NCBI GenBank assembly: GCA_019677205.1
Contig: JAAMXY010000606.1
Coordinates: forward strand, 50,198 to 114,197
Source: Pinguiococcus pyrenoidosus
Taxonomy: Eukaryota > Sar > Pinguiophyceae > Pinguiochrysidales > Pinguiochrysidaceae
Length of the DNA stretch: 64,000 nucleotides
Direction of reading: 5' to 3'
Every line of letters begins with the position of its first letter. The first letter of the stretch is position 1. Position numbers and translations under genes: made by a program. The notes beneath the pieces were generated by a model, which searched no databases, had not been told where the DNA came from, and saw nothing but the letters and a program-made list of their open reading frames with translations. Of the stretch, positions 1 through 64,000 are shown piece after piece.

Positions 1-696
1 CCGTAAGCACGGACACGCTTTCATGCCATCTCTGAGAGAAGCGAGGCCTTCGTCCCCAACCAGGTTCCGCGCCAGAAGCACCGTTTCCAGGCGAGGACAA
101 GCTTGCATGCCCTCTGCCAAGCTCGCCATGCCCGGCGCAGCGAAGCTGTTGAAGCCCATGTCGATGTGCCGGAGCGACGGGCACCTTTTCATCCCCCCAG
201 CGAACGCTCGGAGGCCGTCGTTCTTCACCCCTGCGCACCAGAGACGCACCGACGCCAAGTGCTCGCACGCCGCCATGCCTTCTGCCAAGAAAGTCAAGCC
301 CTTCACACCGAGACTATTCGTGCTCAAGTCGATGCGTTCTATCTGCGAACACGCCTTCATGGCGTCGGCAAAGGCTCTCATTCCCTCGGCTCTCACTCGG
401 TTGTTCGCCAAAGAGAGCGCCTTCAGCTGCGGACACGAGGCCGCGAGGGCCTCGCACAGGCGCTCGGTGCCCTGGTCCTCTAGGCTGTTCATCGACAGAG
501 AGAAATCGGTGACAAAGTGCAGCAACGGAAGGCCGATGGAGCAGAAAGCGTCCAAGTCCTGCGGCGTCCGAACGGCCAACCCGAGGTCAAGAGAGTGAAG
601 CTGCTCCGCGTGTGCAGTCTGGGCCTTGGCCCACCAGCGTGGCTCACAGCTGCGCTCTGTGGGCCAGCGCAAGGCGTCTCCACTTCGGTGCGTCAT
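1..696 (-). CDS. Leucine-rich repeat protein (RNI/NLR-type repeats), 3' part beyond the left edge
   Basis: The reverse strand is open from an ATG at 694-696 to the window edge, giving 232 codons without a stop. The protein shows repeated 27-28 residue units of the ribonuclease-inhibitor type: motifs such as LKALSLANNRV, IERIDLSTNSLG, LRHIDMGFNSF and LETVLLARNLVGDEG, each followed by a helix of the form AxGMxAC. Such repeats form a curved scaffold for protein binding; the partner cannot be told. The first 60 residues are not repeats. The C-terminus is off the window. An E2F-like element lies about 50 bp upstream of the ATG. I see no signal peptide or membrane segment. The family call is firm and the function unknown. 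Confidence 0.85.
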   Translation of the reverse strand, partial: MTHRSGDALRWPTERSCEPRWWAKAQTAHAEQLHSLDLGLAVRTPQDLDAFCSIGLPLLHFVTDFSLSMNSLEDQGTERLCEALAASCPQLKALSLANNRVRAEGMRAFADAMKACSQIERIDLSTNSLGVKGLTFLAEGMAACEHLASVRLWCAGVKNDGLRAFAGGMKRCPSLRHIDMGFNSFAAPGMASLAEGMQACPRLETVLLARNLVGDEGLASLRDGMKACPCLR

Positions 697-744
697 CGGT
701 GCCTGTGCGGCGCTCAGAGAGTCGTTTGAATGCGGTTTTGGTGG

Positions 745-758
745 TTTTGGCGGCAAAG
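745..758. promoter_or_regulatory. E2F-like element upstream of the LRR gene
   Basis: The near-palindrome TTTTGGCGGCAAAG lies about 50 bp upstream of the LRR start codon in the roughly 300-bp gap between that gene and the FKBP gene transcribed the other way. Similar TTGGCGGGAA-type sites recur near other gene starts in this window. Function is inferred. Confidence 0.45.
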
Positions 759-998
759 TGGGACGTGGGACGGAGACGATCCGTCCAGGATCGATAATCA
801 CAAAGCAGGATTCCGCGACACAGAACGGTCAAGAGAAGTATGGATGGGCAGGTCACCAGCTTCAGACGCGACACAGCTATGCAATGACAGACGGAATGAA
901 ATCGGAAAACCTCATGGCTGGAGAGAAGATCCGCGAGATCCGGACAGATACGAGAACGCCGCGGATATTCCACCGAACTCGGCGCGGTTTGGGCCACC

Positions 999-2259
999 AT
1001 GGCCGCATGGGAGCAGCTCATGGGCGTGAACATCCAGAAGCGCCAGCTGGCGCCCGGCGATGGCGTGGAGCCGGAGATGCGCGTGGACGTCTGCTGTTCC
1101 TTCTCGATCTTTCCGGCGTCGTTGTCCGAAGAGACGCCGCTTCTCTCCGCAGATTCCGCCCTACAGAGCGTGGATCGCTTCACTTTTCGGCTTGGCGAGG
1201 GCGAGGCAGTGCCTGCACTGGAGCTGGGCCTGCGGCGGATGACGCCTGGTGAAGAGGCGGAGATCTTCGCCCTCAGCCGCTTCGCTTGGGGCCCGGAGGG
1301 GCGGCCGCAGCTGCCCTCTGAGCAGCATGCTGTTCCGCCGGACACCGACGTGGTGCTGCGCGTCAAGTTTTGGGGTATGGTGCCAACTCCAGACGGGCCT
1401 GCGGCCGCTCGGCTGCAAGAGGGGGCGTGGCGCAAGCAGAACGGCAATGGCTACTACCAGCGGAAGGACCTGCGCCGAGCCAGCCGCGCCTACGGCGCCG
1501 TGCTGAAGATGTTCGAGGCTCCGCTTGGCGACGAGGACATCGAGGAGGACATGCGAGACAAGTACCGCAGCGAAGCCAAGCAGCTGCTCATCGACGTGGG
1601 CAGCAATCTGGCGGCGGTGGAGCTGCAGCGGAAGAACTATGCGGCTGCGCGGGAGGCCGTGATCGGGGTTTTGGAGCTTGATCCGGATCACCCCAAGGCT
1701 CTGTACCGGGGTGCAAAGGCGGCAATGGAACTCCACGACTTCGAGGCAGCGACGCTGGCCATTAAGAAGGCGCTGGAAGCTGCACCGGACAATCCGTCGG
1801 TGAAGAAGCTTGGACGGGAGCTGCGGGAGAGGAAAGCGGCGTATGCAGCGAAGACGAAGGTAACGCGCAGTGCTTGGCTGTCTTGTGTGTGTGTGGGTGT
1901 GTGTTTCCTTTGGTCTGGAGATGCTCCGTCCTGATGGTGTTCGTTTCCTCAAGGTGATCGGGCGAAAATTGGGCCGATCGATGCTCAGCCTGGAGAAGCA
2001 ATCCCAACAGGACGGTACCGAGGAGGCGGCCGGAGCTGGCGCTGAAGAGGATACCGCGCTCAGCGAGGTGCCAGGGGACGCGGTAGACGCAGGCGCAAGC
2101 CCAGCACCAGAAGCATGGAGGGCAGCTGCCGCTGGCGGAAACGAAGCGGCAGGAAAGCCAGGGTGGTCCAGCTTTCTTCCCAAGCTGTTCCTCGCGCTGG
2201 CAGGCCTCGGTGCCACCGCAGCGGTGGTCGCTTACGTGTGGCTCGGCGGGACGAAGTAA
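999..2259 (+). CDS. FKBP-type domain plus TPR protein with C-terminal membrane anchor (FKBP8/FKBP42-like)
   Basis: Two exons, 999-1859 and 1954-2259, joined in phase 0, encode 388 residues. The intron is 94 nt and holds a GT-rich run. Residues 1-130 resemble an FKBP peptidyl-prolyl isomerase fold (FTFRLGEGEAVPALELG, then a PPDT segment like the usual IPPNA strand), but several aromatic active-site residues are not obvious, so activity is doubtful. Residues 150-285 form about three TPR units (ALYRGAKAAMELHDFEAA), the usual Hsp90-binding part. The second exon gives an acidic linker and a hydrophobic tail (SFLPKLFLALAGLGATAAVV) ending in GGTK, typical of a tail-anchored ER or mitochondrial protein. 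The order FKBP-TPR-TM matches FKBP8 and plant TWD1. Confidence 0.82.
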
Positions 2260-2456
2260 TGCAAGACTAGCACTTTCCTTCCGACTTGCTCTAGGAGGAA
2301 TATAGCCTTGTGCATGGCACTTATCGCGGAAAGCGTTCACGAGCACACGATTGCCAGGAACTCGTAGCTCTAGATCCCCAAGGATCGGAGACTAACCTGG
2401 CGTGCTCGCGGCGAGCGAATCGCCTGCGATGGACACTGCGCAACCAACTGTCTTAT

Positions 2457-3587
2457 TCAGCGGGAAAGCGCAGCCTTCATGAACTCGACGCTGACGTCTT
2501 CGGACCAGGATTTGCCGACGAAGAGCCCGTCCCAGAATGGCAGGTGGGACCCCGTTTGCGTGATCACCAGCGCGCAGTGCTTGGAGCTGTTGAAGAAGCC
2601 CTCCATCTCGAGGACGCCGTCCTTGTCTACCAGTGGGTCGGACAACGCGTTCAAAAACAGCGTGGGCGTTCTTATCTCCCCCAGCGACTGCATGGGATCA
2701 ATGTCCTCAAGGAAGTCCGCGGAAGTCTCGTACCCCGCCATGGCGTAGCTATGCTTGATGAGCTCCGACAGGGATCTTGCGCGGAACGCCTTGTCAAACC
2801 CCTCGACGTCTTTGAGGGCCTGGTAGTTCCGCCGCATGAAAAAATGCTGGATGCGCCACGTCATCAAGAAATTGTACGGCTGCTGACACCTACTGGGCGC
2901 GTCCGTGTCAAACGCGGAAGAGACGCAGACCGCAGCCACCACCTGGGGCAGCTTCGCCTCCCCGCCTTCCCCTCGGCTTCTCGCCTCGTCCCGCAGATAC
3001 CGCATCAGCAGCGCCGCCCCGGCGCTGATCCCCACGCACACGATCGGCGACTCCGGGTACATCTTCTGCACGCGTCGCAGCACCAGCGCCAGGTCCTCCG
3101 TATCGCCGAAGAGGTTCCAGCGTGGAACTCGCAACGCACTTGAACCATGGCCCCTGCGGTCATACGCCACAGCGCGGAAGCCCGCCTTGCGGAAGGTGCG
3201 CGGGAAGGTCTGGCCTGGCAAGTCGTCCGTGTTGCTGCACGCTCCCGGCAGGAACACGACCGTCGGCCGCCGGCCTTTCCCCGGAGCCTCTGTCGCTGCA
3301 AGTTGGAACATTTCTCCATCCGGCGCTTCCAGCAGTTCTCGGTAGCGCCACGGCGCCCTCCACGCCCCCGCGATCCCGTACACTATGAAGGGGACTAGAC
3401 TCAAGTGCGCCTCGGCCGCCACTACCCACAGTGGAGGCCTCACGGGCCTTCGAAGGCTGGGGCAGTCAGCGAGCAGCTCGCCCAAGCCGTTGTGAAGGAC
3501 CCTGGGATGGGCGCTGAGGGCCCGCCGACGTAGCAGCAGGCTCCCCAAGAGGCCCACCAGCAGCGTCCAGAGGACCCCCGCATGCAT
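2457..3587 (-). CDS. Alpha/beta hydrolase with N-terminal membrane anchor
   Basis: A single exon of 376 codons from the ATG at 3587; the frame is open further upstream but has no earlier ATG near by. Residues 1-20 are a hydrophobic signal anchor. The hydrolase core shows the oxyanion/HG region (VVFLPGACSNTDDLPG), a YDRRGHGSS strand, a nucleophile elbow GISAGAALL with Ser in GxSxG, an acid candidate in NALSDPLVD and a terminal His in GSHLPFW. Layout and length resemble the ABHD1/ABHD3 and YheT esterase/phospholipase group. The substrate is unknown. It converges on the FKBP gene with about 200 bp between the stops. A CCGCGGGAAA element lies 35 bp upstream of the ATG. Confidence 0.83.
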   Translation of the reverse strand: MHAGVLWTLLVGLLGSLLLRRRALSAHPRVLHNGLGELLADCPSLRRPVRPPLWVVAAEAHLSLVPFIVYGIAGAWRAPWRYRELLEAPDGEMFQLAATEAPGKGRRPTVVFLPGACSNTDDLPGQTFPRTFRKAGFRAVAYDRRGHGSSALRVPRWNLFGDTEDLALVLRRVQKMYPESPIVCVGISAGAALLMRYLRDEARSRGEGGEAKLPQVVAAVCVSSAFDTDAPSRCQQPYNFLMTWRIQHFFMRRNYQALKDVEGFDKAFRARSLSELIKHSYAMAGYETSADFLEDIDPMQSLGEIRTPTLFLNALSDPLVDKDGVLEMEGFFNSSKHCALVITQTGSHLPFWDGLFVGKSWSEDVSVEFMKAALSR

Positions 3588-3958
3588 CCTACCTCCGCGG
3601 CTGCTCTCAGCAGGCAAAAACCGCGGGAAAAACGCGGCGGCCTTGTTGAAGTTTAGCCAAATAAGCTTTGGAAGTTTTCTTTAAATTATTTTGAATCATC
3701 AAACATTTCAATGAGTTGATCTTGATTGATGAAGAAAGCAACAGTGATTGGACAAACCTCGTCCATTGGGGCACTTCATTGGGAGCTTCATTATTTTTAA
3801 AAATATTGAAAATAGGAATCCAGATCGTCGTGGAGACGCCTCGCGACACGAGCCGAGACGCGGCGCGACACCAAGAAGGAAAGACACATCGTCGCGCGGT
3901 TCTCCGCCTCGTTCGTTCCCTCTTTCGTCCTCTTTGGGCAGTGCACTCCGATTTCAAG
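3588..3958. promoter_or_regulatory. Divergent promoter between hydrolase and Tim21-like genes
   Basis: This 371-bp gap separates two genes read outward. An E2F-like CCGCGGGAAAAACGCGG lies at 3621-3637 on the hydrolase side. From 3650 to 3815 the DNA is clearly AT-rich compared with the flanking genes. No further gene is visible. Confidence 0.45.
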
Positions 3959-5215
3959 ATGCTGAGTACCTGTGGAGGGCACCTGGTGGCCGCGAGTCGC
4001 CTGTCGTGCGCGAGACGAGCTGCGTCTCTGTCGCTTCAGCTGAAGGTGCGGAGACACCGCGCGCAGTGCGCCACATCGTCCGCGGCTGACGGCGTGCTTG
4101 GTACCGTGGGTGTCCAGAAGCTTCCCAATGCGGCTGCAAAGAGATTCTCCAGCAGCAGCGACGCTCAGGCAGAGCTCATGAAGCGCTTCAACGCGGTGCG
4201 ACCGAGGCTGATGCAGGTATCTTCTCTCGCTGTTTTCTGTCCGCTTCGGCGGAGGCGATTTGCTGCTCACGCGAGGACACTAGGGCGCCATGATCGGTGC
4301 GGCGGGTCTGGCGGTATACGGAGTCAGTGTCTTTGTGTTCGACATCACCTTCTATCTTATGAATCTCAGGTGAGAGGCTTTTATGTTGTCTTTTCCTTTG
4401 CGCAGCTTTGATCTTCGCCACGGTTGGGACCCGCACGGAGAATGACTGATCCAACGTCGAATGCAGTCCAAGCACCGTGGGCTTTTACGGCTTTGTCTCT
4501 GGCTTTTGCGCGGCCGGCGTCTGCTTTGGAGGTACGCGTGCTGCTGGTCCACCAGTGCAGAGGCATCCCAAGTCACCGTGGTGCAATGACGCGATCTAGC
4601 GGGAGCGTTCGTCTTCAACGCATTGACGATCCGCCCTGAGATCGTCTTCCGACGAGGCTTGCGAGCGCTGCAAGCGTCCCCAAGGGCGCGGGAAATGGTA
4701 CGATTCCGTAAGTCCACAGGTGCCACGCAATGGAGGTCTCAGCGGATGCCTTTCATAGCTCGGCGGGCGCAGCTTGCTGCCGGGGAAGTTGAGGGCCTAC
4801 AAGATCGACAGCGCCGGCTGGCGCCTTGACGATGCGAATCTGCTCAGGTGGGCTTGGCGTGGCCCCAAGTCCATCAGCTTGCGAAATCATGACTGACGTA
4901 CGAAACCTAGGTGGCAGTCGCCTCGTGTGCAGCTCATCTTCGACGTGAAGGGCCAGGAGTACCGGGGCCTGTGCACGGTGGAGGCCGTGAAGGTACGCTG
5001 GTGGACTCGGACCGGGCAGCGCGCTTGTCGTTCCTTGCGCCTCTGACGTGCATCCCAAGGAAAATGCCCAGCTGAACGTGACCTTTGTTGGCCTGGACGT
5101 CATGAATGACGCCGAGGATCGCGTGCTCATCAGCGGCAACGAGGGCAGAATGTACGTCAAAGATCAGCTTCGCGACCTCGTTGAGCTGAAGCGGGCGCAC
5201 AAGCCCATCGCGTAG
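3959..5215 (+). CDS. Mitochondrial inner-membrane protein, Tim21/Coa1-like
   Basis: Seven exons: 3959-4216, 4284-4369, 4467-4531, 4600-4697, 4759-4847, 4911-4992 and 5060-5215. All junctions are GT-AG and the frame stays open, giving 277 residues. The first 75 residues are rich in Arg, Ser and Ala with few acids, as in a mitochondrial presequence. Two hydrophobic stretches follow (MIGAAGLAVYGVSVFVFDI and VGFYGFVSGFCAAGVCFGG). The rest is a soluble domain with FRRGLRALQASPRAREMLG, a helix followed by a Gly-containing turn, then beta strands (VQLIFDVKGQEYRGLCTVEA). That helix-turn-strand order is typical of the Tim21/Coa1 family of import and respiratory-assembly factors, but the match is by pattern only. 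The fifth exon's 3' site was chosen because the nearer AG leads to a stop. Confidence 0.55.
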
Positions 5216-5415
5216 ACCAGCAGAGGAGGGAGGTCGCTGCGCACCCGCAGTCACCCTTCGCACAAGCTCCTTCGGTGACGAGCGGGTCAGGCGAGCATGC
5301 CGGAGACATACGCTACTGGAGGCGACGCGAGAAGGACAGCGCGATGGGTCTGAAACAGTCTTTGGTATCCTTTGTGGCCCTCATCAAAATGGCAGAGACT
5401 TTATCCACCGCTCGA

Positions 5416-6093
5416 CTAAAGGGAGATCGCGAAGACCAAGAGAATGCACATGATCGTCTCGTTCTCCCACCTACAATCGAAGCGACCGTTAGCATCGGCG
5501 GTCAGGAGGAGCGCCGCCGCAGGAGGTTTTATGCCGATGTCATTCCATTCCGCACCGTAAGACAGCGCTGCCATCTCGCTTTGCGTCCCAATAGCTGCTG
5601 CTCGACAGGTGGACACCAGCTCCCACCCTCTGCGCCAGAACTATTAGCATCGGCACGAGCTTCAGCATCGGCGTGACCGGAGACGGAGACGTCGTACCTG
5701 GAGGAGGGTGCAAGATGCTACCCACTTGAAATTGCCGTTCATCGTCCGCAAACTCTCGACAGTGGCCTCTCCAATTTGCTGCGCCCACTTGGCCGCCTTC
5801 CGCACCGACGATGAGCAGATGTTACACGATCCGCAAAGCGCTTCGGTCACCAAAGGCGTTTCTCCACCTTGTCTGCGGTGTAAACTCTGCCCGCCAAGAT
5901 ATCCTCCATGGCCTCTTCTCCGGCCCTCTCGACCGCCTCGCGCATCTGCGTGGTATAGCGCAAAGCTCAGACAAAGGGAGGCATTCAAACCCGAACAAAT
6001 GCGTCCTCGGCGCCGAGCTTAGACCTCCGGGAAAGTGAAAACCTCCTCTGGAGGAGGCTCCGCTGCGTCGTTCTCCGGCTTCACTGTTTCCAT
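5416..6093 (-). CDS. DYNLT: Tctex1-type dynein light chain
   Basis: Five exons on the reverse strand: 6093-6025, 5945-5868, 5796-5698, 5629-5556 and 5470-5416, giving 124 residues, close to the usual 113-116. The spliced protein follows the family from end to end: REAVERAGEEAMEDILAG, a KWAQQIGEATVESL helix, FKWVASCTLLQ, then GAGVHLSSSSYWDAKRDG, and finally RWENETIMCILLVFAISL. Tctex1 light chains dimerise on dynein intermediate chains in cytoplasmic and axonemal dyneins. The first donor (GTCTAAG) is weak and the third-exon acceptor was chosen to fit the family alignment; the others are clear. An E2F-like site lies 93 bp upstream. It converges with the Tim21-like gene, with 200 bp between stops. 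Confidence 0.9.
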
Positions 6094-6419
6094 CTCGGAA
6101 GCACAGCGGACTCGGACTGGCGGGAAGTACGCGCGGTGCGAAGCGGTGCCAAATGTGCAAAGGTGCGCGCGCTTTGTATTCAAAAGTGGCGGGAAAAGGT
6201 TTCCCTTTCCATTCAGCCGTTAGTGTATCTTTTGCTCAGCATATGGTAAAAATGAGAAGGAGTGTAGGAGGATATTTAGCGTTACACATATAAAGATGCC
6301 ATAATATGAACCCGCCGGCAAAGGGGAGCGATTGCGACGATCAAAAGAGGGAAAGGCCACAGCCACAGCTGTGGCACATCTCTCTCTCTCTTCCTCTCTG
6401 TCCCTCTGGCCGTCTCAGC
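6094..6419. promoter_or_regulatory. Divergent promoter of DYNLT and CIA30 genes
   Basis: This gap holds GTGGCGGGAAAAG at 6186-6198 and an AT-rich stretch at 6205-6310 with a TATA-like ACATATAAAG near 6285. Next to it, CCACAGCTGTGG near 6363-6374 is a perfect 12-bp palindrome, probably within the CIA30 leader. Confidence 0.45.
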
Positions 6420-7109
6420 ATGACGAACCAGAAGCGGCGCATGGAGATGCTGAAGAAGCTCGCCGACCAGCTCTTCGCGCCTCTGTCCGGCGGACAGAAC
6501 AAGATGCTGCTGTCCTTCATGGACAGTCCGCCGGCGCCGCCTTGGCGGATGACGTCCGACGCGGACATCGGCGGCCATAGCAAAGCCGCCTTGGAGTGGC
6601 AGCAGCTGGGCGAAGGCGCAGAGGTGCCCAATTTCGTGCGCTTTCACGGACAGATTAGCAACAAGCTGCCGGTAGGGGTGGCCCACGAGTTCGGCTTTGC
6701 GGCGACCAAGAGTCCTCCGTTCAAGCCGCACGAAGACCTCTTGGACTTCGCGGGGCTGGAGCTGCTGATCCGAGGCGACGGCCGGACCTACATGTTCAAC
6801 ATGGAGCCGGACACGTACTTCAACGAAGATCTGTACCAGCATCTCATGCAGCCGCCGCAGGAGTGGTCGCAGCTCATGCTGCCTTTTGACAAATTTCTGC
6901 TCACGGCGGCCGGGAAGTTCCGCGATCAGCAGCGCCCGCTAGATGGAGGGCCAGTGCTGAAGAGCATCGGCCTGAGCGTGGTGGATGGCGAGGAAGGGCC
7001 ATTCCAGCTAGACATAGGATACATCAAGGCGATTCGGAGCTTCCAGCCGTTGCTAGATGACCTGCGGAAGAAGCAGGCCAAAGGAAAAGATCGACCTACC
7101 GTGTGGTAG
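6420..7109 (+). CDS. CIA30 domain protein (NDUFAF1-like)
   Basis: A single exon, 229 residues from the ATG at 6420. An in-frame ATG at 6306 would add 38 residues, but it lies only about 20 bp beyond the TATA-like sequence, so the later start is preferred. The CIA30 pattern is clear: WRMTSDADIGGHSKAALEW near the N-terminus, FVRFHGQISNKLP, GFAATKSPPF, LDFAGLELLIRGDGRTYMF, WSQLMLPFDKFLL and a final SIGLSVVDGEEGPFQLDIG strand pair. NDUFAF1 (CIA30) assists assembly of mitochondrial complex I; related proteins also act in plastids. No clear targeting peptide is seen from either start, so location is open. Confidence 0.85.
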   Translation: MTNQKRRMEMLKKLADQLFAPLSGGQNKMLLSFMDSPPAPPWRMTSDADIGGHSKAALEWQQLGEGAEVPNFVRFHGQISNKLPVGVAHEFGFAATKSPPFKPHEDLLDFAGLELLIRGDGRTYMFNMEPDTYFNEDLYQHLMQPPQEWSQLMLPFDKFLLTAAGKFRDQQRPLDGGPVLKSIGLSVVDGEEGPFQLDIGYIKAIRSFQPLLDDLRKKQAKGKDRPTVW

Positions 7110-7226
7110 GCTGGAAAACGAGAACAAGCGCTACAAGCAAAGAACGACGTTGGACATTCTGCTACGCCGGACTCGGACAAGCGTCCCCCGTGCGTGGCCT
7201 CGTTCCCAGCCTCGCCAGGGCTCAGC

Positions 7227-9111
7227 CTAGTCCTGGTCGCGGCCAACAAGGTCACAAACATGAACGAAATCTGCGGCCGCACGCTCCCAGCGAGGAAGCG
7301 GCACGTCCTTGAGGCAAAGATGCCGTCGCTGCAGGTTTCTTGCAGCCACATGTGTCTCTGGCATGGTCAGCGACCACTCGCGTCGTCTCTGCGTGGACGA
7401 CCGTGCAAGGACGCCTACTTTTCGCCTCTTCGCCGGTGATTCCTGCGCCAGCGGGCAGGCGGACCCCTCCGAGCCTTCCACCACCATCTTCTGGTAGCGC
7501 AGCTCGCGCAGCAGCAGAGGACGGAGCACACATCTCGCCGACGCGAACACGTACACGTCCGTTTCCGCGTCCTCCAGAAGGAAGACGCCATCCTTGCGAA
7601 GAAGCTTGAGAGCCCGTGGCAGCAGCGAGTCCTGGAACCCTTTCCTTTTAAAAGTTGACCTGATGGTCACGCCTTTCGCGATGTGGTGAGCTTTCCCAGT
7701 TCGGAACGGACGAGGGCAGCTCAAGATTCGCGGAATGTAAGCGTACCGGGAAGGAGCAGCATCTGGCTGAGCTTCGCGCTGAGCTTTTGCAGTTCGTCAT
7801 CCTCCCGCATCTCCTGGTACGACACGCGCAATGCGCTCAACCTACGGTCGATGCGGCCCCTAGAAAGGCGCGTGAGCTCCTTGCCACGACTGCTTTGAGG
7901 CTCCCAGAGCGGCCTTTGGCATACCCAATCGGCCGCGTCGCGACGTCTGCAGCCCCGACCAGATTATCCTGACATTTCAGAAGTCGTGAGAGATGCGATT
8001 GCCGGATCAAGGAAGCTTGACGAGACCCGACGTACCTCTATGGAGGTGTGTCCGGCCGCGATGGACCTGCTCTCCTCGTCGACAAGCCAGCGACAGAAGA
8101 AGGAAACGTAGGCAGCGAAGACGCTTTTCTCGGTGAGCATCTGGGGCTGCGCTCCCATTGCCGCGACGACGTCGGTCGCTCCCGATCCTAAGAGAGCGAA
8201 GAGCTCTTGAAAGGGGGCTCCCTCCGTAGCGGCGCAACAGCAGTAGCCCATCAGCTGCGACACCGGCCAGGCTGTGGAGCGCTCCATTGCGGAGTGATAC
8301 TTCCAGACTGACGACGACGACGACGCCGCCGAGCCCCGGAAGCGGAAGCAAAGCTTTCGCCTGCTCTCCAAACTACTTGGCACCGCCACCGGCCCCACCC
8401 AGGACATGAGCTTGTCGGGGCAGGTGCAATTGAAGGGCTGGAGCTCCCGGCGAAGGACCAGCCGGAAGGACTGAGGGCCGTCGCTTTCTCCGGCTCCGCT
8501 GTACTCGATGCTCGCGATCCCAGTAGGCACCTTCACGGCCATTTCTTTGGGAATAAAGTCCTCTCGATGGAAGCGAAAGCACTGCTTCTGCTGCACGACG
8601 CGAAGCAGATGCAGCAGCTCCTCATTCGGATCCTCTACGCGCCAAACGCCCTTGCAGATGAGCTCGCCTTGAAAGTTGAATAGCATAAGACTATGTATAC
8701 CTAGCACGCGATCAAAGTCAGTGGGAAAGCAAGTGAAGATCTGGACTCACTTTCTCCAGTATCGTTGCTTCGGGGCTGCGCTCGGATGCGCAAGACGTCC
8801 CCAAGCTGGCCGCGAACTCGCCACTCCCTCGGAGTCCCATCCTGGTTCTGCAGCCACTGCGTGGCGGGCAAGAGCTTTGTCCCATCGTCCAGGATGTAAC
8901 GCACGTGATCGCTCTTCTCGTGCGCGGAGACGACGACAGCGACGACCTCCACGAGATGAAAGCCGAGGCCGAGCTCGGCGGGGCCACGACTCACCACCAG
9001 CGGACGTACTGCTGCGAGACTGACAGGTGCGTAGCTGAAGATGCGAGGATTGATGCAGAGCTCGTCCACGCTTTGGAAAGCGCCGGGAGCGCGCTGCGAC
9101 CTCTCGCACAT
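7227..9111 (-). CDS. STN1: STN1-like telomere OB-fold protein (CST complex)
   Basis: Four exons: 9111-8751, 8700-8036, 7900-7747 and 7672-7227, giving 541 residues. The first exon has the OB-fold core typical of STN1 (VEVVAVVVSAHEKSDHVRYI, then LDDGTKLLPATQWL and LGDVLRIRAQ). After the first intron comes CKGVWRVEDPNEELLHLL, matching the conserved DPNxExLHWLE region of STN1. The last exon contains a winged-helix-like segment (GFQDSLLPRALKLLRKDGVF, then DAETDVYVFAS). STN1 with TEN1 and CTC1 binds single-stranded telomeric DNA and regulates fill-in synthesis by polymerase alpha. The third-exon start is the least certain; nearer acceptors give stops. The stretch at residues 200-330 is not recognised. 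TTTTGGCGGGAAAG lies 18 bp upstream of the ATG. Confidence 0.72.
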
Positions 9112-9770
9112 TCAATTTAGATCTCCAGTTTTGGCGGGAAAGTCGGTGCCAGCTAAACGGTGCTGAGCGATCATATTTGGATTCAGAGTAGTAAACTACA
9201 TATATAACGAATGTGATAAATCTGAAATATGTACGAACGCTCAATCCACGAAAACAGAATCGGATATTTTTCAAACTATGTAGTTTTAAATTTAATTTAA
9301 AGTATCAATGGAGGTTTAACAAGGCTTACATATGCCATAATATTTATATTATTTGAATATGGAGAATTGGGAGGATCAGGAAGGAATTCCGATCTGCGGC
9401 TTTGGCGCTTTGTTCGCGCGCGCCCACCCCCACGCAGTGCTAGCGAAACCTTCATGCCCCCCTTAAGTTGCGTGGTGTTTCCTTAGGTGAGCCCGCGACG
9501 CTTTGCCTGGGCAGCGAGAGTGATTTGGTGGACGGAACGAGTCAAGCGCCGCGCCACCGGTATCGAAGTCGTCACGATTTGGGCCCTTCTCGGTCCTGAG
9601 CGTCACCTCTGGGTCTGCGCCTGTATCTTGCGCTCCTTTGGAGAGCTGTGGAAGGGCACCTAAAGGGGAGACGAACGACGTGAGGTCGCGATGGTGAAGC
9701 TGGTGACCGGTCCAACTCTCCGCGGTTTGTAAGTTTTGCGCGCGCCTGTGCGGGCCGAAGTGCGGTGGTG
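9112..9770. promoter_or_regulatory. Divergent promoter region of STN1 and the MBL gene, with AT-rich island
   Basis: TTTTGGCGGGAAAG at 9129-9142 is the best E2F-like match in the window and sits next to the STN1 start. An AT-rich island covers about 9170-9370. GTTTTGCGCGCGCC at 9733-9746 lies just before the MBL start at 9771. No coding potential is seen between. Confidence 0.45.
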
Positions 9771-12700
9771 ATGCATCTCGGATCCAGTCCAGACGATGGC
9801 GTGCCTGGAACTCGGCTGCGAGCGCTGGAAGCAGGACCGCTGGGCTTTCTGGCTGCGCTTTTGGCAGTGCCACTGCTGCTTTTGCTCGGTCTGCCAGAGG
9901 CGCTAGCGGCGCTCCTGGCGGCGCTCTTGGCCATTCCGCTGGGCGTCGCGGTGCCCATGTGCATGCCGATCATCGTGAGGCACTTGTACATGACGGGAAT
10001 CGGTCGTTTGCACATCCTCTTCGTGCGATGGATGATGGGCAAGCGGATGCATTCGAGGGTGATTCGCGTCGAGACGCCGCATGTGGGAGCAGGCATCGGG
10101 CCGGCCTCCGAGGACGTCTCCATCTTCCCGCTGCCGCTGCTGTCCGACAACTACGGCTACCTGTGCGTGAACAACACGGCGGGGCGGACGCTCTGTGGAG
10201 AGGAGGCCATGCAAGCGCTGCTGAGCCATCGCAGGGCCCTCAGGCTGGGAAAGCGCGTGGACCAGGAGAACCTCAATCTGCCCGAGCTGGTGCTCAATGG
10301 GATGATGGAGCTCGAGGTCGTCATGCTGCCCGCGTTCCTTGTGGACCCGTGCGACGCGCGGCGCGTGGGAGAGCTGATCCGGCAGATCGAAGTCCAGCAC
10401 TACAGCGGCACGCCCACCGTCGTGTGCATCGAGGTGCAGGACATTCTCACCACGCACAAGCATTGGGATCACGCGGGCGGCAACAAGGAAATCCTGCGCC
10501 ACTACAGCAGCTGCGATCGCTGCTTCAGCAGCGCTGCCGACCGCGTCTTTGGCTTCACGCACATTGTGGAAGACGGAAGCCACTTCCTCAGCTGCGGTCT
10601 CACCGTGGAGGCCATCGACTGCTCCTACCACACCGATGGATCCCTGACGTACGTCCTTCGCAGCGCGTCCGAATTCGCAGATCCGAAGAACCTGGATGTG
10701 CCCGTCACGAGTGCCGTCGCCTTCACGGGTGACGCATTGTTTGTGGGTGGGTGCGGTGCTCCATTCGAGGGCGACCAGACGGAGATGGTTGCCACGCTCT
10801 GGCGCCTCCAGAGGCGCCTGCACCCACGGACGCTGCTCTTCGTCGGCCATGAGTACACGACGGTCCTGCTCTCCCAACGGCTGCAGAACAGCAAGGCGAC
10901 GAAGCTGAATCTGCAGAGCTTCCACGTCCTGACGGACCTCTACTACCGGGCGTCGCACAGCAGACGACTTCGAGAACCCATGCCCACCATCCCGGTCCGG
11001 CTCTCCGAGGAGGTGCTCCACAACCCGAGCTTCGTCGAAGTGTCGCAGCTTGCCGCCGTCCTGCAGCGCTGCTGGCGCCTCCGCTGCCGGCTGGGCCTCG
11101 GAGGAGTTGGGGATGCGTCCGTCGACGAAGCCGCGCTTGGGAAACGAAGCAAGAACGTGATTGCGGAGAATGCGGTGGACGCTCCTGCGCCTCCCGGACA
11201 GAAGGCGAACGGCTTCAAGGCTGAGATAGAGCTTGCGCTGCGCGATAGTGAAGCCGCCGAGGTGGACATCACTGTAGCTCGCAGCGAGCTACCGAACCCG
11301 CCGATCACGTCGCCAAAGCCGCAGGGAAATGAGATCCCGACGGCTGCGGACCGCGGAGAGCTATTCAGCGCTGGGCAGGCCCGGCGAGCGCATCCGGAGG
11401 AGAAGATGCCACAGCGGTCTGAGCTGGACTCGCCAGCGAAGAAGAAGGCAAAGTTCGGCTGGCGGCTTGCCGAAGAGGAGTCCGCGGTCGGCGCAGCTGA
11501 TCCCGCCACTTCAGCCGAAGAGAAGACTCCAATTGTTCCAGATGAAGAGAAGCCCTCCGAGTCCGACCTTGAGGCCGGGGCCGGAGCCGGGGCCGGGATC
11601 CAGGCCGAGGCCGACTTTGAGGCCGAGTGCCAGACCGAGGCGAAGCCGCCTCTTTCTGATGCTACCGAGGATCACGGTGCAGCGGATCCGGAGAATGGGC
11701 AAAAGGCAGAGGGGATAGCGATAGGGAAAAGCGCGCGGAGAGCACCGGCGTGGCTGAGCAAGCGCCCGGAGCCAAAGGCGGCCAAGAAGTGCGAGCCGGG
11801 CGAGCGGACCCCTCCAAGGATATCGAAGACGCAGACCATGAAGGGGTTTCCCAGGTCACCGGTGGTCGTGCTGCAGGAAGATCAGTTCGGCACCCACTTG
11901 GTCGTCGGGTATCGGAACGAAGTCGAGCGAGTCAGTGCCCAGTTCGAGGGCTTCCGGCGTGAGGCGACGCGTGGAATCCCCGCTCAGACGTTGCTTCGCT
12001 CCGCCGCCGAAGCACATCTGCGGCTGCGGAGTCTTGAGCTCGGAGTCGACAACGTGAACTACATGGGCCGTCCCGCGCGACCGCTGGGAAACCCAAACGG
12101 GATCTCTCGCGAGCATGTGAACCGGAGAGGTCCCGTGCCGGCCGAGTACACGCCAGAGGATGAGAATCTGCTCCTGCTGACTGTCCCGAAGCAGGCCGAT
12201 GGCCGTGGCGTGAGAGCCCCACGGGAGCACTTTGGCCGCGCCCTTCACGAGCCGGAGGACGTCCTGCGAATCGCGCTCGCCACCCTTGGAGATGAAGTGC
12301 TGGCCTGCAAGAAGGAAGCAGCCCGGTTTCTGTACCGGGAGCCCTTGGAGTTGGCCTTGCGCTCGTTGGGAGACATTCCCTTCTCGGAGGGAGAGTGGAG
12401 CGCCTTCTGGCTCTTCGTCGTGGCGTCCGTCGTGAAGCTCAACAAAGATAGGAAAGGGGACGAAGAAGAGGTTCCCGAGTTTTTGTCCAGTTCGCAAGTC
12501 GCAAGGGCGCTGAGCCTGATGGAACCGCCGGAGAAGCATCCTCGTGTGAAGGCCTTCCTGCGGACCGTCAGCTGTGGCTGCCTCTGTGGCCGCCACGCCG
12601 AGCGGAAGGGCACCAAGGCGCGGGTGGAGGCAGAAGAGCCGGCGAAAGCTCCCGAGGAGACGCCTCTCACCAACGGGGATGCCACGGAACGAGAGCTCGA

Positions 12701-12923
12701 GCAGCAGTCTGACGATGACGAGCCCAGCTTGGAGCAGCGCGTGCTGGAGCCACAGGCCAGGGCCGAGCCGGGGTCTCCAAGCAGCCAGCGGGAGGGCCCA
12801 GCGACGCCCGAGCGACGATTGACGGCTCCCATCCGACCGGACCAAGCCTACCTGCTACCCTACGTCCATGCCCCGGAGACGTGCCGCCTGTGCGTCGCGT
12901 ATGTGCCGCCGGGCACTTTGTGA
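9771..12923 (+). CDS. Membrane-anchored metallo-beta-lactamase (glyoxalase II/PNKD-like) with a long unknown C-terminal half
   Basis: A single exon of 1050 residues from the ATG at 9771 (the frame is open upstream only to GTG codons). Residues 23-70 are strongly hydrophobic and should anchor the protein. Residues 120-380 are a glyoxalase-II-like domain with THKHWDHAGGN (metal ligands near 229, 231, 233, 234), a His in CSYHTDGS, the bridging Asp in TGDALFVGGCG and GHEYT. This is closest to hydroxyacylglutathione hydrolase or PNKD, so a thioesterase role is likely. Residues 390-680 are Ala/Glu-rich and low in complexity. Residues 700-960 are better ordered (VVVLQEDQFGTHLVVGYRNE onward) but match nothing I recognise, followed by a CGCLCGRH cluster and an acidic tail. 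Confidence 0.8.
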   Translation: MHLGSSPDDGVPGTRLRALEAGPLGFLAALLAVPLLLLLGLPEALAALLAALLAIPLGVAVPMCMPIIVRHLYMTGIGRLHILFVRWMMGKRMHSRVIRVETPHVGAGIGPASEDVSIFPLPLLSDNYGYLCVNNTAGRTLCGEEAMQALLSHRRALRLGKRVDQENLNLPELVLNGMMELEVVMLPAFLVDPCDARRVGELIRQIEVQHYSGTPTVVCIEVQDILTTHKHWDHAGGNKEILRHYSSCDRCFSSAADRVFGFTHIVEDGSHFLSCGLTVEAIDCSYHTDGSLTYVLRSASEFADPKNLDVPVTSAVAFTGDALFVGGCGAPFEGDQTEMVATLWRLQRRLHPRTLLFVGHEYTTVLLSQRLQNSKATKLNLQSFHVLTDLYYRASHSRRLREPMPTIPVRLSEEVLHNPSFVEVSQLAAVLQRCWRLRCRLGLGGVGDASVDEAALGKRSKNVIAENAVDAPAPPGQKANGFKAEIELALRDSEAAEVDITVARSELPNPPITSPKPQGNEIPTAADRGELFSAGQARRAHPEEKMPQRSELDSPAKKKAKFGWRLAEEESAVGAADPATSAEEKTPIVPDEEKPSESDLEAGAGAGAGIQAEADFEAECQTEAKPPLSDATEDHGAADPENGQKAEGIAIGKSARRAPAWLSKRPEPKAAKKCEPGERTPPRISKTQTMKGFPRSPVVVLQEDQFGTHLVVGYRNEVERVSAQFEGFRREATRGIPAQTLLRSAAEAHLRLRSLELGVDNVNYMGRPARPLGNPNGISREHVNRRGPVPAEYTPEDENLLLLTVPKQADGRGVRAPREHFGRALHEPEDVLRIALATLGDEVLACKKEAARFLYREPLELALRSLGDIPFSEGEWSAFWLFVVASVVKLNKDRKGDEEEVPEFLSSSQVARALSLMEPPEKHPRVKAFLRTVSCGCLCGRHAERKGTKARVEAEEPAKAPEETPLTNGDATERELEQQSDDDEPSLEQRVLEPQARAEPGSPSSQREGPATPERRLTAPIRPDQAYLLPYVHAPETCRLCVAYVPPGTL

Positions 12924-13008
12924 AGTGGCCATGAGCACAGCAATTTTGTAAATCAAGGTTCTCGCAAGTGTCCATTGCCAAGGAAAGCAGTCGCGAGTTT
13001 TGATCCTG

Positions 13009-13811
13009 CTAGTCCTCGAAGTCCGGCGCGCCCATCGCCTCCCACTCTGCTTGCGCATGGCGCATCTCTCGGCGCTCTCTTCGTCGCCTGATCTCCGCCT
13101 TCTCCTCCGCAGATCTCCTGCCTTTCTTCTTGCGATTCCGCCGGCCTTCTCCTCTCCTCCGCTCTTCTACCTCTTCTCCCTCTTCCTTGTTCTCTTCTTC
13201 CTCCTCCTCTTCTTCTTCCACCTCCCAGGCTTCTCCCATGCCTCGCTGATCCTCCTGCGGCTGCGGCTGTCGCTGCTGCTCCATCATGCGCATCTGTGCG
13301 CCGGCAATGCCCCCGACCATGTTCGCCACCAAGTCTTCCGCGGCGACATGGCCGAGGAGGCGCCTGCAGCCGGCGTTGAACACGCTGTAGGCGGACATGG
13401 CATGCTCCTCGTCCGTGAGACCGAAGGTGAAGAGAGCCAGCAGCGCAGAAACGACCAAGTACAGGGCACCGGCGCCCGCTCCCAAGGTGAGACAGGCTCC
13501 CACCGCCCACAGAAATCCCACCAAAAGCGTGAAAAGGCCCACCACGCCGCTCTTCAGGTTCTCATCGAGCAGGCGGCAGCTCTCGCGGAGCAGGAGAAGC
13601 CCCGCCACTACCACGAGAATGAGGAGATCCAGAGCGCCGCGGAAAAACGACTTGACTTCGCTGTGAAGTCGAGGAAAGTCAGCGGAGAGCGGCCTTGTCC
13701 TGCTTTTCAAAAGGGGCCTAGTTACCGCCGCGTCGGGAGCTGAAATGGCTGAAGCTCGTAGGCAAGGCATTTGAGCCACTGCTGGAAGCTCCAGCCCCAG
13801 AAGGTACACAT
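13009..13811 (-). CDS. SAYSD1: SAYSvFN-domain protein (SAYSD1-like)
   Basis: Two exons, 13811-13726 and 13660-13009, encode 245 residues. The intron is 65 nt with a CTGAC branch site and a pyrimidine-rich end. The hallmark motif SAYSVFNAGCRRLLG is present in full, preceded by two hydrophobic segments (LLILVVVAGLLLL and ALYLVVSALLALFTFGL), as in animal SAYSD1. Known SAYSD1 sits in the ER and recognises UFMylated ribosomes at stalled translocons. The C-terminal third is a run of Glu followed by a Lys/Arg-rich helix (residues about 160-235), longer than in animals and possibly ribosome-binding (inferred). An unspliced reading extends upstream but only from non-ATG codons, so the spliced start was preferred. 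AP-4 sigma follows on the same strand. Confidence 0.87.
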
Positions 13812-14269
13812 CGTGGGTTGGGTGCTGGGGGACGGACCCTCCGGTCGTCTCTTTCTCTCTCCACATTCTCCGGCGTCGCGGCGTCAGATCAGCTGATGCA
13901 GACGAGCGCCGAGGGGCCAACGCCAGTGGTTCTGGGCTCCTATCAGCGCGCCATGGTCTGCTAGCTTTGTCTTTGCGCGCGCAGCATGATGGCAAAAAAC
14001 AGATGGTGGGTGGAAGCAAGCGAGAAGAAAAGAAGCGCGATGCCTCGTCGGAGCAAACGCAGGAGAGCGGCGGCGCTCAAGGTTCGAGGTTTGAGCTTCG
14101 AGGTTTCAGCGGGGTTTGCTTTTGCCTTAAGAATCCGAGAGCGATGGTAAGAAACACCTAGCTGCCAATTCTCAATTTCGTGCCTGCAGGAGACAGTCGA
14201 TGGCTCCGTCGAAGGCCATTCTCTACTTGCTCGAGTCCAGAGTGCGGCAGGGAGGCTCTCCGTCACCGT
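13812..14269. other. Spacer between SAYSD1 and AP-4 sigma genes
   Basis: 458 bp between two genes read in the same (reverse) direction. It should contain the SAYSD1 leader and promoter and the 3' end of AP-4 sigma. I see no gene and no clear element. Confidence 0.4.
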
Positions 14270-14813
14270 CTACGACCTTGAGAAGATGCTCTCTTCTGCA
14301 CTGGCCTTCTCCATGAGGTTGATGGGCTTCAGGATGTTCTGCTTGTTCGCCTCTACGATACACCCGTTCATGACCATCTCGTCGAGCACAAAATGCGCCT
14401 TCTCCAGATTGAACATGATGTCCAGCTCGCACACGGACTCGAAGAACTTGTCCAGCGTCTCCACGAGGCAGTGGATGAACTCCAGGATGCCGAGCTCGTT
14501 CTCGTCCTCGCCATCCGTCACGCCCACGATGAAGAACAGCGACGCGTATCGTCTAAAGATGACTTTGTAGCCGCGAAACTCGAGGAAGGAGCACTGGAAC
14601 TCGTTCCGCGACAAGCAACGGCGAATCATCTCCGCCTCCAGCGCCGTTCTCTCGGCGATTGGAAGCCACTCATAGTACGAAGCCAGGCGCGTTTGTCCCT
14701 GCTTGTTCACCTGAGTGGACAACACCCGAAAACGACGCGAAATTAGAGGTGAACTTGCGTCGCTGTCGCCGCTTTCGCGCCTACAATCCCACCATTAGGA
14801 TGAAGCGGATCAT
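14270..14813 (-). CDS. AP4S1: AP-4 complex sigma subunit
   Basis: Two exons: a 21-nt first exon at 14813-14793 encoding MIRFILM, and 14710-14270. The intron is 82 nt. The 153-residue product follows sigma-4 along its whole length: VNKQGQTRL, YYEWLPIAERTALE, SFLEFRGYKVIFRRYASLFF, ENELGILEFIHCLVETLD, ELDIMFNLEKAHFVLDEM and NGCIVEANKQNILKP. The VNKQGQTR start and the NGCIVE motif separate AP-4 from AP-1, AP-2 and AP-3 sigma chains. AP-4 sorts cargo at the trans-Golgi network. The tiny first exon is easily missed by gene finders. TGGCGCGAA and CCGCGGGAAA elements lie at 14951-14973. Confidence 0.94.
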
Positions 14814-15514
14814 TGTCAAGCCAAAGCACCACCGACGCAGCGGCGTGTGGCGCTCGGATCGGGAGTCAAGATGATCGGGATATCTTTGGGCTTCGAAAGC
14901 AATGTGCTGCTGAGTGAAATCTGCCGATTCAAAAGGGTTTGAGACACTTCTGGCGCGAAGAATCCGCGGGAAATCCGAAAGCGCCCAGGGGAGTACTATA
15001 AGTGTACCTACTTCAGTAGGTATATGGGTACATACTGATTCGTTCGGGGTTCGGGGAACTTATTCCATGCACTCTGCTCGCGTGATCTTCACTGGAGTAT
15101 CCCGCATGGAAGTACTGTGTCCGTGCCGGAGATTTGGTGCTGTCGCGGGACTGATGTGAGTTGGCTGCCACAGGTCAGTTCGTTTTTCTTTTTTCGAAGG
15201 AGCTGCGTTTCTTTCTGTCGCGATTTGGTGCGTCTTCCATACTTACGTCTTCTGCGAACCTTGCTACTACTTCTTGATGTTCGTGCTACGTACGCCGAAG
15301 GCATGCGGGGCGCTCTTAGACCTTCGCGCGAGCAGACCGTAATGCGGAAACGCAAGAAACGGAAAAGCTGCACAAGCGAGGCTAGCGAAGGCAAAACAGA
15401 CCATCGTTCTCTTCCTTGATTACGTCTATGTCGATGGTCCAAGCCGTCATCTTCCCAGAAAGTCTTTGGCGCCGGGCCGGGCTCTTCCGTCTGTGCACAA
15501 TCGCGCTTGTTCCT
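14814..15514. other. Spacer between AP-4 sigma 5' end and GH16 3' end
   Basis: About 700 bp. The AP-4 sigma side carries two E2F-like elements (14951-14959 and 14964-14973). Short open frames near 15089-15442 lack recognisable sequence and are T-rich on one strand. I see no supported gene. Confidence 0.4.
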
Positions 15515-18130
15515 CTAAATATCGTCACGAAACTCGTCCTCCTTCAAGCTGAGCCTGGTTTGGCCTTCTCGACGAGCTCCAAGCGACGCACCCTTCCACC
15601 GCATCTCTCCCGTGGCCTCATTGCCGTCGACGCTTGCCTCCTCTGTCTTCAAAATATCGCAGAAGTCCGCCCACAAATACAAGTCCGACCGTAACTACGT
15701 AGACAACAAAATTTGCCATGATTGGTGACTGGAAGCCCAGATCTCCAGCGGTCACGTCCGGATCCCATTCAATGGGATCGGACGCGGCGCTGTTCCGACA
15801 CATCGAGCCGCTCCAACCATCGGCGCAAACACACCGCCCCGCCTAAAAGGAGAGCAAGCGCAGAGCAGCCAAGCGGACGAGAAAGACGACGAGGGTCAAG
15901 TCTTGTACCCACTGGCCTGCGTCGCTTTCAGCAGGCCATTGGCACACATACCTGGACGCCAAAGAGGCCATCATACCACAGGGCCACGCATTCTCCTCGG
16001 GCATCGTCAATGCCACAAACTTCGTCCCCCCCTGCTCTCGGCATGCAAGATCCGCCGCCGCGCGACGTCGGCTAGGATCACGAGACTTGGTGAGCGCCAC
16101 CCCTCTTGAGAACGCGACGACGGGGCCAAGACCAACCTGCAACGGTGCTTTCTGATTGGCTAACTTGTAAACTTCTGTATGGCCCTTAATGTACGCCTTG
16201 GTGGGCCTCTCCGGCGTCGAGCAGCCCACTTTCTGTCTCTCGTCATCTGGGTTTTGCCAGACGCGAACGTGATCCACGAGCATCTCCGTCGTCAGCTGCG
16301 CGCAGAAGCCAGCTGGCAGGCCACACTTGCATTCCCACTTGGCCGCGGCATCTGGCAGATTAAGGAAGCGAAACCCACGTGAGGGCAAGCGGTGGGCCTG
16401 AGAAAGAATCGGAGCATCGTACCGCAGTCGAAGCACTCGCGCGGACAGGGCTCGCCTTCCGGAATCTTCGGAAAGCCCCAGTTCTTGGAAACAGCCACGT
16501 TGAAAAGAATGTACGACGGCTCCGAGGGGATCTCCGCCCCGGTGTCGCCAGAGTTCAGATTCGTGCTATTCATGTGGAGCACCATCTGATTGTCAATGTA
16601 CCACGCCAGGAAGCCTCCCTGCTTCGGGTCGTCGACATCTGGAGGACCCCACTCAAGACGGTAGTTGTGAAACTGTTCGAAATGGGACTCATTCAGCTGC
16701 GTGTTCCAGCTGATGGCGTCCGACCAGTAGGAATACTCGGGTGCCTAAGGTCACAAGGCAACGTCGCGTGAGGCCAAGATCCGGAAAAGCAACAGGCTCG
16801 CGATGCCAGCAGATGGGCGCCGATGCTCACCGCAAACTCCTTGCCGAAGAAGTTGTAATTCCCGTAGAAGTTGATGTTTATGCTACTGTTTGGTCCATGC
16901 GCAATGCCCTGGTACCATTCCCCGGGACCAGGCCAGTTCCCGGGACCGGGTCGCTGCGCGGATCTGCCGGGGGCCACTGCAGGTGGAACGTTGAACGTGA
17001 GCATTTGCGTTCGGAGAGCCTGAAAAGGCAATCGACGCAGTGCCCACGCACCTTGCAATGACGTCGAGATGAACGGCTGGCCGACGAGGCTCTTGAGGTA
17101 GTCTCCAACGCCTACTGGCGTCGGCCCGGGTTGGCCCTCGAGAATATCGATCTCCGGCGCTCCCCTAGCACAAGCAGCCGACGAACTTGAGCGGCGAAGA
17201 GGTGTCCGGAAGGGCCCCATTGATGCTCTCGAGGTACCTTCCTTGATGCCGTTGCATTTGGTAATGATCCGTGGACAGGCAACCATTGATCTCCTGCGAG
17301 TGGATGAGCTTCTCATTGCAGTCGCTCTTGCTCCACGGCCAGATCCAGTTGGACGTCCCTGAAAGGCGGCAGCATCCACGGCCCTGCGATCAGCCTCCCA
17401 TGGCTACACTTGCAGCTCGCACCCATTTGCTCCTTGCGCTCTTACCGACATAGGTGTGCCTGGCCAAGTTGCCAAGAAGCCAGAACGCGGGCCAAAGCCC
17501 ACCGACGAATGCCTAGGATCATGTCGTCAGCACCCGTCTGCCGAGGCTCTCTTGGGCTCTCTTGGGCTCTCTTGGGCTCTCCTAGGCTCTCTCAAGCTCT
17601 CCTTGGCTCTCTCAAGGTCCCTTTGGCCCTCTCAAGCTTTCTCAAGATCTCTCAAGCTCTCTCAAGCTTCGCTGACATCAACCTACCCGCCCAGGCAGCT
17701 TAATCCTCGCCTCCACGACGCCCCCAGTGAAGCAAAACTTGTTCCAGGACTGCAGCATTGCCGAGGTGAAGTTCTTCACCACCAGAACCTCTTTCCTCTT
17801 GATGTCATCGAAGCCCTTGATGAAAGTCCGCTCGGGTTTCGTCTCCACCACCAGCTTGCCGTCGCTGGTGTGCGCCCGCCGATCCGAGTAGAAATGCAGC
17901 GCGTCATTGGTGTAGTCATTCTTCTCCAGCGCCGTCCATCTGTCGTCTTCGCCGTCTGCAAAGCTCCGCCCGTCCACTTCAAACTCATCCGACATCACCA
18001 GCTCCATCGGCTTCTGGTCCGTCAAGGACACGATAGTCTTGGCCTCCTCGGGCGTCGCCTTGTCCACCCATCCCCGCCCAGCTCCGGCCGCACAGCTGCA
18101 CAGAAGCGCGCACACCGCCCAACGTCTCAT
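15515..18130 (-). CDS. KRE6/SKN1-type GH16 beta-glucan synthesis protein with EGF-like C-terminal domain
   Basis: Ten exons: 18130-17687, 17512-17446, 17358-17238, 17164-17052, 16976-16831, 16744-16423, 16351-16137, 16071-15952, 15842-15756 and 15694-15515. All phases agree and give 604 residues. A signal peptide (RRWAVCALLCSCAAGAG) starts the protein. The family pattern follows: SDEFEVDGRSF, FTGGVVEARIKLPG, GLWPAFWLLGNLARHTYVG, the catalytic GAPEIDILEGQ (both Glu residues present), STSLQVAPG, WYQGIAHGPNSS, LEWGPPDVD and MLVDHVRVWQNPDD. KRE6/SKN1 proteins are needed for beta-1,6-glucan in fungi, and relatives occur in algae with storage beta-glucans. Residues about 480-545 form a Cys-rich EGF-like module (GRCVCADGWSGSMC). 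Unlike fungal KRE6 it has no N-terminal transmembrane anchor. Intron 1 holds a 10-nt tandem array. Confidence 0.9.
17541..17670. repeat. 10-nt minisatellite inside intron 1 of the GH16 gene
   Basis: Thirteen consecutive 10-nt units fill 130 bp without a shift in register. Three are exact copies of CTTGGGCTCT; the others are variants such as CTCAAGCTCT and CCTTGGCTCT. It lies wholly in intron 1 (17686-17513) and makes up most of it. Confidence 0.85.
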
Positions 18131-18694
18131 GGCAGTCGGAAAGGAACCTCTCCTGCCAGAGCGGTTTCGCCTGCTTGAAAGGCCCAGGCGCAGTGGAAGT
18201 GGGTGCGCCGCAGATCGAGAGGGAAAGAAGAGGTACGAGAGCTGTTGTGGGGAGAGGGGCGCGGACGACGGTGCGCAACGGAGGGATGAGGGGGCTGTGA
18301 TGACAGACAGCGTCGACGAAGTCGCTGATGCATTTTTAAAGGAAGTGCTCCGGCTACGTGCTCTTCATAATCCTATAGAAATATTTTATTGAAATTTATT
18401 TTATTTTTCTCTATGATCGCGAGCGGAAAACTCTCTTATGAAAATTGTAAATGGAATGTTACGCATTCTGGGACGCTTCAAGATTCCATTCCAACTGCTA
18501 CGTGAAGCTGTAGAATATCGATATCCACTCATTTTACCGGTAGTGGCCACCGCAAGCCGTCGTTCCCGGGCCGTTCCGGAGCCTTTCCGGAAGGATCATC
18601 GTAAGATCGCTCCGTCGCTCAGCGCCGTTTATCGCCGCTATTGGATGTGCATGCAATCCCCGGAACGCCGCTCTCGCAAGTTGGTGGAGCTAGC
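18131..18694. promoter_or_regulatory. Divergent promoter between GH16 and methyltransferase-like genes
   Basis: 564 bp between outward-reading genes. An AT-rich island at about 18365-18540 separates GC-rich flanks. No E2F-like site as good as those elsewhere is visible. No gene is seen. Confidence 0.4.
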
Positions 18695-20558
18695 ATGGCC
18701 CTTGTTGCACCGGCGTGGCTGTCCAGCGTCGCCGGCGAGGATGCAGATCGGCTGAAGTTCTGGCTCCCGGCTCTCAGAGAGGCAGGATTGGCACATCCAA
18801 GCTCCTTGGCAACGTTGCACATGGCAGGTATGGCCGTGCGCAGCCGCAGACTGGGGAGAGCGGAGCAATCCTGACGTCCACCGCGTCCGTAGACACCCTC
18901 GTACCTACCCTGAGCTACGTCGGAGTTGACGCTCCGGCAGCCGAGCAACTTGGACGCTTTGCCATCCTTGCCATGGAGGCGAAGACTCTGCGGGAGCAAC
19001 GGAAGGCTGAGCAGCCAGAGCCCCATGGCGCCGCAGCCGAGGATGGGGAGGTGCTGGAGCTGTGGCATGCCGAAGATCCTGAAGATTTTCTGGAGGCCTT
19101 TGAGAGCGACGGAGAGCAGGAAGAGGAAGAGCAAGTGAGAAGGCGCACGGCAAAGCCTACCGCTGACGGCAAGTTCATCCAACTGTCTTGTTTTTCGCCA
19201 GACGCACCATGGGGAGGTATTGCATGGCACACAGGGTGAGATCTTCAGTCCAGGGTGGCTGAAAGCGATGCGGCCGCTGTATCGTATGCACATGGGCGTC
19301 GAGAACATGGGTTTCATGCTGTACGCGATGCTCAGGTAGCCAACCCCGGCTGTGGATCGTCGGGCACGGATGTATCTGATGCGGTCGTCCCGGTCCCGTT
19401 GCCAAGGTTTCTCAAGCCGCGGCTCGCTCTGGAAGTCGGGGCAGGCTACACAAGCATGTTCATGCTGCAAGGTGGGTGGACGCCCGCGCTGCTCGCCGAG
19501 TTGACACTTCGAGGACTTCTCTCGCCCCCATGAAGCCGCGTTCTCTATGTTATTTAGCCTTCGCTGACAACGCGGCCGAGGTCGCTTCCTACCTGCACGA
19601 GCGGCAAAAGGAGGGTGGCATGCTTTGCGACGGGCGAAGCTGGTGCAATGAATCGTTCTTCGCGCGAACGGGCGGTACGTCGCGGCAGCCAACGGGGACG
19701 CCGATCTTCACCGACCTTCACCGGGCTTACCGCTGAGAGAGCAGACGAGGAGACCTCACGAGCATCGCAAGTCTGCAATGGGCGGCTTCTGACAATAGAT
19801 AACATGGCGCATGCGCAGACGTCAGCTCACGAGGTGACACCTGCGCAGAGAGCGGGAGCAAGCTGATAAGGCAAGCAACGCGCCGCAACGTGCCGAGGCT
19901 CATCGCCATATCCGCTGCTAGGTGCAACGCAAAGCACGCGCTCTCGAGATCGATGGATTCCTAGAGCTCCACGAATGTGACGCCTTTGATCCGGACCTCC
20001 CGTCCAAACTAGCACCAGGCAACGTGCTTTCTTCAAGGCAACCATGGGGGGTCCTTGCCCGATCCTCATGTGTTCTTCCTCGTGATTCCAGGGGAGGAGT
20101 TCGACGTCATCTGGATAGACCTGGGAGCCGCGGATCGAATAGGTGAGAACGCGGAGAGACCGCCCGACGGCCTCATCTCCCTCACAGGCCTCCTGCGTGG
20201 AAACTTGGTGCATTAGGCGGCTTCTTCGACCGTTGGTGGCCTAGGGTGGTCGATGGGGGCTACGTCCTCATTCACAGCTCCTTGACAAATCGCCTCACAA
20301 GGTAGGTCCTCTTCGAACTTCTTCGAAGCTGTCAAACGAGGCATCAACGTTGTAACCAGCTTGGGCACTGCGGGGCGCAGGGAGTGGATCGATTCTCGGC
20401 GGTTTGTGGGCAGAACTGGCGACACGCACAACGGGGAGGTCGCACAGGCCCAGCAAGTCCTCAGCTTGCTGGAGCCGCACAAACTCTTCCAGAACGCGTT
20501 CACTTGCTTCCAAAAAAGGGAAGGCTTCCGCGAGCCAATCCATACGAAGTTTCCGTAG
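18695..20558 (+). CDS. Class I SAM-dependent methyltransferase-like protein
   Basis: Ten exons: 18695-18827, 18893-19134, 19202-19335, 19407-19471, 19558-19674, 19745-19833, 19922-20018, 20092-20142, 20217-20301 and 20381-20558; 396 residues. Residues 1-125 are an unknown region with an acidic end (SDGEQEEEEQ). After it comes LALEVGAGYTSMFMLQ, which fits the SAM-binding motif I (E/DxGxGxG-like), then GRLLTIDNMAHAQTSAHEV, LELHECDAFDPDL and FDVIWIDLG, and later VVDGGYVLIHSS, the usual order of a Rossmann methyltransferase. The substrate is unknown. The donor of exon 7 is uncertain: a GC-AG intron after CACCAG gives the cleanest protein; a GT donor 41 nt downstream (at 20060) also keeps frame. 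All other junctions are GT-AG. Confidence 0.7.
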
Positions 20559-21112
20559 CGTCGTGGATGAAACGCGCAAGGCACACAGCCCCCGAACGTG
20601 GGCATCAGCTTCAGCCCAGTGATGCACATCTTCGATCTCATCCCGAGAGGAAGGAAGGAAGGAACCAATAGCAATAGTGCAGCGGACCGCTGCGGCACAT
20701 GAATCGAGATGCAGGCCGGTCCCAAGCTTATCCACGCCAGGGTCTTCTGGACACGCCATCCAACCCACTGGACGTGGCGCGGTACCCCAGACCGGAGAAG
20801 GAGGCGAAACGGAGGCGTCCCGGAAGCCCTCTGGCGCCAATGCACCATTGGGTAGGAGCATAATTCAATATATTTGAAATTATTCTAAATGACCTATGAT
20901 TGGATAATATACGAAACTGAAATTCGAAGCTCAAATGTTCCAGCCGTTTCATCTCGAGAACTCTGCGCTTTGGTGTTGCGGTACCGCGCCAATCGCCTTT
21001 CTTTCTTGCGGCCGCGCATCGGCTTTAGATCTGCCGAGCTCTGTGGCACTCGAGATCCTGCAGTTTCAGAAAGAATCCCAAGGGGCGGCACGGCATTGCA
21101 CAGCTCGGCGGC
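20559..21112. promoter_or_regulatory. Spacer and presumed promoter of CFAP221
   Basis: 554 bp between two genes on the same strand. A short AT-rich island lies at 20855-20945 and GC-rich leader-like sequence follows. Small open frames here show no recognisable protein. Confidence 0.4.
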
Positions 21113-24100
21113 ATGGAGGTCCAGGAGCAGGGCGTCCCAGACGCCCTTGTTGCCATGCCGCACAGTAAAGCGGGCAATCCGCTGGAGAAAGCACACACGT
21201 ACTCAGTGGTGGGCGGAAACGGGATCTTCACGGTGCAGCCATCCATCCTACACTTTCCGGAGCTTCACGTGCATCAGGAGATGACGCAGAGGCTTCGGGT
21301 CACCAACGTGGATACGGTGGCTCATCGCTTCCACTTGGTGGCTCTCAAGAGCGATGCCTTCGAGGTGGAGCCAGAGGGCGTGGAGAGGATTCCTCCAGGG
21401 CTTTCCCGGACCATTCGGGTGACGCTGAAGACGAAAGAGCTTCGATACCACTACGATGCCCTGCGGCTTCACTGCGGCGCGGCGAACATTCTCGTGCCGA
21501 TGCACGCCTATCCAGCTGTGGCCAAGGTGGACTTCCCTAGCCGGCTGGACATGGGCCATTGCCCGTTGGCGGAGAAGACGGTGCGCAGCTTCTTCCTCAA
21601 GGTCGACGTGCCGATCGACTTCGAGTTTGACCTGAAAGTGCTTGACGAGCATCCCCACTTCCGCATCACGACGCCCATGAAGGGCATCGCTCCGGCCAAT
21701 GGCGCAGTTGAGATCAGAGTGGAGTTCGAGCCGATCACGCTGGGCACGGCGTCCTTCCGCTTCTTGCTGAACGTGGCCCAGTACGGCTTCGCGCCGCGAG
21801 AGGTTACGGTCGTTGCGTCCAGTCTGGCGGGCCTAGATCGAGAGCGGAGGCTGAAAGAGACTCTGGAGATGCTGCAGAGCACGCTGGGCCCGGACCTGGG
21901 CGTCTCGAGGGAGCCGATCCGCTTGGAGGGTGCCATGAAAGCGGCCGGCTACGGTGCCTTCACCAAGCCCTTGACGAAGACGAAGGCACAGATGATGGTG
22001 GACGAGAAGCACAAACCTCCCGCCGACCGTATGCTGCAGTCCTGGGCGCCTCCCAAGAAGTATGCTCCGTTCGGGCCTGGCAGCGGCGCTGTCTTCGACG
22101 CCGGGGCGGAGTATGTGAGCAACTTAAGCCGCCTCTCGTGGGAGAAGAACAAGCCGCCCGAGGTGGACGCGGACGCCGAGCCGGCGGTGGATGTGGTGGA
22201 AGGGTTGCGAATCCCGAGGCAGCTGGAAGGCGTCAACGCTGTCAACTTCGTCTTAACGCAGAGGGAAGGGAAGCTGAAGCCAGCGGACCTTAAGAAGGCG
22301 ATCGCCGAGCAGCGACGGGAAAGGGCGAAGCGAAAGGCAGCGGAGGACGCGCTGCGTCGGGAATCCGGCAGCAGTGGGGCGATCGCAAGAGGCAGCAATG
22401 CGGAGATCGACTCCACCTTAGACGTCCGCATGATCCTGAGCTTCGAGAAAGCCGTCATGGGAAGCCGCGAGGACGAGAACAGTACGAGACAAGTGATGGA
22501 GTTGGCGTTCCTGCAGGATCTCAAAGAGATTGAGGACGAGGAGAAGGAACGCGCGTTTCGTTCCAGTGTGACGGCGGTGGGCTCGCGACTGCTTCGACCC
22601 AACGACATCGAAGCAATCCGCCTCCAGCGAGGCTCTCTGGAGAGGTCGAGCAAGCTGGCGATGCGAGAACGAGATCGTGGCATGACAGCAACTCGGCGCC
22701 AAGGCCCAAGGAAGGTTGGCCCGGGCATGGCCCGGGCAGGCTTCTTTGTGGGCGATTCCCAACCTGGTGACATGCTAGAGGCTTCACCGGCGGAAGCTGA
22801 CGCGGCGGCGAAGATGGCGGACATGTGGCGCAATCGCTCGCAGACGCTGCAGAGGCTCGCGTACATCGTCGGGAAGTGGATCGTGCGCCAGCGCGCCAGG
22901 CGAAGAATCATCGCGATCAGGAAACGCCTCGGCGAGGCTTGGGGTGATCGAGACGCGGTGCGCCGACTGGTGGAAGAGGACAACGAAGCCGCTCGACGGG
23001 GGAATCCAATCCTTCCGAAGGGTGACGGGGCGGGAAGGGGGAGAAGCACGTCACGACCAAGCAGTCGAGCAGAGGCCGAAAACGTGCAGGATTGGTTCGA
23101 GGTTCCCTGGCTCGCAGGCGTTCGAACGGAAGATGACTGGAGATGGAAGGCAGACGACTTCGGCGAGAAGCAAGCCTCCAGCAAGCGCATCTCCTTTCGG
23201 ACCATCGTAGTTGGGAGGAAGGGCTTGCCGACGTGGATAGAACCGGTGGGCTCGGCGCTCTCAAAGGACGAAGTGAAACAACGGGATCGAGCCTTCCCGC
23301 AGGGGTGGGATGTCGAGGAAGGTTGGGGTGCTTCCGAGCCGCCGATCTTCCAGACGTTGACGTACGTGCCGCTGCGAGTGTCGGACGACGCGAAAGCAAT
23401 GGGATACGCGAAGGAGCCGCTTCCTGTGGTTGACCCGCAGCATCCAGTGCATGCGGATCGCGCCGTCCGGAGCGGAGCAGAGTATGAACTGGGAAAGATG
23501 CTGCCCCTGGATGACGCACCGGACAGTGCCACCGACTGCTCCGCGTGGGCCTCGGGGCAGAGACCTTGGCGGGAGGCGGATGGGTTGCTAGACCTGGCCT
23601 TCCTGCAGAGGGCCTCGGAAGGCGACGCGGATGCCACCTCGAGACAGATCCTAGATTCCGTGGATGCGGGAGCACAGATTGAGAAGAGCCTGCTGATGGC
23701 GGAGACATCCGATCCCGAGTTTCTCGTCGAGTCGGAGGAGAATCGGGAGGGGGAACTGCCAGAGCAGAGGGAGCGGCGCCTTGAGATACAGGAAGGCCAC
23801 ACTGCCGCGGTATCGCAGCTGCACGACCATTTCCTTCGGCCAGCATTCCCGAGGAGCCCAGGGCTGGACTACCTGCTGCCGGGGCCTTGGGACTTCGCCC
23901 TCGCCCCCCCACCGTCCATGCACGAAGGGGACCTCGAATGGAGCCTACGGCCTCGGCAGCTTCCGGTCGCGCTGTCCACAACGCAGAAAGACCGAGCGCA
24001 AAGGGGCGAGGATCTCTTCGGCATTGCTTTCATGGCAGCCAACGAAGACGGCTCCTGGTCGGCGGAAGCATCCCCAAGGGAAGGCATGTCAGCAGCCGAA

Positions 24101-24643
24101 GGGCTTTGCGCGGGAGCGCGTGCCGTGGAGCTCTCCTCGAAGTGGCAGGCTCCGCTCGATCTCGTCGCGGCCCCTCTGAACGCGCTCGAAGCCAGCACGG
24201 GGGTTGTCGCTCGATGGGACACGGATGAGCTGGAGGAAAGGGGCTTCCTCCCGCGGCGCAAGCGAAGACGGGCAGACGTGCAAAGCTTGAGCGATTCCGA
24301 GTCGGACGATGACGAGGACGACCGAGAGCGGCTCGCGGAGATGCAGCTGCTAGACCGAAGCAAGTACAGCAAAGAAGTTGTTACGCCGGAAGCAGCAGTG
24401 TCCTTCCTCGGCGAAGACGCCAACCGCGCCGAGGCTCTCTTGGCAATCCGCCGGGACCGCTGCATGCTGGAAGCCGAGGACGTGAAGCGGCAATCGCGTC
24501 TCAAGGGTCTTGCCGCCTTCACAGATAGATTGATACAGCTGTCCTCGGCGATTGGGAATCTGAATCTGAAGTTCGTAGTCCAGCGTCCATTCTTCCAGAC
24601 TGCAGAAGCGCAACGCGACGTCGACGCCGCAGAAGTGAAGTAG
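21113..24643 (+). CDS. CFAP221: Cilia- and flagella-associated protein 221 (central-pair C1d projection)
   Basis: A single exon of 1176 residues. Residues 40-245 match the N-terminal domain of CFAP221/Pcdp1: FTVQPSILHFPELHVHQ, ELRYHYDALRLHCG, LVPMHAYPAVAKVDFPSRLD, VPIDFEFDLKVLDEHPHFRI and IAPANGAVEIRVEFEPITLG. These are ASH/MSP-like beta domains. Residues about 577-610 (QRLAYIVGKWIVRQRARRR) look like an IQ helix, which agrees with calmodulin binding known for this protein. The rest is charged and partly helical. CFAP221 is a subunit of the C1d complex that regulates ciliary beating. Its partner CFAP54 is encoded 2.8 kb downstream on the other strand. The gene converges with the ferredoxin gene, leaving 94 bp between the stops. 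Confidence 0.93.
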   Translation: MEVQEQGVPDALVAMPHSKAGNPLEKAHTYSVVGGNGIFTVQPSILHFPELHVHQEMTQRLRVTNVDTVAHRFHLVALKSDAFEVEPEGVERIPPGLSRTIRVTLKTKELRYHYDALRLHCGAANILVPMHAYPAVAKVDFPSRLDMGHCPLAEKTVRSFFLKVDVPIDFEFDLKVLDEHPHFRITTPMKGIAPANGAVEIRVEFEPITLGTASFRFLLNVAQYGFAPREVTVVASSLAGLDRERRLKETLEMLQSTLGPDLGVSREPIRLEGAMKAAGYGAFTKPLTKTKAQMMVDEKHKPPADRMLQSWAPPKKYAPFGPGSGAVFDAGAEYVSNLSRLSWEKNKPPEVDADAEPAVDVVEGLRIPRQLEGVNAVNFVLTQREGKLKPADLKKAIAEQRRERAKRKAAEDALRRESGSSGAIARGSNAEIDSTLDVRMILSFEKAVMGSREDENSTRQVMELAFLQDLKEIEDEEKERAFRSSVTAVGSRLLRPNDIEAIRLQRGSLERSSKLAMRERDRGMTATRRQGPRKVGPGMARAGFFVGDSQPGDMLEASPAEADAAAKMADMWRNRSQTLQRLAYIVGKWIVRQRARRRIIAIRKRLGEAWGDRDAVRRLVEEDNEAARRGNPILPKGDGAGRGRSTSRPSSRAEAENVQDWFEVPWLAGVRTEDDWRWKADDFGEKQASSKRISFRTIVVGRKGLPTWIEPVGSALSKDEVKQRDRAFPQGWDVEEGWGASEPPIFQTLTYVPLRVSDDAKAMGYAKEPLPVVDPQHPVHADRAVRSGAEYELGKMLPLDDAPDSATDCSAWASGQRPWREADGLLDLAFLQRASEGDADATSRQILDSVDAGAQIEKSLLMAETSDPEFLVESEENREGELPEQRERRLEIQEGHTAAVSQLHDHFLRPAFPRSPGLDYLLPGPWDFALAPPPSMHEGDLEWSLRPRQLPVALSTTQKDRAQRGEDLFGIAFMAANEDGSWSAEASPREGMSAAEGLCAGARAVELSSKWQAPLDLVAAPLNALEASTGVVARWDTDELEERGFLPRRKRRRADVQSLSDSESDDDEDDRERLAEMQLLDRSKYSKEVVTPEAAVSFLGEDANRAEALLAIRRDRCMLEAEDVKRQSRLKGLAAFTDRLIQLSSAIGNLNLKFVVQRPFFQTAEAQRDVDAAEVK

Positions 24644-24737
24644 CGATCTTTCGTTAAGGCCCTATGCCAAGCTAAAGTGCTTTCAGAGTGCCATAGCCCC
24701 TTTGAAGCAGCACCTGATCACGCGAATGACGCGACTT

Positions 24738-25464
24738 TCACGACTCCTGCCCAGCCTTCCGCTTTGCCGTGGGGTCGAGCAGATACTCCAGTTCCCCAAA
24801 CCAAGTTGCGAAGTCTTCGGCCGGTTCATTGGATTCGTCCGCGTCTTGTCCCCAGAAGCCCGCCATCTTCGTCACGCGCAAATCACCAGTAACGCGGCAC
24901 TGGCAAGCTAGTCGTAAGCGCTCATTCTCGGGTTCTCGATGCGGAGGAAGCGACAACCGAAGCTTCTCGACGCTGTGCGGTGTTCCATTTGGTGTTACAT
25001 CTCAGGGTTTCTTTTTCCAACAATTTTTGACCAGTTTGATCATCATACCTATTCTTCTCGGCGGGTTCCACAGGACCTTCTATGCGCACAGCGCAAGTGC
25101 CGCAAGTGCCGAGGCCGCGGCAATTGATCAGCTTTGCTTGTCCGTTGTGGGGCGTGAGCTTCCTTCTCAGCAGCGAAGTTCGCAGAAGCTCCCCGTGGTT
25201 CACAAGCACAGTCTGGCCCCGGAACTCCACCTTATATTGGCCAGTCTTTGCAAACAAGAAAATGCGTCATTCAAGGAAGATTCTCTTCCCATCGACGCCT
25301 TCTTTCGACCCGACCTCTGCGGCAGCGGCAAAGAGCCTGGTCGCCGCGCCGCCGGTGGCGCCACCACGTAGGATTCGCGCCGAGGACTTGACAAGTAGGC
25401 TCATCAGGAGCGCGCCGACCAAAACCTTGGACCCTGCGAGGCTCTGCGCTGCGGATCTCATCAT
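24738..25464 (-). CDS. Plastid-type 2Fe-2S ferredoxin-like protein
   Basis: Three exons: 25464-25315, 25245-25049 and 24972-24738; 193 residues. The presequence has a hydrophobic signal core (VLVGALLMSLLV) followed by Arg/Ala-rich sequence with LFAAAAE, as in bipartite plastid targeting. The mature part has QYKVEFRGQTVLV, the cluster CRGLGTCGTCAV (three of four ligands), then LRLSLPPHREPENERLRLACQ with the fourth Cys. GFWGQDADESN follows, a tail also seen in some plant ferredoxin-like proteins, so this may be a ferredoxin-like regulator rather than the main photosynthetic carrier. The first donor (GTCGGG) is the least secure junction. ATGGCGGGAAAAG lies 7 bp before the ATG. Confidence 0.85.
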
Positions 25465-25637
25465 CGGAAAATGGCGGGAAAAGCGGCCACGTACCCCCCT
25501 GCGGCTGCATTGAATTCTAGTATTCGTCTCCAACTCAGGTACTCGCGAGGACCGCGAACGCGTATCTGGCCATATTATAGCCACGGCACCAATTCAAAGG
25601 ATCTCGACGCCACTCTCTCCACAAGAAACGCGTAATC
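25465..25637. promoter_or_regulatory. Short bidirectional promoter, ferredoxin-like and DUF1995 genes
   Basis: Only 173 bp separate the two start codons. The E2F-like ATGGCGGGAAAAG is at 25471-25483. Both proteins look plastid-targeted, so shared control is plausible but inferred. Confidence 0.5.
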
Positions 25638-26840
25638 ATGTCGCGGTTCTTGCTCCTGCTTGGTGTACTAGTGCATGTGGCTGCGTGGAAGGCCCCTGCC
25701 AAGTTTCACCGCCAAATTCGCAGCAGAATCGCCGCCACGCCGCAAGATCAGGACGGAGACATCGAAGCCGCTCGTGCCAGTCTGTCGAGAGCGCTGCAGT
25801 TGGACGTGCAAGACAGCAGCGACCCCGGCCCCCCACTCACGCTTGAAGATGCTGTCGCGGGGGCTGTAAGAGCGGCGAAAGCGGCGCTGACAGACGGAGA
25901 GAAGTGGCTGGAGATCGATCTGGCCGACAAGGAGTTCGCTCCGGGGGCCGACGGCGGCTTCGCAGGGCGCTACGCTGCGTTTCTGCTGAGCGATTTGCTG
26001 GCGGCGGTGGAGAAAGAGCTCCTGCCGACCCACGCGTTCATCTTGCTGCCGGATGCCATGTTGCAGTCGGAAGATCTGCGAGATAGCCTGGAGACGGTCC
26101 AGCTGCCGACCAAGGGGCCGTACCTGCAGGGCATCTCGCCCATCGGCGGCGCTCCGGGGACGCTGATGAAGGTGGCGCGGAAGATCCAGGAGGATCCAGA
26201 TCCCAACCCGCGCGTGGCCATCTTGACGCTGGCGCCGCCGACCGATGATTTCGTCCAGGAGGTGAGCAGGAAATGGGAAACGACACGGCTGTCGCCACCT
26301 TCTCATCGCCGGTGACGGCCGACTAGGTGGTCCGGCTGGTCACGAGGGAGTACTCGGGATCGTTCGTGGTGTCCATGGCCTTGCGGACCGCGTACTTGAA
26401 CCTGCGGCGCAGCGCAGCGGACATGTCGCGGCAGCCCTTCCTGCCGGAGCTGCAGATGGGCCCCTGCACCGTGGTGGATTTCCAGGCCTTCAAGCTCGTG
26501 CAACAGACCGAAGAGGAGTCCAAGGCCGAGAAGGAAAGCGAGGTGAGCCGGTGGCGTGCGCCCGGTCACCCGAAGAATGCCACCGAACACTGACGCTGCG
26601 CAGGCTGTGGTTGAGGATCCGGACGAGATTGGCATGGTGATCTACAAGGAGTATCCCAGGCCCTACCGCGTCTTTTCCGTGCCGAAGAATGGCTCCGTCG
26701 AAGAGGTCTTCACCTCCGACGTCAGGCCTGAATTCTACGACTCGGCAGGTTCGTGAAGCTGAGGCCTCGCGTTGCAGTGGCGTTCTGATGACTCACGCGT
26801 CGCTTGCGCAGTGCGAGTCCTCAAGCAAGTCAACAAGTGA
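25638..26840 (+). CDS. DUF1995 domain protein, probably plastid-targeted
   Basis: Four exons: 25638-26261, 26327-26542, 26604-26748 and 26812-26840; 337 residues. The N-terminus is a signal peptide (SRFLLLLGVLVHVAA) followed at once by WKAPAKFHRQ, an aromatic residue at the start of a basic stretch, the pattern used by complex plastids. The body follows DUF1995: LTLEDAVAGAVRAAKAALTD near residue 75, LEIDLADKEF, a central TLAPPTDDF, then a late MVIYKEYPRPYRVFSVPKNG. Known DUF1995 members include LPA3-type photosystem II assembly factors; a similar role is possible but not shown. The last exon adds only nine codons. Confidence 0.72.
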
Positions 26841-27448
26841 GGCGATCAAAGCGCCCTTGCGATTTCTGCGTAGGCCAAGGGATCAACTTTCCGTGCGGCC
26901 GGGCTGGAGCGACCTCTCTTCCAGACATGAAGCCCTTCCAGAGACGAAGCAAGCGAGCGTCAAGACCGAACAAGTACAGTAGATGCGTCGGCCTCAGGAG
27001 TCTTGTACATACGGATCGTGCCTGGTGCGACTTTTCTGGCAGAAGAAGCTGGGGTCTGGAAGGAGTGCCTTCCTGCGGGGTGTTCCCACTTCGCAGTGCG
27101 TCGAGGAGCAAGCAAGGCGCACTGCAGCAGATACAAGTTGGTTGATTGGTTGGTTGGTTGGTTGGTTGGCCAGACAGGCAGTCAAACATACAGTCAAACA
27201 GACAGAATGACTGACTGACAGACAAGTGCACAAAGAAGAAGTACAAGACCATAGTGTTCTTGATATTGGACTACGCACACCAGATTCTGCACTACACAGT
27301 ATCTCACAGAACCGGACAGGGTACATATTTCACGACGCCTATCGCGGCGAGGCCGATCTTCTGTCTGATCGTCGCGGCCAATGTGTGGTGGGTGGCTTGG
27401 CCCCACGAAGCAGCCATGAATCCACAATCCGCTGCACGCAACAGCCTC
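26841..27448. other. Spacer between convergent DUF1995 and CFAP54 genes, with a GGTT microsatellite
   Basis: About 600 bp between two 3' ends. A (GGTT)n tract with one interruption lies at 27138-27169, followed by GACT/GACA-like repeats to about 27225. No gene is seen. Confidence 0.5.
27138..27169. repeat. GGTT tetranucleotide microsatellite
   Basis: Seven to eight TTGG units in a row, one changed to TTGA, in the convergent spacer downstream of CFAP54. The next 55 bp contain degenerate CAGACAG and GACTGACT repeats. Confidence 0.8.
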
Positions 27449-30400
27449 CTACGTTGCTTCTGCTGGTGTCTCCTCTGTGTCGTTCTCATCCATCTCCAGC
27501 GTCTTTCTCAACCAAAGGCAGAGGTCGCTGTTACAGAGCGTGCCGTTGCAGTCATCGAACAGGTCTCGCAGTGCGGTACACGTTGCGCTGTTGGCGACAA
27601 GCACCGGACCTTCCATCTCCGTCGCATCCTCGGACGGAAACACGACCTGGCAGAAGGGCGCCCTTGCATCTTCGGCGGGTCGTCCTTGCGGAGGGGATTC
27701 AAGGCCCAGCGCTGCTCGCAGGATCGCGTGGCAGTCCATCATCAGCCCCGCGAATCGATCCTTGAGCCAGAGTGGTGGACTTATCGAGCTCTTTCCGGTC
27801 TCTTCACGGTGACGGAACTCCAAAGCGAGCTGTGAAGCTCGCGCGTGCAAGCGGACCCGCGTCATCTCCGGCATCTGCAGTTGGAGAAGCTTCGTTCTGG
27901 ACCTAGGCGTCTCGGCAGAAGGTGGCGTCGTGGTCACGGGCGACTTGCTCCCTTTTCCTTTCTTCGACGCCTCTGGGGCGTCGCCGCTAGCTTCGGGGCT
28001 TCCCAAAAGGAGGAGACCTGCCGCGGATGGTCGAAGCAAGTCTGGCGACTCTTTCGATTGCCCTCGCAGTGTTCCCTCCACGTCAAAGATGTCTGCCTTG
28101 GGAATCCTGCCGCAGTCGGCCTCCCACCCTGGCAGCGGACCCCTGTGCTTTCTCCACTGGATCGCGACGGCAAGGGGCGGTAGCTCCAACGGCTCTGCCG
28201 CCGAGGCGCCCTGCTCCAAGTTGTCGGGCATCTGGATCTTCGTTTCCTCCTCCACGACGTCGCAGTTGCCGAGCAGACTGGAGAAGTTGGACAGGGCAGA
28301 CCTGGCGGCGTCATACTCGAGACTACAAGTACCACCTGCGATGCGCAGGAGGCGCAGTTCCGAGCGAAGAGTACGGCTGAGGCAGAGCACCGCATGCCAG
28401 GTGGGACCGCCCTCCCCGGAAGCTTGCAAAATGCGGTCGCGGCACAACTCCGATACTGCATCCAGCATGTCGCTCGGGAAGACGCTCATGTCGTCGACTT
28501 GGCGATCGATCGACGCCCAATAGGCTGCATGCCGGCTGCTCACCCGACATGCTTCCACAAGGAACTGCGCCGCCTTCCGTTGCCATCCGCCGATCTTTTC
28601 ATCCGTCTCGGGGGCCATTTCATCGGGGAGGTCTGCGCACAAGGCAGTGGCCTCGAGGAGCGCCTCTCTGACCATGGTGTGCTCGAACGGCGCCGATTCT
28701 GCACAAAGCGCGACGCAACGCAGAAGTGGACGAAGGGCGGCTTCCAGGCTCGTCTGGCCCTGCGCAAGTCCAAGACTGTGTTGTCGACTGCGCACCTGGC
28801 CTCGTAAGCTAAGGACCGCCGCCTTTGCCTCGGGCGGCGAATGAATGATCTGCGCGACCACGCGACTGGCGTTCTCCGCGACCGACTCGGCGTCGGCTAG
28901 GTTGTCAGCAGCGTCGTCCTGCTGGAGATCCACCAACGCCAGCTTGACTCTCGCCCGCAGAATCAGAACGTCCAACAGAATGCGCACTTTCCGAAGGTAT
29001 AGGTTGCAGTACGGCGTGGTGGGAGTTTCCTCGTCGTGAATCTCATCCACCTCGTCCTCAAGCCGCCGCCACTGCTTGATACTCGTGGCGTGCCTCAGCG
29101 GCGGCACACCAACGCCGTCGACGACGTTGGTACGCTGGTCATTGCGCATCAGAGGCCCGCTGCCGATCCAGCCGTCGCGAAAGGCGGCGGCTTTCGCCTC
29201 CTCCTCCGTTGCCTTTGCGAACGTGTCGAGCTCCCGTAGTGCGCTGATTGCATCTGCCGCGCTCTTATGCATCGCGAGGCCTTGGAGCTGGTACTCCATC
29301 CAGGCCACCGCCAGCTCACAAAGCGTAGGCCTTTCGCGGCCCTCGTCCAGGGCGTTCGCGAGAGTCTTCTCGCACACGTTTGACTCCCCTTCCAAGGCGG
29401 CGGCCGCCGCAAACCCCAGCTTCAGCTGCGCGGTGACAACCGTTTCGTGCGCTTGTCGTCCCAGCACGGCGCCTTGGGCACCCAGCTTCATGGCGTCGCG
29501 GTACCTGCCCTGGAGCCTCGCGATGGACGCCAGAAGGCCGAGACACAGAAGATATGTCTGAACGTTCACCCGGGGCGTCATCCCCCACTCAGCATGCAGA
29601 GTTGGTACGCGAGCGTCGCGGTTCTTCAGTTCTCGCTCCAGCGTGCCAAGGGCGAAGAGGGCGGTCTTCCTGGCGTGGTGATGGGCGCCAAGCAGCACTT
29701 CCAACTCAGCCTGCAGGAGGCAGGCGTCCACCAAGACGCAGCGCAGGGTTGAATCATCGACACATGCTTTGATGATCTCATCAAGCTGCGCAAACGCCAT
29801 CTTCGTCCAAGACTCCCGGAGCGCCACCGCCGACGGCTCGTGAGCGAACAGCAAGCTTCTCGACGTCTCCACGAGAACCACGGCGCTCAAGTACCGGACC
29901 TGGCACGCCACGACCGGCGTGAAGTCCTCGAGGCTAGCACCGCCCACTTGCTCCAGCGCGGCTTGGTTCCCTGGATGCTCCGGCGGCAGGTGGTTCCGAA
30001 ACGGCGACCGCCCGTAGAAGCTCAAGCCCAGCTCGGTGGCGGTGTGGTCATCTTCGTTGCTGCGGCAGATGCTGGACAAGAGAGACACGGCCTCGGCAAT
30101 TCGACCGACGCGAGCCAAGGCGACGCCTTTGTTCGCCTTGGCCAGAACGGCGACGTTGTCGTCGGCCGTCCGCGTCGTGGCGAGATACTCCAACAGAGTC
30201 CAGATGCACAGGCTGCGCGTCTCGTGGCGATGGGCGACGAGGCAGCGGCCGATGGCCAGGAGGCCCTTCTGCAAAGCGCCGAGCGAGATGCTGGAGGCGT
30301 CCGTGGGCAAGGTCCACTGTCGAAACTCTTCCGTAAGGGTGAAGTCCGCGAACGCATGGTTCTCGAGTGGAATGCCCAAGTGGTCCGAGAAGAATGCCGA

Positions 30401-33400
30401 CACCAAAGCGCTCGCCAGCATCGAGCATTGGAGCTGCCGTTCCATGCCGTCGTCGGGCCCCAGCGTAAGGAGCTTTCCCAGCAGCTGCAAGGCCAGGAGG
30501 ATCCCCTCCCTACCCAACCCGGCGAGCACGCCGGCGGCTCCGCCTCGTTGTCGAATGGTGTCGCCCCAGTGCTCAAGGACGTCCGCCGTGTGAAAGAGCG
30601 CCTCCAGGGCTTCCACGTATTTGCGCCGGGCCTCCTTGTGTCTCTCGATGCTGTAGTAGAAGTCCGCGACGTCCTGCAGACACGCGCATAGCGCCACATG
30701 GTCCTGGCGCTCTCTGCAGATGGTCGCCGCGTCCGTGAAGCTCTTACGTATGAAGGGCAGCGACGTCGCGACGTCGCTGACGCCGGTCTTCAGGTCCTGT
30801 AGCACCTCATCCACTTGCCGACGGCAGGTGCTCAAGGCCCGAGCTACGACGGAAGAGGCGTTGGTGAAGTGCTTGTAGGCCTTCTGGAGCGCCTTGAGCG
30901 CGGCGTCTTCGTGCTGACGCCGCTCTCGCTCGATGTCTACGAGGTGGGACAGCTCTTCACGGCGGCGCTCGAACGCCTCCTCTTCGGGGCTGAGCTTCCG
31001 CTCCCGCAACACGCGCACCTTCCGCGTACGTTTGGCCGCCTGTTGCTCCTCCCACGCCTTGACGAAATCGTGAAGCTCGTGCGTCTGGACCTTTAGGTTT
31101 TCGTCCGCCTCGCCGCAGAGTTGTCGCTGCGCGTGCAGGAGCATCTCGAACACCTGGGTCTTGGGCATCACTTCGCGAACCTGAGAACCCAGCTTCATAA
31201 CTCGACGCCACTGCTCGGAGAGCGACAGCGCCTGCAGCGCAAAGAGCGCCAGCTTCTCTAACGGAGTCCCCTCGGCGTCGCTGGCGCGTCCACTGCGACT
31301 GCAGATCTCGCAGCTGTCGTCGACGAGAGCTTCGAGGTGCTCAAGCGCCTCGGCGCCCCAGGGCCGCTCGTCCTCCGACGATGGGGACGTCAGCTGCGTC
31401 ATATCAAAGCTGCTGATCCAAGCGACATTAAGCGCGTTCCAGGCGCAGCAGAGCGCCGTGGACACCAAAGACCAAGCGTCAGCACCCCGCGCCGTCGCGG
31501 CCGACTGACGGGCATGCTGAAGAACATTGGTGAAGGCCGGCCACTCGTCCTTGATGTCCAAGCCGCCATCAGGGTTACCATGACTCGCCTGCGCGTTCTT
31601 TGAAATGACCAAAAGGTAGTCCGTCAAGGGCCCGCCCCCCTCTCGGCGCCGTTGGCGTCGCTGATTCTTCAAGACACTCAGGGCCTGCTGCGCCAGCATG
31701 GCTTCGAGAGAGGAGATGGCCCGAAGCTGTGCTTGCGCGTCTTCGTGATCGTCTTCGTCGAGTCTCAAGATGGCGCGGTCATGAAATTCCTGGTGGTCGA
31801 TATCGACATCGTCCGCGTCGTTGTCGGCGTCCGCGTCGTTGTCGTCAACGTCGTCACCTTTATCCTCCTTCTCCGCGGCGTCATTCGACGCCTCGTCTTC
31901 GACAAGGACGGCAGCTTCGCGCTGAAGGTAAGTGGGCATTGGCGCCAGCCTCTCCAGCTCAACTTGGCAGCCTCGAGCAAGGTTCTGGCGTCGGATGACG
32001 GGCTGCGAGAGGATGGCGTCAACGTGCTGGCGGGCTAAAGCGCATAGTGTCACGAGTCCAAAGAGGAGGAGCCCTTCACTTTCACGCGTCGAAGCTTGCC
32101 CCCAGGCGGAGAGGCTCTGCAGAGCGCGGGCGACGCCCGGCGGTTGTGATTCCGCCTCGTCAGAGGGATCCTCCTCGCCATCCTGTGGCCGCAACGCCTT
32201 GGCTACTACGTCGAAGGTATCGACGCGCTCCTCGGGCATAACCGCGCCCTGCTCTTCGGGGATACCCGTGCCCTGCTCCTCGGGGATACCCGCGCCCTGC
32301 TCCCCGGTCTCCGCCCCAGCATTCACCAAAGCTCTCACCGGCAGATCTGCCGCCAGCATCTCCCAGGAGGAAGCCAAGTGGGCATAGAGCGCCAGAGACG
32401 CGTCGGGAAGCGTTTCCGACACGCGAGGAACCTTGGGCACCAAATCCTGAAGCAGCTGCCGGCAGAGCTCGAGCTCCCTCAACGCCACACAGGCGTCGAC
32501 AAACTCCTTGACGAGCACGGCCTTCGCCGTCATGAACACCTCGTCGTCGTCAGCGCCAACATAGGGACAGAACTGCAAGAGAGAGGCCAGCGGCAGTAGC
32601 AGAGCCTGCTGAAGACCCTGGCGGAAGAGCGGAGAGAGCGCGTTGTATCCCAGAAGCACCACGACGCGAAGTGCCTCGAAGCCTCTCTTCGCAGACACCA
32701 GCGTCTCTCCGGCGAGCACCACTGCACGGCAGAGTCGCAGGCGCTTGGTCTGGAAGTCTCGACCTTGGCCAACCGTCGCAGACCCTTTCAACGCGCTCTC
32801 CACCCACTGCAAGGCCACTGCGCTGACGGCCATCAGCTGCGGCGCCGCAGCTCTGTCCATCTCCCGAGGATCTGGCTGAAGGGCCGCGTAAACGCCGACC
32901 ACATCGTGGTGCTTGGGATGCCCCGTCACCCGCTGCGCTGGCGCTGGGATGCAGACGCCAGAGGCGTCGGTGTCGAGACGATAAGTCACGCGGTCGAGCA
33001 CCCGCTGTGCGGCGTCTCGCCAGAAGGTCAACTTGTCGAGGGCGCGCGCACAGCACGTGATGTATGCATCGATCAACAGGACGGGCAGCGGACTTAACGC
33101 TGTGAAGGGGTTGGTCGTTTCACCAAGGACCAATGACGTCGGATTCTCACGGCGGAGCCCAAGGGCGAAGGCGTAAGCCTCGTTGGCCTTGACGCCTTGG
33201 ATGGTGAAAGGAACCAAGCGACGGTCGTCCCTCACGACCACCGGGATGCCCGTGCCTTCCAAGTCCGTATTGTTCGTGCTTACGCTTGTGCCAGGACCTG
33301 CCTCCTTCCCATACAACGTGATCTCCAGAGGACGAGTTCTTTCCTCGCTCAAGTTGACCACCAAGGTGATGGTCGTTGCAGATCGAGACGCCAAGACGGG

Positions 33401-36142
33401 GAAAAAATCGGGAGCTCCAGCCCGCTGCGTCGCAGTCAGGCGGTCCTCGTCCATCTCGGCGTCCTGCAGGGCGGCGATGGAAGCGAGCAGGGCGTGCTCG
33501 ACCTCTTTGTCACAAGCACTTTCGTTCTGAAAGTCGATGCCAAAATCGACGTGGACATCAGAGTTGCTCGGCGGAAACTTCACGATCCGGCCGGCGACCA
33601 CGCGACCGACCTCGAATGCCGCAGAGATGTGCAGCAGCGCTCGGTAGTAGGGGTTGGCCCGGACAAAGTCATGCAGCCGCCTCTTGGCGGTGCCAATGGC
33701 GTCCAGGCATTTGCGCACGTGAATGTTAAGTCGCCGGTTCTGCTCGCGAGCTTCTCGCGCCACTTCGTCGGGGTCTCTTTGGACGTTCGATTCTGCGCCT
33801 TTCCCCTGCGGCGCCTCCGGCTCCGGATGCTTCTTGAGCGACTTGGCGAAGGCCTTGTGCGTTGCCGCTTCGAACTCGCAGCGAAAATAGACGAGCACCA
33901 GCTCGCAGTGGAGGTACCCAAGGACTTGCTCCAAGTCGTGCACGCCGGACATCGCACCGTAGATACCTTCCCCGGCGAAGGCGCGCGTACCGAGTCGCTG
34001 CTTCGCCGCGTCCGCCATCTCGTCAGTCATCCGGCAAGTGATGCAGTTGTGCAGGAGGCTCGCCGCGTCGCTCGGCGAGGACGGCTGATGCCAGTCGTAG
34101 GCCGTGATTTCGTGGCGGGCTTCTTCGATCCAAATGACCGCTTCTCTTGCGACCGCGGCGGCCTTGGCAACGTCGCCCTTCAGGCCTCGGAGCACGGTGG
34201 CGTAGCGGTAGGCGCTCTTCGCAACCAGGACGGCGTCGTCGCAGCGGCAGCGAGTCAAGGTGGAGAAGATGCAGTTGTACAGGTCGACCATGTAGTCACA
34301 CTCCCGCGGTGCAACGCCTCGCGGATGCTGCGCCGACCACTTCATCGCCAAAGCGTCCAGTTCCAGCGAGGCGTCCAACTGGTCGAGGTACTCTCCACAT
34401 TCACGTCCAAAGGCGTTCCACAGCCACAGGGCTGCATTTCCAAGAAGTCGCAGGTTTGACTGCCAGGCTGAGGATTCTGAATCTTCGCCGGCGGAAAGCA
34501 ACCTGCGGCAGAGGTCTTGCGTCGCGCTGATGCTGCGCCTCCAAGCTGCTTCAGCAGAGCCTTCTTGGTTTCCTTGCTCGGCATCCTCTTCATCACTGCT
34601 CGACGTCTGTTCTCGAATACCGTGATACCCCAGCAGGATCTGACATTGCAGTTCCAGGGACTTCTGGCTGTGGACGCGAAGGCTCTCCGCGCGAACGGAC
34701 TCGTCCGTCTCCGCTGGGGTTTCGTTGGCATCATCGACGGTGCGTGCGCTCGTTAGAAGCCTCTCCTTCGCCTTGGCCGCGATTATTGCCGACGCCGAAG
34801 GTGCGCAAGAAAGCAGAACTTTGCTTGCCTCTACAAGAAGGCTCGTGTCGACTCCTGCCAGCAGCGCGTCGTTGGCGACGTCTTTGCGGACAGTTTTTGC
34901 AGCTTCATCCGCAGCGTCAGCTTCAGCTTCAGCTTCGGCTCCGGCCGCAGCCCTGGCCTCAGCCTTAGCGTCATTCTCTCCCTCCGCTTTTTGGGCGGCT
35001 TCCTCATGCTCGGCCTCCTCATGCTCGCACAGAGATACCTCTATGCACTTGACGGAAGCGCCGGCGAGCAGCTTCGCACAGGCGCTGACTTCGACCGGAG
35101 TGGCGGGACCATCGCCTAGTCCTTGGAAGGGGCCGCCCCAAGAGTGCTGGAGCTGAAGGTACAGCACAAGCGCTCGGACGCCCATGAGTCCGGGCACATT
35201 TTGCCTTTCCGTGCCAGCATCCTCTCCAGATTCGTTTGCATTCTCCGACATGTCGGACGCGTTCCTGAATCGCTCGAGCATTTGCCGGATCGCCTCTGTT
35301 GCCGCGTCTGCGTCCTCGGCTGCCTCCATTTCATGAAGCTCAAGCACGAATTCCAAGACTCTGACGTCAGCCTCGGCACGCTGCAAGGCCTCTTCGACTT
35401 CCTCGGGAAGGGGGGGGTCGTTGCTCTCCTCCTCGCGGAGCCGCTGCACTGCCGCTTTCATCCTCTCGACGGTTGCCCCGGCGTCCTTGAGCTTTCCAGC
35501 CCGCAGATGCGCGGTGGCGCAGGTCGCGTAGATCTTCATGCGAAAAGGCAGGTTCTCCACCGTGCTGAGGTGCAGGACGGCCTCCATAGCCAAGATGCAG
35601 AACTGGACAAACTCCATGACGGAGGTGAAATGCGCGTGAACCAGCGTTTCGAGGGCGATTTTGAAGAGCATCTGCACGCCGTTGAAGATGAGGTAGGCCA
35701 CCCGGAAGTGCTCCTTCTCTGGGGTCTCCAGAAGAATGAGGAGGCCCTGCTGGACCTTGCGGCAGACACCCACGACCCCTTGCACGGTCTTCGGCGCTCT
35801 CATGAAAGGGTCTCGGAGGCGCAGCGGTGCAAGATCAGCTTCTGCTTCCGCGAAGCAGAGCCTCGCCCTTTGCTCAATCGACAGAACTCCAATCTTCGCG
35901 ACCAAGGGGAGCAAGTGGTGCCGGAACAACGCGTATTCTCCGAGTTTTACCAGCTTCTCGCATGCTGCGATCAAGGTTCGGGCACTTTCTTCGGGCGCAA
36001 GTCGCTCCCAAGTCGTTCGAAAGCTCTCCATAGGCTCCAGAACCTCCTTGCAGAAGCCAACTTCAGTCTTCAGCCCCTTTAGGAGCGTCCGTCGGGACAT
36101 GATGGCGGCCGCAACGGCCGCCAAGGCCTCGTCCGGATCCAT
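27449..36142 (-). CDS. CFAP54: Cilia- and flagella-associated protein 54 (central-pair C1d projection)
   Basis: A single uninterrupted exon of 2897 codons, close to the roughly 3100 of animal CFAP54. The N-terminal 300 residues follow the family's helical domain: VYRK-like CRKVQQGLLILLETPEK, LIFNGVQMLFKIALETLV, FCILAMEAVLHLSTVENL and KIYATCATAHLRAG. A fibronectin-like part near residues 925-1020 carries VKANEAYAFALGLR and LGETTNPFTALSPLPVLL, equal to the conserved GETTKP segment of CFAP54. The rest is mostly TPR-like helices. Residues 400-440 are an Ala/Glu low-complexity stretch and residues near 1490 are Asp-rich. Absence of introns over 8.7 kb is notable among these intron-rich neighbours. 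GTGGCGGGAAC lies 160 bp upstream. Confidence 0.9.
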   Translation of the reverse strand: MDPDEALAAVAAAIMSRRTLLKGLKTEVGFCKEVLEPMESFRTTWERLAPEESARTLIAACEKLVKLGEYALFRHHLLPLVAKIGVLSIEQRARLCFAEAEADLAPLRLRDPFMRAPKTVQGVVGVCRKVQQGLLILLETPEKEHFRVAYLIFNGVQMLFKIALETLVHAHFTSVMEFVQFCILAMEAVLHLSTVENLPFRMKIYATCATAHLRAGKLKDAGATVERMKAAVQRLREEESNDPPLPEEVEEALQRAEADVRVLEFVLELHEMEAAEDADAATEAIRQMLERFRNASDMSENANESGEDAGTERQNVPGLMGVRALVLYLQLQHSWGGPFQGLGDGPATPVEVSACAKLLAGASVKCIEVSLCEHEEAEHEEAAQKAEGENDAKAEARAAAGAEAEAEADAADEAAKTVRKDVANDALLAGVDTSLLVEASKVLLSCAPSASAIIAAKAKERLLTSARTVDDANETPAETDESVRAESLRVHSQKSLELQCQILLGYHGIREQTSSSDEEDAEQGNQEGSAEAAWRRSISATQDLCRRLLSAGEDSESSAWQSNLRLLGNAALWLWNAFGRECGEYLDQLDASLELDALAMKWSAQHPRGVAPRECDYMVDLYNCIFSTLTRCRCDDAVLVAKSAYRYATVLRGLKGDVAKAAAVAREAVIWIEEARHEITAYDWHQPSSPSDAASLLHNCITCRMTDEMADAAKQRLGTRAFAGEGIYGAMSGVHDLEQVLGYLHCELVLVYFRCEFEAATHKAFAKSLKKHPEPEAPQGKGAESNVQRDPDEVAREAREQNRRLNIHVRKCLDAIGTAKRRLHDFVRANPYYRALLHISAAFEVGRVVAGRIVKFPPSNSDVHVDFGIDFQNESACDKEVEHALLASIAALQDAEMDEDRLTATQRAGAPDFFPVLASRSATTITLVVNLSEERTRPLEITLYGKEAGPGTSVSTNNTDLEGTGIPVVVRDDRRLVPFTIQGVKANEAYAFALGLRRENPTSLVLGETTNPFTALSPLPVLLIDAYITCCARALDKLTFWRDAAQRVLDRVTYRLDTDASGVCIPAPAQRVTGHPKHHDVVGVYAALQPDPREMDRAAAPQLMAVSAVALQWVESALKGSATVGQGRDFQTKRLRLCRAVVLAGETLVSAKRGFEALRVVVLLGYNALSPLFRQGLQQALLLPLASLLQFCPYVGADDDEVFMTAKAVLVKEFVDACVALRELELCRQLLQDLVPKVPRVSETLPDASLALYAHLASSWEMLAADLPVRALVNAGAETGEQGAGIPEEQGTGIPEEQGAVMPEERVDTFDVVAKALRPQDGEEDPSDEAESQPPGVARALQSLSAWGQASTRESEGLLLFGLVTLCALARQHVDAILSQPVIRRQNLARGCQVELERLAPMPTYLQREAAVLVEDEASNDAAEKEDKGDDVDDNDADADNDADDVDIDHQEFHDRAILRLDEDDHEDAQAQLRAISSLEAMLAQQALSVLKNQRRQRRREGGGPLTDYLLVISKNAQASHGNPDGGLDIKDEWPAFTNVLQHARQSAATARGADAWSLVSTALCCAWNALNVAWISSFDMTQLTSPSSEDERPWGAEALEHLEALVDDSCEICSRSGRASDAEGTPLEKLALFALQALSLSEQWRRVMKLGSQVREVMPKTQVFEMLLHAQRQLCGEADENLKVQTHELHDFVKAWEEQQAAKRTRKVRVLRERKLSPEEEAFERRREELSHLVDIERERRQHEDAALKALQKAYKHFTNASSVVARALSTCRRQVDEVLQDLKTGVSDVATSLPFIRKSFTDAATICRERQDHVALCACLQDVADFYYSIERHKEARRKYVEALEALFHTADVLEHWGDTIRQRGGAAGVLAGLGREGILLALQLLGKLLTLGPDDGMERQLQCSMLASALVSAFFSDHLGIPLENHAFADFTLTEEFRQWTLPTDASSISLGALQKGLLAIGRCLVAHRHETRSLCIWTLLEYLATTRTADDNVAVLAKANKGVALARVGRIAEAVSLLSSICRSNEDDHTATELGLSFYGRSPFRNHLPPEHPGNQAALEQVGGASLEDFTPVVACQVRYLSAVVLVETSRSLLFAHEPSAVALRESWTKMAFAQLDEIIKACVDDSTLRCVLVDACLLQAELEVLLGAHHHARKTALFALGTLERELKNRDARVPTLHAEWGMTPRVNVQTYLLCLGLLASIARLQGRYRDAMKLGAQGAVLGRQAHETVVTAQLKLGFAAAAALEGESNVCEKTLANALDEGRERPTLCELAVAWMEYQLQGLAMHKSAADAISALRELDTFAKATEEEAKAAAFRDGWIGSGPLMRNDQRTNVVDGVGVPPLRHATSIKQWRRLEDEVDEIHDEETPTTPYCNLYLRKVRILLDVLILRARVKLALVDLQQDDAADNLADAESVAENASRVVAQIIHSPPEAKAAVLSLRGQVRSRQHSLGLAQGQTSLEAALRPLLRCVALCAESAPFEHTMVREALLEATALCADLPDEMAPETDEKIGGWQRKAAQFLVEACRVSSRHAAYWASIDRQVDDMSVFPSDMLDAVSELCRDRILQASGEGGPTWHAVLCLSRTLRSELRLLRIAGGTCSLEYDAARSALSNFSSLLGNCDVVEEETKIQMPDNLEQGASAAEPLELPPLAVAIQWRKHRGPLPGWEADCGRIPKADIFDVEGTLRGQSKESPDLLRPSAAGLLLLGSPEASGDAPEASKKGKGSKSPVTTTPPSAETPRSRTKLLQLQMPEMTRVRLHARASQLALEFRHREETGKSSISPPLWLKDRFAGLMMDCHAILRAALGLESPPQGRPAEDARAPFCQVVFPSEDATEMEGPVLVANSATCTALRDLFDDCNGTLCNSDLCLWLRKTLEMDENDTEETPAEAT
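32228..32299 (-). repeat. 24-nt in-frame tandem repeat inside CFAP54
   Basis: Three 24-nt units encode the octapeptide variants PEEQGTGI, PEEQGAVM and the like. They lie in a low-complexity linker between helical parts. Confidence 0.8.
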
Positions 36143-36795
36143 GTGTGGACAGAGACGGTGCCTCCTGCAGGGCCACGAGACGTTTCCACGCTCAAGCTTC
36201 CACTAGGCAGCTCGTTGAGGAGCGTCTGTGAGCTACGGAATAGTCAGAAGACGCGCGAAGAGCTCAGTGTGCAGACGTTGCAAGATGTTCTAGCGCTTGA
36301 AAGTGGCGGGAACTCGGCCGTTTTCTACTCAGCTCGTGATTCTTTTTCTTTTTCCACATGTGCGAGATTATGCTATTGGCCGATAGTGAGGAGAAATGGT
36401 TTTGAAATATTATTTTGAAGTTCTGGAAGACTTGACGTCGCGAATGAAATCTTGGTCATTTGGGTATCCGGTGTCTCCATTGGATGATGATACAGAGCTC
36501 TAATTTCAGAAACCCAGAGCCTCGCCGTCCGTCTGTCCGTCGTTTCAATTTCCTTCAGTATCGATAATCCACTGACACACGCCACGAACGACACGTCACC
36601 CTTTCTGCTTGGCGCGGCTGCCTGAAATTTGCGCGCCACAGAACATCCTCAGGGCTTTTGCGGCCTCCACCCTCTTGGCTTGACTTGTGAAAGCCCTACA
36701 GCAAGGGCCGTGCAACCTTAGCGCCCAACGCTGCCAGGGGATCTTTCGCCACAGGGCACTTCAACAGAAAGCTGAAGTTTTTGGGCCAGTGCGAG
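36143..36795. promoter_or_regulatory. Divergent promoter region of CFAP54 and ABC1K genes
   Basis: 653 bp. GTGGCGGGAAC at 36303-36313 is on the CFAP54 side, and 36330-36420 is AT-rich. Open frames within it do not resemble protein-coding sequence. Confidence 0.45.
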
Positions 36796-39124
36796 ATGCG
36801 GCGTACGTTGCTGCTGCTCAGCCAGCTCGCGCTGGTAGCCCATGGCTACCAGTCAATGCGACTCTTCGGCGCCGGGCCGACCCTGGCGCCCAGGATCCCC
36901 AGCGTCGCCCTTCCTGCGACGACCACCTCCGTCGATGAAGTGCTTGGGCCGTAAGTTGCAGCATCTGCTACCGAATTGCGCGCGGCGACTCACCGGCTTT
37001 CTGGCATCCAGGATGGAGAAGCCTGGGAAGGATGAGAAGGACCTACCAGATTGGCTGTCGCAGTAAGTTTGGACGCTCCGCGGAAGGGTTGAGTCTGCAA
37101 ACCACGCTCACCGTCCCTTGCATTGGCGCAGGCCGCCAAAGAACGGCACCCAGTCCAGCATACCTTCACCTCTGACCACCCCGGAGGCCATTGCTGCTGA
37201 CCGAGCGCTGGAGAAGATGGAACTGGCCGAGGCGAAGCTGGACAAGCTGGCAGGGCGCCAACAGCAAAAGAAGAAGCGGTCGTTGCGTTTCTGGCGCCGG
37301 GAGCCAGCAATCGAGGACAGCAGCCAAGTCCTGGGAGACGTCCTCGAGAAGGGATGGGAGCAGCGCGGCGCGCGCTCGTCCTTCAAGCGAAACGTTGAGG
37401 TCTGGGGTTTCGCGCTGCGCAGCGTGATCAAGGTGCTCAAAGCGAACAAGAGCGGCGACACCGAGAAGAAGGTGGCTGCTGCCGAGTTCGTACGCGATGG
37501 CCTTCTCCGCCTCGGCCCCACGTTTGTCAAGCTGGGACAGGTCATTTCCACGCGCACGGATGTGCTCAGTCCGGAGTTTGTCAACGCCCTCAAGTCCCTC
37601 CAAGACGAGGTTCCGGGATTCTCCGGATCGCGCGCCAAGGAAATCGTTGCCAAGGAGCTCGGCAAGCCGATCGAGGAGATCTTCTCCTCCTTCTCAGAGG
37701 AGCCGCTGGCTGCCGCGTCGCTGGGGCAAGTGCACCGCGCCACCCTGAAGGACGGGCGGGAAGTGGCCGTCAAGGTGCAGCGGGCGAACCTCAAGGAGCT
37801 TTTCGACGTGGACCTCAAGAACCTGAAGAAGCTTGCGGTCCTGCTGGACAAGATCGATCCGAAGAGCGACGGTGCCGATCGCGAGTGGGCCGCCATCTAC
37901 GACGAGTCGCAACGGCTCCTCTACAAGGAGATCGACTACCTCAACGAGGCGGACAACGCGGCGAGGTTCAAGAACGACTTCGCGAGCTATGACTGGGTCA
38001 AGGTGCCGGAGTGCTACCTCGAGTACTCCACCCCTCGGGTGCTCACGATGGAGTTTGTCGAGTCGTTCAAGCTCACGGACATTCCGAAGGTGGAGAACGA
38101 GGGCCTCGACCGGGAGCTGCTCGCCAAGCGCACGGCGGACTCGTTCCTGCGCCAGATCATCGAGACGGGATTCTTCCACTGCGACCCGCATCCCGGGAAC
38201 TTGGCCGTCAACAAGAACGGCCAGCTTGTGTACTACGACTTTGGCATGATGAACGAGCTTCGTCCCAATGTGCAGGAAGGCTTCCGGGAGTTCTGCAAGG
38301 CGCTCTTCGAAGGTGGTCCGCTCATCTCCGACATCGACCTCGCGCGGAACGCCAAGCGCCTCGTGACGGCGGTGGAGAAAATGGGGGTTCTGTCCAAGAG
38401 TGCGGATCGCCTTGCGGTCGAGAAGCTGGCGCGCTTCTTCATGCGCTCCTTCAAGAACACGCAGTTGGGCAAGCAGAACGGCAACATCAAGGAGACGCTC
38501 GGCAAGGATTTGCAGACGCTCACCGACGACAAGGGAGGCACGGTTTTCAAGTTCCCGCCGGCGTTCACGTTCATCTTCCGGGCCTTTGCATCAATCGAGG
38601 GGATTGGCAAGGGTCTGGACAAGTCTTTTGACATTGGGAAGCTGTCGCAGCCATTCGTGGAGGCGTTCATCAAGACGGAGGATGTCGCGCAAGCGGGGTC
38701 CGAGTTCGAGCAGAACCTAGGAAAGCTTGGGAAGGCGACGGGATTGAATCTGAAGGACGTGAATATCGCCGTCACGCAGCCGCGGAGGGTCAGGTATCTT
38801 GAGGAGACCTTGCGATCCATGGAGGAGGGGAACCTGAAGATCCGGGTGCGGTCTCTGGAGAACGAGGCCGCGCTGGACCGCCTTGCCATTCAGACCAACA
38901 ACCTGCAGTCCCTTCTCGCGGCGTCCGTACTCCTGAACGCCGCGATCGCCATTCCGTTCACGATCCCTACTGTTCTCTGCTACGCGGGCGCAGCAGGGGC
39001 TGCCGGCAGCGCCCTGAGCGGTCTGCTGAAGCTCAAGATCTACGATAAGAAGCAGTCTCGGTACACGAAGAAGTCATTCATAGGAGAGGACGAGGAGGAA
39101 GAGCAGGCGGAGAAGGCCACGTAG
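36796..39124 (+). CDS. ABC1/UbiB-family atypical kinase, plastid-type
   Basis: Three exons: 36796-36950, 37012-37062 and 37132-39124; 732 residues. It starts with a signal peptide (RRTLLLLSQLALVAHG) and a YQSMRLF transit-like stretch, pointing to a complex plastid. Kinase hallmarks of the ABC1K family are complete: KLGQVISTR (KxGQ), the Ala-rich loop LAAASLGQVH, VAVKVQR with the ATP-site Lys, YKEIDYLNEADNAARF, HCDPHPGN and YYDFGMM (Asp for metal). Plastid ABC1Ks regulate quinone and tocopherol metabolism in plastoglobules. The PAP/fibrillin gene next door on the other strand encodes another plastoglobule-type protein. The C-terminus has a hydrophobic hairpin (SVLLNAAIAIPFTIPTVLC) near residue 680. 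Confidence 0.92.
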
Positions 39125-39361
39125 ACGAAGGGTTTTTTTTGGAGAGAAGGCTCCGTCGAATAAGTTGCAAGGGAGACTTCCGTCCTGTGAGATATAGTAC
39201 CCGTGTTTCTAGATCTGCTCCATTTGATACCCAGGCAGCCGTTTTGTGGTCGTATGCATGTATGCGCCAGATTTGCAAGGGTGCGCCAGAGGCTGGTGGG
39301 ATGGTCCAGCAGCAAACAGGACTTCGTTAGTCGCTGTTCCTGTCGATCCTGAAAGAGGCCC

Positions 39362-40265
39362 TCACTCTTCTACAGAGTCGATCGTGCCTTGGAAGGCGTC
39401 CCACATCGCTTGAGCGCGGTCATCCCCATCCCTGAGCAGAATGAAAAGGTTGCCCTTGTCGCCTCGCGATAGGCGCATCTCATCGTCCAGATAGGTGACG
39501 AACAGCTCGCCGGTAAACGCGTCGGGAGCCTTGAAGGAGATGAAGCCGAGGAGGCCAAACTTGAGGAACTTGACGGCGACGCCGTTGCTCGCGATGGGCG
39601 TCAGCTTCGCGATCACATTGTAGTCAATGGCTAGCGGGAAGTTCCTGCCCAGCGGCCGGATCTGCTCCGAATTTTTCGCGCTGAGGTCTTGGTTGTTCAG
39701 ATACTGAATCGGAGCCTGCAGGGAAGCCGACGTCAGTATGTTCTGGTCTTCGTTCTGCTGCTCGCCACTTCCAATTCGCCGGTGATGAACGAGGCGTTAC
39801 CGACGATGGCCGAAAGGCTTTGGGCCGCGACTTGCCCGCAATGCTCATGCTTGTCGTCCACACCAGTCTCCAGTCACCATTGAGCTTCGGAGACGTCAGA
39901 GAGTTGGGCAGCGGGTTGGCCGCCTCGACGTCACGGAAGAGCTGCTCGATCTTCTCTGCGGGATACGACGGATCAGCCTTGGCGTCCACACCTTCTCCAG
40001 CTTCCTGGAGCCGCAAGAGCACCCCCACCTTGCTTTTCCCCGTTGAGAACAGCATCGACCAGCTTCTGCTTTGCCGTCTCGCGAATGCTGGGGACGAACT
40101 TGCCAAGGAGTGCGAAGCTGTGTGCGGCGTTCCTGGCGTTCCGTCATGTTCGCCAAAGTCCCTGTTCATTAGCTCGGCAGAACTTTGCAACAAAAGCGAC
40201 CATACGACCGCGCACCATGCAGAGAGGCAGAGTGCCAGGACGAGGGCGATCCGCGGAGTCGCCAT
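39362..40265 (-). CDS. PAP/fibrillin family plastid lipid-associated protein
   Basis: Two exons, 40265-39801 and 39715-39362; 272 residues. The N-terminus ([20 protein letters not shown]) is a signal peptide. The middle has the family pattern [19 protein letters not shown] followed by [11 protein letters not shown], and the end has [13 protein letters not shown] and [20 protein letters not shown]. Fibrillins coat plastoglobules and bind lipids or quinones. The gene converges with the ABC1K gene, leaving 237 bp between stops. The donor GTAACG at 39800 is good and phases agree. Confidence 0.87.
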
Positions 40266-40648
40266 GCTGCCCGCTGGGCGCTGAGGCAGAAGCAATGAGG
40301 TGGCGTGCGTGACAGAGGCAACACGTAGCTGAAGCGGCGGACAGAGGCTGCAGGCCAGAATCCCGAGAGGGGGTGTAAGTATGAAGAACATGCTTGTATA
40401 TATCAATGCGCTAATTAAATTCGAATGAAGTATACTTTTTTATTGAGATGGGTTAGATATATGTATTATATCAAGAGATAAAATATATATATAACATGGG
40501 TAAAAACTGCTCGGCCAATGCTATAGTTCCCACCATTGCCCACAAGCGGCGTTTCCGCGTCGGATACGCCGCCCCGGACCAGTCCGAGGCGCTCGTGGGC
40601 GTCTCAGAGGCCGCCATAGTCTGGCAGGGCGGGACGCGTCGTTCCAGG
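40266..40648. promoter_or_regulatory. Divergent promoter of fibrillin and SWIB genes
   Basis: Very AT-rich from 40385 to 40500, ending in a TATA run (TATATATATAAC) at about 40482-40495, then a CCAAT at 40514. The TATA run argues that the ATG at 40496 is too close to be used. Confidence 0.5.
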
Positions 40649-42016
40649 ATGGCGGAAGCGGCATCAGCTGATGCCGCAAGCGGGCCTCTGCCCACCGACG
40701 ACGCTCTGGTGGACTTCGTCCGAGAGGCTCTCCAAGGCGCGGATCTGGACACCGTGACTTCGAAGGACATTCGCAGGAAGGCAGAGGCGCACTTTGATGT
40801 GCCTCTGAAGTCCAAGAAGGACGTCATCAAAGCGACGATCCAGGAGTTTGTGGAGGCAATGGACGAGTCAGAAGAGGCAGCGCAGCAGGCAGCACCCCAG
40901 GAACCGAAGCCGAAAGGCCGGGGAAAGGGTCTCCAGAAGGAAATGCTCCTGAGCGAGGGCTTGGCGAATCTCCTGGGCTGCGCCAGCGGGAAAATGGCGC
41001 GGACGCAGGTCACGAAGAGCATCTGGGCCTACATCAAGAAGCACGATCTGCAGGATCCCAGGGACCGCCGGCGGATTCTGCTGGACCAGCCCCTCCAGGA
41101 GCTCTTCAAGGCGAAGACGTGCACGCTCTTCTCCATCAACAAGCACCTGACCAAGCACCTCTGGGTCGACGACCCAGATCTCGTGGTCACACACACCGTC
41201 GACGCCGAGCCGCCAGAGGATGACGCGGCAGTCGCGCCCGAGGTGAAGCCCAGAAAAAAGGCGCCGGGAGCGAAGCGGAAGAAGCCGCCGAGCTCGGGTG
41301 ACGGGCGTGCTTCCGGATTGAGTAAACCGGTGCGTTCATGTCGCGGATGAGACTAGAAGACCATGAGGATGAGCATCAAGAGGAGAAGGAACGTCCAGCT
41401 AAGGCATCGTCTCCCCAATCTGTCCTTGTCGCAGTATGAGATCTCCCCGGCACTGCAGAGAATTGTCGGTGCCGAGGAGCTGCCGAGAACGGAGGTGACC
41501 AAGAAGATTTGGGTCTACATCCGGGAGCACAGTTTGCAGGATGAGAACGATAGGAGAACGATCTTGTGGGACGAGGTGGGCGAAGAAGTGTTCGGCCTGC
41601 CCTCCTGCTCGATGTTCAAGATTGCGAAGCTGGTCAACGTGCACCTGCGCGACGTGGGCTCGGACACGCCCTTTGGCGACCCGCAGGTTGCGGCAGAAGC
41701 GGTGCTGAATGAAAGCGCGGACAGCAAGCCAAAGAAGCGCCGAAAAACGGACAAGAACACGAGGGCACAAGGGGAAGGCCGGGGGCCGACGTACGACCTG
41801 AGCGACGCTCTCGCTGATGTTGTTGGATCGACACAGATGAAGCGGACGGAAGTGACGAAGCAGCTTTGGGTGTACATACGGGAGCACTCCCTGCAGAACC
41901 CGGAGGACCGTAGGGAGATCCTGTGCGATGACGCCCTGCAGAGCATATTTGGAAAGGCAAGCGTGTCCATGTTTGAGATGGCCAAGCTGATCGGCGCACA
42001 CCTTACGAAAATATAG
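40649..42016 (+). CDS. DEK_C plus triple SWIB/MDM2 domain protein
   Basis: Two exons, 40649-41329 and 41435-42016; 420 residues. An in-frame ATG at 40496 is rejected because it abuts a TATA-like run. Residues 18-75 are a DEK_C domain (DFVREALQGADLDTVTSKDI). Three SWIB domains follow, each with the T-(K/E)-V-T-K-x-(I/L)-W-x-Y-I core: TQVTKSIWAYIKKHDLQD, TEVTKKIWVYIREHSLQD and TEVTKQLWVYIREHSLQN. Between the first two lies a Lys-rich linker. SWIB proteins occur in chromatin remodelling and, in algae and plants, in organelle nucleoids; no targeting peptide is seen, so the nucleus is more likely. The acceptor TTGTCGCAG after a pyrimidine tract joins GLSKP to YEISPALQ as in other SWIB proteins. 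Confidence 0.88.
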
Positions 42017-42220
42017 TTCGCTCATGCAAGCTCCTTCCCACGCGTATGAGGCCATGAGATCCTCGTATATGGCCAAGGTGCCGCACTCGGAAAAGACAAA
42101 AGTTGGAGCCGCCGAAAGCCGAATTCGGCTGACTCTCGCGGATAAAAGATGCTTCCCCGTCCTCTTCGCGCTTCCGCCGCTCCCACCAAGCCGTCTCGCG
42201 CTTGCGTCGTCGAGAGTCGA

Positions 42221-42565
42221 CTAGTTGCCGTACAAGTTACGCAGCAGCAGCTTCAACCCATTGGTTTTCGCCTTCTGCAACGAGTAGAATCCGCATTGCT
42301 CGCAGCGGCGTCGGAGCTGAGCGACACTGCGACAGATGATATCTTTCTTCTTCTTCAGTCCCTGCCGAAAGGCGACGTACTCGAAGATGTTGACGTGGAT
42401 GTGATGCTTGAGGAGAGCCTTGCGGCACTGCGTCACCGTGGGCGGAACGTCGCCTCCCACGAGGTGCTTCACGATATCCTGCATCGCGACCAGCGGATCA
42501 CTTCGACCGTCCTGCGCGAAGAACCTCGACACCTGAGCATAGTCCTTCTTCGTGGCCTTGGTCAT
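42221..42565 (-). CDS. Small basic protein of unknown function
   Basis: A 114-codon frame from the ATG at 42565. I do not recognise the protein. It is basic, with KKDYAQVSRFFAQDGRSDPL at the start, a likely helical middle (DIVKHLVGGDVPPTVTQCRK), KKKKDIICRSVAQLRRRC and a CEQCG pair, ending in LKLLLRNLYGN. Composition and even spacing of hydrophobic residues look like a true helical protein. It converges with the SWIB gene at 42016 with about 200 bp between stops. An upstream exon cannot be excluded. Confidence 0.5.
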   Translation of the reverse strand: MTKATKKDYAQVSRFFAQDGRSDPLVAMQDIVKHLVGGDVPPTVTQCRKALLKHHIHVNIFEYVAFRQGLKKKKDIICRSVAQLRRRCEQCGFYSLQKAKTNGLKLLLRNLYGN

Positions 42566-43523
42566 GGTGACGCCAAGTGTCAAGGAGGCCAAAGCGAGAC
42601 TGGAAAGGCAGTTGCGCGTATGCGAAGGGCGTGGCAGGATCGGAGGCGCCTCGGGACGCCCGTGCGTTCTCTCGTGCGCCGCTGATCAGCGCCCGCAGAA
42701 AGACACGGAAACGCGCTGCTTATTTTTACGTGTTAAAGCAGGAAGAGGACTCCTGGTGGGTGACCCCCGGCATCTCATTTGCGGAGATGGGAACTCCGAA
42801 AGTCCGATCGTTCACTTGGCCAATGGGGATCGATTGTGGGGTCGGTGGGGGTATACCAAGACTTAAGACTTCCACGCTACTGGATCCTGGTTTAGCGACT
42901 GCAAGGATTTCGAAGCTTTCAACGCACAGGCGGCCTTTGGTCCGCCGTTCTTCGCGCTGGATTCCGCAGTCACTGCAGTTTAGCAGTCCTGCCCACCAAT
43001 CCCGCAAGGAGCACACCAACGGTGATCGCACGTTTCCAGGTATGATTGGTGAGAAGCGCGAGCGCATCTCAACGGCGATGACAGGTCCACCAAAGGAACC
43101 AATGACGGATGGATCGTGCGCTGCTGCGTAGAACGCGGCCCAATGGTTCAACTGAAGTTGGAAAAAGCGCGCCAAGTCCTTGGGAAAAGATACGCGAATC
43201 CCAGCTCCTCCAATGAGGTGGCGAGTCTGCCGCTCGGAATCGATGCTGTGTTTTGGCGGCGGTAGAAGGTTCGCTTCCGCCAATCCGCACTTTTAGCAGC
43301 ACTTTGCTCATCTGCTCGAATATCCTTTTCTAGCGATTGGCCATGTCACGGAACGAGTTGAAATCCATTGGCTGGAACCTCTGAAGCTTCGTTAAAATTG
43401 CAACCAACAGCTACCATGGCATTTGAGGAACGGAACCGAAGACATTAACCGGTGCCTCGTGCTCCGCCGCTTCTGAAGCCGCAGCGCGTTCGGTCGTCTA
43501 CGCCGCCAACACGCCACAGCACC
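42566..43523. other. Spacer upstream of the four-TM gene cluster
   Basis: About 960 bp. Open frames on both strands at 42577-43283 lack recognisable sequence and no ATG starts the longest. ATTGG boxes lie at 43336-43340 and 43367-43371, 150-190 bp before the first four-TM gene. I see no supported gene. Confidence 0.4.
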
Positions 43524-44453
43524 ATGGGTTTCCTTTCTCCGCTCAGCAAGACCGGCTTGATCGTCCTGATCGTGTTCCTGGTCCTCCAGATGATGTTCCT
43601 GGCCATGACGCTCTCCCCGGACGCTGATGGCCTCGACTGGGCAAGGCGGGAGGAGACGTGCGGTGCGCAGCTGCTCTGTGGGCGCAGTTGTCCGAGACGT
43701 TGGCTGATGGCGCTGGCGCCCTTCCCTCTTGCTTTCTTCAGGTTCTGTCGATTTCGAGTACACGTTCTACGTGCTGCGCGTGTGCGCCGAAGGCAACGGC
43801 AGGAGCTGCGAGGACTACGATGATATCGACAACCCGCCGGACTTCATCGACGCCGCGCAAGACGACTTCGGCGCCGGTGGCGGCCTCTCCGCGACCAACC
43901 TGACCTTCACCTTGATCCTGTGAGTTGGGATGCGCGTGGAAGTCGCGGCGCGGCAGTGGCAAAGCCAGAACTAATCGCTGTGGCCTTGTGTGTCCTGAAA
44001 GGTTGATCGTGGTTGGAGTCAGCTTGGGATGCGGCGACAAGGTAGGGCGGCCTCGATGATGCTTGGGCTCAGCCTTGCGGAAGATTGGCAGACTTGCGAT
44101 GACCACGGTTTCGTTTGGTGCGGCAGGTCCTGTTCTGCCAGTCGAGCCACTTCGTGTTCAAGGCCTTCCTCATCATCATGGATCTGCTCATGATCCTCTT
44201 CTCCATCGGAGCTGCTGGCGTGGCGGGCGACTCGGAGGCGCTGGACGACCGGGATGGTTGCAAGGACCTGACGATCACCACCGGCTACGGAATCGGCATG
44301 AACGCCTTCATGGTGTTCTGGATCCTCGCTCAGCTTGGCATCACCGTCTTCCCTTGTGGTCCGCTGGCCGAGGCGGCCTCGTCCTCCCAGTCCTACGGCA
44401 GCGGTGCCGCGGGCAGCAATGACGACAAGTTCACCACCGAGCCGGCGACCTAA
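43524..44453 (+). CDS. Four-TM membrane protein, copy A of a tandem triplet
   Basis: Four exons: 43524-43662, 43742-43919, 44002-44041 and 44127-44453; 227 residues. Four hydrophobic segments are seen: near residues 10-32 (GLIVLIVFLVLQMMFLAMTL), 98-115, 125-150 and 175-200. The first loop holds a Cys and a CEDYDDIDN motif, and the second loop a single Cys. The C-terminal tail is short and polar. I do not recognise the family; the topology resembles MARVEL or tetraspan proteins, but no diagnostic motif is present. It shares exon lengths of 139, 40 and 327 nt exactly with copies B and C. It is the most diverged copy. Confidence 0.8.
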
Positions 44454-45280
44454 GCTGCGCTCCTCCGAATAGCGGCTTGTGGGTTTCGGAAGGGAAAGCA
44501 GCGGCTCGCTGCGCAGCAGTCAAGCCTTGTGATCTCGGAGCATGAATCATGTTTGGGGCGGTGTTGGCATGTGTTATGTACGTTTTAGCATCAGTGGGCG
44601 CCAAGGCGTTCAAGCGAAGGCAATTTTCCAAACTGCATAAGATATTGCTCCGCTTGAGAGCGAGATTCGTTTCCATGGAGACTTGCGATCTTCGCGTCGG
44701 CCAAGCTTCCCCGCCACCAAGTCCTTGCGCAATCGCTGCACACGGTATGGGACGTGTGCCTGAGGCACCTTGCGCACGCCAAGGTCTGGGGGATTTCCCA
44801 AGCTACCTGGCATGGGACAGCGCCGCGGAGATCGCGGCGCTCCCTAGCCTTTCAGGAACATGTCCACACCACAAGGACCCATTGTGCGTCCCCCAGGCAT
44901 CTTGGCCACTTGCCCCAAGGGATGCGTAACCTGTTGACGATGCCTGTGGTGGCCCAGGGCCACACCTCGCTGCATGCGCCACAAAGCGCTCAAGATTGGC
45001 TCAGGAGTCGCGGCAAGGACGATGCAGACGGAATGATGATTTCACCGCCGTCATTCGTTGATCGTTTCGTCCTTAAGCCACCATTGGTCCCATTGGGCGA
45101 CAAAGTCCTCCCCCATTGGCAGAATCTGTATTTGAAAACTTGTGATCCCAGAGAATAGCAACCGAGCGCGCGGCGAAGACGTTAAATTCGTCCGTTTCGC
45201 GCAGATCTTGGACGCTGCGACGGTCTTGCAGAACGACGCCAAGTTGCACCGGGCCTTCAAGCTGCTCCCGCCGCAGCACC
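44454..45280. other. Spacer between four-TM copies A and B, related to the B-C spacer
   Basis: Part of this spacer (about 44875-45120) aligns by eye with 47040-47280 before copy C, including CTTGGCCACTT, a CGCCACAAAGCGC block and CCATTGG elements. It is therefore part of the duplicated unit. ATTGG boxes are at 45083-45087, 45092-45096 and 45115-45119. Confidence 0.6.
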
Positions 45281-46258
45281 ATGGCTTTCTTCAACCCCCT
45301 CAGCAAGATCGGCCTCATTGTCCTGCTTGGCTTCCTGCTCGTGCAGATGATTTTCCTGGCCATGACGCTGTCCCCCGACACCGACGGCCTCGAGTGGGCA
45401 GGCCGCAAGGAAACCTGCGGTGAGTTGCGCAATCCTTCACCTCCAGATCTCCCGCTGCATCAGGTTGGATGCAGGACCACTCCTAACTGGCAATCTGACC
45501 GTAGACTACGGCGGCCCTATCATCTTCGACTTGATCTTCTTCGTGACGCGCGCCTGCGACGTGGAGGATACGAAGACCTGCCTGGACTACGACGACATTG
45601 ACAACATTCCGGACTACCTCGAGGCTGCGCAAGACGATCTTGGCGCTGCTGGCGGGCTGGCGGCGACCAACCTTACCTTCACCTTGATCATGTGAGTCCC
45701 AAATCCTCAACTACCGTGTCGCCTGGCAGTCGTGTCTCCCCAAGGCAGCTTTCCGGGCAGCTTTCCGGACATCTCTAAGGACTCTCTCGCGCCCTATGGC
45801 CACAGGATGATCGTCGTCGGAGTCAGCTTGGGTCTTGGCGAGAAGGTACGTGTCCGCCGTAGCGCTTCTTTCCCGCGCGACGACACCCAAGAGGCCACAG
45901 CTTCTAATAGCACTTCCACTTGGTGCGACAGGTTCCCCTTCTCAAGTCCAGCAGCTGGGCCTTCAAGCTCCTCCTTCTCGTTGCGGATGTCTTCATGATC
46001 CTCTTCTCCATCGCGGCGGCCGGCGTTGTGGGCGATTCGGAAGCGCTCGACGATCGCGACGAGTGCACCGATCTGGAGACGTACCTTGGCTTCGGAGTCG
46101 GAATCAGCTGCTTCTTGGTCTTCTGGATCCTGGCGCAGATCGGCATCATCGTGTTCCCCTGTGGCCCGCTTGGAGAGAGCGTCTCCGCTCCGACCCAGAC
46201 CCAACAGGACAAGTCTTCTCACGACGACAAGAAGATTGAGACCGAAGTAGCTTCCTGA
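45281..46258 (+). CDS. Four-TM membrane protein, copy B of a tandem triplet
   Basis: Four exons: 45281-45419, 45505-45691, 45806-45845 and 45932-46258; 230 residues. Same layout as copy A. Exon 1 differs from copy C by only a few residues (PLSKIGLIVLLGFLL is shared). Intron 1 (85 nt) is identical to that of copy C over its whole length. Intron 2 carries a 12-nt tandem duplication (GGCAGCTTTCCG) absent from copy C. Exon 4 encodes SSSWAFKLLLLVADVFMILF and an acidic tail. Function unknown. Confidence 0.85.
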
Positions 46259-46429
46259 GCTGCGTGCCGAAGGGGTTCTTCTTTGGGGGGGGGAATGGTG
46301 CATGACTTTGACGGCATGTGCGCTTCGACGGTGTGGAAGGTAGCGGAACGTTGAAGTCCCTTGCCAAGTACTGTGGCGCTGACGACTATCCAGTGAGGCT
46401 TGGGCCGAGGCATTCGCGCATGGGACCTG

Positions 46430-46720
46430 TTTACGAGCTGCGGAAAGAACGAGGATGCCATGCCATTTCAAGAAAGTTGTTGCTGCCCCCTCCTCGGTCA
46501 CCTCCATGAACGCACTGGACACAACGGAAGATAGCTGGCAGGTGCATCTGGTGATGTGCGAGTCGCCCAAGCAGGGAGGCACGTGGAATCCGGGCAGCTT
46601 CACAGGGCTCACCCGCCGATCCAACGCCCTCCGCAGATCCTGGGAATCGGAAGCCTTTCGCGAGATCTACCAAAAAAGGCTGGCGCGCTCCTCGACCTCC
46701 TCGCCGCCGGACATGGTGCT
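46430..46720 (-). pseudogene. Truncated duplicate of the DUF1350 hydrolase 3' end
   Basis: Reverse-strand sequence here matches the 3' part of the intact DUF1350 gene at about 48915-49075 and its downstream flank near 48570-48650. DRRVSPVKLPG parallels DRRVSLVKLPG of the intact gene, followed by PCLGD in both. The rest of the hydrolase (nucleophile elbow and N-terminal half) is missing and the frame after PCLGD diverges. It lies downstream of copy B as the intact gene lies downstream of copy C, so it is a leftover of the segmental duplication. Confidence 0.8.
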
Positions 46721-47423
46721 GGACAGCGCACAGAGCACATGCTCATGCCCTCACCCCCCCGCGCCTACGAAGCTTCAGGGGGGAGGGGGTTCTTAGCAAC
46801 TTGCGGCGCGCGCCAGCGCCGTAGAGATCGAAACACATGGGAGATTCTTGGACGCCGAGTACACGGTCGCCCCGGAGACATGGGCGGAAAATGTCCCTGG
46901 GGTCACGGCCGTCCTTGCCCATACCACAGCATTCCCTTTTCATATCATGCCACAACCCCAGGCCTCGAAGGCGCTCAGCCATGTGGTGCCATGCGCCCAA
47001 TTGCCGCGCGGGGACTCGTCCACAAGGCAGGAACCGATTGCGCGACCCGCAGGCGTCTTGGCCACTTCTCCCCTGAGAGACCCGACTGATTGACTGCGCA
47101 TGTGGGGGCCCTGGGCCAAATGTCCCTGTGAACGCCACAAAGCGCGCAAGGTTGGCTCAGCAATCGCCGCAAGGACGATGCGGAAGGAACAACTTCCCAG
47201 CCGTCATTCGTCGATCGTTTCGTCCTGCGGCGCCCATTGGTCCCAACGGCCGGTGCGCTGTCCCCCCATTGGCAGATTCAACACGCGAGGAATTGTGGTC
47301 CAAATAAATAGCACCCGAGAGACTTTGAAATCGCCTGTTCCGCGCAAGATTTGCACACGGCGACTCCCCCGCCGAACAACACCAAGTTGCACCGGGCCTT
47401 CGAAGTAGTCGCGCCACAGCACC
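46721..47423. other. Spacer before four-TM copy C
   Basis: Contains the second copy of the duplicated upstream region (47040-47280) with ATTGG boxes at 47236-47240 and 47268-47272, 150-190 bp before the start codon. A run of C/G near 46757-46795 is low in complexity. No gene is supported. Confidence 0.5.
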
Positions 47424-48392
47424 ATGGCTTGCTGCAGACCCCTCAGCAAGATCGGCCTCATTGTCCTGCTTGGCTTCCTGCTCATGCAGATGATTTTCCT
47501 GGCCATGACGCTGTCCCCCGACACCGACGGCCTCGAGTGGGCAGGCCGCAAGGAGACCTGCGGTGAGTTGCGCAATCCTTCACCTCCAGATCTCCCGCTG
47601 CATCAGGTTGGATGCAGGACCACTCCTAACTGGCAATCTGACCGTAGACTACGGTAGCTTCGTCGTCAAGTTCGACTTGATCTTCTTCGTGACGCGCGCC
47701 TGCGACGTGGAGGATACGAAGACCTGCATGGACTACGACGACATTGACGACATTCCGGACTACCTCGAGGCTGCGCAAGACGATCTTGGCGCTGCTGGCG
47801 GGCTGGCGGCGACCAACCTTACCTTCACCTTGATCATGTGAGTCCCAAATCCTCAACTACCGTGTGGCCTGGCAGTCGTGTCTCCCCAAGGCAGCTTTCC
47901 GGGCGTCTCTAAGGACTCTCTCGCGCCCTATGGCCACAGGATGATCGTCGTCGGAGCAAGCTTAGGCTATGGGGAACAGGTGTGTGTCCGCCGTAGTGCT
48001 GCTTCCCCGTGCGACGACAAGCGAGAGGCCACAACGTCCAACAGCACTTCCACTTGGTGCGACAGGTTCCCCTTCTCAAGTCCAGCAGCTGGGCCTTCAA
48101 GCTCTTTCTTCTGATTACGGACGTCATCATGATCATCTTTTCCCTTGCAGCGGCAAGCTTGATAATCAACTCGGACGCACTCGAGTACCGCGACGGCTGC
48201 ACCGATCTGGAGACGTACCTTGGCTATGGTGCCGGGATTAGCTACTTCTTGGTCTTCTGGATCCTGGCGCAGCTCGGCATCATCATCTTCCCTTGCTGTC
48301 TGCTGGGCGAGGAGGCGCCCGCTCCGACCCAGGCCCCACAGGACAAGTTTAGCAGCGCCGACCAAAAGTTCGAGACCGAAGCAGCTCCCTAA
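47424..48392 (+). CDS. Four-TM membrane protein, copy C of a tandem triplet
   Basis: Four exons: 47424-47562, 47648-47837, 47940-47979 and 48066-48392; 231 residues. Exons 1-3 and intron 1 are nearly the same as copy B, while exon 4 differs at many residues (FKLFLLITDVIMIIFSLAAA against FKLLLLVADVFMILFSIAAA). Exon 2 is one codon longer than in B. The first loop keeps CMDYDDIDDIPDYLEAAQDD. Function unknown; likely a plasma or internal membrane protein. Confidence 0.85.
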
Positions 48393-48694
48393 GCTGCGTG
48401 CCGAGGAGACTGTTCCTTTTGGGGGGGGGAATGGTGCATGACTTTGACGGCGTGCGATTCGGCGGTTTGTAGTGTAGCGAAGCGTGTGAGTTCCATGCGA
48501 TTTGGTGTGGCTTTCATGACGATCCAGTGAGGCTTAAGCCAGCGCGTTCAGGCACAGAACCCTTTTTCGAGCTTCGGAAAGAACGAGCATGCCATGCCTC
48601 TTCAAAAGTCGTTGCTGTTGATCTTGTTCTCCTTGGTCCCTTTCATCAAGGCACCGCACACTGTGGTACATCGCTCGGCTTCCTCCGCCAATAG
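48393..48694. other. Convergent spacer, copy C and DUF1350 gene
   Basis: About 300 bp including a run of ten G at about 48420, also present after copy B near 46285. The poly-G and following AATGGTGCATGACTTTGACG block are shared by both copies and mark the 3' side of the duplicated unit. Confidence 0.5.
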
Positions 48695-49774
48695 TCATAG
48701 ATTCATGTGGGCGCGAATCACGGTGGATACAGTTGATACAAGTGGCGACGTGCGAGCTGATCCCACTTCGAACGACTCGAGCTGAGAGGCCTCCAAGGCG
48801 CTCAGCTCTGCCACGGTGTCTCGTCTCTGCGGCGACAGGTATGGCCTCCCTCGACTCCCAGCCAGGAGGGCCTCCTCCTGAGCCTCCTGCTCCAAGGCGT
48901 TCTGTACCCAGCGCCTCCACCTCGCGTCGCCCAAGCAGGGAGAGGTGTGGACTCCGGGCAGCTTCACAAGGCTCACCCGCCGATCCAACGCCCTCCGCAG
49001 TTCCTGGGAATCGGCAGCCTTGGTGAGATCCACCAAGCTCGCACGCTCTCCGAGCTCCTCGCCACCGGACATGGTCAGCAGTTGGGCGAGGAGGTTGCTC
49101 TGGTCCAGGCCATCGTCGCCAAAGCGAAGCAGCGTATGCTTGCATTCGGGCACCGCGTCTGCCAGCAGCTCCCACGTCTCCCTCGGCCCCGGGCGGAATT
49201 CCATCACCCTTGCCCCATCTGACGCGTCCGCCAGGGCGCGCTTGCCAAACTTTAGCAAGGGGACCGCGTCGTCCGCTCCGAAGTTGTTGAACGCCAGGTA
49301 CAGCATCGCCGCTGGCGCCGGCCTGCCGGCGGCGGCCAACGCCAGCACCTTGGCACCTAGGCTGTGGCCAGCCAGCAGCACTGGGATGCTGCCACTAGCC
49401 AGGCGTCGACCCCGGCGGTCCCGGGGCCAGCAAGGCTCCCTTCGCAGCGCCTCCACCGCGGAGCTGAAGGCCTGCCTGGCCTCTTCAGCCAGCTGGCCAT
49501 GGTCCCAGGAGCTCCCCCGCAACGTGGTGGCCACCACGGCGCAGCCGGGGGCAGCCATGGCCTCCAGCAGGGCGCCGTAGGCAGCCCGAGGCTGCAGGCC
49601 GAAGCCAAAGCCGCCCACGAAGTGCACGAGGCCTCGAAGTTCCGGCTCAGGAGGCAGCACCACCGCTGCGTTGGGGTAGCGGCGCCACTGCAAGCCACGG
49701 CTGCTTGCCAGCCATCCCAGCAGCCAGGCAGCCAAGAAGAAGCAGCGGGCGGCCACTTGGTGCAGCGGCGGCAT
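48695..49774 (-). CDS. DUF1350 alpha/beta-hydrolase-like protein with signal peptide
   Basis: A single exon; the ATG at 49774 gives 359 residues starting with PPLHQVAARCFFLAAWLLGW, a signal peptide, followed by LQWRRYP. The frame is open to 50032 but the upstream part has no family similarity. DUF1350 features: GLVHFVGGFGFGLQPRAAYG, a VVATTLRGSSWDHG segment, and a nucleophile elbow LLAGHSLGAK with Ser in GHSLG. Plant and cyanobacterial members are mostly plastid proteins of unknown function. The 3' part is duplicated as a pseudogene behind copy B of the four-TM genes. Confidence 0.8.
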   Translation of the reverse strand: MPPLHQVAARCFFLAAWLLGWLASSRGLQWRRYPNAAVVLPPEPELRGLVHFVGGFGFGLQPRAAYGALLEAMAAPGCAVVATTLRGSSWDHGQLAEEARQAFSSAVEALRREPCWPRDRRGRRLASGSIPVLLAGHSLGAKVLALAAAGRPAPAAMLYLAFNNFGADDAVPLLKFGKRALADASDGARVMEFRPGPRETWELLADAVPECKHTLLRFGDDGLDQSNLLAQLLTMSGGEELGERASLVDLTKAADSQELRRALDRRVSLVKLPGVHTSPCLGDARWRRWVQNALEQEAQEEALLAGSRGRPYLSPQRRDTVAELSALEASQLESFEVGSARTSPLVSTVSTVIRAHMNL

Positions 49775-50052
49775 TGCCGCGGAAGACGTCGTGTGCGGCG
49801 TCGGCTCGTCTCCCCACATTTGGACAAGTCGCCGAGGATGCCAGCGGGCGCATTCAGGGTCTTTTTTGTCTTTTTGCCTTCTGCGGGGAAGAAAGGGGTG
49901 ATTTGCAGCGATAAATGGGTGCCTTTCTCGGCGAAGAACTGCGTGGTTCATAGCTAGCTGGGTTGGTAGCAGTGGCTTCGAGTTGCTGATGAGATTGTGA
50001 TGGAGGAGAGGGGAAGTCATGTAGAAAGCCATCGGTTGCTAGCTGGGAGCCA

Positions 50053-51792
50053 TCAATACTTGGTCAGCGATGATCTCCGATGTCCTGCGGGCCGCCCGAC
50101 GAACTTAATCTCGCTCTCCTCCCTGGTTGGGCCGCCAAAGGAGCTCGCGGGCTCAGCTAGCGGCGTCTGGAAGAAGTCTGTGGACTGGAAGGAGCCGGCG
50201 GCCTGGTGCAGCGAAGGCGGCGTGTCCGTGGGCACTTGTGGATAGTCTTCCCACAGGTTGGGGAAGATGTCGGGCGCGTGCACGATGAGGTACTTGCAGC
50301 AAAGGATGCTTGGCTGCAGATACTCCACCTTGTCCTCCTCGTTGGGCCCCGGTCGCAGGATGTTGGGCGCGAAGACGATGCCGAGGTTGTCCGCGGTCAT
50401 CATGTTCACGCTCTCGAGGCGCTCCACGCGGCTCAGGAAGGCCAGCAGCAGCCTCAGCACGCCCCTGTTGATGGTGGGGAAGCTGGCGTCCACGATGCTT
50501 TTCACGGCGCTCGCGAACTTGTCCTGCTCCTTGGTCGCATCTAGAAACTCGTGGAAGTGCGCCGACGGGATGAGCGGCTCCGGCAGCAGGCGGAAGTACA
50601 GCTTGAAGATGGCGCCGACGTCGTTCACCTCCACCGGCGGCTCGAAGACCACCTGCTCTCCCGCGTCGAAGGTCTGCTTCATGTCGTTGATGCGCTCCGC
50701 GTTGCCGGGCACCCGGAACAGGCCTTTCTCGTACAGGCCGTAGGCGTCCAGGTACGCGATGCAGTCCACAACCAACTGCGGCGTGCCGTCCTTCTGCTCA
50801 AGCGGCCGGCCGAACACGGCGCCGGCCTCCACCGTCTCCTTCAGCATGGTGCCCACCATGGTGGGTCGGTGCCGCATCTGCGGCGTGGTGTCCACCAGCA
50901 GCTCGTCCGCCAGCTTGTTCAGGAACTCCGGCGTAGCCGGGCCGCTGGTCTTGCCCTTGAGGCCCTCGATGACCTTGCGCACCTCGTCGCTGGCAGCCGC
51001 CCTGGGACTGGCGGCCGCGCTGGGATCGTCGTCCTCTCCGAGGGCCGCGTGAGGGCCTCGGGCGCCGGCGCCGGCGCCGTCCTCGGCGGGCATGTGGCAG
51101 GACTCCAGCGAGAAGTCGAAGGAGAACAGAGAGGCCTCGGCCATGGCGATGTGCGTGGCCGCCAGGCCCAGCGCCACATGCTGCTCCACCTTGGGCATGG
51201 TGCTCATGGCCAGGTCGATCTTGCGCACCAGGTGCGACGTGACTTCCTTGAGAGTAAAGGCCGCGTCTTCCTTGCGCTCCTCACGAGTCGCCACCTCCTG
51301 CCGCAGCTCCGTGACCTTCTCCACCTTCTTGGCGTGCTGCTGCGCCGACTGCAGGCGCTCCTCCAGGTGCTCCAGCTTGCGCTTGTGGTGCAGGTAGTCG
51401 CGCAGGTGCTCCGTGCGCTCCTTGGTGAGCTGGTCGACCTGCGCGAACAGGTGCTCCATCTTCACCAGCGGGTCCATGATGATGGTCTTGAAGCCCTTGC
51501 GGTACAGCGCCGAGGTGGTGGGCATGGTGAGCGCGCTCACCACCGCGCCAGTCAAGCCCTGCTTGCCCTTGATGCTCTCCAGGCCCTTCTCCGCCTCGAA
51601 CACGGCGCTCTGCGCGTCGAAGAGCTGCGACAGCTCGCATTTCAGCGTCCTTTGGCTCAGTTTCACCGCGCGGTACTGGTCCAGAGTGGCCTCGATGTGC
51701 TTGATGTTGGGGTCGTGCTCCGCGTCCGTCCCGGAGATCTTCTGCATGACCATCTCGCCCACGCGGCGGCGGATGGAGCGGAAGCTCGACAT
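50053..51792 (-). CDS. BAR domain plus RhoGAP protein
   Basis: A single exon of 579 residues. Residues 1-245 are a coiled-coil BAR-like domain (VGEMVMQKISGTDAEHD at the start, long Lys/Glu-rich helices), the membrane-curving part. A Ser/Ala/Asp-rich linker follows. Residues about 315-510 are a RhoGAP domain with the arginine finger in KGLFRVPGNAERI, KLYFRLLPEPLIP and the helix MTADNLGIVFAPNIL, so it should stimulate GTP hydrolysis on a Rho/Rac GTPase. The order matches animal ARHGAP17/SH3BP1-type proteins without an SH3-binding tail. Two strong E2F-like sites lie upstream. Confidence 0.92.
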   Translation of the reverse strand: MSSFRSIRRRVGEMVMQKISGTDAEHDPNIKHIEATLDQYRAVKLSQRTLKCELSQLFDAQSAVFEAEKGLESIKGKQGLTGAVVSALTMPTTSALYRKGFKTIIMDPLVKMEHLFAQVDQLTKERTEHLRDYLHHKRKLEHLEERLQSAQQHAKKVEKVTELRQEVATREERKEDAAFTLKEVTSHLVRKIDLAMSTMPKVEQHVALGLAATHIAMAEASLFSFDFSLESCHMPAEDGAGAGARGPHAALGEDDDPSAAASPRAAASDEVRKVIEGLKGKTSGPATPEFLNKLADELLVDTTPQMRHRPTMVGTMLKETVEAGAVFGRPLEQKDGTPQLVVDCIAYLDAYGLYEKGLFRVPGNAERINDMKQTFDAGEQVVFEPPVEVNDVGAIFKLYFRLLPEPLIPSAHFHEFLDATKEQDKFASAVKSIVDASFPTINRGVLRLLLAFLSRVERLESVNMMTADNLGIVFAPNILRPGPNEEDKVEYLQPSILCCKYLIVHAPDIFPNLWEDYPQVPTDTPPSLHQAAGSFQSTDFFQTPLAEPASSFGGPTREESEIKFVGRPAGHRRSSLTKY

Positions 51793-51940
51793 GGGCGCGC
51801 GCGCGGTTTCCCGACGAAAGCAGTTGCGGAAGGAACACTCGGCCGCTGCGCCACGCCACCAACTCGCGTCGACCGCCGACTCGCCGCGGCAGCACCGCAG
51901 CCGCTACACGCCGCTCAAGCACGCTGCGGAGCCCGACAAA

Positions 51941-51986
51941 CGCGCCAAAAAAGCGCGCGCGGCCCAAACTTCGCGCCAAAAAGCGC
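51941..51986. promoter_or_regulatory. Paired E2F-like sites upstream of the BAR-RhoGAP gene
   Basis: CGCGCCAAAAAAGCGCGCG at 51941-51959 and TCGCGCCAAAAAGCGC at 51971-51986 are two TTTTTGGCGCG-type elements in the same orientation, 150-200 bp upstream of the start. Confidence 0.5.
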
Positions 51987-52117
51987 TCTCACCGTTCCGG
52001 TCGTCCCCGTTCCCTTCGTCGTTCCCGTCGCGCCTTGCGCGCCTGTAGGATGGCGGCGCGGCGCGCAGAAACAGCAGCTCATTGGATCCCGGCTTGGCCG
52101 AACACGGATGCGCGCGC

Positions 52118-52199
52118 GGGATTGGCTGCGGCAACGCCGCCCGATGCGTCCTATGGACGCATCGGGCGGCGTTTGCATGAGGCGCGGTGGGATTGGCTG
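52118..52199. repeat. Perfect 19-bp hairpin flanked by 11-bp direct repeats
   Basis: The arms are 52133-52151 and 52155-52173 with a 3-nt loop (TAT); all 19 pairs match. GGGATTGGCTG occurs at 52118-52128 and again at 52189-52199. It sits between the outward-reading BAR-RhoGAP and TPH-like genes. Confidence 0.85.
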
Positions 52200-52485
52200 G
52201 AGCGAGACAAGTTCCTGAGGTTTCTGGAGGCCCTGACGGGTTCGCATTGGATGTATATTTAGAATCCTGGCGGAGGTTGCGTTCTGTTCTTGCTGATTTT
52301 GGCCCTTGCTGCACGCTCGAACCCTCTGCGAATCACGCTTATTTTGCCATAGCATAACGCTGGCCGGGCCTGACGGCGAAACGAATGAATCCTCCGTCCT
52401 TCCCCCAGGCTTGGCGCCGCCACAGCCTTAGGGTCACCTTGGCTGGGGTCGTCGACCCACCTTCTCGCACACGGGGCCCAGCACG

Positions 52486-54088
52486 ATGAACAGGACGCAA
52501 GAGCTGATGGCGAGGAAGGCCGTCATGGCCCGCAAGCAGGTACCCCACCCCCCCGCCGGACCAAATCCCCTTCCCGGACCCTACCCCAGAGGCCAACCGG
52601 ACTTTTTGGCATTGCGCCGCAGAGGGAGCTCAGCCACGAGGCCCGCCGCGCTGCTGCGCAGCAGAGGGAAGAGCGGAGGCAGCTGCGGTGGAAGATCGAG
52701 CAGGACCGAGCGCTGCGGATGCAGAAGCAGCAGATGGGCCCCGACACGGTGTCGCCGGAGTCGAAGCGGCTGACGCCGCTGTACAGCGCCGCTGTCCGGC
52801 AGGTCAACCGCAGGCAGGTGGAAGCCTCCGCCAGCGAGATGCGGCGAGTGGACCGCCACGACAACGTGGCCGACCCACCCAAGATGGAGCTCATCGAGCT
52901 GGACACCATGCCCAAGAAGGACAACTTCGCTGGCGGAGCGATGACGCTGCGGGCGATCTACCAGCTGCGCCGCGAGAACGACCCGTGGAAGAAGATGAAC
53001 ATGCGGCAGAAGCACGCGGAGGAGGAAGGAGAGCGCCAGAGAAGGCGGCTGGCGAAAGAGCAGGAAGAGCAGCTCTTCCGGGACCTGGAGCGCCAAGAGC
53101 AGGAGAAGCAAGACAAGAGGGAGAGACGGCGGGCGGAGGAGCTGGAAGCCGGGAAGCAGCTTGCCGAGGCCACGCAAAGATGGAGAGAGGACGAGGAAAG
53201 CCGGCGGCGGCAACGGCTGGCGAAGCAGCAGAAGTACATCGCCGACGTGAATGATTTCGCGGAGCGGAAGCGGCAGCAGCTGATGGAGGAGCGGAAGCAG
53301 TCCCTTGACTTTGATCGCCGGGCAGCAGCGGCTGCAAAGCAAGCGCTCGAGATAGAGCGGATGCAGGCGAACGAGCGCATGCAGCAGGCAAAGGCACATC
53401 GAGAGCTCGTTCGCAGGGAGAACGACGAGCTTCATCGGCACCGGGAAAGGCAGAAGCTGCGGGAAGCCGAGGAGGATCTCCGCAGAGACAGGTTCGTATT
53501 GCCCAGGCAGAACGAGTAGCGAAAGGGGGGGGGCGGATACTAACAATTGGTGTTTGCGACGCGAAAAGGGAGTATCTGCGGCGGTTGGAGGTGGAGCAGA
53601 AGCGCCAGAAGGAGCGGATGCAGAAGACAACGGCAGGCCGGGAAAGAGTTTTGGACGAGTATAACCGATCCGTGAAGGCGGTCAACGAGAGGATGGCCGC
53701 CAAGGACGAGGAACGCATGCTGCGGGACTGGAGAATGGCGGACGAAGCGAGGGCGAAGGACGAGGCCGAGAGGAAGCTGAAAGCCCGGAAAGCCGTGTCG
53801 GACCAAGCGAAGATGCTCCTGGACCAGATGGAAGAGCGGCAGACGGCGAGAGCCTACGAAGCTGAGCTGGATCGGAAAGCTGCGCAATGGATTCTCCAGG
53901 CGGACGCGGCGCACGTGCGCGAGGAGAAGCAGGCCCAGGAGCACAGGAGGAAAGCCGCGATGCAGTACCGCGAGCTCCTCGAGAAGCAGATCAGCGAGGA
54001 ACACGTTCGGAGACAGGCTGACAGCACCATCGGGATGATCACCGCGGAGGAGCGGAAGATGAATCGCGCGCTTCTCGAGGGCCTCTGA
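52486..54088 (+). CDS. Coiled-coil protein, TPH (CFAP45/CFAP53-like) type
   Basis: Three exons: 52486-52539, 52623-53491 and 53569-54088; 480 residues. The second intron contains a perfect TACTAAC branch site. After a short non-coiled start the protein is nearly all charged helix, with runs such as RQRRRLAKEQEEQLFRDLER and LRRLEVEQKRQKERMQ. It contains one non-coiled insert near residues 75-135 (DTMPKKDNFAGGAMTLRAIY). It ends in YRELLEKQISEEHVRRQ and TAEERKMNRALLEGL, reminiscent of trichohyalin-plectin-homology proteins that lie inside ciliary doublet microtubules. I cannot assign a specific member. The presence of other ciliary genes in the window supports but does not prove a ciliary role. 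Confidence 0.6.
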
Positions 54089-55215
54089 CGCGCACCGCGC
54101 GTTCCGCACCGCGCGTTTCGCATTCCGCAGCAGGCTTGCCGCAGACGAGTTGCACAAAGCACCGCCTGATGCAGCAGGCAGCGCAGCAGCATCTTTGAGT
54201 GGATTCAGATTGCAATGAAAGGATGATTCTCGAATATATCGTGATTGGCCGAGGCCATTTCTTCACCCCGTCCTACATCCACTTCTACATCCTCTCCAGT
54301 CTGACAACTGCAGAGCAGATGTGGCTGCGGCTACCTCTACTTGCGCCGTTTTTTTTTGTGTTCTCATGATAGTTCTTCTACACACAGCTCACGATACTAG
54401 AAGGGCTTCTGTTTCTTTATAACCTTGCTGGACCCACGAGAGATTCCATTCTTCCTCTAGAGCTACTGCACATCCTGTGCACTCCGCAGCCTGCGTCTTC
54501 GGTGGCGGTACCTCCCTGCGAGCTCCCATGGTATCTACATGTACTTCGCGCTTGCGCGATTATACCAGCTTCCTTCCCCAGCCGTCTGTTTTAGATTTTG
54601 TTTTTTTCAAGTCTTGCTCGGAGTCCTGATCGCGGGCTCGTTCCGCCGCTTCTTTCTTCGTTTTTTTCGTGTCCGTCTGCCTGGTTGCAGCCTCGTCTCG
54701 TCTTCATCCAACATCCGTGTAGCGTTGCATTATCTTGGTATGCTATGTCTTTCCTCTTGCCCATTTTCACACCCGCCCCCGGTGTGACGTCCGTCACCGT
54801 TCATGCATCTGCATGATCCCGGGCGGGCATTCATCCAGCCGCGACCATCGCTGGTCGCTAGTCTTCTGAGCGAACGCATGAACTCGGTCCATGCTGTCAT
54901 GTAACCCACATACTCCGTCCCTATTGCCGTCAGCGACTCCCGCGCCTCCGCTCCGTGAGGAGCGGGGGCGTGAAGGAGACGTGACGGTAAAGTGCCACTC
55001 CTAACCCCTATCTCCACCGTCTACCGTTCTCTTGTCCATTCTTTAATGATTCACATGTCACAACACACTGCCAGACCCACGAATCTTACGTCCTGGATCG
55101 TATCTTCGTGCCACCAACGCGTCTTCCGACACACGCACGTCGTCGTCATCGTGAGTACATGGTCCGCAGACACGAGGATCATCATCGTATCAGGGAAAGA
55201 CTCGAGCCGCCAGCG
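54089..55215. other. Long convergent spacer, TPH-like and RRM genes
   Basis: About 1.1 kb, T/C-rich and without a credible open frame. Much of it is probably the 3' untranslated region of the RRM gene. A hairpin-capable CCGCTCC-GTGA-GGAGCGG lies near 54945-54963. No gene is seen. Confidence 0.45.
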
Positions 55216-57569
55216 CTACGCTGACGGAGAGTTCTTTCGGTCGTCGTTCCCGACGGGGCCTCCTTCCTCGACTGGCACCGCCGCCTGGCCCGCCGTGGTG
55301 TACGCCATGTTGTAGGGAGACGCGCTGCCGGGGCCGTACTGCATGTAGAATGGATTGACTGCCTGCGCGCCGGAGGGGCTCATGGCCGCAGCTGCCAGGT
55401 ACTGCTGCTCCAAAACCGCCTGCTGGTTCGGGTCGACGTTCTGGCTGCCGTAGTACCCGGTCGCCATCATGGGGTTCATGTAGGCGTTGGCATACTGCGC
55501 ATTCATCGCCATGCTGTACGCGTAGTTCGGGTACTCCTGCCCACGCGGGTCGCGCTCGGCCTCGCTCGGCACGCTGCCCTGCGACCCCTTGCTCATGGCT
55601 GCCATGGGATGCACCACGCCCGGGTCGGCAACGTGCCCGGCGGGCGACATCTGCATGGTCATCGCTGGCATGGCCGAGAGGGTCCCCGCTCCGTTGGCGC
55701 CGTACATCATCTCCCAGCTCGGTACGCTGCCTAGTGCTGCGGATTGGACCGGGTGATGCTGGGGACTCATGTGCTTGCCCGCGGCTGGGTTCGCGGCAGG
55801 GCCCACGTGCTGCGCGTAGGTCTGCGGTTGGGCCTGCGGCTGCGGCGGCTGGGACGACGGGTGCTGAGGCTGCGCCTGCTGCGCGGTCTGCGGCGGCGCT
55901 GTCGGCAGCTGCTGCGGGGCCTGCTGCTGCGCCTGCAGGTGCTGGGCCTGCACGCCGGGCATGTACGCTCCCATGGAAGCCGCTGGGGCCAGGTTCAGGA
56001 ACGGTGCGGCCCCTTGAACGGCCGTGGCCACCATGGAGCTTCCTCCCGCCGTGGTGGCCGGGAAGCTGGACGACGCTGGGACTCCGCCACTGCTTGCCGG
56101 CGACGGCGGCGACGGCTCCTGGCTGTTGAAACCCATCAGGTGGGACGAGTACGCTGGACTGGGCGCCGCCAGGTAGTACGGCGGACTCATCTGGGCGAAC
56201 TGGTAGTCCTGGGGAGGCAGGCACTGCTCGCACACAACGCGGCAGCCCTTGATCACGATGCTCTGCTGGCTGGACTCGCGAAGCAGCAGCTCGAAGCCCT
56301 CCTGGCCCTCGGGCGTGTTCTGGATGTCCGCTACAAAAATCCTTCTGCCGTCGTTCGTGCCGGAGAGCAGAAGCGCTGCGCGTTAGCCGGGGAGGGGGGG
56401 GGGAGGCTCTCCCTCGCATGTGCGCGTCTCGTCAATTCCTACCTGTAGTCGCCGGAGGCCGTCGCGGCCGGGACGGGCCACATCTGGCGTATCTCTCCCA
56501 GCGGCAGGCCTTCGTAGATGCGCTTGAAGGCGGTGGCGATGCTGCCGCGCCGGACCTCGCTCGAGCTCGGCCCGAGGACTGTCACTTTCATCTGCAGAAT
56601 CGGAGGATAGGGGTTGATGTGCATCGGCGGCCTGGCCGCCCATCCCCGGTTGATGCTGCCCTTGGGGTCCATCATCTGCGGCATCTGCGCCATTGGATCT
56701 AGGTGCGGATACGGCGGCGCGTACTTGTTCCGGAAGCGCTTGTTGTCCTTCACGTGCCAATCGACACGCAGGAGCGCGCCGTGCAGGTTCACGCGATTGT
56801 TCACGGCGTCCCGAGCGCTCTCGGCGTGCTGGCGATAGAGGAACTTGATGATGGCGGATGGCCCGACCTTGCCGCCGGCGAAGCCCGGCTCCGCGGGGCG
56901 CATGACGCAGTGCTCCTTGTCTAGTGGTCCGTGCTCCTCAAAGATGGCCTCGAGCTCGTCCTTGGTCACGTCCTCGGTGAGGTTGGTCACGTGGAGCTCG
57001 CAGTTCTTCTGGGCGTAGTTGATGCGGATGCGGCGGCCCTTGATGGGCACGCCGTTCATCTCGCGGAGCGCCCGCTGGGCCCCGTCCTCCGTGTCTAGCT
57101 TGAGGAAGCCGTAGCCGAGGTTGCGGCCCGACACCTTGTCTCTCTTCACCTCGGCAAAGACTATCTTGCCGTAGGGCGAGAAGGCCTTCTGAAGGTCTTC
57201 TTCGGTGGTGGACCGGTGCAAGTCGCCCACGAAGAGGTGGCAGCGATCCAGCAGCTTGGCGTACGCATCCGGCGCCGACGGCCGAATCACCTTCTCCGCT
57301 CCGTGGTCGAGGCCCGAGCCGGCGGAGTGGGCTGCCACGGCCTTGACGGCCTCGGGCTCACCCACGGCGGGTGGCGCGGCCGCGCTCGGCGCGGCCGCGC
57401 TGGGCTCAGCGTGGAGTGCCTGCGGGCGCTCGGCACTCGCTGGCGGCGCGGTGGCCACATGGCGCGCGTCTTCGGGAATAGCGTCCTGGCTGATGCTCAG
57501 CTGTCCTAGGCGCTCTGCTACGGGAGCGGGGTGTGGCGGGCTCATTGCGGCTTGGGACGCGTTGGACAT
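55216..57569 (-). CDS. RNA-binding protein with tandem RRM domains and a Gln/Ala-rich tail
   Basis: Two exons, 57569-56443 and 56344-55216; 751 residues. Residues about 110-185 form RRM1 with RNP2 LFVGDL and RNP1 GRNLGYGFLKLD. RRM2 (about 190-275) begins CELHVTNLTEDVTKDELEAI and has AIIKFLYRQHAESA in place of a standard RNP1. A third folded segment (about 310-430) spans the exon junction and includes RRIFVADIQNTPEG. The last 300 residues are Gln/Ala/Pro/Met-rich, as in proteins that enter RNA granules. The intron acceptor was chosen to keep frame. The family beyond RRM is not clear. Confidence 0.83.
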
Positions 57570-59492
57570 ACTCCCTCAAGAACCTGTGAAAGAACGAAAG
57601 GTGAACCTCCGTTTTCATGAGCGGACGCGCGGCTTCAACTGCAACTGATCGGCGGCTCGCGAGCCTCTCACGCCCCACACGCGCCCTCAGCGCCCTAGCC
57701 ATCCGCGCGCGAGGCTCACTCGTGCGGCGGAGACGCACCTGGCGTGCCTCTGCGCTGGAAAATCGGTCGCCTTCGGTCTCTTTCGAGCGGGGCGGACGGC
57801 GCCGAACTTGACGAAAGTTCACGCGTCGGGCGCGGCGACTTACGGATGCGGCGTCTCAGGCTGCTTTCGCAGCGAGGCCGTGCGTCGATGGAGCGCACTG
57901 GCCCGCGAAGGCCGGCCTTTCCGCGGCGGTGCGACGGAGATCTCGACGGCTCTGAAAAAGCTGGTGGGTTTCGGTGCGGACTCGCGACACGTGTAGGTAA
58001 GCTGCGCGGCGAAAGCGACGGAGGTCAGTCAGGCGCTGGAATCGCCGAGCCTCAAGAGCATCACACTGGCGGACCGGGAGCTGCAGCGCGACGTCGGGCG
58101 CTCACGGGCGTAGTCTTCGTTTTGGCGGGAACGTCCAGTTGCATGCGTAGGGCAGGTGGGTAATGGAGTTCGGCACCCTCAAGAAGGAATGCGATTTGGG
58201 CCAATGGCGGCGCTCCAGCAGAACGGCCTGGCGACGAAATGGCGAATAGGACGAACGGTCTTCCTACCTGGCACCAATGGTGCTCCCCGGACCGCGCTTT
58301 TTAATCTTCTAAACGCGGCACAGAACTTTCCGCGGCGGCGCGCAGTGGCCATTGGCGCCCCTGATGTGGCCAATGGCGCGAAGCTCAGCTTCAAAGGGTA
58401 AGCGAAATTGCGAAAGCTGATTGGAGGGCTCCGGCTTGAACGATGACGTCTGGATGCACCTTGGTGCCCACCAATCATGGCGATGGCCGTTTTCCGGGGA
58501 CCTCCGGCAGTCGGCCCGTCCAAGCTCCCCGAGCGTTCATGTGCCCTGCTATGGCTTTTCAGGCGAGACGTTAGAATCCCGGGAGATGGCGTGCATTGGC
58601 CACACGAGCCGGGGTTTCAGGCGGCCAGGAAGCCCCGCCAGCTGCTGCATCGTCGCTGGGCCAATCCGGCGCAACTTGAGGCGGGCATCGATCCTGCGCC
58701 AGTTCGCACTCGAGCAACAGAAACAAGAAGCAAGCTCCGACCTGCAAATTTTTGGGCACCGCCGACCTGCGCGAGGGTCGGCGCGAGCGACGAGCCATCT
58801 GCCGCGCCTGCAGAGCTCCTCAGGGCAGGAGCGTGACGCCGCTTCCTGCCGCTCGGGTGTAACGACCTGCTGCCCTTGACTTCTTCATTCTCCCTGCGTG
58901 GCTCGCTCCTTCTTGGCGGCTGACGGCACGCACGCACGCACGGCCGCGCCGCAGCCCCTGCCTCGCTCCTCCTCCTCGCTCCTAGCTACTACCTCCTCCT
59001 TCCTTTTCAATCCTGTCCTAAATCCTCGCTTCTTGCTCGCCTTTGCGAAGCAGGCCAGCAGCACTGCCTGTGGCTGGCTTCTTGACTTCCTGCGACTCGT
59101 TCTTAGAAAACGGGGAAACGTGCATCGTTCTTAGCAACCGTGCATCATGCATGCAGCGATCCTGCATGCCCTGGCTGCATGCATGGCTCGCTAGCTGAGG
59201 CAGGGCGGCGCGGCCGGCGCCTGCGACACATGCTCTGCCTTTCCTCCGCAGTCCCGAGTCTGCGGAGCGCGAGCTGATGTACGTCAGCGCGTCGGCTGAT
59301 GTCACCCCATGATATCTAGGAGAAGCTCGACGACGCGGCTCCTCGTACGTATTTCTAGCTTGGCAAGGCCGTGGCGCACGGGCAGACTCCGATCCCAGCC
59401 CTCCGTCACAGCTTCGCCTGCCTCCCCGAACGTCTTGTTTTGAGCCTTGGAACGAAGTTGATGTTTTTCAAATCTTCCTCGAAACGGGCAAA
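57570..59492. promoter_or_regulatory. Long divergent region with CCAAT cluster and E2F-like site
   Basis: 1.9 kb with no credible gene. TTTTGGCGGGAAC-type sequence is at 58120-58132. Seven CCAAT/ATTGG boxes fall in 465 bp (58201, 58274, 58351, 58370, 58471, 58595 and 58661). A GCAC tetranucleotide run is near 58927-58942. The open frames at 57744-58879 show no domain and no bias like the neighbouring genes. Confidence 0.45.
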
Positions 59493-62400
59493 ATGTTCCG
59501 AGAGTCTGTCACGACGCCGGCCTTGGGCAGGGCCCGCGCGCGCTCCAGTGGCAAGATGAGCCTGAGCGAGCGGGCGTCGCCGCCGAGGTCCATCTCTCCA
59601 ACGCTGCTTCGCTCCGATGCGCTTTCCGAGAAGATCCTGCGGCGCACCAGGGCGCTGCTCCGCGGCAAGGGCAAGGCCTCCAGCTCCCAGGACTTCTCGA
59701 CGCTCCAGAAGGCGCAGAAGGAGCTGTGGCTCCTCAGGAAGGTACGGCGGAGCGGGCGTGAGCAGAGGGGGAGCACGAGGGAAGTGGGCACTCACCAAAT
59801 GCTGCAACGCTCCCTGCAGGACGTCTACGCCTCGGCAACGATGAAGCGACTCCTCGCCCAGCAGGACGTCTCCCTGGCAGAGCCCGTGATTCCGAAGGCG
59901 TTTGACGAGAGGCCAGTGCAGCTGTCTGCCAGGAGCCTCCCCGAGAAGTCCGTCGCCTCGCTGCTGGGCACGAGCAAGCGACGGCGGCATGCCGATGCCA
60001 AGGACGACGAGAAGGACTGCAGCCTTGCAGCCACCGTCGCCGGGCTGCCGCAGACCACGGAGCGCACCACGGAGGCTGCCTTCTTGTCGGCTTACGAGCA
60101 GTGCTACGCCGGACTCCAGGCCATCGGGGAGAGCGGCATGACGCTCTTGGAGGAGCTCGTGGAGAAGGCGGCGCGCAAGTGCGACGAGGCCAGGGCCTCC
60201 GGCGTCGCCAGGTGCTTCGGGGCGGCGTGCTTGACCGAATCTGGACGATTCTACGCCGGCTGCAACGTCGAGAGCAGCAGCAATCCCCAGCTGAGCGTCT
60301 CCGCGGCGCGGACCGCCGTGCTGAAGGCAGTGTCCGATGGCGAGCGGCACTTTCAGGGGCTCGTCATTGCAACCACCGCGGGAGGGGAGGGATTCCCCGC
60401 TCCCGACGGGGCCACGAGGCAGTTCCTGGCGGACTTTGGGGACTTCCCGGTCTTCCTCGTGGACAAGGACATGCGGCTGAAGAAGACCTCCACGAGGCTC
60501 CTCTTCCCGCTGCAGCCCAACCCGGCTGCCGGCGAAGTGCAGGCCACGACCGAGGAAGACGCGGCCGTGGCCGCCTTGCACCGCGGCCGCCGGGACCCTG
60601 GCGAGTGGACCGTGTCGGACGTGCTTGAGTGGCTCGAGTTTGAGATGGAGCTGCCGCGGTACAGGTGGTTGTTCTCGCGGGCCAAAGTCGACGGAGCGAT
60701 GCTGCTGCAGATCAGCGAGGCCGACCTCAAGGGGGACGGACTGCTGGACATACCGCACAGTATGCACCGATGGAAGTTGCTGCATGGCATTCAGCGCCTT
60801 CGGGAAATCGAGGCGGAGAAGCGAATCGACTACGATGACCTCGACTTCTTCCTGGGGGAGCTGGATCGAGGGCGCTTCAAGCTCGTGGCCAAGCTCAAGG
60901 TCGCCTTCGACAACTGTGCCGGCGCGGACGCAGATGGGAAGGTCACGGCGAAGGAGGCCGCGCAGGCGATGAAACTCATGGGCATGGAGGTGGACAGGAG
61001 CGAAGCCGCCCAGCAGTGGCTCGAGCAGATCCCCGACGGCGAGCAGATCACCTTCGAAGACTTCTGTGTCGCCTACACAGAGATCTTCGCCGTCGACGAC
61101 CCCGACGTCGTGCCCGACACCGCGATCGCTTCCCGACTGAATGAGAAGGACCGCAAGGTGTTCTACGACAGAAAGACGGGCCATGTCAAGCTTCGCCGTC
61201 GCCGACCGACTCGTGCCGATGCGTCCCCGCCGAGGACCGCAAGGAGCCGGACTGGCAGCGAGTCGCGACGAAGCCACCAGCCAAGCGTGGACATCCAGAC
61301 CAGCAAGGCAGGGCATCGCCATCTGGAGCAGGTCCTGCCGATGAAGGAGCTTGCCAAGATCAAATCCACCTTCGACCGCCTCGCCGTCGGCGGAGCTCTC
61401 ACCGCGTCGGAGGCCATCCAAGGGCTGCTGGAGCTGGGCAGCATCGCACCTCGAAAGCGGATCGCGAAGTACCTCCGAGACCACGGGAAGTTCGGCGTCC
61501 GACGCGATGTTGACTTCTACTTCTTCCTGAGGGCCCACGTGGCCTTTGACTTGGTGTCTGACCCCTACGCCAGACCTGAGGATGGAAGCGACCCGTCGGA
61601 GGACAATACGAGCCCACTGAGGCGCAGCGGCCAGGACACTGTCGGGCGCGCGATCGACCTTCTCGACAAGGGCGTCTCGTCGCCCATGTCTCAGCGATCC
61701 TTCCTCAGAAGCCCGCGTAGCTTGCAGCCGTCTCTCAAGGGTTCGCCTCGGAACGATCGCTTGTCGAAGAGCCTGGACTGGGGCGGCTTTGTGGCGCCCA
61801 AGAATCGGGTGGCGTCCTTCGCCTTTTCGCCCACCAGCTTGCGAAGCGGCGCGACGTCCCGCCGAAGCCGAAAGTCTCTTCGGAGCCGCAGCCGGCGCTT
61901 CGTGTCTCCAACGCCCAGCGACACCTCCAGCACCGATTCGGGGGATTCCGATTCCTCATCCCTCGATAGCGATTCGACGTCGTCGTCGGACTCGGAAGAA
62001 TCCGCTCGAAGGCGCCGCCGGAGAAGGCGCCACTGGAGGCGGAGACGATCTCGAAGACGCCACCGGAGAAGCCGCCGGCGCAGGAAAAGCCGCAGATCTC
62101 GACGCCGCAGGAGGCGTCGGCGCGATCACAGGAATCTCTCGTCGGACTCCAGCGACGGAGAGAGCGACTCTTCTAGCCGGTCGACACCTCGATCCAGGTC
62201 GGCATCTCACAGCCACACGCGCCATGCGGAGGGTGAGCATGTGCGCGTCCGATCCGAGCGGACTGGTCACCACTTTGAGGGAAGGATAACCTACGTACAC
62301 GCCGATGACAAGAAATACGACGTGAAGTATGACGATGGTACGACGGAGAAAAGGGTGCCGAGACATCGCATCAAGGGCGCTTCACACCGGCCTCCCAGCC

Positions 62401-64000
62401 ACGACGACAAGACGAAGTCTCCTCGGGAACGGCATACGAAGTTTCGAGAGGGTGACAAGGTGGAAGCGCGCTGGCGAGGCCGGAGGTGGTGTACAGGCGT
62501 CATCGGTCGTGTCAACAAGGATGGTACCTATGCCGTCGACTACGACGACGGTGACGCGGAGAGCGGAATCCGGGAGGATCTGATACGTTTCAAGGGTGAG
62601 AACGACCCCAGTCATGCGTCTCTTGGAGAAGGAGACAAGGTGGAGGCTCGATATCGCGGGCGCAGCCGATGGTACTCGGGACGGATCTCGCGCAAAAACG
62701 ACGATGGCACGTACGACATCGACTATGACGACGGCGAGAAGGAAAGAAGCGTGAGGAAGGAACTCATCAAGCTCGTTGGCCAAACTGCTGGCGGGAAAGA
62801 GATTTGCGATCACTTCCGCAAGGGAGACCGAATTGAGGCGCGATATCGAGGCCGGGGCAAGTGGTATCCAGGGCGCATCCGGCAAGACAATGACGACGGT
62901 ACCTACGATATCGACTACGACGACGGCGAGAGGGAGCGAGCTGTCAAGGCCGAGCTCGTCAAGCTTCTCCGGGTGGACCGTCGTGATCGTCAGGACGACG
63001 ACGACAGCTACAGCGATCGCCGCGACCGCGGTGGGAGAGGCGAGGGCTTCCGAGAGGGTGACAAGATTGAAGCCCGGTATCGCGGTCGCAGTCGATGGTA
63101 CGCTGGTCGAATCAGCCGCGAAAACGGTGATGGCACATACGACATCGACTACGACGATGGTGAGAAAGAGCGGGGTGTCAAGGAGGAGCTCATCAAGCGC
63201 GGCGGAGGCCGCGAGAGAAGTGCGGATCGCGGTGGACAATCAAGCCGGGCGTCGTTTCGGAGCGGTGACAAGATCGAAGCTCGGTATCGGGGACGAAGCC
63301 GCTGGTACGCTGGGCGCATCCAGCGGAGCAACGGAGATGGAACGTACGACATCGCCTACGACGATGGCGAGAAGGAGCGCGGCGTTAGAGAAGAGCTTAT
63401 CAAAATGGCTGGGCGAGGGGACCGTGACCGCAGAGACGAAGATTGGGACGCCAATAGAGAGCGTGGCGGCGGCAGCAGCGGCGGCAGTCGTTTCCGCGAA
63501 GGTGACAAGATCGAAGCTCGCTATCGAGGCCGCAGCCGCTGGTACGCAGGTCGGATCAGCCGCGACAATGGTGATGGTACCTACGACATCGACTACGACG
63601 ACGGTGAGAAGGAGCGAGGAGTTAAGAGTGACCTCATCAAGCTCACATCTGGAGGGTCGCGGGATCGAAGCAGGGAACGCGGCGGGCGTGAAGGCGGTGG
63701 GGGCATTCGAGAAGGCGATAGGATCGAGGCGCGATACCGAGGCCGTAGCCGCTGGTATGCCGGACGCATTAGACGCGACAACGGCGATGGGACGTTCGAT
63801 GTCGACTACGATGACGGAGAAAAAGAGCGGGGAGTCAAAGAAGAGCTCATCAAGCTTGCCGACGGCGGTGACCATGGTCGTGGAGATAGGGAAGATCTTA
63901 CCGATAACCGAAGTCGGAGCAGACGAGGAAGTGGTCTTAGCGAGGGCGACAAGATTGAAGCGCGATACCGTGGTCGAAGTCGTTGGTATGCCGGGCGCAT
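59493..64000 (+). CDS. Large multidomain protein: degenerate cytidine deaminase, SAM, EF-hand-like, Arg/Ser-rich, Tudor/Agenet array (3' end beyond the window)
   Basis: Exon 1 is 59493-59741; exon 2 starts at 59820 and stays open to the right edge, giving 1476 codons so far. Residues about 175-325 follow cytidine deaminase (GRFYAGCNVESSS, RTAVLKAVSDGERHFQGLVI, RQFLADFG), but the zinc and catalytic residues are replaced: Ser244 and Ala246 stand where Cys and Glu of CAE belong, and Asp279 and Thr282 where the PCxxC cysteines belong. It should be inactive. Residues 344-414 are a SAM domain (DVLEWLEFEMELPRYRWLF). Residues 433-510 and 592-665 are EF-hand-like helix pairs with poor calcium loops. 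Residues 690-880 are Arg/Ser-rich. From residue 889 at least nine Tudor-like units follow. No family with this order is known to me. Confidence 0.85.
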   Translation, partial: MFRESVTTPALGRARARSSGKMSLSERASPPRSISPTLLRSDALSEKILRRTRALLRGKGKASSSQDFSTLQKAQKELWLLRKVRRSGREQRGSTREVGTHQMLQRSLQDVYASATMKRLLAQQDVSLAEPVIPKAFDERPVQLSARSLPEKSVASLLGTSKRRRHADAKDDEKDCSLAATVAGLPQTTERTTEAAFLSAYEQCYAGLQAIGESGMTLLEELVEKAARKCDEARASGVARCFGAACLTESGRFYAGCNVESSSNPQLSVSAARTAVLKAVSDGERHFQGLVIATTAGGEGFPAPDGATRQFLADFGDFPVFLVDKDMRLKKTSTRLLFPLQPNPAAGEVQATTEEDAAVAALHRGRRDPGEWTVSDVLEWLEFEMELPRYRWLFSRAKVDGAMLLQISEADLKGDGLLDIPHSMHRWKLLHGIQRLREIEAEKRIDYDDLDFFLGELDRGRFKLVAKLKVAFDNCAGADADGKVTAKEAAQAMKLMGMEVDRSEAAQQWLEQIPDGEQITFEDFCVAYTEIFAVDDPDVVPDTAIASRLNEKDRKVFYDRKTGHVKLRRRRPTRADASPPRTARSRTGSESRRSHQPSVDIQTSKAGHRHLEQVLPMKELAKIKSTFDRLAVGGALTASEAIQGLLELGSIAPRKRIAKYLRDHGKFGVRRDVDFYFFLRAHVAFDLVSDPYARPEDGSDPSEDNTSPLRRSGQDTVGRAIDLLDKGVSSPMSQRSFLRSPRSLQPSLKGSPRNDRLSKSLDWGGFVAPKNRVASFAFSPTSLRSGATSRRSRKSLRSRSRRFVSPTPSDTSSTDSGDSDSSSLDSDSTSSSDSEESARRRRRRRRHWRRRRSRRRHRRSRRRRKSRRSRRRRRRRRDHRNLSSDSSDGESDSSSRSTPRSRSASHSHTRHAEGEHVRVRSERTGHHFEGRITYVHADDKKYDVKYDDGTTEKRVPRHRIKGASHRPPSHDDKTKSPRERHTKFREGDKVEARWRGRRWCTGVIGRVNKDGTYAVDYDDGDAESGIREDLIRFKGENDPSHASLGEGDKVEARYRGRSRWYSGRISRKNDDGTYDIDYDDGEKERSVRKELIKLVGQTAGGKEICDHFRKGDRIEARYRGRGKWYPGRIRQDNDDGTYDIDYDDGERERAVKAELVKLLRVDRRDRQDDDDSYSDRRDRGGRGEGFREGDKIEARYRGRSRWYAGRISRENGDGTYDIDYDDGEKERGVKEELIKRGGGRERSADRGGQSSRASFRSGDKIEARYRGRSRWYAGRIQRSNGDGTYDIAYDDGEKERGVREELIKMAGRGDRDRRDEDWDANRERGGGSSGGSRFREGDKIEARYRGRSRWYAGRISRDNGDGTYDIDYDDGEKERGVKSDLIKLTSGGSRDRSRERGGREGGGGIREGDRIEARYRGRSRWYAGRIRRDNGDGTFDVDYDDGEKERGVKEELIKLADGGDHGRGDREDLTDNRSRSRRGSGLSEGDKIEARYRGRSRWYAGR
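62238..64000 (+). repeat. Tandem array of Tudor/Agenet-like repeats
   Basis: Units begin near 62238 (divergent), 62442, 62622, 62814, 63048, 63255, 63492, 63705 and 63936; the last is cut by the edge. Spacing is 180-237 nt because the linkers vary. The core is GDKIEARYRGRSRWYAGRI,  then DGTYDIDYDDGEKERGV and an ELIKL end. Units 3 to 9 are almost the same at the protein level. Such modules are small beta barrels that often bind methylated Lys or Arg, or nucleic acids. Confidence 0.92.

Follow-up and report, generated by a model that had tools for sequence, protein, structure and literature searches.

The window analysed here, a 64,000-nucleotide stretch of the genome of the alga Pinguiococcus pyrenoidosus, ends within a gene for a large protein that carries a cytidine deaminase (CDA) fold devoid of its catalytic residues. 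In the open frame, this fold is followed first by a SAM domain and an EF-hand-like pair, then by a stretch rich in Arg and Ser and, last, by nine Tudor units. A homologous fold, the loss of the catalytic residues and retention in relatives together characterize the CDA part as a pseudoenzyme. Since these relatives carry a similarly damaged part, it appears to have been kept and repurposed as a module, and not to be a piece of a broken gene; that it belongs to a family is a new result. We favor the interpretation that the protein is probably a non-enzymatic scaffold or reader, that is, a large algal protein retaining a dead CDA-fold module. The host group of the module is probably the photosynthetic stramenopiles among the algae.

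The frame at 59493-63998 (+) extends over 1502 codons without a stop and runs off the window edge. On base composition alone, a stop-free run of this length would occur by chance with a probability of about 2e-20, and the GC content per codon position (0.635/0.515/0.746) is of the coding type at GC3. The fusion of the CDA part with the other modules, proposed in a sequence-only reading of this DNA, is carried by one continuous frame. The right edge of the window coincides with the contig end, so the 3' end of the gene is missing from the contig itself and not just from the window; the contig terminus is a repeat array. The encoded protein has at least 1476 residues (Table 1). When the putative intron is spliced out, the residue numbers of the sequence-only reading are exact; in the unspliced frame, its Ser244, Ala246, Asp279 and Thr282 are residues 270, 272, 305 and 308.

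Table 1. Features of the pseudo-CDA gene, in positions of the window.
Feature	Position	Strand	Remark
Putative exon 1	59493..59741	+	first ATG; start choice inferred; upstream in-frame stop at 59310
Putative 78-nt GT..AG intron	59742..59819	+	multiple of 3; frame open spliced or not
Putative exon 2	59820..63998	+	open up to contig end
Pseudo-cytidine-deaminase domain	60105..60539	+	
Asn-x-Glu, retained	60264..60272	+	invariant in all 43 rows of alignment A4
Ser-Ala-Ala replacing Cys-Ala-Glu	60300..60308	+	
Asp-Gly-Ala-Thr replacing Cys-Gly-Ala-Cys	60405..60416	+	
SAM domain	60603..60803	+	Pfam SAM_1 E 5.9e-12 (on piece), above cut-off
EF-hand-like pair	60882..61076	+	loops not fully canonical
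Arg/Ser-rich stretch	61857..62225	+	
Nine Tudor-like units	62238..63998	+	ninth ends with contig
Tudor-like unit starts	62238, 62451, 62631, 62823, 63057, 63264, 63501, 63714, 63945	+	

Several other genes were observed in the window and in the genome. A protein with two RRM stretches (56439-57569, -) adjoins the pseudo-CDA gene, and a protein with DEK_C and SWIB/MDM2 domains lies at 40457-41347 (+). HYDIN/CFAP65-like Ig domains, encoded at 21029-24640 (+), suggest a flagellated alga. The genome yields 29 light-harvesting matches (exon pieces), and an ADAFAF-type presequence, which we read as plastid-type, is present; together they suggest a red-derived complex plastid.

CDAs are salvage enzymes, and the membership of the window domain in their superfamily is certain. 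Its profile match is to TIGR01354, the tetrameric cytidine deaminase (E 7e-14), at scores of 52.2 bits for a 176-residue piece and 47.1 for the whole frame, below the NCBI equivalog cut-off of 113.65 bits. The predicted structure of this part matches human and mouse CDA, and structure alignments with human 1mq0, mouse 1zab and Bacillus subtilis 1jtk give 29-32% identity; the profile search and the structure prediction thus both agree with the fold assigned earlier. In the alignment with human and mouse CDA, CAE becomes SAA and PCGAC becomes PDGAT. The three zinc cysteines are replaced by Ser, Asp and Thr and the catalytic Glu by Ala, exactly the four losses that had been claimed. No further pseudo-CDA copy was found in the genome (23.7 Mb, 768 contigs), where the window copy is the sole match. 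Another contig, C32, carries a CDA exon with an intact CAE (locus L044, 480-2422, -); its other frames likely hold further CDA exons, with an unusual CGAYC motif, and this gene is probably the ordinary CDA of the alga.

A search with the window domain over 177 candidates revealed one ordinary CDA together with two close relatives, which are 61 and 64% identical to the query over 54% of its length. A second search, with a three-row alignment, scored 7998 candidates and returned 46 proteins at E <= 0.001. P0001, P0002, P0004, P0005 and P0009-P0012, all short fragments, group with the window protein; P0009 comes from the brown alga Choristocarpus tenellus. The N-terminal pieces P0006-P0008 are also relatives, left uncounted since the motifs lie past the point at which they end or go out of frame. 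Alignment A4 comprises 43 rows, nine of the family and 34 canonical, and omits the hits P0003, P0006, P0007, P0008 and P0026. In a tree computed with the four site columns removed, the nine rows fall on one side of a branch, against 35 others, with a support of 100/100; the same branch is recovered in two further trees, at 98/100 and, with other outgroup rows, at 100/100.

Comparison of these rows reveals a graded damage of the active site. At positions 65, 67, 99 and 102 (which we take as human CDA numbering, here and below), the window has S, A, D, T; P0009 has G, E, D, G; P0010 has C, E, D, A; and P0011 and P0012 both have T, L, D, G. At the covered sites, P0001 shows S, L; P0002 T, L; P0004 N, E; and P0005 T, E. 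Cys65 is thus lost in eight of nine family rows yet Glu67 in five, which indicates a stepwise decay. In the second zinc motif, all five covering family rows replace Cys99 with Asp and lack Cys102; a CVGC at this place of P0005 was not counted, as this part of the sequence seems to fall outside the exon. Since the catalytic Glu is kept by 4/9 rows, and Cys65 as well by P0010, full loss is not family-wide. Furthermore, the sequences of P0001, P0002, P0011 and P0012 resemble each other closely, and their source may be one or a few species, so the loss of Glu67 rests on two lineages. The canonical rows, by contrast, keep Cys65 and Glu67 in 34/34 cases and Cys99/Cys102 in all 32 that reach the second motif, P0022 and P0039 ending before it. 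The resulting motif series, CAE/PDGGA, NAE, TAE, GAE/PDGAG, TAL/PDGTG and SAA/PDGAT, with intact CDAs as an outgroup, makes the order of loss directly testable. The earlier proposal of a pseudoenzyme is strengthened, the residue loss being partly common to the group of nine rows.

A long-protein search with residues 170-620 found no relative at E <= 0.001 among 7999 candidates scored, and viral contigs, scanned once with the window domain and once with P0010, held no relatives. The viral scan with the family alignment yielded three loci, in all of which CAE and PCGxC are readable. A prokaryote scan, looking for a single peptide pattern, detected 19 loci; 18 keep the Cys, the Glu and the PCxxC pair (one with CGE, two with PCAIC), and one, L048, is dead. 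Viral loci included, the strict CAER flag was obtained for 6/22 loci and the PCG.C flag for 19/22.

The SAM domain stands by Pfam (SAM_1, PF00536, 39.4 bits versus a cut-off of 23), as had been claimed. Its best PDB match is the liprin SAM (E 7.9e-9), and the STIM1 SAM is matched at E 0.0017; the SAM part of the predicted model is poor (block pLDDT about 47-70). For the "EF-like" module of the sequence-only reading, the likeness is real but weak. The EF-hand region retrieves 224 distinct PDB sequences at E <= 1 (best E 2.7e-4), the best 60 of which are all calmodulins or troponin C, but its Pfam EF-hand matches (E 0.07 and 0.14) lie below the cut-off, and its low-confidence model has no Foldseek match at E <= 0.001. 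The CDA-SAM fusion gains support from P0010, whose own SAM is above the Pfam cut-off. P0010 and the window protein are collinear: their alignment begins in the middle of the CDA, crosses the linker and the SAM and reaches the beginning of the following region with the order unbroken (48% over 218 columns, 10 gaps). In P0004, a Tudor-like stretch precedes the pseudo-CDA (E 7e-6 in one pairwise BLASTP against the window protein; no Pfam match), so the Tudor position may vary. The complete domain order is present in none of the relatives, which are short fragments.

The Tudor array comprises nine units, eight complete and the ninth cut by the contig end, which agrees with the earlier count of at least nine. 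Pfam identifies eight Tudor_5 and eight Agenet stretches in the protein, with scores for PF18359 and PF05641 of 111.3 bits versus a cut-off of 31 and 82.8 versus 27. Most units are closely alike, and six of nine carry the pattern EARY..WY..[YF]D[IV].YDDG, whose aromatic-cage positions we placed after 53BP1. In the PDB, a single unit matches the 53BP1 Tudor at E 0.002; its top match, made up of three weak pieces, is to the filamin-type repeat of a gelation factor (E 3e-4). Contig C712 begins inside a five-unit Tudor array (3-1115), and C481 also begins inside such an array. Mean DNA identity is 0.68 between C712 units and seven window units (35 comparisons), 0.66 among these seven (21 comparisons) and 0.575 between C481 and window units (84 comparisons). 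C712 is likely, though unproved, the 3' part of the window gene, as its unit sequences suggest; no end overlap was found for a continuation of the gene onto other contigs. Long Tudor-array frames with EF-hands are observed in C481 (3-7121, with three PUB stretches), C380 (1672-9105) and C696 (7162-9279).

What the dead pocket could still do depends on the residues kept around it. Asn54, Glu56 and Arg68 are identical in all 43 rows of A4, including 9/9 family rows, and Asn-x-Glu is the ribose contact in CDAs. On the other hand, the residues that face the base in canonical CDAs, namely the Pro and Tyr of the APYS loop and the Tyr following Asn-x-Glu, are lost here: the APYS Pro and Tyr are each present in 28/33 canonical rows and in none of the six family rows (the window row among them) that span the loop, and the Tyr following Asn-x-Glu (28/34 canonical rows) is Pro in eight of nine family rows and Ala in one. 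A canonical cytidine pocket is thus unlikely, judging from these positions, while a ribose contact could remain. The nucleoside binding suggested earlier is weakened by these losses. One might suppose that the protein is a sensor, in which catalysis was lost, the ribose pocket was kept and nucleoside or nucleotide binding switches assembly of the SAM/Tudor scaffold. The invariance of Asn-x-Glu and of the Arg that follows CAE speaks for it, as does the position of all 17 invariant family columns around them, although several rows cover little else; the loss of the base side in the same rows makes it rather unlikely, and it overlaps with the scaffold or reader interpretation. Much less probable is a residual enzyme with another metal site or a chemistry using the conserved Asp of the PDG motif. 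This Asp replaces the same Cys in 5/5 covering rows, and some rows keep Glu67 or, in P0010, Cys65; but at most one of the three Cys ligands is left in any row covering both motifs, and in the window row the Glu is gone along with all of the Cys.

For the scaffold or reader that we favor, the pseudo-CDA would derive from a tetrameric-CDA ancestor and, with the SAM domain, could mediate self-association or docking; a structural or docking role appears likelier for it than ribose-ligand binding. The EF-hand-like pair may add Ca2+ control, and the Tudor array would engage methyl-Arg/Lys ligands multivalently, either on chromatin or on RNP. Judging from its composition, the Arg/Ser-rich stretch possibly serves nuclear localization or RNP contact, and a nuclear site would be consistent with it. 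A scaffold of the cilium or centrosome, instead of a nuclear reader, finds some support in the multi-Tudor/EF-hand paralogs of the alga (C481 with its PUB stretches, C380 and C696) and in the HYDIN/CFAP65-like gene of the window, with its HYDIN-like Ig domain at 21029-24640. However, gene linkage says little in eukaryotes, and the Arg/Ser-rich stretch and the 53BP1 Tudor likeness would lean toward the nucleus, which leaves the ciliary alternative improbable. An artefact, either a pseudogene or two genes read as one, might be suspected from the repeat array at the contig end and from a gene structure predicted from DNA alone. It is scarcely credible against 1502 codons without a stop, a coding-type GC3 and a relative, P0010, collinear through CDA and SAM, and was ruled out on these grounds.

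The dead prokaryote locus L048, from Halodesulfovibrio spirochaetisodalis, is also the best prokaryote match (E 2e-16), and it thereby discloses a second, bacterial dead-CDA family. In L048 (2161-3390), the CDA is the C-terminal part and is joined to a solute-binding domain of family 3 (PF00497, E 7.1e-28), behind a leader resembling a signal peptide; the solute-binding domain was Pfam-tested in L048, and five more translations show a like stretch before the CDA part. Among 149 genomes from the Desulfovibrio-like family of L048, 54 match the CDA part at E <= 0.001, some of these matches being short frames that may be ordinary CDAs. None of the best 30 bacterial loci (L070-L099, the L048 locus included) has Cys65, Glu67, Cys99 or Cys102, while the Asn is kept in 25/30 and the Glu of Asn-x-Glu in 30/30. 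In a tree including 13 of the 30 and leaving out P0036, P0043, P0046 and P0047, a branch with a support of 100/99 separates the bacterial loci from the rest. A single origin for the algal and the bacterial dead CDAs is neither favored nor rejected by the data of two trees (p-AU 0.39 and 0.37). As a speculation that we hold to be unlikely in its full extent, dead CDA folds would be a recurrent binding or assembly module, recruited perhaps twice, into SAM-EF-Tudor scaffolds of ochrophyte-type algae and into fusions with a periplasmic-type solute-binding domain in Desulfovibrio-like bacteria. The metal site would have been erased and the Asn-x-Glu ribose contact preserved in most of them, and the protein of the alga would act as a multivalent methyl-reader, gated by a ribose ligand and tuned by Ca2+.

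We know of no retained, catalytically dead CDA inside a reader or scaffold protein. The domain order had been put forward as undescribed, and indeed no description of the combination, or of such a dead deaminase, was found in open PMC papers; the domain-clan tables of PMC8409312 are unrelated to it.

Several known systems resemble parts of the window protein. With tetrameric CDA, the window domain has in common the fold, the GCNVE loop and the RQ helix; it differs by the replacement of the three zinc Cys and the Glu, by the loss of the APYS loop and by its place within a protein of at least 1476 residues. The C-terminal half of the E. coli-type dimeric CDA is non-catalytic with the deaminase fold kept, and ADAT3 and APOBEC2 are inactive deaminase-fold proteins. 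All likewise keep the fold without catalysis, but presumably represent separate lineages with separate partners, and the window fold, unlike them, shares one protein with SAM, with an EF-hand-like pair and with Tudor units. The Tudor units match PF18359 and PF05641, as Agenet/Tudor_5 proteins do, and 53BP1 weakly; in contrast to 53BP1, they form a nine-unit array, and the Pfam list of the protein has no BRCT match. In STIM1/2, an EF-hand adjoins SAM in a protein with membrane parts. An EF-hand lies beside SAM in the window protein too, but in reversed order and with a CDA fold in front.
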